From contig JAISUT010000018.1 of NCBI GenBank assembly GCA_031271905.1, forward strand, positions 1-57,875: a stretch of 57,875 nt of DNA, in the 5' to 3' direction. Of the stretch, positions 1-57,875 are shown piece by piece. The notes below the pieces were generated by a model. It searched no databases and was not told where the DNA came from. It worked only from the letters and a program-made list of their open reading frames with translations. A program made the position numbers and the translations under genes. Source of the DNA: Acidobacteriota bacterium (GTDB lineage Bacteria; Acidobacteriota; UBA6911). Numbering within the stretch: position 1 is the first letter of the stretch; each line of letters starts with the position of its first letter.

Positions 1-2
1 GC

Positions 3-482
3 GACTACCAGGGCGCGGCGGCGGCGTTCGAGTCCGAGGGGACGTACTACGGGATGCACCTCGGGGCGGGCTACGTGGCGCGCCTGACGGGGCGGGCGAC
101 GCTCGACCTGTACGGCAAGCACCTCCTGACGCGGCGGGAGGGGGACGAGGTGGCCCTCTCGACGGGCGAGACGGTGCGCTTCGCCGAGGCGACATCGGTG
201 CGCGCGCGGTCCGGCGGGCGGCTCAGCTACCTGATGGAGGGCGGCCTGAGCCCGTACCTGGGCGCGGCGTGGGAGCGCGAGTTCGACGGGGAGGTCGCCG
301 CGTTCATCGAGGGCGTCGGCCTCGGGCGGCCGACGCTGGCGGGGGACAGCGGCATGTACGAGGCGGGGGTCGCCTTCGGCGCGGCGGGCGACGGGAGGTT
401 CTCGCTCGACCTCGGGGTGCAGGGCTACTCGGGGCACCGCGTCGGCATAACGGGCAGCGCCCGCCTGAACGTCAACTTCTAG
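3..482 (+). CDS. Autotransporter C-terminal beta-barrel (5' end outside window)
   Basis: The frame is open from the first bases to the stop at 480-482, so only the C-terminal 159 residues of a larger protein are visible. The sequence is an alternation of short amphipathic strands with Gly/Asp-rich turns (for example GGLSPYLGAAWEREF, FSLDLGVQGYSGHRVG) and ends in RLNVNF. A terminal aromatic residue on a last beta-strand is the outer-membrane insertion signature of autotransporter barrels. The family role is to anchor or translocate an N-terminal passenger across the outer membrane; the passenger is not in the window. Assignment to the autotransporter class rather than another outer-membrane barrel is an inference from this strand pattern. 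Confidence 0.7.
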   Translation, partial: DYQGAAAAFESEGTYYGMHLGAGYVARLTGRATLDLYGKHLLTRREGDEVALSTGETVRFAEATSVRARSGGRLSYLMEGGLSPYLGAAWEREFDGEVAAFIEGVGLGRPTLAGDSGMYEAGVAFGAAGDGRFSLDLGVQGYSGHRVGITGSARLNVNF

Positions 483-496
483 GCGCCGGGCAAGCC

Positions 497-520
497 GGGG
501 GCGCGGCGGGCCGCGCCCCC
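497..520 (+). terminator. GC-rich hairpin after autotransporter gene
   Basis: GGGGGCGCGG pairs perfectly with CCGCGCCCCC around a 4-nt loop, 14 nt after the stop codon. The following sequence (TTCCCCCATCCCTTG) is pyrimidine-rich but has no real T tract, so this may be a weak or factor-assisted terminator. Confidence 0.4.
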
Positions 521-625
521 TTCCCCCATCCCTTGTCAGCTACACGATAAACCGCCTTTTGCCGCCTTTGCCGTGCATGGATGTCCGGGAACGCGATACA
601 ATGTGCCGGAAACGGAGGCGGAGGG

Positions 626-1489
626 ATGACGGGTATGGAGAAGGTCACGGATTGGAACGCGCTCTGGCGGGAGCTGGTCGAGGTCAGGGCGTGCGACCGG
701 CACCGGCGGTTCGAGGCGGGGGCGGACGGGAAGGTCGCGGATCCTTGGGCGGACAGGGCGCGCAAGTTCCTGCAGGGCGTGAACGAACGCTGGAAGGACG
801 CCGATTCGAGCCGCAGGTTCATCCTCTCGCAACTCGACGCCGACTCGACGGTGCTGGACATCGGCGCGGGGGCTGGGGCGTGGGCGACCCTGTTGGCGGG
901 CAAGGCGAAAAGCGTCACGGCGCTCGATCCGTCGGCCGCCATGCTCGCCGTGTTGAGGGAGGACATGGAGGCGCGTGGGATATCCAACATCGACGTCGTG
1001 CAGGGTTCGTGGCCGGAGACCGACGTGGCGCCGCACGACTTCTCGCTCTGCTCGCACGCCATGTACGGTTGCGCCGACTTGGCCGGCTTCATCCGCAAGA
1101 TGGAGGCGCGCACCCGCAAGCTCTGTTTCCTGGTGTTGCGCGCCCCCGCCATCGACGGCGTCCAGGCCGAGGCGGCCCTGCGCGTCTGGGGGCAGCCGTT
1201 GGACAGCCCGAACTTCACCATCGCCTACAACGTCCTGATGCAGATGGGCGTTTACGCGAACGTGCTGATGGAGGACACCGGTTTCTGGAAGCCGCGCACC
1301 AGCCCGAGCCTGGAAGCCGCGCGGGAGCGCCTGAAGCGGGGGCTGGGGCTTTTCGGCGTGGACGCGCATGACGGGTTTTTGACGGAACTGCTCCAGCGGC
1401 GGTTGTCGTGGCGCGACGGCGTCTACGTCTGGCCCAGGGAGGTGCGCTCGGCGCTGGTCTATTGGTCGCCCGCCGGTCAAGGGGGATGA
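626..1489 (+). CDS. Class I SAM-dependent methyltransferase
   Basis: A 287-residue protein with the Rossmann glycine-rich motif I VLDIGAGAGAWATLL near residues 76-90 and the acidic motif II region SVTALDPSAAML just after. These bind S-adenosylmethionine in class I methyltransferases. The start at 626 is chosen because GGAGG at 614-618 sits 7 nt upstream; an in-frame ATG at 581 has no such site. The substrate cannot be told from sequence. Residues beyond 120 carry several Cys (SLCSHAMYGCADL) but no recognised substrate domain. It stands alone between an autotransporter and a convergent penicillin-binding protein gene. Methyltransferase fold is secure; function is open. Confidence 0.8.
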   Translation: MTGMEKVTDWNALWRELVEVRACDRHRRFEAGADGKVADPWADRARKFLQGVNERWKDADSSRRFILSQLDADSTVLDIGAGAGAWATLLAGKAKSVTALDPSAAMLAVLREDMEARGISNIDVVQGSWPETDVAPHDFSLCSHAMYGCADLAGFIRKMEARTRKLCFLVLRAPAIDGVQAEAALRVWGQPLDSPNFTIAYNVLMQMGVYANVLMEDTGFWKPRTSPSLEAARERLKRGLGLFGVDAHDGFLTELLQRRLSWRDGVYVWPREVRSALVYWSPAGQGG

Positions 1490-1528
1490 AGAGGGGGGGA
1501 TGAAGGCGACCATTAGCCGAATTATAGG

Positions 1529-1554
1529 AAAAACACAAAAAAAATGTGTTTTTT
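1529..1554 (+). terminator. AT-rich inverted repeat after methyltransferase gene
   Basis: AAAAACACA (1529-1537) and TGTGTTTTT (1545-1553) form a hairpin with a 7-A loop, followed by more T and a second small palindrome (TGTGAAAAAAATCACA, 1553-1568). It lies 40 nt after the methyltransferase stop. The local composition is strikingly AT-rich for this GC-rich region, which fits an intrinsic terminator usable from either strand. Confidence 0.45.
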
Positions 1555-1680
1555 GTGAAAAAAATCACATTTTCACCCGTTCGGGTGTATTCCGTTCAGT
1601 GCATTTCCCCTATTCTATCGACAATTAGTAGAGAGAACGGCTCCGTAGTCATGAGCCGTCGGAACGCGCATTCCCTCAGT

Positions 1681-1722
1681 CGTCATCTTCCCGCCGTCTT
1701 TGCTTACGGCGGGAAGATGACG
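1681..1722. repeat. Perfect 17-bp inverted repeat between convergent genes
   Basis: CGTCATCTTCCCGCCGT (1681-1697) is perfectly complementary to 1706-1722 around the 8-nt loop CTTTGCTT. It sits in the 330-bp gap between the methyltransferase gene (plus) and the penicillin-binding protein gene (minus). No T run follows on either strand. It could be a bidirectional terminator, a processed RNA hairpin or a mobile-element relic. Apart from this and the AT-rich repeat at 1529, I see nothing in the gap 1490-1819. Confidence 0.5.
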
Positions 1723-1819
1723 ACACCATCTCCCGAACCCCCGCCCTGGACGCCGCATCCCAGCCCCTTTTCGCGATTTAGCAAAGGTTCCCTCAAGCCA
1801 TGTCCTTGCGCGCGCGGCG

Positions 1820-4800
1820 TCACCCCGCCTGCGCGGCGTCCCCGTTCCACAGGTCTTGGATGGCGGGCGCCAGCATCTTCAGGACGGCGACGGGGAGCGA
1901 GCTGGTGAAGCTGAAGCCGCCGGAGTCCGCCCCCGGCACGAACGCCGTCATCACGCCGAAGTAGCGGTCGCCGACGTAGAATGCGAAGGTCGCCGTGCGA
2001 TTCACCGGCCGCGAGGAGATGACGCGCCCCCCGCGCCCCACGGCGTTGCGGCGGTTGTCGCCGGAGCCGGTCTTGCCCCCGACCGGCAGCGGACGCCTGC
2101 CGTCGGTGATCGCCTTGTCCAGCCGGATGGCGGTCCCCCCCTCCACCACCGACGCCATCACCGGCAGCACCGCCTTGGCGACCGCCGGGGAGAGCACCTG
2201 CTCGCCCCCGGACGGCGCCGGCGCCATGACGGTCTCATACGGCGTGCCTGCGGCGAAATGCAGGCGCGTGGTGCGCAGGTCGGGCTTGCGCACCCCCCCG
2301 TTCAGCAGGATGCCCACGAGCCGCGCCAACGCCTCCGGGCGGTCGCCGGAGCTGCCGAGCGCCGTCGCCAGCGTCGGTGACAGCCGTTCAAAGGGGAAGC
2401 CGAGCCGCCGCCACGCCTCGGTGACGCCGGCGAATGCGTCCTGCTCGATGCGGATGCGCAGGCGCCGGTCTTGCGCACGGCGGTTGCGCGGGTGGAACAG
2501 CCAGTCCGAGGCGAGGGCTCGCGCCCTCCCGCTGCGCGCCCACAGCTCGTCCCATGAGGGGCGCTCCGGGCGGCTCATCTGCCCCGCGCACCAGACCTTC
2601 AGCGGATGGGCGCCGAGCAGGCGGCCGTAGTCGAGCAGGGTGAGGCGGGGGTTGCCGTAAGCCTTCGCCAGCATCCCGACCTCCTCGGGGGGCGGCGGCT
2701 CGGGGAGCGCCCGCAGCGCCTCGCCCAGCGCCTCGACGCCCGCCCCTCGGTTCCAGGCGTAGAATGCTATGGCGCGGTGGCGCGCGGAACCCGCCTTCTC
2801 CCCGAGCAGGAGCGCCACGGCGTCCTCCGGCCGGTGCCGGAGGTGGTCGTCGTAGGCGCGCCGCAACACCGCCCTCGCCTCGGCGTCGGCGCCCTCGACG
2901 AGGAGCCGCCGCCGCACCGGGTGCCCCGGGTCTTTGAGCGCCGCCTCGGCGTCGTAGGGCAGGCGGGCGGCGTAATGGCGCACGATGTCGCGCATCAGGC
3001 GGACGTAGACCAGGTTGACGGAGTCGCGCGTGGCGTCGCGCACCGACGGGGAGGGGGCGCCGCCGGCACCCTGGAAGTTATGGAACGTGTGCACCCCCCC
3101 GCCGGTGAAGAACGTCTCGCCCGCGTCTGCCGGATAGCGCCGGTCCAGCGCCATCTGCAACGTCGCGTCCAGACCGGGGCGCTGCGCGGGCGCCTTCGCG
3201 TCCAACGCCTCCAAGACCCACCGCGTCAGCGGGTCGTGGGGCGTCTCGCCCGCCTCCGCCCGCGCCCGCTCCGCCCGCAGCTCCCCGACGCCGAGGCTGG
3301 CGAACTGCGCGTGCAACCCCGCCACGATGTCCAGGTAGTGCACGAGCGTGCGCAGCTTGGCGGTGCTGCCGAGTTGCATCTTCATGCCGGTGTTGACGTC
3401 GAAAGGCGCCTCCAGCGTGTCTGTGGCGGCTCGCAACAGGTTCCCCTGCGGCGTCCTCTCGAACAGGATGAGGCCGTAGACCACCTTGGCGGGGTCGCCG
3501 TCGGCCAACAGCCGCCTGCCCGCGAGCCCGCTCGATGCGACGAACCCCGGGTCGCGCAGCTTGCCGAAAAGCTCGACCACCCGCTGTTGGAAACCGAGGT
3601 CTATCGTGCTGTGGACGTCCAGGTGCAACCGGTCCAGCTCGTAAAAGCCGGGGACGCCCAAGACCGCCGCCAGCCGCGCGCGCACCTGGTTGGTCGCCTT
3701 GCCCTCGGCGTAGGGCGTGTGCGCAGGCTCCGGCGGCCTGGGGGCGAAGTCGAGGGGCGCCTCCAGCGCCAGCCGCGCCAGTTCCGGCGAGATCGCCCGC
3801 GCGCCCTCCATGAGGCGGACGTGGAAGTCCGTGCGCGCCTCGAGCGCCTTGCGGTCTTGGAGCAGGTAGTGGCTGGGCGCTTTCACCGCGCATAGGAGCG
3901 CCGCCACCTTCTTGAACGCCCGCGCCTTTTCCGGCGTGTCGGCGGGATGCGCCAAGATGGCGGAGGCGTCGCGCAAGTCCAGGGCGAACCAGGCGCCCAA
4001 CCCGTCGCCCAGGCCGTAGACCTCGCCGTAGCCGGGCGCGGCGGCCAGGGGGATGGTGTTCAGGTAGTCGAGGACGATGCGACGCCTCTCCCGCCGGGTG
4101 TCCGTCCCCTTCCGGTAGACCTTCAGGCTCGCCTCTACCATCTGGCGCAGCTTGGCGAGCGCCGAGTCGGTCCGCCCCTCGCCATGGTGGCGGTACTTCT
4201 CCATCTGCGTGGCGAGGGTGCTCCCCCCCTCGACCGGCGTGGAGAGCCCCAGCCTGTGCCCGGCGTAGGAGAGCGCCGCCTTGGCGAGGCGCGGCCAGTC
4301 CACGACGGGGTTGGTGTGGGCGTCGGCGGGCTGGCCCAGCCTGCGGTTCTCGATCAGCAGCAAGGCCTTGACCACCAGCGGCGGGATGTCCTCGAACCTG
4401 CCGAAACAGGCTCCGCCCGGCGGGGGGGCGAACATCTCGCGCCCGCCCCCGTCCTTTATCGAGAGCCGGGTGGATGCCGGCTCGTCATAGGGCGGGTGCA
4501 GCCCCCAGCGGGCGATGCGCTCCATCTCGGGGGAGAGGCGCGCCTGATGCGTGACGCGGTAGCCTGCGGCCTCGAGCCGCCGCTGGAATTCGGGGAGCAG
4601 GGCGTAGCCGGCCCGGATGTCGAACGGGCCGTCCTTGGGGAAGACGATGTTGGGGCTGGGCCCCGGCTCGACCTGAAAGGACATCTTGCGCGCGTAGTGC
4701 GCAAGGATGCGGGAGCTGAAAACCGAGGTCTGGAGTTCGTGGAGTCCCGCCGCCGCGACGACCAGGACGACGCAGAGCCGCGTCCGCAGGCGGCGGTACA

Positions 4801-4948
4801 GGCGCATGAGCCGGCAAGACAGCCGCCCCAGCCCGAAGACGCCCGCCCCGGCGCCGTCCATGCCGCCTTGCGCGGGGGCGTCAGATGCGGCCGTCGCGTC
4901 GGGGGATGCGGGGGGTGGGGCGTCGTTTTCAAACATCGTATGCACCAT
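1820..4948 (-). CDS. Bifunctional penicillin-binding protein (GT51 transglycosylase + transpeptidase)
   Basis: A 1042-residue class A-type penicillin-binding protein that would polymerise and cross-link peptidoglycan in the periplasm. An N-terminal Pro/Ala-rich cytoplasmic stretch is followed by one membrane anchor (RLCVVLVVAAAGLHELQ). The GT51 domain shows ALLLIENRRLG (motif 1 with the catalytic Glu) and VEGGSTLATQMEKY (motif 2). The penicillin-binding domain has the active-site STAK (in MQLGSTAKLRTL), SVN (in RDSVNLVYVRL) and KTGS (in GGKTGSGDNRR) motifs, so both activities look intact. The start at 4948 has GGGAGA about 8 nt upstream. The protein is longer than usual class A enzymes because of inserted segments between the SVN and KTG motifs. 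The region 4949-5091 upstream holds only this ribosome-binding site. Confidence 0.88.
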   Translation of the reverse strand: MVHTMFENDAPPPASPDATAASDAPAQGGMDGAGAGVFGLGRLSCRLMRLYRRLRTRLCVVLVVAAAGLHELQTSVFSSRILAHYARKMSFQVEPGPSPNIVFPKDGPFDIRAGYALLPEFQRRLEAAGYRVTHQARLSPEMERIARWGLHPPYDEPASTRLSIKDGGGREMFAPPPGGACFGRFEDIPPLVVKALLLIENRRLGQPADAHTNPVVDWPRLAKAALSYAGHRLGLSTPVEGGSTLATQMEKYRHHGEGRTDSALAKLRQMVEASLKVYRKGTDTRRERRRIVLDYLNTIPLAAAPGYGEVYGLGDGLGAWFALDLRDASAILAHPADTPEKARAFKKVAALLCAVKAPSHYLLQDRKALEARTDFHVRLMEGARAISPELARLALEAPLDFAPRPPEPAHTPYAEGKATNQVRARLAAVLGVPGFYELDRLHLDVHSTIDLGFQQRVVELFGKLRDPGFVASSGLAGRRLLADGDPAKVVYGLILFERTPQGNLLRAATDTLEAPFDVNTGMKMQLGSTAKLRTLVHYLDIVAGLHAQFASLGVGELRAERARAEAGETPHDPLTRWVLEALDAKAPAQRPGLDATLQMALDRRYPADAGETFFTGGGVHTFHNFQGAGGAPSPSVRDATRDSVNLVYVRLMRDIVRHYAARLPYDAEAALKDPGHPVRRRLLVEGADAEARAVLRRAYDDHLRHRPEDAVALLLGEKAGSARHRAIAFYAWNRGAGVEALGEALRALPEPPPPEEVGMLAKAYGNPRLTLLDYGRLLGAHPLKVWCAGQMSRPERPSWDELWARSGRARALASDWLFHPRNRRAQDRRLRIRIEQDAFAGVTEAWRRLGFPFERLSPTLATALGSSGDRPEALARLVGILLNGGVRKPDLRTTRLHFAAGTPYETVMAPAPSGGEQVLSPAVAKAVLPVMASVVEGGTAIRLDKAITDGRRPLPVGGKTGSGDNRRNAVGRGGRVISSRPVNRTATFAFYVGDRYFGVMTAFVPGADSGGFSFTSSLPVAVLKMLAPAIQDLWNGDAAQAG

Positions 4949-5091
4949 GCGGCCCGTCTCCCGGCGCCGGCGCGCCGGGTTGCCGCTCCCAGGAAACCCT
5001 CGCCGGAGACGGACGGGGCGCCAACCCCGGGCCCGGCGGGTCGAAGTGCTCGTTCATGGTCACATATCGGGAGGAACGGACGCGGGCTGTA

Positions 5092-5213
5092 GGGAAACTT
5101 CTAAAAACCCCGGACACTGCGTTGCGCCTTGGTCGAAGACGCCCAGTCGCCTCAGCGAACTCCGCTTTCCGACCTGCGGCGACGCCTTGTCCGCGAGGTC
5201 TTTAGAGGCTCCC
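5092..5213 (+). mobile_element. MITE-like repeat family 1, long copy A
   Basis: A 122-bp element whose ends GGGAAACTTCTAAAAACC and GTCTTTAGAGGCTCCC are imperfect inverted repeats. Inside are GCGCCTTGGTCGAAGACG and CTCCGCTTTCCGACC, which form an internal inverted pair. The same sequence occurs at 22861, 29321 (inverted) and 35264, and in shortened form at 22200 and 23105. It encodes nothing and lies 20 bp beyond the stop of the Cys-rich protein gene (minus strand). Confidence 0.8.
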
Positions 5214-5232
5214 GTGTCTTTTCGCGGGAAGG

Positions 5233-5754
5233 CTACGGCTGCGGTTTCCGCTTCGGGTGCCTGGAGCGGATGTCGATCAGTATGGGGGCGCCTTTGGGGG
5301 GCGCCGCCGCCGGCCCGTCCACGCCTCCTTGCGCGGGGGCGCCGGGCATCCCGAGGGTGGGGAACAGGTCGTAGACCTCCTTCCCGCCGTCGTCGACGAG
5401 GTGCATCCCCTCCGTGTGCAGGCGCACGAAATGGGTGCAGTATTTCCGCGCCTCCCCGCCGATGCACGACTCGACGCAGTACAGGTCGGTGTCGGTGCAG
5501 TTGGCGCACTCGCCCAGCGAGACGCAGACCTTGGGCACGGTGGTCTTGCAGGCGGCGCAAAGGGTGTAGGGGTCGGGGTCGGCGGCGAAGCGGGGGCAGT
5601 CCCTGCGGTCGGCGGCGTCCCACGCCTCGCCGAAGACCTTGCACCCCATGAAGAGATGCGCCTCGCCGTCCCCGTCCGCCTCGATCTCCGCCAGGCTCTC
5701 GTCAATCCAGTGGATGCAGTTCTTGCAATGGTGCGCGGAAAGGGTTTCGGTCAT
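5233..5754 (-). CDS. Cysteine-rich protein of unknown function
   Basis: A 173-residue protein with no signal peptide and about 15 cysteines. They are spaced as HHCKNC, MGC, RDCPRF, LCAAC, KVC, ECANC, YCVESC and KYC, with a His-Trp segment near the N-terminus. The pairing of CxxC units suggests metal (zinc or Fe-S) binding or a compact disulfide or zinc-ribbon fold; this is an inference. The C-terminal 40 residues are Pro/Gly-rich and end in a basic tail (RSRHPKRKPQP). It follows the TPR gene by 31 bp on the same strand and is probably cotranscribed. A MITE-like element lies directly after its stop. I do not recognise the family. Confidence 0.65.
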   Translation of the reverse strand: MTETLSAHHCKNCIHWIDESLAEIEADGDGEAHLFMGCKVFGEAWDAADRRDCPRFAADPDPYTLCAACKTTVPKVCVSLGECANCTDTDLYCVESCIGGEARKYCTHFVRLHTEGMHLVDDGGKEVYDLFPTLGMPGAPAQGGVDGPAAAPPKGAPILIDIRSRHPKRKPQP

Positions 5755-5785
5755 GGCGCGTCACGCGAAAAAATGGGAGACGGGG

Positions 5786-6640
5786 TCACGCATGGCGGCT
5801 CGCGCCGACCAGCTCTTGGAAATCTTGGAGGCCGACGAGTTCCGCGAAGTCGGGGTCTTGCTTGGCGTGTATCCGGCTGTCCTCGTTCAGCGCCACGGCC
5901 CGCCGCAGGTTCTCGACCGCCTCCGATTGCGTCCCCTTGCACGCCAGCGAGGCTGCGAGGGAATAGTAGATGTAATCGGCGTCGGGGTGCTTCTCCAGCG
6001 ACTGCCGGAAATAGGCGACGGCCTTGTCGTAGTCGCCCTTGTTGTGCTCCATCACCCCCAAGGCGTAGAGCTGGTCGTAGGACGGGGGGGCTGCGGGCTT
6101 TTTCTGCCGCGCCTCCTCGCGTTTACAGATGTCGAGGTAGCTGCGCGCCCGCGCCGAGATCTCGCGGTCGTTCGGGTAGTTGTCCACCAGCGATTGCAAC
6201 TCGACGTGCGCCTTCTTGAAGTCCTTCTTGTAAAGGAACTCGATGCCCTTTTCCAAGTGCGCCAAGGCGGAGCTGGTCGTCTTGGTCTGGCGCAACAGCC
6301 TCGACGACTCCATCTCCGCCACGGGCTCCGCCGGCGGAGCGGGTGGGCGCGGCTTCGCCGCCTCCGGCTTGGCTGCGGGCTTTTTCACCGGACTTCCCGC
6401 GCGCCCGGGGGCAGGCTTCCCTGCGGTGCGCGCCTTCGCGGCGGCCGCCTTCGCGACCGCTTTCTTGGCGGCGGGTGCGGGTGCGGCTTTCTTCGCCGGC
6501 GGGGCCTTCGCCGGGGCTTTCTTCGCCGGCGGGGTCTTCCCCTTGGCGGGCGTCGGGGCAGCCTTCGCCTTCGCCGCCGACGCAGGCTTGGTTTTCTTGG
6601 TTGTCGCAGGAGTTGTCGCGGGACGAGTGATTTTGCTCAT
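5786..6640 (-). CDS. Lys/Ala/Pro-rich (histone H1-like) tail fused to a TPR domain
   Basis: A 284-residue cytoplasmic protein in two parts. Residues 1-105 are a low-complexity basic tail made of repeated PAKKAPAKA-type units, like bacterial histone H1-like proteins or DNA- and polyanion-binding tails. Residues 120-284 hold tetratricopeptide repeats, for example HLEKGIEFLYKKDFKKAH and ALGVMEHNKGDYDKAVAYF, a scaffold for protein-protein contacts. No enzymatic motif is visible. The ATG at 6640 has only a weak ribosome-binding site, but the ORF is the only coding frame with TPR periodicity. A role in tethering a partner to nucleic acid is inference. Confidence 0.7.
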   Translation of the reverse strand: MSKITRPATTPATTKKTKPASAAKAKAAPTPAKGKTPPAKKAPAKAPPAKKAAPAPAAKKAVAKAAAAKARTAGKPAPGRAGSPVKKPAAKPEAAKPRPPAPPAEPVAEMESSRLLRQTKTTSSALAHLEKGIEFLYKKDFKKAHVELQSLVDNYPNDREISARARSYLDICKREEARQKKPAAPPSYDQLYALGVMEHNKGDYDKAVAYFRQSLEKHPDADYIYYSLAASLACKGTQSEAVENLRRAVALNEDSRIHAKQDPDFAELVGLQDFQELVGASRHA

Positions 6641-6804
6641 GTTCTAGTCTGTATTCCGTTTCTGCGCCGATACCCTCGGTTACAAATTCATATCATCCGG
6701 CATCTTCCGGCGCTCCGCTTCCATCGCCATGACCTAAACCTGATGCCGTACACAACATATACGCATCGCAAAAGCGAACAACTTATTCCTAAGCAGATTC
6801 GCCC

Positions 6805-7422
6805 ATGAAAAAAATTGACGTTATTATTAGGAGAAAACAGTCGATAAGTCAAGAGCCAGATGGCGCTTGTTCGGGTTTCGACGTCCATGCCGCGCCGGAC
6901 GGGCATGTGGCGTTTTCACTTGTGGACGACTCTGGGGCATCCGTGGAACCATCGACTTTTGACCTGCACGAATCGGAATTCCGGCGCATCGAGGCGATCT
7001 TGTCCCGCGTGCGCGGCGAGGTGCGGGCGGAGTTGGCGCTCCTGGTCAGCCGGAGCGGGCAGGCGGTCGCCGCCGCAGGCGCCGCCGAGGGGGTGGACGA
7101 CACGGCGCTGGCGTCGCTCGCCACCGCGGCTTTGGCGGCGTCCGACGGCCTGGCGCGACTCGTCGGCGAGGACGGCTTCCCCGCCTTGGCGCACCAAGGC
7201 GTCCGGCGGAGCGTCTTCATATCGGACTTGATGCGGCGCTACGCCCTGGTGCTGGTCTTCGACGCCGCAGTCTCGGCGGGGCTGGTGCGCTACAAGTGCA
7301 AGCGGGCGGCGCTCCTGGTCGAGGACGTGTTGCGCGGCCGCCGCAGGGCGGGGGAGGGGCCTGCGGCGCCGGGCGGGCTCAAGTTCAGCGATGACGAGCT
7401 GGAAGCTTTGCTGGGCGAATAA
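6805..7422 (+). CDS. mglB: Roadblock/LC7 domain protein, MglB-like
   Basis: A 205-residue protein whose central part (ALLVSRSGQAVAAAG through residue 170) has the roadblock/LC7 signature: a hydrophobic strand, S-x-x-G-x, then a helix, and FISDLMRRYALVLVFD as the later strand pair. In known systems MglB dimers act as the GTPase-activating partner of the Ras-like MglA at a cell pole. The next gene, 30 bp downstream, is a clear MglA GTPase, which supports the pairing. The ATG at 6805 lacks a good ribosome-binding site, and an AGGAG at 6829 has no start codon behind it, so the N-terminus is uncertain. It is longer than a typical MglB (about 150 residues), with an acidic C-terminal tail (SDDELEALLGE). 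Confidence 0.75.
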   Translation: MKKIDVIIRRKQSISQEPDGACSGFDVHAAPDGHVAFSLVDDSGASVEPSTFDLHESEFRRIEAILSRVRGEVRAELALLVSRSGQAVAAAGAAEGVDDTALASLATAALAASDGLARLVGEDGFPALAHQGVRRSVFISDLMRRYALVLVFDAAVSAGLVRYKCKRAALLVEDVLRGRRRAGEGPAAPGGLKFSDDELEALLGE

Positions 7423-7452
7423 TTTCACTTAATCAGCTACGAGGGGCGGACG

Positions 7453-8043
7453 GTGACCTTCATCAACTATGTGGCGCGGGAAATCAACTGCAAGATCGTT
7501 TATTACGGCCCCGGCCTGTGCGGCAAGACCACGAATTTGCAGTACGTCTACCAGATCACCAGCGCGGAGAACAAGGGGAAGTTGATCTCCCTGGCGACGG
7601 AGACGGAGCGGACGCTCTTTTTCGACTTCCTGCCGATAGACTTCGGCGACATCCGGGGCTTCAAGACGCGCTTCCACCTTTACACGGTCCCCGGGCAAGT
7701 GTTCTACGACTCCAGCCGCAAGCTCATCCTGAAAGGGGCGGACGGGGTGGTCTTCGTCGCCGACTCGCAGGAGGAGCGCTTCGACGCCAACCTGGAGTCG
7801 CTGGACAACCTCAAGGAGAACCTCCGGGAGCAGGGGGCCGACATCCTGGCGCTCCCCTACGTCCTGCAGTTGAACAAGCGCGACCTGCCGAGCGCCATGG
7901 CCGCCGAGGAGCTGACGCGCGTGTTGAGGGTGAGGGACGAGCCGGTCTTCGAGTCGGTGGCGGTCAGGGGCGACGGGGTGCTGCCCACCTTGAAGGCCAT
8001 CGCCCGCCAGGTGCTGGTGGAGCTGCGCAAGAACGGCGCCTAG
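7453..8043 (+). CDS. mglA: Ras-like small GTPase MglA
   Basis: A 196-residue bacterial Ras-like GTPase. The P-loop YGPGLCGKTTNL covers residues 18-29 (GPGLCGKT at 19-26), TVPGQVFY is the switch II region with the WDTAG-to-VPGQ change typical of MglA, and QLNKRDLPSA is the N/TKxD guanine-specificity motif. MglA sets polarity and drives gliding or type IV pilus positioning in Myxococcus and relatives, under control of an MglB-type partner, here the preceding gene. The start is GTG at 7453 with GAGGGGCGG just upstream. Its TAG overlaps, within CTAG, the TAG of the convergent gene on the other strand. Confidence 0.93.
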   Translation: MTFINYVAREINCKIVYYGPGLCGKTTNLQYVYQITSAENKGKLISLATETERTLFFDFLPIDFGDIRGFKTRFHLYTVPGQVFYDSSRKLILKGADGVVFVADSQEERFDANLESLDNLKENLREQGADILALPYVLQLNKRDLPSAMAAEELTRVLRVRDEPVFESVAVRGDGVLPTLKAIARQVLVELRKNGA

Positions 8044-8723
8044 CCTGTCGCGGGGCGATGCCCCCGGCTGTCGGCGGCGGCCAGTGCGGCGACGACCAGG
8101 TCTCCGACCACGGCGAGGTCTTCGGCGCTGAACGCCAGGGCGGCGTTGTCCGAGAAGAGGAATTGCGCCGAGGCGGGGAACTCCTCGTCCCCCGCCCGGA
8201 GGAGGAGCCTGACCTTCACATCCGGCAGGAATGCGAGCTCCCACGCCTCCCGCCCGTCCTCCCGTCCTGCGCCGCCGCCCGGGGCGGTCGGGGCGCCGCC
8301 GAGCCGTTGCGCGGCGCGGGCGAAATCCCCGAGGCGCACGCCGAACGTGCGCGCCAGCCTGCGCACGCACCTCCCTTGGAAATTGCCGTCGTAGACCTCG
8401 CCCCAGGGCAGCTCCCTGTAGGCGAGGAACCGCCCTCCGGAGGGGGCGGACACCCCTTCGAGCAGGTGGCGCAGGAGGAGGATGCGCGCCGCCGCGCCGT
8501 AGAGCGCGGGCGGGCAAGCCTCGCCGTCAAGCGGCGACAGCTCGAACCCGGGCCAGGTGGCGCGAAGCGGTTGGGCGAGGATCTCGAGGGCGAAGGACGA
8601 CGCCCCGGCGTCGAACGGGACTTGGCACCGGACGGCGATGCTTTCGGGCGGCGTCGCCGCGTATTTGGCGAGGTAGTGGCCGAGCGGCGCCAGCTCCTTG
8701 TTGTTCGGCGCGTCTTTGCCCAC
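8040..8723 (-). CDS. DUF3786 domain protein
   Basis: A 227-residue cytoplasmic protein. The segment FELSPLDGEACPPALYG, then LAYRELPWGEVYDGNFQGR and CVRRLARTFGVRLGDF matches the DUF3786 pattern, in which a W/PWGE..Y..F block is followed by a helix. The C-terminal part reads WELAFLPDVKVRLLLRAGDEEFPASAQFLFSDNA. Function is unknown in the family, whose members are often near corrinoid or anaerobic metabolism genes. The open frame continues upstream to 9176, but that part has no start context and looks non-coding. GTG at 8723 follows AAAGGGGGG, so I place the start there. It ends in a 4-nt convergent overlap with mglA. Confidence 0.7.
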   Translation of the reverse strand: MGKDAPNNKELAPLGHYLAKYAATPPESIAVRCQVPFDAGASSFALEILAQPLRATWPGFELSPLDGEACPPALYGAAARILLLRHLLEGVSAPSGGRFLAYRELPWGEVYDGNFQGRCVRRLARTFGVRLGDFARAAQRLGGAPTAPGGGAGREDGREAWELAFLPDVKVRLLLRAGDEEFPASAQFLFSDNAALAFSAEDLAVVGDLVVAALAAADSRGHRPATG

Positions 8724-8956
8724 CGGCCATCCCCCCCTTTCTTTCGCCCCTTCTTCGGCGTCCCTTCGCGTCGCCGCCGCCTCGGAAACCCCGTCGGGAC
8801 CCACATGCGGCAGTCCCGCGGACGTCGCATTATCGCCCGCCGGGGCGGCGGAGTAAAGCCGTCGTTTGCGCCGCGCGCCGCGCCCTGCCGCGAAAACGTC
8901 GCCCTCGGCGCCTTCGTCTGGCGGAAAGCGCCAAGAAGGGGCGCGAGGGGGCGGCT

Positions 8957-11900
8957 TTACAGGATGCCTCCGATCGGGAGCCGGGGATCGAGCTCCAGCG
9001 CCCTCGCCAGGAGGCGCTCCGCCTCCTCTGCCGCCATGGCGTCGCCGCCCTCGCCGCGACGCCGGTACGCCATGCCCAGATGGTAATGGTAGCTCGCGTT
9101 CTCCGGCGCCGCCGCCACGCACCGCTCCAACAGGGCGATGGCCTTGCCCTCGCGCCCCTGCCGGTGGTACACCCACCCCAGGGTGTCCCAGACCGTCGGC
9201 GACTCCGGCAGTTTCTCATGCGCCCGCTTCGCCAAGGCGGCGGCTTCCTTCAGGTCGCCGCCCGTCTGCGCCAGCGACCAGGCGAGGTTGTTGGCGGCGT
9301 CGGGCTGGTCGGGGTCGATCTTCAACGCCTCCCGGTAATGCGCCTGCGCCTGCGCGTGGTTCCTTACGGCGCCGTAGGCGGAGGCGATGAGCAGGTGCGC
9401 CTCGACCGAGCGCGGCTCGGCGCCCAGCACCGCGCGCAGCTCCGCCAGCGCCTCCCGGTAATGCCTTTGCGCGATGTGCGCCTTGGCGAGGGACAGGCGC
9501 GCGGACCAGAGGCGCGGGTTCGCGGCGCTCGCCCTGGCGAACGCCGCCTCGGCCTTGGCGTAGTCCTTCCGGCTGAGGTGGACCGAGCCCAGCAGCTCCA
9601 GGCGCCCCGCCGAGCGCGGGTCTCCCCGGAGGAACCCCTCGATGCGCGCCAGCGCCTGCTCCGGACGCCCTTGCGACAGGTCTAAGTCGGTCAGCGCCTT
9701 CAGCGGCATCAGGTTGTCGGGGGCCGCCGCCAGCGCCTCCTCCAGCAACGCCCTCGCCTTCTCGGACTCCCCCAGCCCCAGGCGCGCCACCCCCGTCAGG
9801 TACAGCCCCCATGCGTCGTTCGGCCGCGCCTGGACGTAGGGCGCCAACGCCTCTGCCGCCTCCCGGTACCGCCTTTGCTCGACGAGGCATCCGCCCACGA
9901 TGGTGCGCGCCTCCAGGGCGTCGGCGCGGACGTCCAGCGCCGCGCGCCCGTGGCGTATCGCCTCGTCGCACCTCCCCGCCGCCAGCGCGAGCTGGGCGAG
10001 CCCCAGGCGCGCCGGGACGTGGCGCGCGTCGTTGCGCACCGCCGTGCGCCACTCGATCTCCGCCAGGGCGTCCGCCTTCTCCCTGTGCAGCGCCACCCCC
10101 AGCAGGTAGCGCGCCTCGGCGGAGCCGGGGGCGTCCTTGACGGCGGCCTTCGTCTCCCGCAACGCATCCTGCGCCTTGCCCTGCCGCTGGTAGACCGTCG
10201 CCTTGAGCAGGCGCAGCCCCGCGCTTTTCGGGCTCCGGCGCAACGCCTCGTCGAGGAACGCCAGCGCCTCGCCCCCCTCGCCGCGGTTCAGGTGGAAGTC
10301 CACGAGCCGTCCGGCGATGACGCCGTCTCCCGGATGCCGCCGCGCCAGGTCGGTGAGGATCTCCCGGCTTTCGGCGAACTTCCCGGCCTGCTCGTAGAAC
10401 GCGGCGAGCGAAAGCCCGTACGCGGGGTTTTCCGGGTCGAGGGCGACGGCCTTGCGGAATTCCGCCTCCGCCCGCGCCGGGTCGTTCCGGTAAAGCTCGA
10501 TCTGCCCCAGCAGGTCGTGGTAGGCGGAGTTGTCCAAGTCGCGGCTCATCTCCAGGTGCACCCGCCCCGCCGCCTTGTCCGGCGCCCGCTGCCGGAGGTG
10601 GATGCCGACCAGCGCCCGCAGCGCCTCGAACATCTGCGGCTTGGCGTCCAGCGCCGACTCGAGGCATGTCCGCGCCTCCTCCGCCCGCCCCTGCATCGCG
10701 TAGGCGACCCCCAGGGAGTAGAGGGCGGCGGGGTCGCCGGGGGCGTCCGTGGCGGTTGCGGGCGCGACGGGGGCGGACACGTAACGCTCCAGGGCGAGGG
10801 CGGCGTTCGCGTAGTCGTGCCGTTCCAAGAGCGCCTGGCCCAGTATCCGGTATGCCGCCGGCGAAGACTGGTCCAGCGCCAGCGCCTGGCGCGCCGCAGC
10901 CATGGCGGCGGCGGGGTCGCCGTCCTCGAGCTTCAACTGGGCGAGGGCGAGGTACAGCGTCGGGTATTGGGGGTCGAGCGCCGCCGCATGGCCCCATTCG
11001 TTGCCGGCGGCGGCGCGGTCGCCCATCCGCAGCAGCGCCAGGCCCAGGTGGTAGCCTATCTCCTGCGAGGCGGGGGCCGCCGCCGCCGCCGTGCGCAGCG
11101 CCGCCGCCGCCTCCCGCCACCGGCTCTGCTCCATGAGCACCTGGGCGCACAGCAGCAGCGTCTCCTCGTCATTGCCGTCGAGCTTCAGCACCTCCTCCAG
11201 GAGTTGCAGCGCCTTGCCCAGATGCCCCCGCTCCGAGTAGACGCGGGCGAGGCGCAGGCGGACGGCGGTGTTCCCGGGATCGTCCGCCATGTAGCCCTGG
11301 AGCAGCGCCATCTCCTTCTCCATCCGCCCCGAATCCCGGTAGAACTGCGCCAGCGTCGAGACCGCGTCCCAGTCCCCCGGGGCGGCGGCGACCGCCCGGG
11401 TGTATTCCGCCTCCGCCGCAGGCAGGTCGCCGAGGCTGCGGTGGAGCGCCCCCAGCAGCCCGTGCAGCCAGGTCGCCTCCGGGTGGGCATGCAGGAGCTG
11501 GTCGAAGCGGGCGACCGCCTCCCCTTGGCGGCGGCGCAGGATGTACAGCTCGGTGAGCGCGGCGAGCGCGGTCGGGTTGGCGGGGTGGTTGTCGAGGACG
11601 GCGTTCAGGCGGCTTTCCGCCAAGTCCCCGCGCCCCTGCCCGAAGGCGAGCACGCCCAGCCAGAGCAATCCGGCGGGGTTGTCCGGCTGGAGGCGCAGGA
11701 ACTCCTGCAACTCCGGCTCCGCCGCCGCATAGTCCTTCTGGGCGGTCAGGGCGCTGCCCAGGATCAGGCGCGCCTCGCCCGGGCCCGCGTCCGCGTCCAG
11801 CAGCTCGCGCGCCAGCTTGGCAGCCGCCTTGAAGTTCCTCTGCGACAGTTGCAGCTCCGCCATCGCGAGCTTCGCGCCGGGGAGGGAGGGGGCGATGTAG

Positions 11901-13216
11901 AGGGCGTTCTCCAGCTCGTGCAGCGCCTTGGACGGCTTGCCCGCCTTCTGGTAGGCGAGCCCCAGCCAGTAGTGCGCCTCGGCGTTGTTCCATCTTTTCT
12001 TCACCGAGGCGTCCAGGTGCTCGATGGCCTCCTCGCCCCGGCCGCGGATCTGCGCGATGCGCCCTTTGATGAAATGCCCCGCCGCGCCCTGGTCGTCCCG
12101 GTGGCGGACGCCATCGTCCCCCGCCGCCTCCTTCGAGTCTTTGATCAGCCGGTCGGCGAGCCGCCCCGCCTCGTCGTAGGAGCGGTGCATGAAATGAAAC
12201 GCCATCAGGCGCTTCTTGAAGAAGCCGTTCTCCGGGTGGTCCGCCACCAGCTTGCGCAACGCCTGGAGGCAGCGGTCGTCCTTGCCCGCCGACAGGTAGA
12301 AGTCCGGCAGCAGGATTTGGCGGTCGGGCTCGTCCCGGTTCAACTCCACGTATTTCTGGAACTGCGCCTCGGCCTCATCATGGCGTCCGCCTTCGAGGTA
12401 GAGGTGGCCGAGGGCGTAGACGGCGTCCCGGTCGCGCGGGGCGAGCGCCAGCGCCAGCTTGTAGTCCTGCTCCGCCTCCTGGGCGCGCCCGAGCAGCATG
12501 TGGAGGTTCCCCAGCGCCAGGCGGGCGGGGATGTGCCTGCCGTGCTCCTGGACGGCCTTCCGGTACAGCGCCTCCGCCTGGGGGGCGTTCCGCAGCAGCG
12601 CCTCGCGGGTGCCGACCAGGGCTGCGGGCGCCATCAACTGCGGCTCCGCCTCCCGCCCCTCGCGCAGCTCCCGCGCCGAGTCGTTGTGCTGGAGGACGCC
12701 GGCGCAGGCGTCGGCGTCCAGTATCTGCGCGGCGAGCCGTTCGGGGCTCTCCTCCCCGGCGGGGATCTCGCGCAGCAGCAGGGCTGCCTTTTCCCGCGCC
12801 CTGCCGAACTCGGACTGGAGCAGGGACAGGCGGCCCAGTTGCAACTGCGCCGCCCAATGCCTCCAGTCGGCGCCGACGACCGCCTGCATCTCCTTGGCGG
12901 CCTCCTCGATGCGCCCCGTCCGCATGAAGAGCAGCCCCAGTTGGTAGTGGGTCTCCGTGGAGTGCGGGTTGTCTTGGAGGATGTTCTGGAACTCCAGGAA
13001 CGACTTCCGGTATTGCCCCGCCTCGGCGTAGGCCTTGCCCCTTTCCAGGCGCGCCCTCGGGTTGTCGTGCCGGATGTAGAGGAGCACCCCCGCCAGGACG
13101 AGCATCGCCGCGCCCCACGACCACAGCGCCAGGCGCAGCATGCCCCGGTTCGCGGCGATGCGCTTGCCGATGCCTTGTCGTTCTTTCGGGTCGAGGACGG
13201 TCGGTTGGCCTGGCAT
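8957..13216 (-). CDS. Giant TPR-repeat protein, PEP-CTERM-system PrsT-like
   Basis: A protein of about 1419 residues. A short cytoplasmic N-terminus is followed by one hydrophobic segment (LALWSWGAAMLVLAGVLLYI) and then roughly thirty or more tandem tetratricopeptide repeats to the C-terminus, such as GKAYAEAGQYRKSFLEF and YLLGVALHREKADALAEIEW. A membrane-anchored chain of TPRs directly downstream of a PEP-CTERM protein gene resembles the TPR proteins of exosortase/PEP-CTERM loci (PrsT), which are proposed assembly or export scaffolds. It lacks the lipobox of classical PrsT and is about 1.5 times as long. The ATG at 13216 has AAGGGGG 9-10 nt upstream and is preferred over the ATG at 13258. 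No exosortase is in the window. Confidence 0.8.
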   Translation of the reverse strand: MPGQPTVLDPKERQGIGKRIAANRGMLRLALWSWGAAMLVLAGVLLYIRHDNPRARLERGKAYAEAGQYRKSFLEFQNILQDNPHSTETHYQLGLLFMRTGRIEEAAKEMQAVVGADWRHWAAQLQLGRLSLLQSEFGRAREKAALLLREIPAGEESPERLAAQILDADACAGVLQHNDSARELREGREAEPQLMAPAALVGTREALLRNAPQAEALYRKAVQEHGRHIPARLALGNLHMLLGRAQEAEQDYKLALALAPRDRDAVYALGHLYLEGGRHDEAEAQFQKYVELNRDEPDRQILLPDFYLSAGKDDRCLQALRKLVADHPENGFFKKRLMAFHFMHRSYDEAGRLADRLIKDSKEAAGDDGVRHRDDQGAAGHFIKGRIAQIRGRGEEAIEHLDASVKKRWNNAEAHYWLGLAYQKAGKPSKALHELENALYIAPSLPGAKLAMAELQLSQRNFKAAAKLARELLDADAGPGEARLILGSALTAQKDYAAAEPELQEFLRLQPDNPAGLLWLGVLAFGQGRGDLAESRLNAVLDNHPANPTALAALTELYILRRRQGEAVARFDQLLHAHPEATWLHGLLGALHRSLGDLPAAEAEYTRAVAAAPGDWDAVSTLAQFYRDSGRMEKEMALLQGYMADDPGNTAVRLRLARVYSERGHLGKALQLLEEVLKLDGNDEETLLLCAQVLMEQSRWREAAAALRTAAAAAPASQEIGYHLGLALLRMGDRAAAGNEWGHAAALDPQYPTLYLALAQLKLEDGDPAAAMAAARQALALDQSSPAAYRILGQALLERHDYANAALALERYVSAPVAPATATDAPGDPAALYSLGVAYAMQGRAEEARTCLESALDAKPQMFEALRALVGIHLRQRAPDKAAGRVHLEMSRDLDNSAYHDLLGQIELYRNDPARAEAEFRKAVALDPENPAYGLSLAAFYEQAGKFAESREILTDLARRHPGDGVIAGRLVDFHLNRGEGGEALAFLDEALRRSPKSAGLRLLKATVYQRQGKAQDALRETKAAVKDAPGSAEARYLLGVALHREKADALAEIEWRTAVRNDARHVPARLGLAQLALAAGRCDEAIRHGRAALDVRADALEARTIVGGCLVEQRRYREAAEALAPYVQARPNDAWGLYLTGVARLGLGESEKARALLEEALAAAPDNLMPLKALTDLDLSQGRPEQALARIEGFLRGDPRSAGRLELLGSVHLSRKDYAKAEAAFARASAANPRLWSARLSLAKAHIAQRHYREALAELRAVLGAEPRSVEAHLLIASAYGAVRNHAQAQAHYREALKIDPDQPDAANNLAWSLAQTGGDLKEAAALAKRAHEKLPESPTVWDTLGWVYHRQGREGKAIALLERCVAAAPENASYHYHLGMAYRRRGEGGDAMAAEEAERLLARALELDPRLPIGGIL

Positions 13217-13271
13217 GGATGGATTCCCCCTTGCCGCTATGCGGCGGCGGCGCGGCATGTCGCGATACGAC

Positions 13272-13298
13272 GACGGCGGGCTTTGCCAGCCCGCCGTC
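13272..13298. repeat. Perfect 11-bp inverted repeat between PEP-CTERM and TPR genes
   Basis: GACGGCGGGCT and AGCCCGCCGTC flank a TTGCC loop. It lies 45 bp after the PEP-CTERM gene stop and 56 bp before the TPR gene start (both minus strand). No T tract follows, so it may be an attenuator, an RNA-stabilising hairpin or a weak terminator rather than an efficient intrinsic terminator. Confidence 0.5.
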
Positions 13299-13342
13299 CA
13301 TGGTTCTTGGTTCTTCGATGTTCGACCATCTCGATGTGCGCG

Positions 13343-14536
13343 CTACGCCGCGGGCGACCCGCCCCCATCCGGCGCGGAGGCCGTCCGCCGCCGGGCGTTC
13401 TTCCTGCGCCGCCGGCCGATGCCCACCAACGCCGCCAGCCCCGCCCCCACCAGCGCGACCGAAGACGGCTCCGGCGTCGGCACCCATGCGGGGGTGGTGT
13501 TCGTATAGGTGGCGCCGACCCCGTAAAAACCGACCGGGTTGTCGTTGATGTTGGGACCCGTCCCCCAGGCGTAGTTGTTGATGATGAAGGTCAGCGTGTG
13601 TTCGGTGTCATGGGTCAATCCGGCGTTGATGTAGAACTCATAGGGGGCGCTTCCGAAGGCGACGCCTTCGTAGCCGGATCGTCCGTTGAAATACCAGCAG
13701 TTGGCGGGATTGGTGTCGCAACCGGCGCCGCTGTTGAGCGGCTGGCCGTCCAGCAAGATGGCGATCAGCATGTTGTCGGTGGCGAGGGTCATGTGGAGCC
13801 ATTGGTAGGTCGCATCCTCCGCCTCCACCGGCGGCAGATCGACTTGGAATGCGTAATACCCCGACCGGGCGGTGATATTTCCACCACCCGTAGTCACCTC
13901 ATCGACCGGACCTATCCATGTGGCGCTCGAACTGTTGTTGATTGCCTGCCAAGGGTTATTGGTCACACCGACCGGCCAAAGTTCGGTGTTATAGATGAAC
14001 GCCGAACTGTAGGTGGCGGCGTTGGCGGCGGCGGCAAGCATCGCCACGGTCAGTTCCGTGTCATTGACGCCCGCCGTGGCGCCTGGTTGGGTGTAGCCCG
14101 CCGCTGCATCGCTTGCCGGAAGGGGGTAGCCGCTAGGCAAATAGAAGTTGGGCGACGTATAGTCGCTGTCGCCCGATTTCCTTCCATAGGAGTCAAAAGG
14201 CACGTTCTCGCCCACCACATGGGTGCCGGCATGGGATGCCGGATTGGCATTCGCTTGGTTGGTGCTGGCGTGGGCGTCGCCGATGCCGAAGTCACCGAGA
14301 TATGCCGCCCTCCATTGCGCATCCACATTGACCGACGGATAGCTGCCGTCAGGATCGAATGAACCGGTTGTTGCGGCGGTTCCCGTATTTAACTCGGTGA
14401 CGATCTCATCCGCCAACAGCGCGGCCGGCGCCGCCAGCGCGCAAAGGGCGGCGAGCAGCAGGGCTGCGGCCAGAGGCGTCTGGGACTGCGGGTTCCCGCG
14501 CCGGGGGCGGCGGGGGGCAAGGTGTGCGACCTTCAT
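13343..14536 (-). CDS. Exported PEP-CTERM sorting-domain protein
   Basis: A 397-residue exported protein. It has a twin-basic n-region and a hydrophobic core (LAAALLLAALCALAAPAALLA), then a beta-rich extracellular domain with many Asn, Thr, Tyr and Gly residues. Near the C-terminus is the PEP-CTERM tripartite signal: PTPEPSS, then VALVGAGLAALVGIG, then RRRRK. This is recognised by an exosortase, which cleaves and transfers the protein to the envelope or exopolysaccharide. The start at 14536 follows GGAGG by 6 nt. Unusually, 18 residues (NARRRTASAPDGGGSPAA) follow the basic cluster, which normally ends such proteins. The giant TPR gene follows on the same strand. Confidence 0.88.
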   Translation of the reverse strand: MKVAHLAPRRPRRGNPQSQTPLAAALLLAALCALAAPAALLADEIVTELNTGTAATTGSFDPDGSYPSVNVDAQWRAAYLGDFGIGDAHASTNQANANPASHAGTHVVGENVPFDSYGRKSGDSDYTSPNFYLPSGYPLPASDAAAGYTQPGATAGVNDTELTVAMLAAAANAATYSSAFIYNTELWPVGVTNNPWQAINNSSSATWIGPVDEVTTGGGNITARSGYYAFQVDLPPVEAEDATYQWLHMTLATDNMLIAILLDGQPLNSGAGCDTNPANCWYFNGRSGYEGVAFGSAPYEFYINAGLTHDTEHTLTFIINNYAWGTGPNINDNPVGFYGVGATYTNTTPAWVPTPEPSSVALVGAGLAALVGIGRRRRKNARRRTASAPDGGGSPAA

Positions 14537-15222
14537 GCAAATCCTCCATGGCCGGCTGGTGCCGACCCGGTGTTTTTTCTGTGACCCGAACAAAGCGTTA
14601 GAGCTGGTTTCGCAGGGTGTCGCCGCAAGTCGTGGATGGACGGACCGGCGTCCCCGACGCAAGCCAAGCCGGCGGGGCGCCGCATCGATTCGCTCCTGAG
14701 ACATCGACGAAGGAACTCTTTATATAAGTGCTGTAACCGACGGTCGAATATATGTTTTTCCTCCGGGGGGGGGGCACTTGGAGGCGAGCTTTTCCCAAAA
14801 ACTATGACCGACGCCGAGGAATGATCCACCTCCGACAAATGACCGGCGGCCACCGCATCCGTGCGTTTTGCCCGGGCCTTGCCCGCTACATCGAACGAGA
14901 TTACGTTTTGTCGCAAATGCGTCATCCTCATATTTTCATTAGTGGCTTCAAGTGACTTCGTCGGCGTTTAGTCCCCTTGGCTCCTTGGCGCCGCGCCCGA
15001 CGCAGACCCGACCCGACCCGCCTCGGGAGGGCGGCGGCTCGTCGGCATATCGTATCATTCAACCCCAAAACGCCGAATAGGATAAACGATTGCCGTTTGC
15101 AAAATCAAGAGATAATAGATTGGAATGTTTGGGAAAAGTTTCATCGAAAGGCGCATCGGTTTTTATCGGTCGTCCTTTCCGCGAAAGGGCCGGCGGGCGG
15201 GCCCGAAGTGCGAGCTTTCCAA
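14537..15222. other. Long intergenic region upstream of the PEP-CTERM and lptE genes
   Basis: About 690 bp between two divergent genes, clearly lower in GC than its surroundings. No ORF here has plausible coding character. It contains the GGAGG site of the PEP-CTERM gene, an AT-rich stretch around 14710-14760 (minus-strand TTCGAC, 16 nt, TATATA, a weak promoter match) and a run of nine G at about 14767. It probably holds promoters for both directions; I see no RNA gene or repeat family member. Confidence 0.4.
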
Positions 15223-15252
15223 TTGACACCGGACGGGCTTGTCGGCTACAGT
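15223..15252 (+). promoter_or_regulatory. Sigma-70-like promoter for lptE-holA
   Basis: A perfect -35 TTGACA (15223-15228), 18-nt spacer and TACAGT -10 (15247-15252), pointing at the lptE start 60 nt downstream. Confidence 0.6.
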
Positions 15253-15312
15253 TCCCGGCATGATCGGAATCGGCCGTCATGGCACATTGAAGTTGCGGCG
15301 AGGCGAATGGGC

Positions 15313-15858
15313 ATGATGCGGTTCCCTTTGGCGTTGGCGTTGCTGGCGGCGCTCTGCGGCGCGTCCTGCGGCTATCATGTGAAGAGCGCGGCGGGACGGC
15401 TGCCGGGGGGCGCGTCCTCGCTGGGCATCCCCACCTTCCGCAACCTGACCGACGAGTTCAAGGTCGAGCAGGTCGTCACCCGGGCGCTCTTGCGGGAGTT
15501 CGGGGCGCGCACGCGCGGGCGCGTCGATTCCCGGGGTGCCGACTCCCCGGACGGCGGCCCGGATCTCGTGTTGCTGGGCGAGGTGAAGGAGGTGCGCGCC
15601 GTGCCGGTCATCTTCGGCTCGTCGCCGGCGGGGGCGCAGACGTTCGGCTCCGCATTCCAGGTCACGGTGCGCCTCGGCGCGAAGCTGGTGCGGCGGAGCG
15701 ATTCCGCCGTCGTCTGGGAGGACGCCGACTTCCTGTTCCGGGAGCGCTACCTGTTGAACGCGGACGTGCGGGACTTCTTCGCCGAAGACGGCCCCGCGCT
15801 CGAACGTCTGGCGCGGGAGGTGGCGTCCAGCCTGGCGGGCGCGGTCTTGGAACGGTGA
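15313..15858 (+). CDS. lptE: LPS-assembly lipoprotein LptE-like
   Basis: A 181-residue lipoprotein. A hydrophobic leader (MMRFPLALALLAALCGASC) ends at a lipobox-type Cys followed by GYHV, the hallmark start of LptE (also called RlpB). Then come SLGIPTFRNLTDEFKVEQVV and a C-terminal LVRRSDSAVVWEDADF strand region, the LptE/LPS-assembly domain. LptE plugs the LptD barrel and helps deliver LPS to the outer leaflet. GAGG lies 9-12 nt before the ATG at 15313; the in-frame ATG at 15307 is too close to it. holA follows with only 11 bp between, a common bacterial arrangement. Confidence 0.82.
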   Translation: MMRFPLALALLAALCGASCGYHVKSAAGRLPGGASSLGIPTFRNLTDEFKVEQVVTRALLREFGARTRGRVDSRGADSPDGGPDLVLLGEVKEVRAVPVIFGSSPAGAQTFGSAFQVTVRLGAKLVRRSDSAVVWEDADFLFRERYLLNADVRDFFAEDGPALERLAREVASSLAGAVLER

Positions 15859-15869
15859 AAGGCGCGGGC

Positions 15870-16976
15870 ATGGCATCGCAGACCATCCAAACCATCGAAG
15901 CGTTGGAGCGCGACCTGGACGCGGGCGTGCGTCCGGTCTACCTCGTGCTCGGCCCGGAGGAGTACCTGCGCGACCAGGCGCTGCGCCTGCTGAAAAAGCG
16001 CGTGATGGAGGGCGGCTCCGTGGAGTTCGACTGCTCCGAGTTCGCGGCGGGGGACGCGCCCGTGGCGGAGATGCTCCATGCCGCCAACGTCTTCCCGATG
16101 CTCTCCCCGCGCCGCCTGGTGCTGGTCGAGGACGTGGACCGGTTCGATGGGCGGAAGGGGGGCGCCGCAGGGGGCAAAGGCGAAGGGGACGGGGACGAAG
16201 AGGGCGAAGCCGACCTCAGCCCCAAGGAGAAGAAGGCGGCGGCGGAGCTGGAGGCGCTGCTGGACGGGCTGCAATCGATCCCCCCGCGCAGCACCGTGAT
16301 TTTGACGGCGATGGACTTGGATCGGCGGAAGCGGCTCTACAAGGCGTTTCAGAAAGGCTTCTGCCTCTGCGAATTCCCCAAGCTCAAGGACGCGGCGTTG
16401 CAGCGCTGGGCGGAGGACTTCGTCAGGCGGAGCGGCTACCGCATGTCCGGCGCCTCCATCAAGCGCGTGGTGGAGATGGCGGGCACCGACGTGCGGACGC
16501 TGGCGTCGGAGTTGGAGAAGCTGACGCTCTACGCTGGAGAGAAGAAGACCATCCCCGACGCGGTGATTGCGGACTTGGTGCGCACGAGCCGCCAGCAGAC
16601 CATATTCAACCTGACCGACGCCGTGGGGCGGCGCGACCGCGACGGCGCGCTCAAGGCGCTGGACAACCTCCTGGGCATGGGGGAGCACCCCCTGATGGTG
16701 GTGACGATGCTGGCGCGCCAGTGCCGCCAGATGCTCATCGCCATCGAAGGGGTGCGGCGGCGGAAGAACCCGCGCGACATCGCGGCGGCGGCGCAGATAC
16801 CGCCGTTCAAAATGGATGAATTCCTGCGTCAGGCGCGCGCCTCCGCCGCCGACCCGTCCGCCGCGGAGGCGGTGGAGGGGATGTTCCTGCGTCTGGCGTC
16901 GATCGACAAGCGGTTGAAGTCGTCCTCCCTGGACGGCCGCGTGTTGCTGGAAGGGCTGATCGTCGAGTTCGTGTAA
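15870..16976 (+). CDS. holA: DNA polymerase III subunit delta
   Basis: A 368-residue clamp-loader subunit that opens the beta sliding clamp. Typical delta features: PVYLVLGPEEYLRDQALRLL near the N-terminus, SPRRLVLVEDVDRF, the AAA+-like lid region with RTLASELEKLTLYA, and the C-terminal helical part with RQQTIFNLTDAVG and a basic QCRQMLIAIEGV segment. An insertion of charged residues (about 95-130) is rich in Lys and Glu. A GTG at 15855 overlaps the lptE stop, but GAAAGG precedes ATG 15870 by about 7 nt, so that start is preferred. Confidence 0.9.
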   Translation: MASQTIQTIEALERDLDAGVRPVYLVLGPEEYLRDQALRLLKKRVMEGGSVEFDCSEFAAGDAPVAEMLHAANVFPMLSPRRLVLVEDVDRFDGRKGGAAGGKGEGDGDEEGEADLSPKEKKAAAELEALLDGLQSIPPRSTVILTAMDLDRRKRLYKAFQKGFCLCEFPKLKDAALQRWAEDFVRRSGYRMSGASIKRVVEMAGTDVRTLASELEKLTLYAGEKKTIPDAVIADLVRTSRQQTIFNLTDAVGRRDRDGALKALDNLLGMGEHPLMVVTMLARQCRQMLIAIEGVRRRKNPRDIAAAAQIPPFKMDEFLRQARASAADPSAAEAVEGMFLRLASIDKRLKSSSLDGRVLLEGLIVEFV

Positions 16977-17197
16977 GCGCCGCACCGATTCGGAATGACG
17001 GATTCGGAATGCGGAATAGTCGCACAATCGCGCAATCTCATGGATTCGCGCAGTTGTCGCGACGCGCAGGCGCGCATCCAATTCCGCATTCCGATGCGCA
17101 ACCGCTTCATGGTTGTACGGTGTGCGGCGGCGAGCCGCCGCCTGCGATGGGAATGCGATGGGAGCGGCGCCGCCCTTCCGGTCGCCGCCACTCCTAA

Positions 17198-17295
17198 GGA
17201 AACGCTGATTAATTCATTTTCGAGAAAAGGCAATGTTGAAAACAATACAGTTGAAGTCATCAATTCTTCTAGTTTTCGAATAAATCAGCGTTTCC
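17198..17295. mobile_element. AT-rich MITE with CTAA target-site duplication
   Basis: A 98-bp element bounded by GGAAACGCTGATTAATTC and GAATAAATCAGCGTTTCC, near-perfect inverted repeats. It is flanked by CTAA on both sides (17194-17197 and 17296-17299). Its interior is AT-rich and codes for nothing. A 4-bp YTAR-type duplication is what I associate with IS5-family transposases, so a non-autonomous relative of such an element is likely. It ends 11 bp before the stop codon of the large repeat protein gene. The rest of the gap 16977-17193 shows no feature. Confidence 0.8.
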
Positions 17296-17306
17296 CTAAC
17301 GCGACA

Positions 17307-20300
17307 TCACTCCAAATTGAGCGAGAAGTACGTCCCGACGCCATTCATGGTGTAGACGCCGAATATCACGCCGTCGTTGAAGGAAAGGATGTCGATAGAG
17401 GAGTCGGGCGGCCCGATGGTGACATACCCCCCGTTGTACGACACAAAGGCATGATGACTCCCCTCATCGTCGAAGTAGCCCCCGTAGATCGCGCCGGAAT
17501 CAGCGACCCTTTCAATCCAATACTGTGTCGCGCCGTCGGGTGCCGCGACGGTGACATACCCTTCGCCGTCATACACGAAGGCGTACTCATGCCCGGAACC
17601 GTCCTCGTACCGCCCGTAGACCACGCCGGATTCCGCGACCCATTCAATCCAAGACCGTGTCGCGCCGTCGGGCGCGACGGGGACATACCTTTCGCCATCA
17701 TACATGAAGGCGTACCAATTAATAAGTAAGGTGGTAGAGGAGATGTCTCGTCCGTAGACCACACCGGAAGCCGTGACCCAAGGCCCCTCGCGCAACCATG
17801 CCTCGTAGGGGAGATCAACGGTGACATACCCTTCGCCGTCATATACAAAGGCGTACAAATTCCCGGCACCGTCCACGTATCGCCCGTAGAACACGCCAGA
17901 ATCTGTGACCCCGTAAATCCAAGACTCTGCCGCGCCGGGGGGCGCGTCGGTGACATATCCTTCGCCGTCATACACGAAGGCGTACTCATGATCGGCACCG
18001 TCCACGTATCGCCCGTAGAAGAACACGCCGGATTCCGCGACCCCTTCAATCCAAGACCGTGTCGCACCGGGGGGCGTGACGGTGACATACTCCGCGCCGT
18101 CATACACGAAGGCGTACTCATGCCCGGAACCGTCCTCGTACCGCCCGTAGAACACGCCGGATTCCGCGACCCCTTCAATATGAGACCCTGCCGCGCCGGG
18201 GGGTGCGACGGGGACATACCCTTCGCCGTCACACACGAAGGCGTACTCATGATCGGAACCGTCCTCGTACCGCCCGTAGAACACGCCGGAAGCCGTGACC
18301 CCTTCAATATGAGACCCTGCCGCGCCGGGGGGCGCGACGGCGACATACCCCTCGCCGTCATACACGAAGGCGTACCAATTCCAATTCCAAGCAAAGGAGG
18401 AGGAGACGTATCGCCCGTAGAACACACCGGATTCCGTGACCCAAGGCCCCTCTTCCCACAATGGCGCCCATATATTGGCGATATCATCGGGGAGGTTAAC
18501 GGTGACATATCCTCCGCCGTCAGACACAAAGGCGTACAAATTCCCGGCGCCGTCGTCGTATCGCCCGTAGACCACGCCGGATTCCGTGACCCATTCAATC
18601 CGAGACTCTGTCGCGCCGGAGGGCGCGACGACGACATACCCCTCACCGTCAGACACGAAGCCATGCCTATTCCCGAAACCGTCGTAGTACCCCCCGTAGA
18701 ACACGCCGGAATCCGTGATCCCTTCAATCCAAGACCGTGTCGCGCCGGGGGGTGCGACGGTGACATACCCTTCGCCGTCATACACGAAGGCGTACTCATG
18801 ATCGGCACCGTCCTCGTATTGCCCGTAGATCACGCCGGAAGCCGTGACCCCTCCAATCCAAAACCCTGCCGCGCCGGGGGGATCGACGGTGACATACCCC
18901 TCGCCGTCAGACACGAAGCCATGTTGATGCCAGGAATCGTCCCAATATCGCCCGTGGAACATGCCGGAATCGGTGACACCGTGAATGGAATATGGCCTGT
19001 CTAACGGCAGGGCGAAGTCGCCGAACGCGCCGACGGCCACCATCGCCGTCCCGACCGCCCCCACGACGGGGTCGCCTTCGGCGTCAGTGACCGTCGCCTT
19101 GACCGCGCACCAACCAGCCGCCGTCGCCGTGAAGACGCCGTCCCCGTCGATCATCCCGCAAGCGCCTTCCACCGCCCATGTAAACGGCACGCCGGACGGG
19201 ATGCCGAACCGGACCGTGCCCCCTTGCGCGATCGTGACGGTTGACGGAGCGACCGTAATCATCGAACCGGCTTCCGGGGCGTTCAAGACGAAACCACGCA
19301 GCTCCGCCTCCCTTGCTATCGAGTACACCCCCACCATCTGTTCGTTGTTGTTGATGCCGTGAACTTCGGTGTATGCGGCATCAGGGTAGTCCGTCGCATT
19401 GAATCCCCCCCACCAGATGTAATGCAGGAAACCATGCGTGCCGGTCTCATCCTCGTAGGCACCGACGATCACTCCGTTGTCGTTGACGCCGTAGGCGACG
19501 GTAGACGTGACCGTGCCATAGGGGTAATCCACCGCCGTATAGGAATCGCCGCCGATGTCATACAGGAAGCCATGCGTGCCCGCCGCGTCCTCGTAGGCGC
19601 CCACGATCTGACCGTTGTCGTTGACGCCGTAGGCGACGGTAGACGTGACCGCGCCGCCGGGGTAGTCCACCGTCGTATAGGAATCGCCGCCGATGTCATA
19701 CAGGAAACCATGCGTGCCCGTCGCATCCTCGTAGGCACCCACGATCTGACCGTCATTGTTGACGCCGTGGACATAGGTGCCGACCGCATCCGGATAGGAT
19801 ATGGCCTCATAGCCCGTGCCCGCACCGCCGCTCACGAAACCATGCGACCCGGTCGCATCCTCGTAATAACCCGCGATTCGACCGGAATCGTTGACGCCGT
19901 GGACATAGGTGTTGACGGCATCGGGATAGGAGATCTCCCGCGTGACGGTCACAATGGTCATGCCGGAGGCCTCCGTCCCGCCATTGCCATCCTCCGTCAA
20001 CGCCCGCACCGCGCAGACCCCGATTTTCTTCGCCGTGAACACGCCGTTTTCGTCGATCTCGCCGCAATCGCCCACGACCTTCCAGATCGGAGTCGCGCTG
20101 GAAGCGGGGTGGCCCGCGACGGTGACGTCGCCGATGTCGAACTGGCGCCTCTCCTGCCATCCCAGCGTCACCGCGACGGTCGGCGGCGGCGTCTGCACGC
20201 ACACGGGCGCGCTCTGCGCCGACTCGTTCCCCGCCGCGTCATACGCAGACACCGTGTAGCAGTATCGCGTGGACGGCGCGAGACCCGCGTCGCCGTACGA

Positions 20301-21305
20301 GGTCGCCGTCACGTCCGCCACCTCCGCGCCGTCGCGGCGCACCACGTAGCCCGCCACCCCGACGTAGTCCGTCGCAGCCCCCCAAGCCAGCTCCGCCGCC
20401 ACGGGCGAGGCCGCCGACGCCGTCAAGCCCCCCGGCACGGAAGGCGGCGTCGCGTCCGGCGGCTCCGCATCCGTGCCCCCGGCGGCGCCGGCGAGGATGC
20501 GCCCCACTATCGCCTCGACGATCGCCGCGCCCGTCAAGTCCCCGCGCAGGTATGCGTCCGGGAAGTCGTGGCACGCCTCGCCGGGCGCCGTGTCCGCCTT
20601 GCACCGCACCGGCGCGTCGATCTCGTAGTTCGGCGCGAGGCTCCCGGGCGTCAGCGTCGCGCGGTCCCCGTGCAGCGTCACGTGCCCGGCCCCGGACGCG
20701 CCCTCCACGCGGTCGTCAGGCGTCCCCACCGCCAGGATGTGCAGCCCCTCCGCGCCCCCGCGCGCCGCCGCAAGCCCAGCCCACGCCGCGTTCGCCACGA
20801 AGTTCCCCGTCGAGTGCGCCACCACGACGACCTTCCGCCCCTCGTCCAGCCACTCCCCGTACTTCGCGGCGTGCCTCCCGATGTCCGACGCCAGGTCCGC
20901 GTCCCCCAGGAAGTCCTCCCGCGTCAGCGCCGGGTCCGACGACGCCCACCTCCCCGCCACCGCGCCCTCCGTCCCCGCGTAAGCCGCGCAGAACTCCACC
21001 TCGCCGGACACCGACGCCGCCGTCGCGCCCGCCGCCAGGCCGCCCGCGCGCTCCAGCTCCCCGAGCCGCGCCTCCACCCGGTCTTTCAGCATCATCGCGT
21101 ACAGCACCGCGTCCCAGGGACCGGTCTCCACGCCGTTGCCGAACGCCACCACCGTCTTGACCCCGGCGCCGGGGCGGCACAGGTACTCCCACCCCTCGGG
21201 GACGCCTGCGGCGGACTGCGCCCGCGCCGCGGCGGCGGCGCACAGGGGCGCGAACACGGACAACACCACGACGAGAAGCAACGACGGCGCCTTTCCCTCT
21301 CCCAT
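17307..21305 (-). CDS. Secreted alpha/beta-hydrolase-like protein with FnIII, Ig-like and HAF-type repeats
   Basis: A 1332-residue exported protein. A signal peptide (LLLVVVLSVFAPLCAAAAA) is followed by a domain (about 45-270) with the nucleophile elbow VVVVAHSTGNFVAN, as in lipase/esterase-like hydrolases. Next are a fibronectin type III module (about 285-370), an Ig-like segment, about four HAF-type extracellular repeats (AYGVNDNGQIVGAYEDA), a second Ig-like segment, and about a dozen diverged repeats built on SGVFYGRYEDG and YAFVYDGEGYV. Repeats of this kind are typical of extracellular or surface proteins. The gene begins 3 bp after the upstream lipoprotein gene, so they form an operon. 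No C-terminal sorting signal is visible. Hydrolase activity is inferred from one motif only. Confidence 0.75.
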   Translation of the reverse strand: MGEGKAPSLLLVVVLSVFAPLCAAAAARAQSAAGVPEGWEYLCRPGAGVKTVVAFGNGVETGPWDAVLYAMMLKDRVEARLGELERAGGLAAGATAASVSGEVEFCAAYAGTEGAVAGRWASSDPALTREDFLGDADLASDIGRHAAKYGEWLDEGRKVVVVAHSTGNFVANAAWAGLAAARGGAEGLHILAVGTPDDRVEGASGAGHVTLHGDRATLTPGSLAPNYEIDAPVRCKADTAPGEACHDFPDAYLRGDLTGAAIVEAIVGRILAGAAGGTDAEPPDATPPSVPGGLTASAASPVAAELAWGAATDYVGVAGYVVRRDGAEVADVTATSYGDAGLAPSTRYCYTVSAYDAAGNESAQSAPVCVQTPPPTVAVTLGWQERRQFDIGDVTVAGHPASSATPIWKVVGDCGEIDENGVFTAKKIGVCAVRALTEDGNGGTEASGMTIVTVTREISYPDAVNTYVHGVNDSGRIAGYYEDATGSHGFVSGGAGTGYEAISYPDAVGTYVHGVNNDGQIVGAYEDATGTHGFLYDIGGDSYTTVDYPGGAVTSTVAYGVNDNGQIVGAYEDAAGTHGFLYDIGGDSYTAVDYPYGTVTSTVAYGVNDNGVIVGAYEDETGTHGFLHYIWWGGFNATDYPDAAYTEVHGINNNEQMVGVYSIAREAELRGFVLNAPEAGSMITVAPSTVTIAQGGTVRFGIPSGVPFTWAVEGACGMIDGDGVFTATAAGWCAVKATVTDAEGDPVVGAVGTAMVAVGAFGDFALPLDRPYSIHGVTDSGMFHGRYWDDSWHQHGFVSDGEGYVTVDPPGAAGFWIGGVTASGVIYGQYEDGADHEYAFVYDGEGYVTVAPPGATRSWIEGITDSGVFYGGYYDGFGNRHGFVSDGEGYVVVAPSGATESRIEWVTESGVVYGRYDDGAGNLYAFVSDGGGYVTVNLPDDIANIWAPLWEEGPWVTESGVFYGRYVSSSFAWNWNWYAFVYDGEGYVAVAPPGAAGSHIEGVTASGVFYGRYEDGSDHEYAFVCDGEGYVPVAPPGAAGSHIEGVAESGVFYGRYEDGSGHEYAFVYDGAEYVTVTPPGATRSWIEGVAESGVFFYGRYVDGADHEYAFVYDGEGYVTDAPPGAAESWIYGVTDSGVFYGRYVDGAGNLYAFVYDGEGYVTVDLPYEAWLREGPWVTASGVVYGRDISSTTLLINWYAFMYDGERYVPVAPDGATRSWIEWVAESGVVYGRYEDGSGHEYAFVYDGEGYVTVAAPDGATQYWIERVADSGAIYGGYFDDEGSHHAFVSYNGGYVTIGPPDSSIDILSFNDGVIFGVYTMNGVGTYFSLNLE
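17340..18990 (-). repeat. Tandem degenerate coding repeats in the secreted repeat protein
   Basis: About a dozen units of roughly 110-150 bp. Each contains a plus-strand block like CGCCCGTAGAACACGCCGGA, an Asp/Gly-rich coding block and ACATACCCTTCGCCGTC. Units vary in length and in point changes but keep the SGVFYGRY...YAFVYDGEGYV pattern. Two wider units carry insertions (around 17740 and 18380-18480). Such arrays change copy number readily. Confidence 0.75.
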
Positions 21306-21308
21306 CCC

Positions 21309-22274
21309 CTAGTCCCCCATCGCGTCCGGGTCGAAGTCGCAACGCTCCGCGCGCACGCCGCCCACGCCCTGGCGCAGCACCAACCCCCCCAGCAACCGCC
21401 TGAGCCGCGCAGCCGCCTCCGCGTCCCCCGCGGACGACAGCACCACCGCCGCCAGCCCCTTGGCCTGCGCAGGGGCGTCATCGCCCAGGACGTGGTACAG
21501 GCACTCGGTCGCGCGCAACTGCCGCGCGGCCGCCTCCGCCTCGCCGCCCTCCCCCGCGTCCAGCGCGTCCTGGTACGCCATCGCGACCTGCTGCAACGCC
21601 GCCCGCCCCTTGCCCGAGGACGGGAGCGCGTCGGCTATGTGCCACCTCACGTCGTCCCTCAGGCCGTCCCCGTCCGCGTCCTCCGCCCCGGGGGTCGCCG
21701 GACGCGGCGTCGGCGCGTCCAGGACGCTGACCAGCAGCGGCTCGGACCGCACGTCCCCGACGGCGACCTGGTACCGGAGCGCGGCGGTCACCGTCACGCC
21801 CGCCAGGCGCAGCGTGTACACCCCGTCCCCGGCGGCCTCGTCCCCGCCCTGGCCGTCGTCGCGCAGCACCCCCGCCACGGCGGCGGAGCCGTCCCCGCCT
21901 ATCCGCAGCAGCTCCACCGCCGCCGCCCCGGCCCCCGAGACCCGCGCCGTCGCCACGATGTCCACCTGCCCCCCGTAGGAGACCACCGCGGGGGTGAGCC
22001 GCGCCTCCGAGACCGCCGCCGGGGCGTCCGGCGTGGCGGGGTCGGAGGGGTCGGAGGGGGTGGAGGGGGTGGAGGGGTCGGAAGGCGTGGAAGGCGTGGT
22101 CGGCGGGGTCGAGCCGCCCCCGGAACCGTTTCCAGCGCCGCTCCCGGAGCCGCCCCCGCAACCCGCCGCCAGCGCCGCCAGCAGCAGCGCCGCCAGGATG
22201 GAGCCTCTAAAAACCCCAGACGCCGCGTCGCGCCTTGCCTGCGAGCTTTTCAGAGGTTCCCATGAGGTTCCCAT
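21309..22274 (-). CDS. Putative lipoprotein with low-complexity Ser/Thr/Pro linker
   Basis: About 321 residues. A lipoprotein signal (ILAALLLAALAAGCGGG) precedes a Gly/Ser and then repeated TPSTPSDP linker. A beta-rich domain follows (LTPAVVSYGGQVDIVATARV, DGVYTLRLAGVTV, resembling surface Ig-like folds), then a helical C-terminus ending in a region with DADGDGLRDDVR (calcium-binding-like aspartates). The sequence just before the hydrophobic core is encoded by a short MITE-like element, so the true start is uncertain: ATG 22274 gives a basic n-region, while ATG 22301 and 22346 are further upstream. It is the first gene of a pair with the secreted repeat protein (3-bp gap). Confidence 0.65.
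   Translation of the reverse strand: MGTSWEPLKSSQARRDAASGVFRGSILAALLLAALAAGCGGGSGSGAGNGSGGGSTPPTTPSTPSDPSTPSTPSDPSDPATPDAPAAVSEARLTPAVVSYGGQVDIVATARVSGAGAAAVELLRIGGDGSAAVAGVLRDDGQGGDEAAGDGVYTLRLAGVTVTAALRYQVAVGDVRSEPLLVSVLDAPTPRPATPGAEDADGDGLRDDVRWHIADALPSSGKGRAALQQVAMAYQDALDAGEGGEAEAAARQLRATECLYHVLGDDAPAQAKGLAAVVLSSAGDAEAAARLRRLLGGLVLRQGVGGVRAERCDFDPDAMGD
22200..22261 (+). mobile_element. MITE-like repeat family 1, short copy B (overlaps lipoprotein start)
   Basis: A 62-bp short form with ends GGAGCCTCTAAAAACCCC and GCTTTTCAGAGGTTCCC. It lacks the central 60 bp of the long form, as expected from recombination between the two CGCCTTG motifs of a long copy. It lies exactly before the hydrophobic signal-peptide codons of the lipoprotein gene, within its reading frame. 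Confidence 0.75.
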
Positions 22275-22280
22275 GGGAAC
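22267..22280. repeat. Perfect 14-bp palindrome beside MITE copy B
   Basis: GTTCCCATGGGAAC directly follows a second GAGGTTCCCAT next to the element end, so the terminal GGTTCCC motif occurs twice direct and once inverted within 30 bp. This may be a relic of nested or imprecise insertion. It also covers the candidate ATG at 22274. Between here and 22456 I see no gene. Confidence 0.4.
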
Positions 22281-22456
22281 GCCGCACCCCGTCGATTCCA
22301 TAGCACCAGCCCCCGTCGTGATTCCAACCCCGCACGCCCCGCCCATGGGTCTCGCCCCGCCTCTGGATGAAAGTGAAAAGCAACTAAAGCGACCCCATGT
22401 TACAGGCGGGCCGCGCCCACTGCAACTACTTTCTTGGTAGCACCCCCTTTGGACAA

Positions 22457-22526
22457 TAAAAAAGGCACCCGCCGAGAACCCATGGGCGCGGCGCTGGCGC
22501 GGCGTCCGGGGTTTTCGGCGGGTGCC
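22457..22526 (-). terminator. Strong intrinsic terminator of rpsT
   Basis: On the minus strand a long stem (GGCACCCGCCGA paired with TCGGCGGGTGCC, extended by AACCC/GGGGTT-type pairing) is followed by TTTTTTATTG. It begins 26 nt after the rpsT stop, the arrangement of a rho-independent terminator. Confidence 0.85.
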
Positions 22527-22552
22527 CGTAAAAGGCGACGAGGGGATCGGCC

Positions 22553-22837
22553 TTACGCTTCCGGCTTCAAGGCTGCGTTCAATTTCTTTGTGAGGCGGGA
22601 CTTCTGTCGTGCGGCGGCGTTGCGGCTGAGCGCCTTCTTGCGGAGGGACTGGTCGATCGTCTTGTAAAGCGTGGCGAGCCCGCCCTTTGCCGCTTCCAAC
22701 GACTCCGTCTCGCCGGAATCCAGCTTCTCCTCGAACTGCTTCAGGGCGGTTCTGAGGGCGCTGCGGTTGCTGCGGTTGACCGCGCGACGTTTCAAACTCT
22801 GCCGGTGCGCCTTGAGCGCCGACTTGTGGTTAGCCAT
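22553..22837 (-). CDS. rpsT: 30S ribosomal protein S20
   Basis: A 94-residue basic helical protein beginning MANHKSALKAHRQSLKRR, with NRSNRSALRTALKQFEEKL and AARQKSRLTKKLNAA, the usual S20 signature that contacts 16S rRNA. The length is typical. AAAGGAG lies 9 nt before the ATG. The strong terminator downstream makes it monocistronic. A family 1 MITE-like copy lies directly upstream of its leader. Confidence 0.97.
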   Translation of the reverse strand: MANHKSALKAHRQSLKRRAVNRSNRSALRTALKQFEEKLDSGETESLEAAKGGLATLYKTIDQSLRKKALSRNAAARQKSRLTKKLNAALKPEA

Positions 22838-22860
22838 ACAGAATCACTCCTTTTGCCTAT

Positions 22861-22971
22861 GGGAACCTCTAAAAACCCCGGATAACAGCGCCGGCGCCTT
22901 GGTCGAAAATGCCCAGTCGCCTCAGCAAACTCCGCTTTTCCGTCGCGGCACGCCTTGTCGCGACGTTTCCC
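22861..22971 (+). mobile_element. MITE-like repeat family 1, long copy C (right end decayed)
   Basis: GGGAACCTCTAAAAACCCCGG begins the copy, the core GCGCCTTGGTCGAAAATG and CTCAGCAAACTCCGCTTTTC is intact, and the right end is diverged to GACGTTTCCC. It lies 24 bp upstream of rpsT, where that gene's promoter would be expected, so it may influence or have displaced it. Confidence 0.7.
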
Positions 22972-23104
22972 GCCGGCACCCCCGGGGCGGACGGCAAAGA
23001 ACTTGGCGCGCCCGGGCGCGCTGGCAGGGTCTTTCGCGACTTCATCCGACCCTTGGAAACGACGTATGTTACAAGAAGCCCGCCACCTCGTCAAATCCTA
23101 TTTT

Positions 23105-23191
23105 GGGGAACCTCTAAAAACCCCGGACGCCGCGACGCGCCTTGCCTGCGAGGTTTTCAGAGGTTTTTAGAGAGGGTTTTTAGAGGCGCCC
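23105..23191 (+). mobile_element. MITE-like repeat family 1, short copy D
   Basis: GGGGAACCTCTAAAAACCCC begins the copy, with the same short-form junction CGCGCCTTGCCTGCGAGG as copy B. Its right end is extended by extra GGTTTTTAGAG units, ending GGCGCCC. TTTT flanks both sides and may be a target duplication. It is in the same orientation as copy C, 134 bp away; the sequence between them has no recognisable feature. Confidence 0.7.
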
Positions 23192-23200
23192 TTTTATCGG

Positions 23201-23229
23201 TTGACTTCGCGCAGGACGCACCCTAGAAT
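23201..23229 (+). promoter_or_regulatory. Sigma-70-like promoter for phoH
   Basis: TTGACT (23201-23206), a 17-nt spacer and TAGAAT (23224-23229), 43 bp before the phoH start and 10 bp after MITE copy D. The spacing is optimal. Confidence 0.7.
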
Positions 23230-23271
23230 CCCCGGTTCAGTCTTATCGGCAGAGGTCGGACGAGTTTCCGC

Positions 23272-24231
<960 letters not shown>

Positions 24232-24283
24232 AAAACCTGCGAAAAACCCGCGCCAGGGCGCCGCGACGTCCCGCCGGCGCGCC

Positions 24284-25570
24284 CTACCAGCCGAGGACGG
24301 GGAGCACCCGCACCTTGTCCCCCGGCTTGACGTCGGCGCCCCGGGGCAGGATCGCCAGCGCGTTGCTCGCCGCCATCGCCGCGAGGAAGCCCGCGCCGCC
24401 CGCGCCGGAAGGGGCGGGGTTGAGCCTGACCGCGTACCCCCCGCCCGTCTTCTCCAATTGCGACCAGATCGCGAACGAGAACGGCCCCTTGACGGCGAAG
24501 GAGTCCGCCGCCACCGCCTCGACTTCGGGGTGGGAGACGTCGGTGCGCCCCGACATCTTCTTCAAGGCGGGGAGCGCCAAGGTCTCGAAGTTGATCAGGC
24601 ACCCCGTGGGCGGGCCCGCCAGGACGAACACCGGCACGGGGGCGCGCCTTTTCCCGCCCCCCTTGCGCCGCGCCACGCCAAACGCCGCCGCCCGGCCCGG
24701 CGCGATGTCGAGCGTGGCGAAGACGACTTCGCCCAATTCGCCCAAGACCAGCCGCACGAGGTCGTAGTCCCCCTTGGATGCGCCGCCGCTGGTGACGATG
24801 GCGTCGCACTCCAGCCCTTGGGTGATCTTCCGCAGCACCGACGCCTTGTCGTCGCGGGCGACGCCCAGGAGCTTGGGGACGCCGCCATGGCGGGTGATGG
24901 CGGCGGCCAGCGCCGAGGCGTTGCTGTTGTAGGTCTTGCCGGGGCGCAGCGGCCTGCCCGGCGCGACCAGCTCGTCGCCCGTGGCGATGACGGCGACGAC
25001 CGGCTTGCGGAACGCCTTGACCTCGGTCCTGCCGACGGCGATCAGCGCGGAGACCTGCGCCGGGCCGAGGGGCGTCCCCTTGGGGAGCAGCACCGACTTG
25101 CGCTTCAGCATCGCCCCGGCGGGGGTGACGCCCGAGCCGGGGGCGGCGGGGACGAAGAACCTGACCGTCGCGGGGAGGTCGGGGTTGGGGCCGCTCTTGC
25201 CGGACGGCTCGTCGGTGTCCTCGAAGCGGACGACGCAGTCCGCGCCCCGGGGCAGCACCGAGCCGGTCATGACGCGCGCCGCCTCCCCGCGCGCCACGGC
25301 GCGGCGCGGCAGGACGCCCGCCCGCACCGTCTCGCCGATGCGCAGGGTGACGGGGCTGCCCTTGCTCGCCGCCGCGATGTCCTCGGCGTGCAGCGCGTAC
25401 CCGTCCGGCCCGCAGCTCGCCCGCTGCGGCAAGTCGATGCCGCTGGAGACGTCCTCGGCGCAGACCATGCCCAGGCACCGCGACAGCGGCGTCTTTACGG
25501 CGTCCCGGGCGGGGTTTGGGGCGGGGGTGTTCTCAAGGACGAGTTTTACGGCGGTTTCGTAGTCCGGCAT
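24284..25570 (-). CDS. MoeA-like molybdopterin molybdotransferase
   Basis: A 428-residue protein with the MoeA layout. It shows SRCLGMVCAEDVSSGIDLP and DGYAL at the N-terminus, VMTGSVLPRGADCVVRFEDT, VAVIATGDELV, and SGGASKGDYD in the MoCF-binding domain. A C-terminal beta domain ends DKVRVLPVLGW. MoeA inserts molybdate into adenylylated molybdopterin. Two usual motifs differ: M-D-G-Y-A is replaced by GPDGYA, and GLPGNPV by AGPPTGCL. The enzyme may therefore be a divergent paralogue, or a MoeA-like protein with another role. No other molybdenum cofactor gene is nearby. The start lies just before the MPDYETAVKLV leader. Confidence 0.75.
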   Translation of the reverse strand: MPDYETAVKLVLENTPAPNPARDAVKTPLSRCLGMVCAEDVSSGIDLPQRASCGPDGYALHAEDIAAASKGSPVTLRIGETVRAGVLPRRAVARGEAARVMTGSVLPRGADCVVRFEDTDEPSGKSGPNPDLPATVRFFVPAAPGSGVTPAGAMLKRKSVLLPKGTPLGPAQVSALIAVGRTEVKAFRKPVVAVIATGDELVAPGRPLRPGKTYNSNASALAAAITRHGGVPKLLGVARDDKASVLRKITQGLECDAIVTSGGASKGDYDLVRLVLGELGEVVFATLDIAPGRAAAFGVARRKGGGKRRAPVPVFVLAGPPTGCLINFETLALPALKKMSGRTDVSHPEVEAVAADSFAVKGPFSFAIWSQLEKTGGGYAVRLNPAPSGAGGAGFLAAMAASNALAILPRGADVKPGDKVRVLPVLGW

Positions 25571-25693
25571 GTGCGACCTCCCTTTGGCGTCAAAAAAGCA
25601 ACAACAGTTTATACGATGCCCGTCATTTTTCCACGACTAAAGACCGTCTAAATGTAAAAGGCCTGAATGTAAAAGGACGCCGGCGACGGGGGA

Positions 25694-27484
25694 TCAGTCG
25701 CCGGGGAAGTTGTCCTCCAGCACCTTGCGGTAGGCGCCGAAGATCTTGGACTTGGAGACGAAACCCAGGTAGCGCCCCGCCTCGTCCACCACCGGCAGGT
25801 TCCACGCACCCGTGTCGTCGAAGATGCGCATCACCTGGTCCATCGGCGTGCTGGAGGCGATCCGGGCGGGGAAGGCGACCATGAATCGCGAGACGCGGAA
25901 GCGGTCGTAGAGCTCGGGGCGGAACATGATGTTGCGGATCTCGTCCAGCTTCACCACCCCGAGGAGGACGCCGTCCCCGTCGGTCACCGGGAATGCGTTG
26001 CGCCCGCTGCGGGTGATGATCTTCACGACGTCCCCCAGGGTCATGTCGGGGCGCACGGCCTCGAAGTCCGTCTCCAGCACGCTGTCCAGGTTCAAGAGGG
26101 TCAGCACGGCCTTGTCCTTGCGGTGCGTGATCAGCTCCCCCTTCTGCGCCAGGCGCAGGGCGTAGAGGTTGTGCGACTCGAACACGCGGATGGTGGAGTA
26201 GGAGCTCGCGGCGACGAGCATCAGCGGGAAGAAGAGGTCGTAGCCGCCCGTCAGCTCGGCGATCAGGAACACGCCGGTCAGCGGCGCGTGCATGACGCCC
26301 GCCAGCACCCCCGCCATGCCGAGCAGGGCGAAGTTCTTCTCGGGCAGGTAGCGGGTGAACTCGACGTAGTTCGAGACGTGGGCGAACACGAAGCCCAGGA
26401 TGCAGCCCAGGTAGAGGCTGGGGGCGAACACGCCGCCGCACCCGCCGCCGCCGTTGGTGGCGGTCGAGGCGAACACCTTCGCCAGCAGGACGAGCGACAG
26501 GAAGATGACGATGCCGAAGTACGAGTCCTTCATCCCGTAGAACAGCCCCTTGTCCATCAGCTCGCCCGGATGCCCGCCCAGGAGGAGGGCGATGGCGTCG
26601 TACCCCTCGCCGTAAAGCGGGGGGAGCAGGAAGATGAGGGCGCTCAGGATCGCCGCGCAGAGGACGAACCTGCGCCAGTACCCCATCGTGCGCAAGACCC
26701 CCTCCAGCCAGAGCATCGTCCGCGTGACGTAGAGCGCCAGGAGCCCGCACGCGACGCCGAGCGCCAAGACGTAGGGGATGCGCCCGATCTCGAACGCCTC
26801 GGTCTGCGAGAAGCGGAACATCGCCTCCATGCCGGTGAAGAGGTAGGAGACCGTGGCGGCGGTCACCGAGGAGACCAGCAGGGGCATGACCGAGGTCAGG
26901 GTCAGGTCCAGCATCAGGACTTCGATGACGAACACCATGCCGGCGATGGGGGCCTTGAAGATGCCCGCGATGGCGCCCGCCGCCCCGCAGCCGATCAGGA
27001 GCATCAGCGACTTGGGCGCCACGCGGAAGAGGCGCCCAAGGTTGGAGCCGATGGCGGCGCCCGTGTACACGATGGGCGCCTCGGCCCCCACCGAGCCGCC
27101 GAAGCCGATGGTGACGGCGCTGGCGGCGAGCGAGCTCCACATGTTGTGCGGCTTGATGCGGCTCTTGCGCTGGGAGATGGCGTACAGCACCCGCGTGATG
27201 CCGTGGCTGATGTCGTCGCGCACGACGTACCGCACGAAGACGCCCGCCGCCAAGACGCCGACGACGGGATAGACCAGGTAGGGGTAGTTCGCCGCGCCGA
27301 CGTCCAGGTCGTGCGTGAGCAGCTCCTGGATGAGATGGACGACCTGCTTCAGGGCGATGGCGGCGAGCGCCGACGCGACGCCCACCAGGAAGCTGGCGAA
27401 CAGGAGGAAGTGCCTCTCCTCCATCCGCCGCTTGCCGCGCATCAGGAACTTGAAAATCAGCCGTTCTACGGTTATCGCCTTCAT
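25694..27484 (-). CDS. ClC-type chloride channel/transporter with CBS domains
   Basis: A 596-residue membrane protein. The first 430 residues hold about ten or more hydrophobic helices with the ClC pore motifs GFGGSVGAEAPIV (the GxEGP-like filter) and GGVFAPSLYLG (GxFxP). The cytoplasmic C-terminus has two CBS domains (about 450-590; SGRNAFPVTDGDGVLLGVV and AWNLPVVDEAGRYLGFV), which regulate gating by adenine nucleotides in relatives. The filter carries Ala-Glu-Ala where Lys-Glu-Gly is common, but the key Glu is present. The start MKAITVERL at 27484 fits; the frame upstream is unrelated sequence. It is divergent from the vanZ-like gene. Confidence 0.88.
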   Translation of the reverse strand: MKAITVERLIFKFLMRGKRRMEERHFLLFASFLVGVASALAAIALKQVVHLIQELLTHDLDVGAANYPYLVYPVVGVLAAGVFVRYVVRDDISHGITRVLYAISQRKSRIKPHNMWSSLAASAVTIGFGGSVGAEAPIVYTGAAIGSNLGRLFRVAPKSLMLLIGCGAAGAIAGIFKAPIAGMVFVIEVLMLDLTLTSVMPLLVSSVTAATVSYLFTGMEAMFRFSQTEAFEIGRIPYVLALGVACGLLALYVTRTMLWLEGVLRTMGYWRRFVLCAAILSALIFLLPPLYGEGYDAIALLLGGHPGELMDKGLFYGMKDSYFGIVIFLSLVLLAKVFASTATNGGGGCGGVFAPSLYLGCILGFVFAHVSNYVEFTRYLPEKNFALLGMAGVLAGVMHAPLTGVFLIAELTGGYDLFFPLMLVAASSYSTIRVFESHNLYALRLAQKGELITHRKDKAVLTLLNLDSVLETDFEAVRPDMTLGDVVKIITRSGRNAFPVTDGDGVLLGVVKLDEIRNIMFRPELYDRFRVSRFMVAFPARIASSTPMDQVMRIFDDTGAWNLPVVDEAGRYLGFVSKSKIFGAYRKVLEDNFPGD

Positions 27485-27676
27485 ACGCAGAAATAATACG
27501 GGAGACGGGCTTCGGGGCGAAACATCGATTTTCGTTTTGCGCGCCCGCCCGGACCCGCCCCTCGAAGCCCCGAAGTGCAAAAACCGCTTCCATAGCCCGG
27601 GGGCTTGGAATAAAATCGCGGTTCCCGCCGGAATCGGCATGCGTGATTGGGGGGTTCTCTGACCGGGGAAGCGAAG

Positions 27677-28078
27677 GTGTGGAAAAGGGTTTTGCGCTGG
27701 TTGCCCGCCGCGACCATGATGACGTTGATTTTCATAGCGTCCGGGACGCCGGGTGAGGAGGTGCCGACGTTCGGCATGCTCGACATCCTGGTGAAAAAAG
27801 GCGGACACATGGCCGGCTACGCCATGCTGGCGGCGGCATGTTTCCTAGGCGCGTATGGCGGCGGCGGGAAGCTGCGGCGCCCCACGGCGTTGTCGCTGGG
27901 GCTGGCGGTGGCGTACGCCGCGTCGGACGAGTGCCACCAGTTGTTCACGCCGGGGCGTTCGCCCGCCGTCACGGACGTCGCCATCGACGCGGTGGGCGCG
28001 CTCGCGGGCGTGGCGCTCGTCAACTTCGCCCTCAGACGGCGGTTCCGGCGGGGGCGCGGGGGGGAGGCGTCGGCATGA
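27677..28078 (+). CDS. VanZ-like family membrane protein
   Basis: About 133 residues with four hydrophobic segments. The motifs KKGGHMAGYAMLAAA, SDECHQLFTPGRSPAVTDV and DAVGALAGVAL are the VanZ-family signature, His in helix 2 and E/C-HQLFxPGR in the loop. VanZ-like proteins are small inner-membrane proteins whose role is only loosely known (teicoplanin resistance in VanZ itself). GTG 27677 follows GGGGA by 7 nt; a TTG at 27647 is an alternative. It is the first of four overlapping genes. Confidence 0.8.
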   Translation: MWKRVLRWLPAATMMTLIFIASGTPGEEVPTFGMLDILVKKGGHMAGYAMLAAACFLGAYGGGGKLRRPTALSLGLAVAYAASDECHQLFTPGRSPAVTDVAIDAVGALAGVALVNFALRRRFRRGRGGEASA

Positions 28079-28338
28079 ACGGCGCGGGCGCGGCGAAGCT
28101 CGACATCAAATACCCCTGCCGCTGGCAATACCGCCTGATCGGCGAAGACCGCGCGGCGATGGCGGCGGCCGTCGGGGAGGCGGTCGATTTGGCGCGTTGC
28201 GGGCTCGCCGACGGCAAGACCAGCTCCGGGGGGCGGTACCGCACGCTTGTCTTGGACGTCCCCGTCGCGGACGAGGCGGAACGCCTGCGGCTTTATCGAT
28301 ACTTTTCATCCCATCCGGCCGTCCGTGTGGTACTGTAG
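28075..28338 (+). CDS. DUF493/YbeD-like small regulatory protein
   Basis: An 87-residue protein. Its ATG overlaps the preceding TGA (ATGA). LDIKYPCRWQYRLIGEDRA is followed by SSGGRYRTLVLDVPVADEAE and ends HPAVRVVL, the DUF493 fold with a beta-alpha-beta core seen in E. coli YbeD. The family is small, cytoplasmic and of unclear function; an ACT-like ligand-binding role has been suggested. Translation is coupled to the VanZ-like gene. Confidence 0.75.
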   Translation: MNGAGAAKLDIKYPCRWQYRLIGEDRAAMAAAVGEAVDLARCGLADGKTSSGGRYRTLVLDVPVADEAERLRLYRYFSSHPAVRVVL

Positions 28339-28389
28339 ACCTTCATTTTTTTGTTTTTGATTTCGAGTCGAGCGTTCGACGAGGTGCGT

Positions 28390-29025
28390 GTGAGCTTTCT
28401 TGCCGGTCTGAGCAAATATCTGAACGTCCTGAGCGACTATCTGGCCATGTGGGGGATCCCGGGGCTTTTCATCATCGCCCTCTTGGATTCGGCGTTCGTG
28501 CCGCTCGCCGGGGGGCCGGACGTGGTGATCCTGATCCTGGCGGCTTCCATGAAGCAGCCCGCCTCCATGTTTTTCTGGATCGCCCTGACCGCGACGGCAG
28601 GCTCCACCATCGGCAACATGGTCTTGTACGGCATCGGCCGCAAGGGGGGCGAGAAGGCGCTGGCGCGGTTCAACCCCGAGCGCGTGGCGCGCATGGAGCG
28701 GTCCATGCGCAAATATGGCGCGTGGGCGATCCTGGGGTCGGTGCTGGCGCCGCCCCCGTTCCCCACCAAGCTGGTCGTGCTCGCCGCCGGGGTCCTCGGC
28801 ATCGGCAAGGCGGGCTTCGCCGTCGCGGTGTTCGTCGGCAGGCTCATCCGCTATACGCTGTTCGCCTGGCTGGCGGCGCAGTTCGGCGAAAAAGCGAAAG
28901 AGATCATCAAGGAGCATTCGTGGGAGGCGGGTTGCGTCCTCGCCGGCGCCATCCTCCTGTTTTTGGCGATACATCTGTGGCGCGAGCGCAGCCGCCGCCA
29001 GCACGCCGCCGCGCAATTGCCGTGA
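28390..29025 (+). CDS. DedA-family (SNARE-associated/VTT) membrane protein
   Basis: About 211 residues, five or more hydrophobic segments. WGIPGLFIIALLDSAFVPL and GGPDVVILILAASMK, then TAGSTIGNMVLYGIGRKGGE, correspond to the conserved DedA start. GSVLAPPPFPTKLVVLAAGVL matches the G-R-F-x-P-x-R-region equivalent, with a Pro-rich variant. DedA proteins are flippase-related inner-membrane proteins. The start is uncertain: GTG 28390 has GAGG 5 nt upstream, GTG 28384 and TTG 28351 are alternatives. The gene ends in a 4-nt overlap (GTGA) with the next. Confidence 0.78.
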   Translation: MSFLAGLSKYLNVLSDYLAMWGIPGLFIIALLDSAFVPLAGGPDVVILILAASMKQPASMFFWIALTATAGSTIGNMVLYGIGRKGGEKALARFNPERVARMERSMRKYGAWAILGSVLAPPPFPTKLVVLAAGVLGIGKAGFAVAVFVGRLIRYTLFAWLAAQFGEKAKEIIKEHSWEAGCVLAGAILLFLAIHLWRERSRRQHAAAQLP

Positions 29026-29312
29026 CCGCCGGGGGGGCGGGGGTGCAGGCGAGGCACATCGTCGTCCATGGCCGCGTGCAGGGGGTGGGGTTCCGCTATT
29101 TCACCCGCGCGGTCGGGACGGGTCTCGGGTTGACGGGCACCGTGGGCAACCTCGACGACGGCACGGTGGAGATTGTCGCCGAGGGGGGCGCCCGGGCGTT
29201 GGACGGCTTCCTCGCGGAGGTGGGGCGCGGGCCGGCGCGCAGCCGCGTCGACAGGCTGGATGTCTCCGACATCCCCGCGCGGGGCGCCTATGGCGCGTTT
29301 TTAATCGTATAG
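29022..29312 (+). CDS. acyP: Acylphosphatase
   Basis: A 96-residue protein hydrolysing acyl phosphates. VHGRVQGVGFRYFTRAVG contains the phosphate-binding loop and catalytic Arg (GFR), and GTVGNLDDGTVEIVAEG contains the catalytic Asn. The usual length is about 90 residues. The GTG at 29022 overlaps the dedA stop; a second GTG at 29043 with purine-rich sequence before it gives 89 residues and is equally possible. Confidence 0.9.
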   Translation: MTAGGAGVQARHIVVHGRVQGVGFRYFTRAVGTGLGLTGTVGNLDDGTVEIVAEGGARALDGFLAEVGRGPARSRVDRLDVSDIPARGAYGAFLIV

Positions 29313-29320
29313 GTGACGAT

Positions 29321-29428
29321 GGGGAGCCTCTGAAAAGCCCGCAGAAGGTCGAAAAGCGGAGTTCGCCAAGGTGGACGGGCGTTTTCGACCAAGGCGCAAC
29401 GCGGCGTCCGGGTTTTTTAGAGGGGCCC
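29321..29428 (-). mobile_element. MITE-like repeat family 1, long copy E (inverted)
   Basis: The reverse complement of the long form, with ends GGGGAGCCTCTGAAAAGCCC and GGGTTTTTTAGAGGGGCCC. It contains the core in reverse (GAAAAGCGGAGTTCGCCAAG, GTTTTCGACCAAGGCGCAAC). CGAT occurs at both borders (29317-29320 and 29428-29431) and may be a target duplication. It ends 25 bp before the apt start, so it forms that gene's leader. Confidence 0.75.
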
Positions 29429-29453
29429 GATAGAAAGCGAAGGTTGGTTCGAT

Positions 29454-29984
29454 ATGGATGCGCAGTTGGTGGAAAATTTGAAAAAAGAGATCCGCGAAGT
29501 GCCGGATTGGCCGAAAAAGGGAATCCTCTTCTACGACATCACGACGCTCTTGAAGCAGGGGGATTGCTTCGCCCAGGCGATCGACGCGCTGATCGAGCCG
29601 TACAAGGGCGCGAAGATCGACGTGGTGCTGGGGATGGAGGCGCGCGGGTTCATCTTCGCCCCCACGGTCGCCTACGCGCTCGGCGCGGGTTTCGTCCCTG
29701 TGCGCAAGCCCGGCAAGCTCCCGGCGGAAAAGCTCCATGTGGAGTACGCCTTGGAATATGGGACGGACAAGCTGGAGATCCACAAGGACGCCGTCGCGCC
29801 GGGCCAGAGGGCGCTGATAGTGGACGACCTGATCGCCACCGGCGGCACGGCGAAGGCCGCCGCCGAGCTCGCGGAGTCGATGGGGGCGCGCGTCGAGGGG
29901 TTGGCGTTCATGGTGGAGCTCGCCGCCCTGAAGGGGCGCGACAAGCTCGACGGATATGCCGTGCACAGCCTGTTGCGGTATTGA
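29454..29984 (+). CDS. apt: Adenine phosphoribosyltransferase
   Basis: A 176-residue purine salvage enzyme making AMP from adenine and PRPP. It shows IREVPDWPKKGILFYDITTLL at the N-terminus, GMEARGFIFAPTVAYALG, PVRKPGKLPAEKLH and the PRPP-binding loop ALIVDDLIATGGTAKAA. All match Apt closely and the length is typical. ATG 29454 follows AAGG by 10 nt. Its whole leader is a MITE-like copy. Confidence 0.96.
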   Translation: MDAQLVENLKKEIREVPDWPKKGILFYDITTLLKQGDCFAQAIDALIEPYKGAKIDVVLGMEARGFIFAPTVAYALGAGFVPVRKPGKLPAEKLHVEYALEYGTDKLEIHKDAVAPGQRALIVDDLIATGGTAKAAAELAESMGARVEGLAFMVELAALKGRDKLDGYAVHSLLRY

Positions 29985-30017
29985 CGGCTGCGGCGGTCAG
30001 ACGAAAATTCCTGCATA

Positions 30018-30035
30018 AATGTAAGTTCCTACATT
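30018..30035. promoter_or_regulatory. Palindrome upstream of pckG promoter
   Basis: AATGTA and TACATT flank AGTTCC, 17 bp before the -35 of the pckG promoter. A possible operator; too short to be sure. Confidence 0.3.
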
Positions 30036-30052
30036 CCTCGGCGAAGCCTTGC

Positions 30053-30080
30053 TTGACCGATGGCGTTAATGACCTATAAT
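30053..30080 (+). promoter_or_regulatory. Sigma-70-like promoter for pckG
   Basis: TTGACC (30053-30058), a 16-nt spacer and a consensus TATAAT (30075-30080), 50 bp before the pckG start. Confidence 0.75.
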
Positions 30081-30130
30081 TTCGATTGTTCTTTGTAAAA
30101 ATGTTTGTCGATGAAAGGAACAAATCTCAA

Positions 30131-31933
30131 ATGAACCCACCTGCTGATCACGCCAGGCTCGCCGCCTGGGTGAACGAAATCGCCGCGCTGACCGACCCGG
30201 ACAGCGTCGTCTGGTGCGACGGGACCAAGGCGGAGTACGACGCCATGATCCGGCTCTCGCTGGAAGGCGGCCTGGCTACGCCGCTCGCCAATCGGCCCAA
30301 CTCCTACCTGTTCCGCTCGGACGCCTCCGACGTCGCCCGCGTCGAGAACCGGACGTACATCTCGTCGAAAAGCCAGGACGACGCCGGCCCGACCAACAAC
30401 TGGATAGACCCGGTGGAGCTCAAGGCCACCCTCAAGGGGCTGTACGCCAACTCGATGCGCGGCCGGGTCATGTACGTGATCCCGTTCTCGATGGGGCCGG
30501 TCGGCTCGCCCATCGCCAAGATCGGCGTGCAGATCACCGACTCCCCCTACGTCGTCGCCAACATGCACATCATGGCGCGCGTCGGCAAGAGGGTGCTCAA
30601 GGTGCTGGGCAAGGACGGCGAGTTCGTCCCCTGCCTGCATTCCGTGGGCAAGCCCCTCCTGTCCTGCCAGGACGACGCGGGCAAGTGGCCCTGCGCGCCG
30701 CTGGAGAGCAAGTACATCGCGCATTTCCCCGAGGACAAGGCCATATGGTCTTACGGCTCCGGCTACGGCGGCAACGCCCTGCTGGGGAAGAAGTGCCTGG
30801 CGTTGCGCATCGCCTCGGTCATCGCCCGCGACGAGGGGTGGCTGGCCGAGCACATGCTCGTGCTGAAGATCACCAACCCCGAAGGCAAGGCGAAGTACGT
30901 CGCGGCGGCGTTCCCGTCCGCCTGCGGCAAGACCAACCTGGCGATGCTGGTTCCCACGGTTCCGGGCTGGAAGGTCGAGACCATCGGCGACGACATCGCC
31001 TGGATGAAGCCGGGCAAGGACGGACGCCTGTACGCCATCAACCCGGAGGCGGGCTTCTTCGGCGTCGCCCCCGGCACGTCCACCGAGTCGAACCCCAACG
31101 CCATGAAGTCGGTGGCGCGCAACACCATCTTCACCAACGTGGCGCTGACCGAGGACGGCGACGTCTGGTGGGAGGGCATCGGCTACGACGCCCCCGGAAA
31201 GCTCATCGACTGGAAGGGGAACGAGTGGGTGCAGGACAAGGCCGACAAGTCGCAGGCGCCCGCCGCGCACCCGAACTCCCGCTTCACCGCGCCGGTGGCC
31301 CAGTGCCCCTCGGCCGCGCCGGAGTGGGAAGACCCGAACGGCGTGCCCATCGACGCGATCCTGTTCGGCGGTCGCCGCCCTTCGACGATCCCGCTGGTGA
31401 CGCAGGCGACCGACTGGAACCACGGCGTCTTCCTCGGCTCGATCATGGGCTCGGAGGTGACGGCGGCGGCGCTGGACGTGAAGGCCGGCGTGCGGCGCGA
31501 CCCGTTCGCCATGCTGCCGTTCTGCGGCTACCACATGGGCGACTACTTCGCGCACTGGATCCGCATGGGGGAGAAGACCCCCGAGGCGGCGCAGCCGAAA
31601 TTCTTCCTCGTGAACTGGTTCCGCAAGGCCAAGGACGGCAAGTTCCTCTGGCCGGGCTACGGCGAGAACAGCCGCGTCCTCAAGTGGGTCTTCGAGCGTT
31701 GCGACGGCGCGGGCAAGGCCGTCGAGACGCCGGTCGGGTTCGTGCCCGAGCCGTCGGCGATAGACCGCCCCGAGGGGGTGAGCGCCGAGGACATGAAGGA
31801 GCTGCTCACGGTGGACCAGGCCGGCTGGCAGGCGGAGCTCGAGGATGTGAAGGCGAACCACTACCCCAAGTTCGGCGCCAAGCTGCCCAAGGCCCTGGCC
31901 GACAAGCTGGAAGCCATCAAGGGCAAGCTGTAG
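30131..31933 (+). CDS. pckG: Phosphoenolpyruvate carboxykinase (GTP)
   Basis: A 600-residue enzyme interconverting oxaloacetate + GTP and PEP + CO2 + GDP, for gluconeogenesis. The GTP-class marks are [13 protein letters not shown] (P-loop kinase-1a, about 261-273), TIGDDIAWM (kinase-2), [20 protein letters not shown] and [14 protein letters not shown]. About 600 residues is usual for the GTP class. ATG 30131 fits the family N-terminus and is preceded by AAAGGAAC; an upstream in-frame ATG at 30086 lacks support. Confidence 0.97.
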
Positions 31934-31941
31934 CCGATCCG

Positions 31942-32098
31942 CCGTTTGTGTCGCACGGGCGCAGGGCGGCGCGTCTGCTGCGTTGCCGCTTGGGCGGGCT
32001 TCTTCGACGTACGTGAGTACGCCTGCGGAGCCCGCCCGGCGCGCGCCTTGCATCCACACCACCCTGCGCCCGTGCGACCGTGGACGATGGCGGGTGCG
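31942..32098 (+). repeat. Structured repeat family 2, copy 1
   Basis: About 157 bp that matches the reverse complement of 51764-51919 at roughly nine of ten positions. It starts CCGTTTGTGTCGCACGGGCG and ends CTGCGCCCGTGCGACCG plus a short tail, so TGTCGCACGGGCGCA and TGCGCCCGTGCGAC are terminal inverted repeats. An inner pair GGGCGGGCTTC / GAGCCCGCCC with GACGTACGTGAGTACGCC between them would fold into a long hairpin. It lies between pckG and the aminotransferase gene and codes for nothing. Confidence 0.75.
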
Positions 32099-32177
32099 GG
32101 GCTTCGCCCCGCTTTGGAGCGCGGCGGTTTGCCGGCGTGGGGCGCAAAACCAAATTCTTAAGGGAGAGACGTACACG

Positions 32178-33476
32178 ATGAAATCCTACAATCCCCTTGC
32201 GGACGCCATGAACAAGGACTTGCAGGCGGGCGCGCCGCAGGTTTACGAGATGCTCTCCGAGCGGGGCAAGGCCATTTACTTCCCCCACAAGGGGATCCTG
32301 GGGCAGACCGCCGAGGCGAAAGGCTCGAAGATCAACGCCACCATCGGCACGGCGTTCGAGAACGACGGATCGCCCCTGACGCTCGAGTGCATGGAGTCGC
32401 TGGTGAACGTCCCCTCGGAGTCGTTCCTCTACGCCCCGAGCTTCGGCCTGCCCAAGCTGCGGGACGAGTGGAGCAAGCTGCTCACGACCAAGAATCCGGG
32501 GCTCGCGGGCAAGAAGTTCAGCAACCCGGTCGTGACCGCGGCCCTGACGCATGGGCTCTCGGTGGCGGGCTACATGTTCCTCGACCCGGGGGACGAAGTG
32601 ATCCTGCCCGACCTTTACTGGGACAACTACGAGCTGGTGTTCTGCGAAGCCTACGGCGCGCGGTTCAAGTTCTACAACACCTTCGTCGATGGCGGCTTCG
32701 ACGTGGCGGCGTTCGCCAAGGCTTTGAACGACGGCAAGCCGGGGAAGAAGTTCGTGCTGCTGAACTTCCCGAACAACCCCACGGGCTACACGCCGACTGA
32801 GGCGGAGGCGGCGGCGCTCCTGGGCGAGGTCAAGGAGGCGGCCGAGGCGGGCAACAAGGTGGTCGTGGTGCTGGACGACGCCTACTTCGGGCTGGTCTAC
32901 GAGGAGGGGATCGCGAAGGAGTCGCTTTTCACGGGCCTCGCGGACCTGCATCCCAACGTGCTGGGGGTGAAGCTCGACGGCGCGACCAAGGAGGACTACG
33001 TCTGGGGCTGCCGCGTGGGCTTCATCACCTTCGGCTTCAAAGGCGCCGCCGACTCGCACCTCAAGTCGCTGGCCGACAAGGCGGCGGGGGCCGTGCGCGG
33101 CACGATCTCCAACGCCCCGTGCGTCTCGCAGACGCTGCTGCTGAAAGCCTACACCGCGCCCGAGTACGCGGAGCAGAAGAAGCAGAAGTACGAGACCTTG
33201 CGCGAGCGCGTGGTCGAGATCAAAAAGACGCTCAAGGCGCATCCGGAGTACGCCGAGAGCTTCGAGGTCATGCCGTTCAACTCCGGCTATTTCATGTGCG
33301 TGAAGCCGCTGGGCGTGGATCCGGAGGCGTTGCGCAAGGAGTTGATCGCCAATTACGCCACCGGCGTCATCGTCCTGGTGGGCCTTGTCCGGCTGGCGTT
33401 CTCGGCGGTGCCGACGCACCTGGTCGGCGACCTTTTCGCCAACATCGACGCCGCCGTCAGGAAGTTGCGCGGCTGA
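32178..33476 (+). CDS. Class I/II PLP-dependent aminotransferase
   Basis: A 432-residue fold-type I aminotransferase. FNFPNNPTGYTP-type substrate motif is seen as LLNFPNNPTGYTPTEAEA. VVVVLDDAYFGLVYEEG holds the Asp that contacts the pyridine N, and LDGATKEDYVWGCRVGF holds the candidate Schiff-base Lys and the Arg that binds PLP phosphate or substrate. The N-terminus NATIGTAFENDGSPLTL is characteristic of a bacterial subfamily annotated as aspartate or aromatic aminotransferase. AAGGGAGA 10 nt before ATG 32178 supports the start. It follows pckG on the same strand; oxaloacetate would link the two if aspartate is the substrate, which is inference. Confidence 0.85.
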   Translation: MKSYNPLADAMNKDLQAGAPQVYEMLSERGKAIYFPHKGILGQTAEAKGSKINATIGTAFENDGSPLTLECMESLVNVPSESFLYAPSFGLPKLRDEWSKLLTTKNPGLAGKKFSNPVVTAALTHGLSVAGYMFLDPGDEVILPDLYWDNYELVFCEAYGARFKFYNTFVDGGFDVAAFAKALNDGKPGKKFVLLNFPNNPTGYTPTEAEAAALLGEVKEAAEAGNKVVVVLDDAYFGLVYEEGIAKESLFTGLADLHPNVLGVKLDGATKEDYVWGCRVGFITFGFKGAADSHLKSLADKAAGAVRGTISNAPCVSQTLLLKAYTAPEYAEQKKQKYETLRERVVEIKKTLKAHPEYAESFEVMPFNSGYFMCVKPLGVDPEALRKELIANYATGVIVLVGLVRLAFSAVPTHLVGDLFANIDAAVRKLRG

Positions 33477-33512
33477 CGCGCACCGGAGGCGCGACCGCCG
33501 TCGCAGGGCGCC

Positions 33513-33902
33513 TTGCAGAGCCAAGATTCGGACGCCTCCGTCCGTGCGGAGATCGTCCGGCTGATCAAGGACTGCGGCGCCTGCGACCGCGTCATGGGTA
33601 AGGTCTGCGACGACGCGCGCCAAGCCGGGGGCTGCATCAAGGGTTTTCCCGGCGGCGACGTGCGCCGGCATCCATCCCGGACTACATCATCACCCGCGAC
33701 CACCGACCCCTTTAAAAAGAAATTTCAGAAATTCGAATCTTCGCATCTGCCGCGCCGATATGTGGCACGTAGGAAGTCGTCGGCATCGAACAGGAGGCAA
33801 CTTTGCGGAAACTGTCAACGATCTTGCCATGCATGCTCCTCGCGTGCATCGTCGCCGGAGCGCAAGTCCCAGAAGCCTGCGCACTCGAGTATCCGGCTGT
33901 GA
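33513..33902 (+). pseudogene. Possible Cys-rich gene remnant between aminotransferase and LRR genes
   Basis: A TTG-start frame whose first 50 codons have the high GC third positions of local genes and a clear Cys pattern (DCGACDRVMGKVCDDARQAGG). After about 33680 it turns AT-rich and loses coding character, then overlaps the LRR gene in another frame. It may be the 5' part of a decayed gene. There is no good ribosome-binding site. The rest of the gap to 33802 holds the LRR gene leader with AGGAGG. Confidence 0.25.
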
Positions 33903-35263
33903 ACGCCGCCGACAAGGCGGCGCTCAAACGGGCGGGCAACCCGTACTGGGACATCGGCATGGATTTTCACAAATCGCCCCGACACCGATTCCTCGATTCC
34001 AATTCCCATATGCTGGGATGGTTTGAATACGCGGCAACGAACCACTTCGTCTACGGCGGCGGCGCGGACGAACTCGCGCTGAGCATCGAGATCTACGCCT
34101 TCGATCCCGCCTATGAAGTCACGCAGACGGCGGAAGGCGTGGCCGAGATGACGGTTCCGGCTGAAGAATACAAAACCCTGCTCAAGGACGACATGGAACA
34201 GAACGCCCTCCGGTGGGCTATCGTTTCCGATGTCATGGACAGCATGGGTGAAGTGGTTCTTCATGTGCAATTCAGCGCAGACCGGAAACTATCCAACGAC
34301 GACCTGTGGCAATTCACGCGCGCAGTGGCGGTCAGCCGGGGCATAAGCCTGAACGCCCCGGCGCGACTTTCGTCCTTTGTTTTTCCCGAAGACGGGAATG
34401 TGCACGCCCGAAACGTGACCGTCGATCTCGCGGCGGTCGACAAGATATGGAACGATCCGGCGCGCGGCTCCCGTGAAAAGGTGGCTGCCATGTACGCCGC
34501 ACTCGGGTTGATCATGGTCATGGCAATCAACCTCGACGACGACGCCCTGCCGGTGCGCGTCCTCTCCCGGCTTGCCTCCTGTCCGGATTCGCTGAAGATT
34601 TCGCCGTTCGAGGTCCTGCCGCCGCGGGAATACGTGTCGCTGTCGGGCGAGTTCAAGACGGACGGGAACGGGAGCGTCACCGGGTATGAAAACGGCACCG
34701 TGCTTGTGTTCCGACGACGCCCGCAGGGGGGAGGCGGAAACATGCCCAGCTCGGAAACCGGCAAGGTGTTCCGTCTGTTTCCCACCGCCCCTGTTTTCCC
34801 CAAAGACGAAAACGCGCGCACCGTGGTACGCGACAAGGACGCGGCGGGATTCGACACATGGTGGCGCAGAGCCGAAAACGGGGAGATAGCCATGTTGCAG
34901 ATGTTCGACGAGGATGTCAGCGCGGCGAACGACCTCGTGATACCCGCAGAAATCAAGGGAAGACCCGTCACCGCCATCGGCGAAGGCGCCTTCGCGGGAG
35001 GCACGTACATGCCGAAAGGTTGGAGCATGGACAACCGAGGCAGGACGTGCCTGACCAGCGTCGTCGTCCCGGACACCGTCGCCGCCATCGGCGCGCGGGC
35101 GTTCAAAGAGAACTGCCTGGCGCGCGTCGTCCTCCCGTCCGGCGTTGCCAGCATCGGCGAGGACGCCTTCGACGGCGGCTTGGGCGATTTTTACAACGCC
35201 AACGGGAAAATGGCGGGGGCGTATCTCCGCGCCGGCGACAAATGGAGCTATCAAGCGCCATAA
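33803..35263 (+). CDS. Exported protein with C-terminal BspA-like leucine-rich repeats
   Basis: A 486-residue exported protein. The signal peptide (LSTILPCMLLACIVAGAQVPEA) is followed by a 350-residue region of unknown fold, then C-terminal LRR_5/BspA-like units: DLVIPAEIKGRPVTAIGEGA and SVVVPDTVAAIGARAFKENC, then VVLPSGVASIGEDAF. Such repeats occur in surface and adhesin-like proteins. The start is TTG at 33803, supported by AGGAGG about 6 nt upstream and by the signal peptide directly after it. The stop is directly at the border of MITE-like copy F, whose flanking duplication ATAA includes the TAA stop. Confidence 0.7.
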   Translation: MRKLSTILPCMLLACIVAGAQVPEACALEYPAVNAADKAALKRAGNPYWDIGMDFHKSPRHRFLDSNSHMLGWFEYAATNHFVYGGGADELALSIEIYAFDPAYEVTQTAEGVAEMTVPAEEYKTLLKDDMEQNALRWAIVSDVMDSMGEVVLHVQFSADRKLSNDDLWQFTRAVAVSRGISLNAPARLSSFVFPEDGNVHARNVTVDLAAVDKIWNDPARGSREKVAAMYAALGLIMVMAINLDDDALPVRVLSRLASCPDSLKISPFEVLPPREYVSLSGEFKTDGNGSVTGYENGTVLVFRRRPQGGGGNMPSSETGKVFRLFPTAPVFPKDENARTVVRDKDAAGFDTWWRRAENGEIAMLQMFDEDVSAANDLVIPAEIKGRPVTAIGEGAFAGGTYMPKGWSMDNRGRTCLTSVVVPDTVAAIGARAFKENCLARVVLPSGVASIGEDAFDGGLGDFYNANGKMAGAYLRAGDKWSYQAP

Positions 35264-35393
35264 GGGATGCCTCTAAAAAACCCGGATATTGCGTTGCGCC
35301 TTGGTCGAAAACGCCCATTCACCTCAGTAAACTCTAAACTCCGCTTTTGACCTGCGGCGACGCCCTGTCTGCGAGCTTTTTAGAGGGGCTCCC
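35264..35393 (+). mobile_element. MITE-like repeat family 1, long copy F with ATAA flanks
   Basis: A 130-bp long copy with ends GGGATGCCTCTAAAAAACCC and GCTTTTTAGAGGGGCTCCC and core GCGCCTTGGTCGAAAACGC. ATAA stands directly on both sides (35260-35263 and 35394-35397), the clearest target duplication of the family. An extra CTCTAAA is duplicated inside. It follows the LRR gene stop with no gap. Confidence 0.85.
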
Positions 35394-35447
35394 ATAAGCA
35401 GGTCGAGCAGGTGACGCCAGCCATTCGAATCCCCTCGCATCGAGGTC

Positions 35448-35515
35448 GCATGAGGTTCCCCTGAATGTCCCGTCCGCGCCGCGACGTGGACGAGACATCC
35501 ATGAGAACCTCATGC
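35448..35515. repeat. Nested inverted repeat downstream of selenoprotein gene
   Basis: GCATGAGGTTC (35448-35458) and GAACCTCATGC (35505-35515) are perfect inverted repeats, with an inner imperfect pair around TGTCCCGTCC / GGACGAGACA. It lies 48 bp beyond the minus-strand stop at 35563. CATGAGGTTCCC also occurs next to MITE copy B. There is no T tract; it may be a terminator or a repeat relic. Confidence 0.45.
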
Positions 35516-35562
35516 CGCAAAACCGGCGCATCGCCGGTCGGTGCGCCGGCGCACCCGACGCC

Positions 35563-37269
35563 CTACCGCCACTTGTCGATTTGGACGGACTGCGCGGGCA
35601 CCATGCCTCCCATGTTGAAATAGTTGTTGTTGGAGCCGCCGGTGACGATGACCGAGAACGTCCCGCCGGCCTTGCGCACGCCCATGTTGATGTCGGCCGG
35701 GCCGCCCGCCGGCGGCTTGGCGCCGGGCTTCAGGCCGGTCACCCATTCCGTGAACTTGTCCACGGTGTCGTATCCGGCGTCCCGGACGTAGTTGGCGATC
35801 GGCGGGCTCAGGATGGCGCAGGTCCCGAACAGATGCGCGTCCTGCGTGTTGTAGATCTCCTTGATGATCCCCGGATAATCCATGTTCGGCCCCCAGACGG
35901 TCGCCGCCCAGTTCTTGGCGGAAAGGACGCCCCAGCCCATGAACAGCGTGACGACGTTCTCCCCCGGCTTGAACCCGCGCCGGACGGCCAGCGGCTTGAA
36001 GGGCGACTTCTCCTCGTTCTCGGCGATGATGATGTTGATCAGATTCATGGGGTTGCCGATCGTGCCCATGTAGGTGGTCCCCACCTTGCCGCAGTTGCCG
36101 CCGTTGATCGACAGCAGGCTCCATGCCCGGCCGATAGCCGTGTTGGCGAGCGCATAGGGGCCGACGGCGCCTTCCTCGTAGTTCAGGCCGATCTCGTCGC
36201 GGATCCTGCCGTTGATCACGGCGCCCGCCATGAAGCCGTTGTCCGACACGTTGACGGACGTCATGCCGGTGGAGCCCAGGGCCAGGATCACCGGGAAATA
36301 CTCCGGTTCCGCGCCCGCCATCACAGCGTTGATGGCGGCGGTCTTCACCGTGTACGTCCAAGCCTCCCCGGCTTCCGATCCGGGGTTCATGCGCCCGAGG
36401 ACTTCGTCCGGGTCGTGGCTGGTCTGGGCGAGCATAGCCGCGACCTTTTCCTCGGTCGGCAGGATTATCGGCAGGAAATCCGTGTAGCGCTTGTCGCGGA
36501 ACAGCCGTTGGAGCTCGTCCGGCGTGCCGGTGTAGGTGGCCGGCCCCAAGTCCTGCTTCACCGCCCCGGTCTTCTGCTCGTCTGCGGTCAGGGGCTTGGT
36601 GAGGAGTTCCACCATCTCCTTCATCACCGGCTTGCCGTTGACCGGGTTGTTGCCTTCGACGATCTGCTTCCGGAGCTGCTCGTTCGTCTTGCCCCAGACC
36701 GGGCCGCGGAAATACTGGATGCGCAGGCCGGGCATGCCGAGGTTGAAGGAAACTTCTTTTTCTTGTTTTTCAAAGTCGTTGAGGATGATGGGGATGGCGG
36801 GTTTCTTCATTTTGGATTCGATTTCGACCGAGAGGCGGACCGCCCCTGGAGCGCAAAGGCTTCAATGGCCGAGGCCGACGATGGCGGCGTCCCCGTTCTG
36901 TTCGATTTCCTTCCACAGGGCTTCGCTCAGGGAATCCAGGCCGGCGCCGGCGGAGCCGTCCTTGTAGACGATTTTAGTCTGGGGGTAGTTGGCTTTGAAC
37001 CAGTCGGACATCTCCGCCATGAGTCGGTCGGTTCCGATAAAACCGGTGTTCAGGAAATAGATGGTTTTGCCGTCCAGCTTGTCCAGGCGCGGCGCCTGCG
37101 GCTTCAGGGTGATCGGCGGCGGCGTGCCCATCGGGTTGTAAACGGTGATGACGGGCATGGCGGGCTCGCCGGCCTTTTTGCCCTGTGCGTAGGACGCCTT
37201 GTCCGACGTCGTCAAGCCGACGCCGACGCCCAGGCACAACATTGCAATCACAGCGATTCGTAACTTCAT
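35563..37269 (-). CDS. Exported selenoprotein, UGSC-type family, with in-frame TGA (Sec136) and long C-terminal domain
   Basis: Read as one gene, 568 residues with selenocysteine at the TGA 36864-36862. A signal peptide (LRIAVIAMLCLGVGVGL) is followed by PITLKPQAPRLDKLDGKTI and a thioredoxin-like alternation, then IVGLGH-U136-SLC139, then APGAVRLSVEIESK and IPIILNDFEKQ...LGMPGLRIQY. I recognise this as the UGSC (seleno)protein family, whose usual motif is U-G-S-C or U-G-T-C. The downstream frame is exactly in phase through 17 open codons, and its first ATG (36810) has no ribosome-binding site, whereas ATG 37269 has AAGGAGGG. Residues 190-568 (PATYTGTPDELQRLF to the end) form a second, uncharacterised domain family that I recall next to UGSC genes, with many conserved Asn-Gly blocks. 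Alternative: two genes or a nonsense mutation. Confidence 0.75.
36831..36864 (-). promoter_or_regulatory. Candidate bacterial SECIS hairpin after TGA
   Basis: After TGA (36864-36862) the minus strand reads 14 nt and then AGGGGCG-GTC-CGCCTCT (36847-36831). This is a 7-bp stem with one G-U pair and a loop starting G-U, the first loop base 22 nt downstream of the TGA. Bacterial SECIS elements are within the coding region, with a small apical loop containing G and U about 16-37 nt after the UGA. Confidence 0.55.
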
Positions 37270-37604
37270 AAACGCTCCCTCCTTCGGGGGGGTGATGGGA
37301 ACCTGATGCCTCTGTCGGGTTTTCCCGCCGCAGGAAGTTCCCTGCACCAGCGGGAAACGTTTGATTCTATTCCAAGGACTCCGGGGCGTGGAAGCGTTTT
37401 TTGCAGGCCTGAGCTTCGACCTGAGCTTCGGGAGGCCTGCCCGAGACCTGCCTGTTGAGACTTGCCTGCCAGCAGGCCCCTCGGCGCGGGTTCGGTCCGC
37501 TTGCCGGAAACGTCGGGGGGGGGCGGGCGCGCCCCCCTCTCTCACGAAAGCCCGCCGTTTCCCGGACGGTTCCCCAAAGCCTGCCGTTCGTTCGCGCCCC
37601 GCGT
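37270..37604. other. Intergenic region between the LDI-like and selenoprotein genes
   Basis: 335 bp on the same-strand pair. It holds the selenoprotein ribosome-binding site (minus AAGGAGGG near 37280), a direct repeat of CTGAGCTTCG within CAGGCCTGAGCTTCGACCTG and its inverted GGCCTG partner at 37405-37442 (possible terminator), and a poor -10-like TAGAAT on the minus strand near 37370. No ORF or repeat-family member is present. Confidence 0.4.
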
Positions 37605-39212
37605 TCATTCGCCCCGGATGAGGAAGGACTGGGGGCGGTCGAGTTCCGTCGCGACGGTGAGGACGCCGTCTTTGAAGGCGAGCGCCCCGGCTTGGGTCGA
37701 GGTGACGACGCCCTTGTCGAGACGCCCCACGGCTTTGCCGTTTCTGGTGACGGACCAGTTCTTCGACGGGTCGAGCTGGTTGACCGCAAAGGCCGTCTTG
37801 CCCGCGCCCTGGCCGCCGGACCGGTCGCCGGGCTCCAAGGTGACGGCGAGGACGGCTTTCTCCCGGTCGTAGAACGCCTGCCTGACGACCACTTGGGGAT
37901 GCGCGACGCCCGATATGAAGGGCTGGGCGAAGTAGTCGTCCCGCCACGGGCGGTTGTACAGCGCCCAGACCCCGTCCTTGACGTTGATCTCCGCCAGCGC
38001 CGCCGCGACGGTGAACAGCGGCGTTATCTTCAACTCGTCGTCGCGCGGGTAGTAGTAATACTTGCCGTCCACCCAACGGGGCGCGCAATGCGCCTCCATC
38101 CACGCGGCGAGCCCCGCCGCCGTCTCCCCGTCGCCCATCTCTTTGGCGTAGGCGGCGAAAATGGGCGCAGAGGACAGCCCCACGTTGTCGTCCGACAAAC
38201 CCGACCTGAAGGCGTCCGCCTCCCGAACCCTCCGGGCGTGGAGCGGGTAGATCTCTTCGACCAGCTCCGGGTTCCAGGCGTGCATCGAAATCGCGACGAA
38301 CGCGTTGTTGCCGGGCGAGGCGGGGCCGACGGGCATCTTCTGCTCGACCATGTAGAATTGCAGGAAGTCCCGCGTCTGCGGGTCGAGCAGTCCGTCGTCC
38401 TCGAACGCCTGCGCCACGAGGCCTTTGACCGACGGTGCCAAGCCGGTCCCGTGGTTGTGGTCGTAAAGCATCAAGCCGAGGAGCGGGGGCTGGTTGCAGA
38501 CGGGGAAGATCATGTTCAGCTCGCATTCGATCATGTGGTGGGGGTTGTCCGCGAACTGCCTGTGGATCACGGCGGCGAGCTTGCCGCCGTCGTATTTGAA
38601 CTCGTCCAGCAGCTCGCCCATCCACTCCCAGCGGAACGTGATCGCCCCCGGCTGGTCGTACTTGTCGTCGCGGTAGAGCATCTGGTACAGCTCGACCATG
38701 TTGACCAGGTGGCCGCTGTACATGATGTTCTTGTCGACCACGGGGTCGAGCCAGCCCGCCCCCTTGCGCTTCATCGCGGGGTTCATCGTCTTCGAGCCCT
38801 TGCTGACATGCTCCCAGTACGACCAGACGTCGCGGCGGACCATCTTCTGGATCATCCTGTCCATCGCCCGCTGGTACAGCTCCCGGTAGGCGGGCGTCTT
38901 GTGGTACTGCGCCAGCGCCAGCGCGTACGCCATGTAGCCGAGCTGGTAGCGGTACGCCTCCAGCCCCTCTTGGCCGGCCTCCTTCCCGCCCATGTGCGAC
39001 CAGTCCCCGAACGGCTGCTCGGCGAGCTTGACCAGCCACCGGACGTGCCCCAGCTCCTTGTCGGTCAGGGAGGGGTAGTCGTTGGCGACGGCGACGGCGT
39101 TGGCGGCGGTGTCGGTTTTCACGGGCGCTTGCGAGCCGCACCCTTGGTTGGTCGCTGCGGCGAGCAGCAACAGTGTGATCGCCGTCCATGCGGCGTTGGT
39201 GGATTTTGGCAT
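37605..39212 (-). CDS. Linalool dehydratase/isomerase-like exported protein
   Basis: A 535-residue exported protein resembling linalool dehydratase/isomerase (Ldi), a periplasmic enzyme with an alpha/alpha barrel that dehydrates or isomerises a tertiary alcohol. The matches I can see: DKNIMYSGHLVNMVELYQML (Ldi: ENIMYKGHLN) with His168, and MIECELNMIFPVCNQ with Cys230 and Cys239, spaced 9 like Ldi C171 and C180; plus LYDHNHGTGLA. These Cys and His are active-site residues in Ldi. About 20 residues are inserted between the His and Cys motifs, and a 150-residue beta-type C-terminus is additional. The N-terminus has a signal (AITLLLLAAATNQGC), perhaps a lipoprotein. ATG 39212 has AAGGAGG 7 nt upstream. 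The substrate is unknown. It is followed by the selenoprotein gene. Confidence 0.72.
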   Translation of the reverse strand: MPKSTNAAWTAITLLLLAAATNQGCGSQAPVKTDTAANAVAVANDYPSLTDKELGHVRWLVKLAEQPFGDWSHMGGKEAGQEGLEAYRYQLGYMAYALALAQYHKTPAYRELYQRAMDRMIQKMVRRDVWSYWEHVSKGSKTMNPAMKRKGAGWLDPVVDKNIMYSGHLVNMVELYQMLYRDDKYDQPGAITFRWEWMGELLDEFKYDGGKLAAVIHRQFADNPHHMIECELNMIFPVCNQPPLLGLMLYDHNHGTGLAPSVKGLVAQAFEDDGLLDPQTRDFLQFYMVEQKMPVGPASPGNNAFVAISMHAWNPELVEEIYPLHARRVREADAFRSGLSDDNVGLSSAPIFAAYAKEMGDGETAAGLAAWMEAHCAPRWVDGKYYYYPRDDELKITPLFTVAAALAEINVKDGVWALYNRPWRDDYFAQPFISGVAHPQVVVRQAFYDREKAVLAVTLEPGDRSGGQGAGKTAFAVNQLDPSKNWSVTRNGKAVGRLDKGVVTSTQAGALAFKDGVLTVATELDRPQSFLIRGE

Positions 39213-39250
39213 GGTGCCCCTCCTTCGGATGGAATTGGATGGATAAAGTT

Positions 39251-39406
39251 TCAATGGAGCGAACGCAGCATGGCCTCCCGCAGAATCGCGTTGGCGCGTC
39301 CGGTCAGGTTGGAATCGGACAAGGCTTTGGACCCGCGTGGAATCCGCAGGGGGGTGCGCACTGTCGTGTCGCCGAGTCGCCAAGGGCGTTTTTTCGAGAC
39401 ATCCAT
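39251..39406 (-). pseudogene. Truncated type II restriction endonuclease-like stub
   Basis: A 51-residue ORF starting 13 bp after the methyltransferase stop, with GAGGTG overlapping that stop as ribosome-binding site. Its sequence KKRPWRLGDTTVRTPLRIPR recalls the N-terminus of AlwI/BspD6I-type restriction endonucleases (W-x-G-x-T-T-x-R-x-P-x-R). It then ends abruptly at TGA, whereas such enzymes have hundreds of residues. The position after a double DNA-adenine methyltransferase is where the nuclease of a type IIS system would be. I read it as a nuclease deleted down to its N-terminus; family identity is from motif memory only. Confidence 0.5.
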
Positions 39407-39418
39407 GTCCAGGTCACC

Positions 39419-41338
39419 TCAATATCCGATGAACAGATATTCTTGGACGCTGTTGTTTTTGTTGCCGATTTTGTGGTTCTGCGTGCCGAAAGAATATTTG
39501 TAATCAATCGGCACAACTTCGACGTGCGCCTTGTATTTCGCCAACAGATTGACCATCTCGTCCAAAGTCGGTTGGCTGTTGGATGAATAGGACACCAGCA
39601 GGTAGTTGTTCTTATGTTTGCGAAACAGCGCATCGAACGCTTCATGGGCGCCTTTGCGAGACGAGAAAGGCGTCGGATACGATTTGAATTTCTTCGTCAA
39701 GGTGTGTTCCTGGATTTCCACCCCTTTCCAGTCCCGCGCCAACCCCTCGACAAAATGATAACGCCGGACATATTCGTTGTCCGACAGGGGGGAGTAGTAG
39801 GGCGGATCGATATAAACCATGCCGCCTTCAACAGCCTTCACCTCAAGCGCATCCAGGTTCTGGGACTTGTTCTTGCGACCGTTGTCGAAGACGGCGGCGT
39901 TGACAGTCGCAACGGCAGACAGGAATTGTTCCTGAATGCTGGCGGCCAGATCCCGCCTGCCGTCGTCGTAACGATGCCCGACGTAGGTGAATATCCCGCG
40001 CGGCCGCTTCTTCAAGCAAGCGCGGATCAACGCCGCCATCGCCAACGCACGCTTGGAGGGAGGGTGCAACTGCTTGAGATTGTGTCGGATCTGGTCGATG
40101 AAAAGGTTGTCTTCGTCTGGGTAGTACAGACCTTTGAATCGCGTTTGGACGAAAGTGTCCATGCCGTCTGCGGATACGAGCAGTCGTTGGACATCTTTCT
40201 CGTTGAGCCGCATCGAACTGTTTTCAATGAGGGCTTTCGAGTAGATCGCCCCCATCGCCATGTAGTCGTTGCTGATGACCTGTTTCCCTTGAGCCTTGAA
40301 CATATAGCCGACGATGCCCGAACCGGAGAACAGATCCAGCACCGTCTCAAATTGGAACTGGCTCGCAACCATCCAGATTTCCGCCAGCAACTTGTGCTTG
40401 GATCCCATGTATCTTGTCGAAGGGTACAGGCTCACCTGTGTGGGCAACGGTTTCGGGACGAGTTTGAAATCCGGGCGTTTCACCGGCTTGATACTGACTA
40501 TGACATCCTCCCCCCTCCTCGAACCGCCACGGCAATTTATGTATCGCTTCGTCTGAACTACATCCAGCGTGTTTCCGGCATATAACTCATGCACGAGGGG
40601 ATGGTTTGAATTGGTAAGGACGATGTGGCACCCCAGGTGTTTCAGTCTTTGCACTTCGGCGGCCAGCTCGACATGGTCTTCTTCGTAGAATTGCTCTTTC
40701 GTATAGCGTTTGAAATCCGAATGCTCGGAGGTCGGCAGATATGGCGGATCGAGGAAGATCAAATCTCCTTCCCGGGCTTCGTTCGCCAGGAGGGTTTTGT
40801 AGTCCAGGCATTCTATCTTCGCCTTCTTCAGCAGTTCGGAGGCCGCCCGGAGATTGGCGGCGTCGAGGAAGTTGGGGTTGGCATGCCGACCGAAAGGAAC
40901 ATTGAACTGCCCTCTGCGGTTGACGCGGAACAATCCATTGAAACAGGTTTTGTTGAGATAGATCGTTCTGGCGGCGGCCCGCGCGGGTTCAAGCTGTGTG
41001 AAATCAAGGCTCCGGATGTGATAGAAAAAATCTTCGGTGTTGTCGAACGAACGCAGTATCGCAACAACCGCTTCGACATCGCTCGCGACACAGCGGTAGA
41101 GGTTGATCAATTCGGGATTGCTGTCGCCGATGACGGCATCCTGCGGCGCCAGCGCAAAAAACACTGCGCCGCCGCCGACGAACGGTTCGATGAATTTTCC
41201 ATATCGGGATGGGAATTTGGGCAAGATCGCATCCAGCAGTTGTGTTTTCCCGCCCGCCCATTTCAGGAGCGGTTTGGGGGGCTGGGCAATGGCTTTATCT
41301 TGCGCCTGAACCCCTTGCATTATCGCCATCTTGCTCAT
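39419..41338 (-). CDS. Fused double DNA adenine methyltransferase (D12/Dam-type, type IIS-like)
   Basis: A 639-residue protein made of two Dam-class N6-adenine methyltransferase domains. The first (about 20-290) has LLKWAGGKTQLLD (SAM motif), FIEPFVGGGAVFF and FLDPPYLPTSE. The second (about 310-639) has RYMGSKHKLLAEI, VLDLFSGSGIVGY and YIDPPYYSPLSD. Two fused domains are known from FokI and AlwI-like systems where each strand of an asymmetric site is methylated separately. The following gene is a nuclease-like stub, so the enzyme may now act as a solitary methylase. The ATG at 41338 fits. Its codon use is less GC-rich than its neighbours, suggesting transfer. Confidence 0.9.
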   Translation of the reverse strand: MSKMAIMQGVQAQDKAIAQPPKPLLKWAGGKTQLLDAILPKFPSRYGKFIEPFVGGGAVFFALAPQDAVIGDSNPELINLYRCVASDVEAVVAILRSFDNTEDFFYHIRSLDFTQLEPARAAARTIYLNKTCFNGLFRVNRRGQFNVPFGRHANPNFLDAANLRAASELLKKAKIECLDYKTLLANEAREGDLIFLDPPYLPTSEHSDFKRYTKEQFYEEDHVELAAEVQRLKHLGCHIVLTNSNHPLVHELYAGNTLDVVQTKRYINCRGGSRRGEDVIVSIKPVKRPDFKLVPKPLPTQVSLYPSTRYMGSKHKLLAEIWMVASQFQFETVLDLFSGSGIVGYMFKAQGKQVISNDYMAMGAIYSKALIENSSMRLNEKDVQRLLVSADGMDTFVQTRFKGLYYPDEDNLFIDQIRHNLKQLHPPSKRALAMAALIRACLKKRPRGIFTYVGHRYDDGRRDLAASIQEQFLSAVATVNAAVFDNGRKNKSQNLDALEVKAVEGGMVYIDPPYYSPLSDNEYVRRYHFVEGLARDWKGVEIQEHTLTKKFKSYPTPFSSRKGAHEAFDALFRKHKNNYLLVSYSSNSQPTLDEMVNLLAKYKAHVEVVPIDYKYSFGTQNHKIGNKNNSVQEYLFIGY

Positions 41339-41578
41339 AAGACATCACCGACAATCGTGCGGTTCAGGTATTTGCCCCTCGAAACGATATCCCGAACGCT
41401 GATTTTACTGCGGAATCCAGTCTGATGGCACCGTTTTTTGCGTTGTCGAGAACAGGTTGCCGAAAACAGGGGCTGAGCGGTCGAGGTGGCGCGAGATGGC
41501 ACAAAACAGGCACAAAACAGGCACAAACGGATGTCGGTTGTTGGCAATGGCGGGCGCAAGTGCAATAATATCGGGGTT

Positions 41579-41655
<77 letters not shown>

Positions 41656-41798
41656 CGACCCAGTCCGACGACATCCCGCAAAGTCCAAAACATCCAGTAA
41701 ATATGCGGTCATGCCGCGTTTCATCGTCCGATGGCGCCCTCCGCGTCCACATCCTTCCCGCCTCCGGCGCTGGCGCCAAGGTCGCGTCTTGGGGGGCT

Positions 41799-42701
41799 TC
41801 AGTGCAACTGGAATTCCACCGGGATGTTCACCCAGCAGATGACGGCCGTCTTGCCTTTGCGGGCGGGTTTGAATCGCCAATGCTTGACCGCCCGCAGCGC
41901 CGCCTCGTCCAATATCCCGTAGCCGGAGGATGCCGCCAGCCCCAGCTCGCCCACGCGGCCGTTTTCCAGCACCTGCACCCTCAGGAGCACCTTGCCCGCC
42001 TCGCCCCGCCTGCGGGACGCCTCGGGATAGGTCGGCTGCGGCGTCCTGTCGTATTCGGGCGGGACGACTCCCGGCCTCCCCGCGAAGTAGCCGATGCCGC
42101 CGTCGCCGTCCGCGCCTGCGCGCCCACGGTCGTTTCCCGATCCGGAACCGGTGCCGCCGCCCGTCCCCCCGCCGCTTCCAAGGGTGCCGCCGTCCGCGCC
42201 CCGCCCGTCGCCGGGGATTTCGACGCCCCGTCCGCGATCCGTTCCCGCCGCTGGCGGAGTGCCGCCGTCGCCGGGGTTGGCATCCGCGCCGGAGCCGATG
42301 CCGCCGTCCGGCATGGTGATCGGCTCCGGCGCGGGCGGCGCGGGGGTTCTGAAGATGTCTGCGGCGGCGATTTTTCCTTCCAGCCGTTTCGCCGTTTCCA
42401 GCGGCACCGGCGCGACGGCCTCCGTCAGGTCGAGTGCCGGCGGCTTTTCCGGATCTTTGCGGTCTGCCGCCGGAGCGGGCGCAGGCATGGGTGCGGATGG
42501 CGGTGCGGGTTCTTCCATCGGCGCCCGCTCCATTTCGAGCGGCGCCGGGCGCACCCAGGCACGGGCGGTTTCCTTGCCGCCCGCAGGACTCGGCAGCAGC
42601 AGGCATGCCGCGAGGATGGCGTGTGACAGCGCCGAGACGCCTGCCGCGAACAGGAGGCGGTGCTTCGCATCGCCGGGTTGCAACGTCTTGTCTCCTAACA
42701 T
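41799..42701 (-). CDS. tonB: TonB energy transducer
   Basis: About 300 residues. A membrane segment (LLFAAGVSALSHAILAACLLL) near the N-terminus is followed by a long periplasmic linker rich in Pro-Ala and then Gly (GGGTGGGTGSGSGNDRG, unusual as TonB linkers are mostly Pro/Lys). The C-terminal TonB domain is typical: QPTYPEASRRRGEAGKVLLR, GYGILDEAALRAVKHWRFKPA and KTAVICWVNIPVEFQL. It transmits proton-motive energy to the outer-membrane receptor encoded just upstream. No exbB/exbD is in the window. ATG 42701 has only a modest ribosome-binding site; ATG 42752 is an alternative. Confidence 0.85.
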   Translation of the reverse strand: MLGDKTLQPGDAKHRLLFAAGVSALSHAILAACLLLPSPAGGKETARAWVRPAPLEMERAPMEEPAPPSAPMPAPAPAADRKDPEKPPALDLTEAVAPVPLETAKRLEGKIAAADIFRTPAPPAPEPITMPDGGIGSGADANPGDGGTPPAAGTDRGRGVEIPGDGRGADGGTLGSGGGTGGGTGSGSGNDRGRAGADGDGGIGYFAGRPGVVPPEYDRTPQPTYPEASRRRGEAGKVLLRVQVLENGRVGELGLAASSGYGILDEAALRAVKHWRFKPARKGKTAVICWVNIPVEFQLH

Positions 42702-42897
42702 GCGCGTCTTTACCCCGATGGATGCACGACGACGAGCGGCGCTTGATTCCATGCGGAGCCGTTGCGAGGCTTGCCGCCGCACTTCAAAGCGCGGACGCGG
42801 GTTGCGACGGTCCAGGTTGCCGCCGCCGTGCGCGTCCGCGCTCGCGGCAAAGGCGCGGGGAGACGCCTTCGCCGAAACTGAAAGGAGGCGCGAGCTG

Positions 42898-44916
42898 TCA
42901 GAACTCGTAACGTAGTCCGCCGTAGAAGCTGCGGCCGGCCTCCGGGTAGTCCAGGTAAGTCTGGTTGGCGCCGTCCAGCAGGTTTGCGACCTCAAACCGC
43001 ACCGCGAGGCGACCGTGATGCTCCCACTGCCGGACGCCTTTCTCGACGCCCAGGTTCGCCACCGCGCCTTCTCCCGCCCAGATGTAGGTGCCGGCGGTCG
43101 GCGAGCCTGGACGATAGTCGCTGGTAAGGATGTCGCTGAAATAGACGGTGTTCAGGTTGATCGCCAGATCCCATTTCGTATGGCGGAAGTCCACGCCGGC
43201 GGTCAACGCCGCCTTGGGGGTGTTGGGCAGGACGTCGCTGCCGACACTGGCGACCTGCGCCGCGTCGCCGTTGTCCCTCGTGGTCAGGAGCGTCATGTTG
43301 ACATAGGGGCGTAAGGTGAAATCCCCGCCGGACGCCTTGCCGATGTCATAGCCTGCGGCCAGCTCCAGGCCGGACAGGGTGCTTTCAGCGAGGTTGATGT
43401 ACTGGTACGTCCACCCTGCGCCTGTGGATTTCGCCATGATCTTGTCGTCCCAGTTGGAATGGAACCAGGTCAGGCCGGCGTCGAAAGTCTCGTAGTTGAC
43501 ATCCACCCCCGCTTCGAAGGTCTTGCTCTTTTCCGGCTGGAGGTCTGCGTTGGCGACGTACCAGCCGCCCCCGCCCAAGTATTCGACGGGGGCGGGCATC
43601 CGAAAGCCCTCGGAATAGTTGGCCCTCACCTTCAACCACTTCACGGGCAGGAGCGCGACGCCGACGGAGGGGGCGAAGTTGTCGTCAGCCCTCTCCCTGC
43701 CTGCGGAAGCGTTCGAGAAATCGTCGTAACGGCCTCCCGCCGACAGGATTATCTTGTCGTCCAGGATGCGCACCTTGCCGGAGAAGTAGACGCCGGTGTC
43801 GGTGGAGTCGCTTCGCATGGCGTTATCCGCGTCCTCCAGCTCGTATTCCAAGCGGTCGAAACCGGCGCTCAGGGAGACATATTCGCCGGTATAGCCGATT
43901 TGGGCGGCGACGGACTTGTTGTCCAGGTCGGTGGTGCTGGGCGTCCCGCCCCATGACGAGCGGCTGGGGTCGCGCCGGTTCCGGTCGCGCCCGAAGGAGT
44001 AGCGGGCGGACCAGTCGAACGTCTTTCCCGGCGTCCCGCCTTCGTAAAGGAAGGCGAGGTTGCGGTTGTTCAGATCGCTGGCGTTGTAGGTGGCGCCCGT
44101 CGGGCCGGTGGCGGACCAGCCGCCGTCGGGGAACTTGTAGCCGTCCTGCCTGTAGAGGTTGTAGTTCACCCCTAGGCGGTGGCTTCCGGCGAAGGTGTAG
44201 CCGAAGTCCGCGTTCATCGAAAGCGAGGCGTCGATGCCGGTGTTTGCCCACACGTCCCCGCCGCTGACCGCCATGTCGTTCCGCCGAAAATGGGTTAAGC
44301 CGAGGGCGCCGTCGAAGCCGCCGCCGGACCCGTTCAGGCTCAACGATTCCTTGCCGAGGTCGAAGCTGCCCAGTCCGGCTTCCAGCGCGCCGGAGAACCC
44401 CTTCGTTCCGCGTTTGGTGATGATGTTGACCACGCCTCCCAGCGCTGAAGGGCCGTACTGAACCGCCGCCGGGCCGCGGATGATTTCGATGCGCTCGATG
44501 TTGTCCTTGTCGATGCCCATCAAACCCACGTTGTTGGCGCCGACGCGGCGGCCGTTGACGAGTGTCAGGACGCGGCTCTGGAGTTCCGCGCCCAGCGACG
44601 GCTGCCCCATGCCGCGGATGGACACGATCTTCTGGGCGCCTTGGTTGATGACTTGGAATCCGTTCTGGCTCATCAACTGGTCCAGGGAATTGGCGGTGGA
44701 GGATTTGATCTCCTCTTGGGAGATGACGGTGACGTTGCTGGTGACTTCACGCAGGCTCTCGGCTGCGCGGCTGGCGGTCACCACCACCTGGTCTAGGGTC
44801 GCGACGGCTGGAACCGCCCCGTCCTCGGCGGGTAGCAGCGTCGCGCAGCCGCCCAGCAACAGCGAGGCGGCGATTCTCAAAGCGGGTAGAACGGGTCTGC
44901 GAGGAGGTTTCCTCAT
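42898..44916 (-). CDS. btuB: TonB-dependent outer-membrane receptor, probable cobalamin (BtuB-type)
   Basis: A 672-residue receptor. A signal peptide (LRIAASLLLGGC) is followed by a TonB-box-like TLDQVVVTASR, the plug domain (SLDQLMSQNGFQV, VLTLVNGRRVG, IERIEIIRGPAAVQYGPSAL, GGVVNIITKRG) and a 22-strand barrel ending GGLRYEF, with the terminal Phe used for outer-membrane assembly. The leader contains a cobalamin riboswitch with a terminator, so vitamin B12 or another corrinoid is the likely substrate. GGAGAGAC 6 nt before ATG 44916 supports the start. tonB follows. The gap between them (42702-42897) has no separate gene. Confidence 0.88.
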   Translation of the reverse strand: MRKPPRRPVLPALRIAASLLLGGCATLLPAEDGAVPAVATLDQVVVTASRAAESLREVTSNVTVISQEEIKSSTANSLDQLMSQNGFQVINQGAQKIVSIRGMGQPSLGAELQSRVLTLVNGRRVGANNVGLMGIDKDNIERIEIIRGPAAVQYGPSALGGVVNIITKRGTKGFSGALEAGLGSFDLGKESLSLNGSGGGFDGALGLTHFRRNDMAVSGGDVWANTGIDASLSMNADFGYTFAGSHRLGVNYNLYRQDGYKFPDGGWSATGPTGATYNASDLNNRNLAFLYEGGTPGKTFDWSARYSFGRDRNRRDPSRSSWGGTPSTTDLDNKSVAAQIGYTGEYVSLSAGFDRLEYELEDADNAMRSDSTDTGVYFSGKVRILDDKIILSAGGRYDDFSNASAGRERADDNFAPSVGVALLPVKWLKVRANYSEGFRMPAPVEYLGGGGWYVANADLQPEKSKTFEAGVDVNYETFDAGLTWFHSNWDDKIMAKSTGAGWTYQYINLAESTLSGLELAAGYDIGKASGGDFTLRPYVNMTLLTTRDNGDAAQVASVGSDVLPNTPKAALTAGVDFRHTKWDLAINLNTVYFSDILTSDYRPGSPTAGTYIWAGEGAVANLGVEKGVRQWEHHGRLAVRFEVANLLDGANQTYLDYPEAGRSFYGGLRYEF

Positions 44917-45016
44917 GCGTGTCTCTCCATCATAACTAAGGGCGAATGCCGGGGGGGCGGGGGGGGCTGGAGTTCCTGCGCCGCCGTTGCGAGTCCCATC
45001 GCCAGTTGCCGTAAAC

Positions 45017-45060
45017 AAAAAAATCCCCGGGCTTGACCGATGTCGGCCAAACCCGGGGAT
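45017..45060 (-). terminator. Intrinsic terminator (riboswitch expression platform)
   Basis: Minus strand: ATCCCCGGG...CCCGGGGAT stem (45060-45023) around an 18-20 nt loop, followed by TTTTTTT. It lies between the cobalamin riboswitch and the receptor start, so it would abort transcription when the ligand is bound. Confidence 0.88.
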
Positions 45061-45164
45061 GCCGTTTTCCATCCTCGTTCGCCTGCCTCTATCCGCTGCG
45101 ATCCAGCATAATCCAGCCGCCACGTCCAGTCCTCGGGACGCGCGCGTGAATAGAGACAGCTGCC

Positions 45165-45312
45165 AGATTTTCGGCCAGGTCTTCCGGCTCCCGGATCGTC
45201 CTACTCGCCGCGCCTTCCCATCGCCTAGGCGACAGTGGCGTTGTGCGGCTTTAGTCCCCGGTTACGGCGGCGGGTCCGCGACGGCTTGCAACCGTCTTCC
45301 CTTAGACCGAAA
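45165..45312 (-). ncRNA. Cobalamin riboswitch
   Basis: On the minus strand the conserved order is present: AGGGAAGACGGTTGCAAGCC (start), the core GCCACTG, TGGGAAGG after it, and GAGCCGGAAGACCTGGCC near the 3' end (compare the E. coli btuB leader AGCCCGAAGACCTGCC). The order and spacing match an adenosylcobalamin aptamer. It starts 18-20 nt after a strong promoter and precedes a terminator and the TonB-dependent receptor. Confidence 0.9.
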
Positions 45313-45330
45313 CTCACAAACAGAAACGGC

Positions 45331-45359
45331 AGTATACAACCGCCTCGCCCCGCAGTCAA
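45331..45359 (-). promoter_or_regulatory. Sigma-70-like promoter for cobalamin receptor operon
   Basis: Minus strand TTGACT (45359-45354), 17-nt spacer, TATACT (45336-45331), near consensus and ideally spaced upstream of the riboswitch. Confidence 0.85.
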
Positions 45360-45543
45360 CCCGGATCTTCCGGTTTAGATTTTCCGGTGCGCCCGCTCCA
45401 CCCGACTGCGGTGTCCGGCATATGCGCGGCGCGTTGCGGGAGTGGTCTTCGACGTCACCGCCGTCCCGGCGACCGGCGCCGCCGTCTTCCGCCCGCACCT
45501 TTGGGAACGTCCCGACGCGGCGAAAGTCCCGACGCGCGCGGGG

Positions 45544-46083
45544 CTACAGCGCCGTGCCCTTGGCGGGGACGAACAGGCCCGCCATGTCCACCCCCTCCAG
45601 CTCCAGCAGCTTGACCTTGCGCCAGATGCCGCCGCCGTAGCCGGTCAGGCTGCCGCTGGCGCCCACCACCCGGTGGCAGGGGATGACGATGGAGATGGGG
45701 TTGTGCCCGACGGCGCCGCCGACCGCCTGGCCGGACATCTTGGCGGCGCCCGTCCGCGCCGCCATCTGCTTGGCGATGTCGCCGTAGGTCACAACCTCGC
45801 CGTAGGGGATCCGGCGAAGGATCTCCCAGACGCCTTGGCGGAACTCGCCACCCGCCGGCGCCAGGGGGAGCTCGTCGGGCGTCGGCCTCCCGCCGGCGAA
45901 GTACCGCGCCAACCAGTCCCGCGCCGCGTCGAAGACCGTCAGCCCGTCCTTCTCCACGGCGTCGCCCAGGATCGCGCCGCCGTGGTATTTCTGGTTGTCG
46001 AGCCAAAGCCCTGTCAGGCTCTTCCCGTCAGATGCGAGCGTGGCGTCGCCGAGCGGGGTGCGGACGGCTTTCGAGCGATACAT
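45544..46083 (-). CDS. ogt: Methylated-DNA-protein cysteine methyltransferase
   Basis: A 179-residue DNA repair protein removing O6-alkyl groups from guanine. The active site IVIPCHRVVGASGSLTGYGG is clear, preceded by the DNA-binding helix EILRRIPYGEVVTYGDIAKQ. The single Cys of PCHR accepts the alkyl group. Start choice: GGAGG lies 5 nt before ATG 46083; ATG 46095 and 46104 are upstream alternatives. It stands alone between the riboswitch region and an MFS gene. The gap 46084-46256 holds GC palindromes but no gene; nothing clear lies in 45360-45543. Confidence 0.95.
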   Translation of the reverse strand: MYRSKAVRTPLGDATLASDGKSLTGLWLDNQKYHGGAILGDAVEKDGLTVFDAARDWLARYFAGGRPTPDELPLAPAGGEFRQGVWEILRRIPYGEVVTYGDIAKQMAARTGAAKMSGQAVGGAVGHNPISIVIPCHRVVGASGSLTGYGGGIWRKVKLLELEGVDMAGLFVPAKGTAL

Positions 46084-46256
46084 CGTGACCTCCATGCGCA
46101 ACAAGGGATCGCGATCCCATCTCGGATTTCGCGGAACGGGGGCGTTTTCCCACCGACCTCGGTTTGAGACGGCCGGCTCCTTCCGTCGGCTCGGCGAGTC
46201 GGCGAACTGCGCGGCGCGCGCATCGAGCCCGCGCGCGCCGCGGCCGGCGGCCGCGC

Positions 46257-47861
46257 CTAGCCCCCCGCCGCCTCCGGGCCGGGCGGGGTGTCTATCGAAA
46301 GGCTCGGCAACAGGCAGATGGTCAGGAAGGTCAACGCCATGGCGATGGCGCCGATGACGAAGATGGCCTTCAGGCCCGCCTCCATCGCGAGGCGTATGGC
46401 GTCGATCGTCCGCCCCAGCAGGGCGACGCCGTTCGGCCCGGTCTTGCCCAGATCCTCCTCCAGCTTCGCCATCGCGGGCTCGGACAGGAGCACCTTCGGG
46501 TCGTCGAGCGACTCCAGGGTCTTCGCGTCAGACAGCGCCACCGCCTCCTCGGGCAGGTTGGCGGCGAGCGTGCTCTTGTATTTCATGTTCATCGCCGAGC
46601 CCAGCACCGCCGGGGCGATGGCCTGCCCCAGCATCACGCTGAAATAGAGCGCCCCCGTGGCGACGCCCAGCAGCCGTTTGGGCATGGCGTACTGCGCCAC
46701 CAGCGTGTTCAGCGTCGGGATCGAGCCCATGCCGACCCCCGCCAGCGTGAACGCCAGGAAGCCCCACCATTTGGGCGTCGAGGCGTCGAACCAGACCAGG
46801 AACACCATCACGGCGGCCGTCAGGCCGTAGCCGAGTATGAACATCCATTTGTATTTGCGCGTGCGCGCCAGGATGAAGCCTGCGGGGAATCCCAGGAAAT
46901 ACATCAGGACGTTGCCGGGGGTCATGATCTGGCCGTTCTCGGTCGCGCTCACCCCTTGGATCCCCTGGGCGAGCAACGGGTAGTAGGTCATCAGCCCGGA
47001 CAGGCCGAAGGAGGAGAGCAGCCCCGCGACCGTGACGATGATGAACACGCGGTTTTTCAGCACCTGGAGGTCGAGGATGGGTTCTTTCGCCTTCGCCTCG
47101 ACCTTGATGAACCAGAACCAGAAGACCGCCGAGGCGATGAAGAGCCCGATCACCTGCCGGGAGCCCCACGGGTACATCGTCCCCGCCATGGAGAACGCCA
47201 GGATAAGGGTCGAGGACGCCGCCGCCGCCAGCACCGCGCCCCGGCCGTCGATGACGGGGGACGCCGAGCGGTTGTGCTTGGGCAGCGCGAAAAGCGCCAT
47301 CAGCAGGCTCAGGACGAGCAATGGCACGCCGCACCAGAAGATGTAGCGCCAACTGCGCGCATCGGTGAGCCAGCCGCCGAGCGTGGGGCCGGCGAGGGCG
47401 AAGATGCCGGAGGGGATGTTGAGCATCCCGATCCATTTGCTCCGCTCGCCCGCCTCGAACATGTCGCCGAAGGCCGCGAAGCACAGGGGCGCCAGCGCCC
47501 CCTGCCCGATGGAGAGGAACGTCCTGGCGACGATGAGCATCATGTAAGACGTGCTGAGCGCGCTCCAGACCGCGCCGACCAGGCAGATGCACAACGTGAC
47601 GACCAAGAGCGTCCGCCTGCCGTACATGTCCAAGAACTTGCCGACCAGCAGCATCGAGAACGCCAGCCCCAGGTTGGGGATGGAGACCGCCCAGGAGTAC
47701 AGGTGCATGCCGCCTAGGTCGGCCGTGATGCGCGGCAGGGCCGCCAGCAGGATCTGGAAGAAATAGCTGTATGTGAAATAGGTCAGAAAAACGGTGGCGA
47801 TTCCCAGGATGACTGCGCGCCCCTTGCCTGCGGGTGCGTTTTGCGAAGCTGCTGCGGCCAT
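46257..47861 (-). CDS. MFS drug-type exporter, DHA2 (14 TMS) family
   Basis: A 534-residue transporter with about 14 membrane segments. LVGKFLDMYGRRTLLVV is the MFS loop 2-3 motif A. GALAPLCFAAFGDMF, SGIFALAGPTLGGWLTDARSW (motif C-like, typical of antiporters) and IFWCGVPLLVLSLLMALFAL follow, as in EmrB/QacA proteins. A loop of about 90 residues (VALSDAKTLESLDDP onward) lies before the last segments. It likely exports toxic hydrophobic compounds or metabolites by proton antiport. GGAGCAGACC precedes ATG 47861. Substrate unknown. Confidence 0.85.
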   Translation of the reverse strand: MAAAASQNAPAGKGRAVILGIATVFLTYFTYSYFFQILLAALPRITADLGGMHLYSWAVSIPNLGLAFSMLLVGKFLDMYGRRTLLVVTLCICLVGAVWSALSTSYMMLIVARTFLSIGQGALAPLCFAAFGDMFEAGERSKWIGMLNIPSGIFALAGPTLGGWLTDARSWRYIFWCGVPLLVLSLLMALFALPKHNRSASPVIDGRGAVLAAAASSTLILAFSMAGTMYPWGSRQVIGLFIASAVFWFWFIKVEAKAKEPILDLQVLKNRVFIIVTVAGLLSSFGLSGLMTYYPLLAQGIQGVSATENGQIMTPGNVLMYFLGFPAGFILARTRKYKWMFILGYGLTAAVMVFLVWFDASTPKWWGFLAFTLAGVGMGSIPTLNTLVAQYAMPKRLLGVATGALYFSVMLGQAIAPAVLGSAMNMKYKSTLAANLPEEAVALSDAKTLESLDDPKVLLSEPAMAKLEEDLGKTGPNGVALLGRTIDAIRLAMEAGLKAIFVIGAIAMALTFLTICLLPSLSIDTPPGPEAAGG

Positions 47862-48194
47862 GGTCTGCTCCTTTTGCTCGCCCTCCGCCGGCGCCGGCGG
47901 AAGGCGGATAGACTCGAAACCCGGACTCGGCGACGCCTTGCCTTCAATTCCCCCATGCCTGACGCATTTGATGCGGCCTCCTTTTTGCCATTAGTGGCGC
48001 ATCGTTTGCAAGCTTTTTATTCCCAGGGGTCGGGCCAGGGGGCGGGCCAAGGGCGGGAAGGGGGCTGCGCCAAGGTGCGCCGGGGCGGGCGGCAAGGCCC
48101 GGGGCAAGGCGATTTTCTATGCGGTCGCGGCTCTGCGCCATGCTACAATCCCCGTTTTGGTTTTTGACTTTCAGAGCGAGGGGGCTCTTGGTTT
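47862..48194. other. Intergenic region between divergent MFS and FabH-like genes
   Basis: 333 bp with the MFS ribosome-binding site, an AT-richer island near 47980-48030 (CTTTTTGCCATTAG, GCTTTTTATTCC) and then a very GC-rich stretch. A plus-strand TACAAT at 48142 may be a -10 for the FabH-like gene, though no good -35 precedes it. A sigma-54-like match is listed separately. Confidence 0.4.
47995..48010 (+). promoter_or_regulatory. Candidate sigma-54 promoter toward the lipid-synthase cluster
   Basis: TGGCGC-ATCGT-TTGCA matches TGGCAC-N5-TTGCA with one difference and exact GG-GC spacing. It lies 185 bp before the FabH-like start. One match in a GC-rich region may be chance. Confidence 0.3.
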
Positions 48195-49274
48195 ATGGTT
48201 CGATCCGTGATTGTGGGGAGCGGTGCGTGCATCCCCCCCAACAAGGTGACGAACGAGATGCTGTCCCGGATCATGGACGCCGACGACGATTGGATCCGCG
48301 AGCGGAGCGGCGTCGGTTGCCGCTATTTCGTCGAGGAGGGGACGGCGACGTCCGACCTCGGCGTCGAGGCGGCGCGCGCCGCGCTCGAAAACGCGCGTGT
48401 CGATAAAAGCGAGCTCGACCTGGTCGTCTTCGCCACCATGACCCCCGACTACTATTTCCCCGGCTGCGGCAGCCTGCTCCAGGCGAAGCTGGGCGCGCCC
48501 GAGATCCCCTGCTTCGACATCCGCCAGCAGTGCGCTGGCTTCCTGTACGGGATGCAGCTCGCCGACGCGCACATCCGCTCCGGGCTGGCGCAGACCGTCC
48601 TGGTCGTGGGCGCCGAGGTGCACACCGGCTTCATGCCTTGGACGGCGGGGAACTACGACTACATGTACGGACGCTCCGCGAGCGCCCCGACGCCGGAGGA
48701 GCTGGAGTGGAACAACCGCTTCCGCAACATCACCATACTTTTCGGGGACGCCGGCGCCGCCGTGGTCGTGAAAGCCTGGGACGGCGGCGACGACGCAGGC
48801 GGGTCGCGGGGGGTGCTCGACTGCATCCTGCGCGCCAACGGCACGGACTTCGACCGCCTCTACGTGCCGGGGGTCGGCTTCAAGCACCGCCCCTACGTCT
48901 CGGTGGAGACCGTCCGGGCGGGGGGGCACATCCCCGAAATGAAGGGGAGCTACGTCTACCGCAGCGCGACCAACTCGATGGCCGCCGTCTCGCGGGAGAT
49001 ATTGGAGCGCAACGGCATCGAGGTCGCCGACCTCTCCCTCGTCCTGATGCACCAGGCCAACCTGCGCATCAATGAGCGGGTGCAGAAGATGCTGGAGCTC
49101 CCCGACGAGAAGGTCATCCATAACATACAGCGGTACGGCAACACCACGGCGGCCACCATCCCGCTGCTGTGGGACGAGGCGGCGCGCACGGGGCGGCTCC
49201 GTCCCGGCGACCTGGTCTTGATGGTCGCCTACGGGGCGGGCATGAACTGGGGGGCGATGCTCGTCCGCGCCTGA
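48195..49274 (+). CDS. FabH-like 3-oxoacyl-ACP synthase III
   Basis: A 359-residue thiolase-fold condensing enzyme. Catalytic Cys113 lies in FDIRQQCAGFLYGMQLA, His286 in LVLMHQANLRINE and Asn316 in YGNTTAATIPLLWDEA, the FabH Cys-His-Asn triad. DWIRERSGVGCRY is the usual N-terminal motif. FabH starts fatty-acid or polyketide chains by condensing an acyl-CoA with malonyl-ACP. The neighbours, an acyl-CoA dehydrogenase and a megasynthase, suggest it primes or modifies the product of this cluster. ATG 48195 follows GAGGGGG by 11 nt. It is longer than E. coli FabH (317) because of an insertion around 150-180. Confidence 0.9.
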   Translation: MVRSVIVGSGACIPPNKVTNEMLSRIMDADDDWIRERSGVGCRYFVEEGTATSDLGVEAARAALENARVDKSELDLVVFATMTPDYYFPGCGSLLQAKLGAPEIPCFDIRQQCAGFLYGMQLADAHIRSGLAQTVLVVGAEVHTGFMPWTAGNYDYMYGRSASAPTPEELEWNNRFRNITILFGDAGAAVVVKAWDGGDDAGGSRGVLDCILRANGTDFDRLYVPGVGFKHRPYVSVETVRAGGHIPEMKGSYVYRSATNSMAAVSREILERNGIEVADLSLVLMHQANLRINERVQKMLELPDEKVIHNIQRYGNTTAATIPLLWDEAARTGRLRPGDLVLMVAYGAGMNWGAMLVRA

Positions 49275-49566
49275 CCACGACTGGTCGAGGATGACCGGCG
49301 AGCGAGTTGCGTCGGCGATGTCGCGGAGAGGGCCGGGAAAAGGAAGAACGTGAAGGGAAGCGAAGGGGAAAGATTGCGGATGGCGGAAAGATGACGATGT
49401 TTTGAGGGGGCGCGGGGCTGGTTCGGGCCTTGCCGGGGACGGCTATAAATCTTGCCGACGCCCTTGACACGCGCGCCCCCATATATTTTTATCTCAACCC
49501 TATGTCACCGAACCACGCCCCGCCGGGGCGCGGGATTTCGAGGTTGTTTTCGAGGCTGACTGAGAC
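49275..49566. other. Leader region between FabH-like and acyl-CoA dehydrogenase genes
   Basis: 292 bp. Purine-rich for the first 120 bp, then GC-rich, then AT-rich around 49480. A promoter candidate near 49464-49492 is listed separately. The dehydrogenase has no obvious Shine-Dalgarno (TTTCGAGGCTGACTGAGAC before ATG). No gene. Confidence 0.4.
49464..49492 (+). promoter_or_regulatory. Candidate promoter for acyl-CoA dehydrogenase
   Basis: A perfect TTGACA at 49464-49469 with an AT-rich TTTTAT hexamer 17 nt later; the -10 is weak. It lies 75 bp before the dehydrogenase start, suggesting this gene can be read separately from the FabH-like gene. Confidence 0.4.
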
Positions 49567-51225
49567 ATGAGCAAAGGATTCGACAAAGAGACGCTGGACA
49601 TGATGCTGGAAACCCTGAAGGGGTTCGCCGAAAAGCACCTGCCGGACGCGAAGGTGTTGGAGCTGGACGCCAATGAGGAGTTCCCGATAGAGATCATCCG
49701 CGAGATGTGCAACCCCGCCGAGCTGGGCATCCAGCTCCTGTTCATCCCCGAGGAGTTCGAGGGGATGGGGGGCGGGGCGTTCGACGTCTACCGCGTGTGC
49801 GAGGCGCTGGCGCGCGTGGACCTGGGCGTCGCCACGGGCGTCTTGGCGACCTTCCTCGGCAGCGACCCCATCATCTTCGGCGGCACCCACGAGCAGAAGA
49901 AGCTCTGGATGACGCGCATCGGCCAGGAGGGGCTGCTCATGGCCTACGGCGCGACGGAGCCTGCGGCGGGGAGCGACCTCGGCGCGCTGCGGACGGTCGC
50001 CGTGCCTGTGGAAGAAGGGGGCGTCGTCAAGGGCTACAAGATCACCGGCAACAAGCAGTGGATAAGCAACGGCGGCTACGCCGACCTCTACTCCGTCCTC
50101 GCCAAGGCCCCCGGCGGGCCGAGCTGGTTCGTGGTCGAGAAGGACGCGCCGGGGCTGGGTCACGGCAAGCCCGAGGACAAGCACGGCATCCGCGCCAGCA
50201 ACACCTCCACCGTCTCGCTGGAGGACGTCTACGTGGACGCCGACCGCCTCTTGGGCGGCGTGGAGGGGCAGGGGCTCCTGCAGGCGCAACTGGTCTTCGG
50301 CTACACGCGCCTCATGGTGGCGGCCTTCGGGCTGGGCACCGGCTGGGCGGCGCTCGACCGCGCCATACCTTATTCCAAGGAGCGCATCCAGGGCGGGACG
50401 CCCCTTTCCGAGAAGCAGGGCTACACCCACAAGCTCATCGTGCCCAACGCGGTGCTGCTCGAGGTCGGGCGCGCCTACATCGAGGAGACCGCCGAGCATA
50501 TCGACGGCGAGGCTGCCGAGGGGAACCGCAACACCGAGGGGGCCATCGCCAAATACCTCTCCACCGAGGCGGGGAACCTCGCCGCCGACGCCGCCATCCA
50601 GGCGCTGGGCGGCTACGGCTACACGCGCGAGTACATGGTGGAGAAGTACAAGCGCGACGCGCGCATCACCCGCATCTACGAGGGCACGTCGGAGATCATG
50701 GAGATGACCATCTCTCGCGACCGCTGGCAGCTCCACCTGAAGACGCACGGCCAGTTCTACCACGACATGGCGCGGGAGATGGAAAGCCTGCACGCCAAGG
50801 ACGCGGGCATCGGAGCGGCGGCGGCGGCCTACGCCCTGCACGCGCTGGCGGAAACGCTGGAGGTCGCGCGGCAGCAGCGTCTGACGCGCCACCAGCACAT
50901 CCTTTTCAAGCTGGGGGAGCTGGTCGCGCACGCCGAGGGGGCGGCGAGCCTCGTCCGCAAGGCTGCGCGCGCCAAGGCGGGGACGCTCAGCCCGAAAGCC
51001 TACGACCGGTTCGACGCGGACGCCTTGGCGGCGATGGCGCGCATCGCGGCGCGGGACGCGGGGGCGAAGCTCCTGGGCGAGGGCGCGCGCTGGATAGGCT
51101 CGCTCGTGCCGGAGGCCGCGGCGGCGGAGCTGGAGCGGAAGTCCTTCGCCCCGCAGATCCGCCGCGCCCAGGCGGGGCTGGTCGAGGACATGGACAAAGT
51201 AGCCGACATCCTGTACGAACGCTGA
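49567..51225 (+). CDS. Acyl-CoA dehydrogenase
   Basis: A 552-residue FAD-dependent dehydrogenase. [20 protein letters not shown] is the FAD/substrate region motif, [15 protein letters not shown] the second, and [19 protein letters not shown] holds the catalytic-base Glu (YEGT). An extra C-terminal helical domain (about 430-552) makes it longer than the 380-residue classical members, resembling the C-terminal extension of long-chain types. It may desaturate acyl chains for the adjacent lipid synthase, or simply serve beta-oxidation; the context does not decide. A 40-bp gap separates it from the HicB-like gene. Confidence 0.92.
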
Positions 51226-51265
51226 CCCGCAGCATTTTGAAACAAGCGGGTTTATAGGAGCGGAC

Positions 51266-51661
51266 ATGCGAAAACTCACCTATTATGCGGTGTTCGAACC
51301 GGCAGAGGGCGGCTACGGGGTGTATTGGCCCGACCTGCCGGGATGCGCGTCTTTCGGCAAAACGTTCGAACAGGCTGAGGCTATGGCGACAGAGGCGCTT
51401 GGGCTGCACATCTGCAGCATGGAGCAGGACGGCGACGCTTTGCCGGAGGCGACGGCGCCGCCGTTCGAGGAGATGCCGGAAGGCGGCATCGTCGTCCCGA
51501 CGACGATTTTCCCCGACATCGTGAAAAACACGCTGGACAACCGGTCGGTGAGAACCAACATCACCTTGCCCGCGTGGCTGAAAGACTGGGCGGGGGCGCA
51601 GGGGATAAACTTGTCCCAGGCGTTGCAGACTACGTTGCGGCAAATGCACGATGTGAAATGA
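51266..51661 (+). CDS. HicB-like protein (orphan antitoxin-like)
   Basis: A 131-residue protein. The N-terminus LTYYAVFEPAEGGYGVYWPD, then LPGCASFGKTFEQAEAMATE is the HicB RNase-H-like fold, with DLPGC as hallmark. The C-terminus NITLPAWLKDWAGAQGINLS looks like a ribbon-helix-helix DNA-binding domain. HicB normally neutralises the toxin HicA, encoded next to it as a 60-80 residue mRNA-binding protein. No hicA-like ORF is seen on either side. GGAGCGGAC precedes ATG 51266. It may act as a transcription regulator alone. Confidence 0.82.
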   Translation: MRKLTYYAVFEPAEGGYGVYWPDLPGCASFGKTFEQAEAMATEALGLHICSMEQDGDALPEATAPPFEEMPEGGIVVPTTIFPDIVKNTLDNRSVRTNITLPAWLKDWAGAQGINLSQALQTTLRQMHDVK

Positions 51662-51763
51662 CGCCGCCCCCGTGCGGCGACATGCGTGTCATCAGCCTGC
51701 GCCCTGTGGCAAACGGCGGTTTGTCGCAGGGACGTTGCGATGCGGCGAAGCCGCGAGCTGCCG

Positions 51764-51919
51764 GCACCCGCCATCGCCCACGGTCGCACGGGCGCAGGGT
51801 GGTGTGGATGCAAGGCGCGCGCAGGGCGGGCTCCGCAGGCGTACCCACGTACGTCGAGGAAGCCCGCCCAAACAGCAACGCAGCAGACGCGCCGCCATGC
51901 GCCCGTGCGACACAAACGG
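51764..51919 (-). repeat. Structured repeat family 2, copy 2 (inverted)
   Basis: The reverse complement closely matches 31942-32098: the same terminal TGTCGCACGGGCGCA / TGCGCCCGTGCGAC ends and inner GCGGGCTCCGCAGGCGTAC / GTACGTCGAGGAAGCCCGCCC arms. Similarity extends a little past the core on its left side (GCGGTTTG-like blocks). It lies in the 326-bp gap between hicB and the megasynthase gene; the rest of that gap has a small palindrome (CGCTTCGCGGTTGCAGAAAAG-like, around 51935-51970) near the megasynthase leader. Confidence 0.75.
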
Positions 51920-51987
51920 TTATTTTTGCGAAGCCCTTTCGGGGCTTTTCTGCAACCGCGAAGCGGTTGTCTGGAGAATGTGACTAG

Positions 51988-57875
<5,888 letters not shown>

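Follow-up and report, generated by a model that had tools for sequence, protein, structure and literature searches.

UGSC proteins (PF24696; NF041046) form an already known but little-studied family, many members of which contain selenocysteine (Sec) in a U/C-x-x-C motif. PrdB and GrdB of the proline and glycine reductases (TIGR04483, TIGR01917) also carry a UxxC motif. In clostridial glycine reductase operons, trxB-trxA lies beside the grd genes. A fusion of a UGSC selenoprotein with a conserved domain of unknown function (UGSC/Unknown_1) has been described from ocean metagenomes, in a paper whose remarks on the family suggest a thioredoxin-like fold (PMC2398784). Here, we describe a UGSC selenoprotein from an Acidobacteriota bacterium (contig JAISUT010000018.1; the window is the whole stretch analysed, 57,875 nt) which, as far as that published description goes, similarly joins a UGSC part to a conserved domain of unknown function. 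Our overall reading, to which we assign a probability of roughly 0.6, is that this is an exported selenoprotein and a fused two-part reductase, working like the proline and glycine reductases. The new elements are an exported fusion form, the expansion of that form and the mechanism we propose. The features of the locus are as follows.

35563..37269, minus strand: whole gene, 568 amino acids including readthrough of TGA codon 136; stop TAG
37277..37284, minus strand: Shine-Dalgarno sequence AAGGAGGG, 7 nt 5′ of the ATG (from the sequence)
37186..37269, minus strand: predicted Sec-type signal peptide, residues 1-28 (MKLRIAVIAMLCLGVGVGL...ASYA|Q), no lipobox (by eye; close homologues have similar N-termini)
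36664..37143, minus strand: UGSC domain, residues 43-202, modelled as Rossmann/flavodoxin-like (PF24696, E=1.8e-16; AlphaFold2 and Foldseek)
36862..36864, minus strand: TGA, probable selenocysteine 136 (column comparison; tRNA-Sec, SelA, SelB and SelD)
36853..36855, minus strand: putative resolving Cys139 of the UxxC motif (kept in 6/6 selenoproteins of the same genome and 75/75 related loci with that column covered)
36828..36849, minus strand: candidate SECIS hairpin, spanning nt 16-37 counted from the T of the TGA (paired-column comparison)
35566..36546, minus strand: C-terminal partner domain (residues 242-568), outside any named family (no Pfam, NCBIfam or PDB match; a separate gene elsewhere)

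The initial annotation took two open frames separated by a TGA to be one gene, and codon bias on both sides, together with a TGA column common to related loci, bears this out. On its sequence, the locus is a single gene for a single, predicted exported, selenoprotein, read through UGA 136. The frame opens with ATG at 37269, carries one in-frame TGA (codon 136 of 568), continues through 17 open codons to an ATG at 36810, and then runs uninterrupted to the TAG at 35563. As had been claimed, a ribosome-binding site (AAGGAGGG) precedes the first ATG, and the ATG at 36810 lacks a Shine-Dalgarno sequence. Both parts of the gene show the codon bias of the genome (score per codon +0.37 and +0.47), which is absent from the in-frame sequence before the ATG (-0.41) and from a long opposite-strand ORF (-0.27). 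The bias is weak in the 17 codons after the TGA (GC3 of 0.65, versus 0.84 and 0.91 for the gene parts), for which an overlapping SECIS hairpin could be the reason. The warning that automated annotation can split such genes has a precedent in Paracoccus ferrooxidans, where the UGSC gene is broken at its TGA and annotated as two small hypothetical proteins (locus L161, 6411-6980); there, the partner gene adjoins and selB lies 3.3 kb away. In the window, the upstream neighbour (37605-39383, minus strand) matches linalool dehydratase/isomerase (PF18566, 2.7e-86), and a cobalamin riboswitch (93.8 bits; 45157-45325, minus strand) stands upstream of a TonB-dependent receptor gene (42898-45123).

Sec is almost certainly incorporated at codon 136, judging from the related sequences and the content of the genome. 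Our scan of public genomes kept 77 related loci, 75 of which cover the Sec column, and in these the column holds TGA in 60, Cys in 14 and Trp (TGG) in one, a result in line with what the initial annotation expected of an alignment. The 60 TGA-bearing loci are spread over many separate assemblies. Since the same column is TGA in 60 other loci and Cys in 14 more, the TGA is not a chance event. In the tree, Cys forms are nested inside Sec forms at two places, which fits replacement of Sec by Cys. The Sec machinery called for in the earlier work is likewise present: the genome (3.4 Mb, 99.8% complete) encodes tRNA-Sec (70.3 bits, UCA anticodon), SelA (553.7 bits), SelB (364.6 bits) and SelD (364.9 bits). 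The selD gene (locus L036, 1501-2433, on contig C3 of this genome) has an in-frame TGA of its own, and SelD is itself probably a selenoprotein. An altered genetic code was considered and ruled out: TGA is the commonest stop in the stretches examined, ending 45 of 88 confidently predicted genes, so the code is unaltered. The one TGG belongs to a close relative in a record of Bacteroides sp. SM23_62 (locus L047, 2273-3994), which keeps the second Cys; it may reflect mutation, an error of assembly or misbinning of the contig.

Folding energy gave a weak and mixed signal for a SECIS element, and we therefore compared paired columns instead. A hairpin with at least four of its five pairs is found in 46 of 66 TGA genes versus 1 of 15 non-TGA genes, the latter being a narrow set, and the window gene forms all five pairs. 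Support for the candidate is partial, because of that narrow set and because the hairpin of the window gene is about as stable as its GC content would lead one to expect (z 0.12 for folding energy).

The initial annotation recognised the protein as UGSC-type with the variant motif U-S-L-C and a signal peptide. Family membership holds, in that Pfam PF24696 accepts the protein at 61.2 bits against a gathering cut-off of 25 and is matched by 60 of 60 aligned members (E up to 1). The motif is indeed U-S-L-C rather than the literal U/C-G-S-C of NF041046, and with 35.1 bits against a cut-off of 125 the protein is not accepted by this equivalog model; moreover, the UGSC part makes up only its first third. 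It also differs from the known family in being fused to a large partner and in its predicted export. The signal peptide holds too, as judged by eye from the sequence rather than with a signal-peptide program. In the full AlphaFold2 model (mean pLDDT 89), the UGSC part consists of alternating strands and helices, and U136 follows strand 128-134 and precedes helix 139-153. The closest PDB structures to this part by Foldseek are flavodoxin-like domains, and the UGSC domain is accordingly predicted to be Rossmann/flavodoxin-like. This differs from the thioredoxin-like fold suggested in PMC2398784, in its account of the family; the Rossmann order of strands and helices and the flavodoxin-like matches rule out a thioredoxin fold for the model. 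The C-terminal 330 or so residues match nothing in Pfam or NCBIfam, a profile search of PDB sequences gave no match for this domain, and Foldseek against solved structures gave no significant fold match. The best of the Foldseek matches, class I fumarate hydratase (E 0.015, probability 0.23), was not accepted.

Elsewhere, the two parts are encoded by separate genes. On plasmids of the haloarchaea Halalkalicoccus, Halorientalis and Natrinema, and in Arthrobacter and Roseovarius, a gene annotated as UGSC family (seleno)protein adjoins a homologue of the C-terminal domain annotated as hypothetical protein, and in Paracoccus the UGSC and partner genes are again separate and adjacent. The window gene is very probably a fusion of this two-gene pair. 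Thioredoxin genes recur in these surroundings: the gene row is trxB-trxA-partner-UGSC in Arthrobacter and partner-UGSC-trxB in Roseovarius, and in Variovorax trxB lies within the same gene run. At 11 of the 77 related loci, a TrxB-like gene (TIGR01292, CASC motif) is found, usually within 130 nt. By their N-termini, these 11 loci belong to relatives without an export signal, and for this reason we infer the reductase mechanism of the exported form by extension. Neither trxB nor another thiol donor was seen beside the window copy or among the scanned neighbours of its paralogs. The surroundings of annotated relatives resemble catabolic clusters, with TRAP or TTT transporters, CoA transferases, aconitase X, and dehydrogenases of the SDR and aldehyde types. 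The exported copies have no clear conserved neighbours, except for further UGSC paralogs in tandem.

A link to the proline and glycine reductases emerges from profile comparison. Among 60 members scanned against NCBIfam, five match TIGR01917 (best 2.8e-3) and four match TIGR04483 (best 3.3e-4); these matches are weak and far below the curated cut-offs, and the window protein itself matches neither model. When the UGSC profile was aligned by hhalign with a PrdB-like selenoprotein profile, built from Acidobacteriota selenoproteins, the score was 42 (E 8.2e-5), with both UxxC motifs in register and similar surrounding sequence; 100 column shuffles reached a maximum score of 25. This points to an active-site domain shared with PrdB and GrdB, not to membership of their families. 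The thioredoxin system near relatives is a further likeness. The window protein differs from PrdB and GrdB in its predicted export and its different partner domain, and no pyruvoyl-type GrdE/PrdA partner is present among the Pfam and NCBIfam matches of the fused protein or in the scanned immediate neighbours.

We read the protein as a two-part reductase because trxB often lies beside the separate halves, because the UGSC domain is Rossmann/flavodoxin-like in the model and because its UxxC aligns with that of PrdB and GrdB. By analogy with those enzymes, we would call the odds on reductase chemistry even. In the proposed mechanism, UGA 136 is decoded as Sec by the cell's own SelA, SelB, SelD and tRNA-Sec. 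U136 and Cys139 would then make up a UxxC active site where a helix begins, directly behind a central strand of the Rossmann-like UGSC domain, and the partner domain would hold a small organic substrate. The selenolate at 136 may attack the substrate, with reduction of a bond; Cys139 would resolve the resulting selenium intermediate by forming a selenenyl-sulfide, after which the thiol and selenol would be restored by a thioredoxin-type donor. In cytoplasmic relatives, TrxB/TrxA may be this donor. The exported form would need a thiol donor in the periplasm, for which the simplest conjecture is a thiol relay in that compartment. The envelope redox role put forward in the initial annotation was too vague: the neighbours of the cytoplasmic relatives and the likeness to PrdB and GrdB point more specifically to a thiol-driven reductase.

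The same genome contains eleven family members, of which six share a single TGA at this column and five lack it. The motifs of the six selenoproteins are U-S-L-C (the window protein), U-S-V-C, U-S-Q-C, U-S-S-C, U-W-G-C and U-D-G-C. The other five are distant paralogs on separate branches, with Ser, Thr or Met at the Sec column and the second Cys absent too. A non-Cys residue at this column had been named in advance as evidence against Sec, and here it does occur; these paralogs stand apart, however. Four paralogs, three of them in tandem (locus L025, 4224-9974, contig C67; locus L027, 7174-9078, contig C19), have twin-arginine lipoprotein-like signals; with Ser or Thr in the Sec column, and no second Cys, they seem to have lost the redox site. 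Another paralog (locus L030, 3464-6737, contig C23), without signal peptide or Sec, is followed by an FAD-dependent oxidoreductase (PF12831), and the same pairing occurs near aconitase X in Sporomusa termitida (locus L160). Ten genomes of the same genus have 11-33 family matches each, and in every genome between 6 and about 20 of the matches contain an in-frame TGA; the counts include some fragments, and contamination of these metagenome-assembled genomes is 1-7%. Among the genomes scanned from other genera of the same family and class, most genera have no family match at all.

The alternative that survives best is that the protein works in the envelope as a general thiol-disulfide oxidoreductase or as a peroxide scavenger, with no dedicated substrate and a partner domain that only binds client proteins. 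A UxxC motif and a predicted export signal would suit such a protein, and UGSC is grouped with thioredoxin-like redox proteins in the literature, where the family is treated (PMC2398784, PMC13188914). We nevertheless consider this unlikely, given a model that is Rossmann/flavodoxin-like rather than thioredoxin-like, relatives whose neighbouring genes serve transport and catabolism (TRAP/TTT transporters, CoA transferases, aldehyde dehydrogenase, aconitase X), and the retention by the genus of many diverged copies, a pattern suggestive of many substrates. It is less probable still that the U/Cys pair has a selenium or metal-binding role in the envelope, holding a soft metal or organometal instead of taking part in catalysis. 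Expansion within a lineage and export would be in keeping with detoxification, and other selenoprotein families have been suggested to contain metal ligands (PMC13188914), but the trxB/trxA genes beside relatives and the PrdB-like site favour redox turnover, and no metal-resistance genes are among the neighbours scanned. That the TGA marks a genuine stop, arose by an assembly error or a pseudogene mutation, or codes for Trp in this organism, as the TGA itself and the TGG of the one relative might suggest, is highly improbable in view of the 60 further loci from many assemblies with TGA at this column, the 14 with Cys, the use of TGA as commonest stop and the complete Sec machinery.

Returning to the proposed exported, fused reductase, the two richest genomes of the genus have about 17-20 Sec copies of this single family, a large number when set against the biggest complete bacterial selenoproteomes that a review quotes (57 and 63 genes, all families). 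It is possible, though the odds are against so broad a claim, that thiol-driven selenoenzymes related to PrdB and GrdB, made of UGSC and partner halves and exported, have multiplied within a single Acidobacteriota genus until each genome holds 6 to about 20 Sec paralogs, every one of them perhaps reducing a different small organic substrate in the periplasm. For the family at large, connecting UGSC with a defined partner domain, with trxB/trxA and with the active site of PrdB and GrdB would make it a testable three-part enzyme system.
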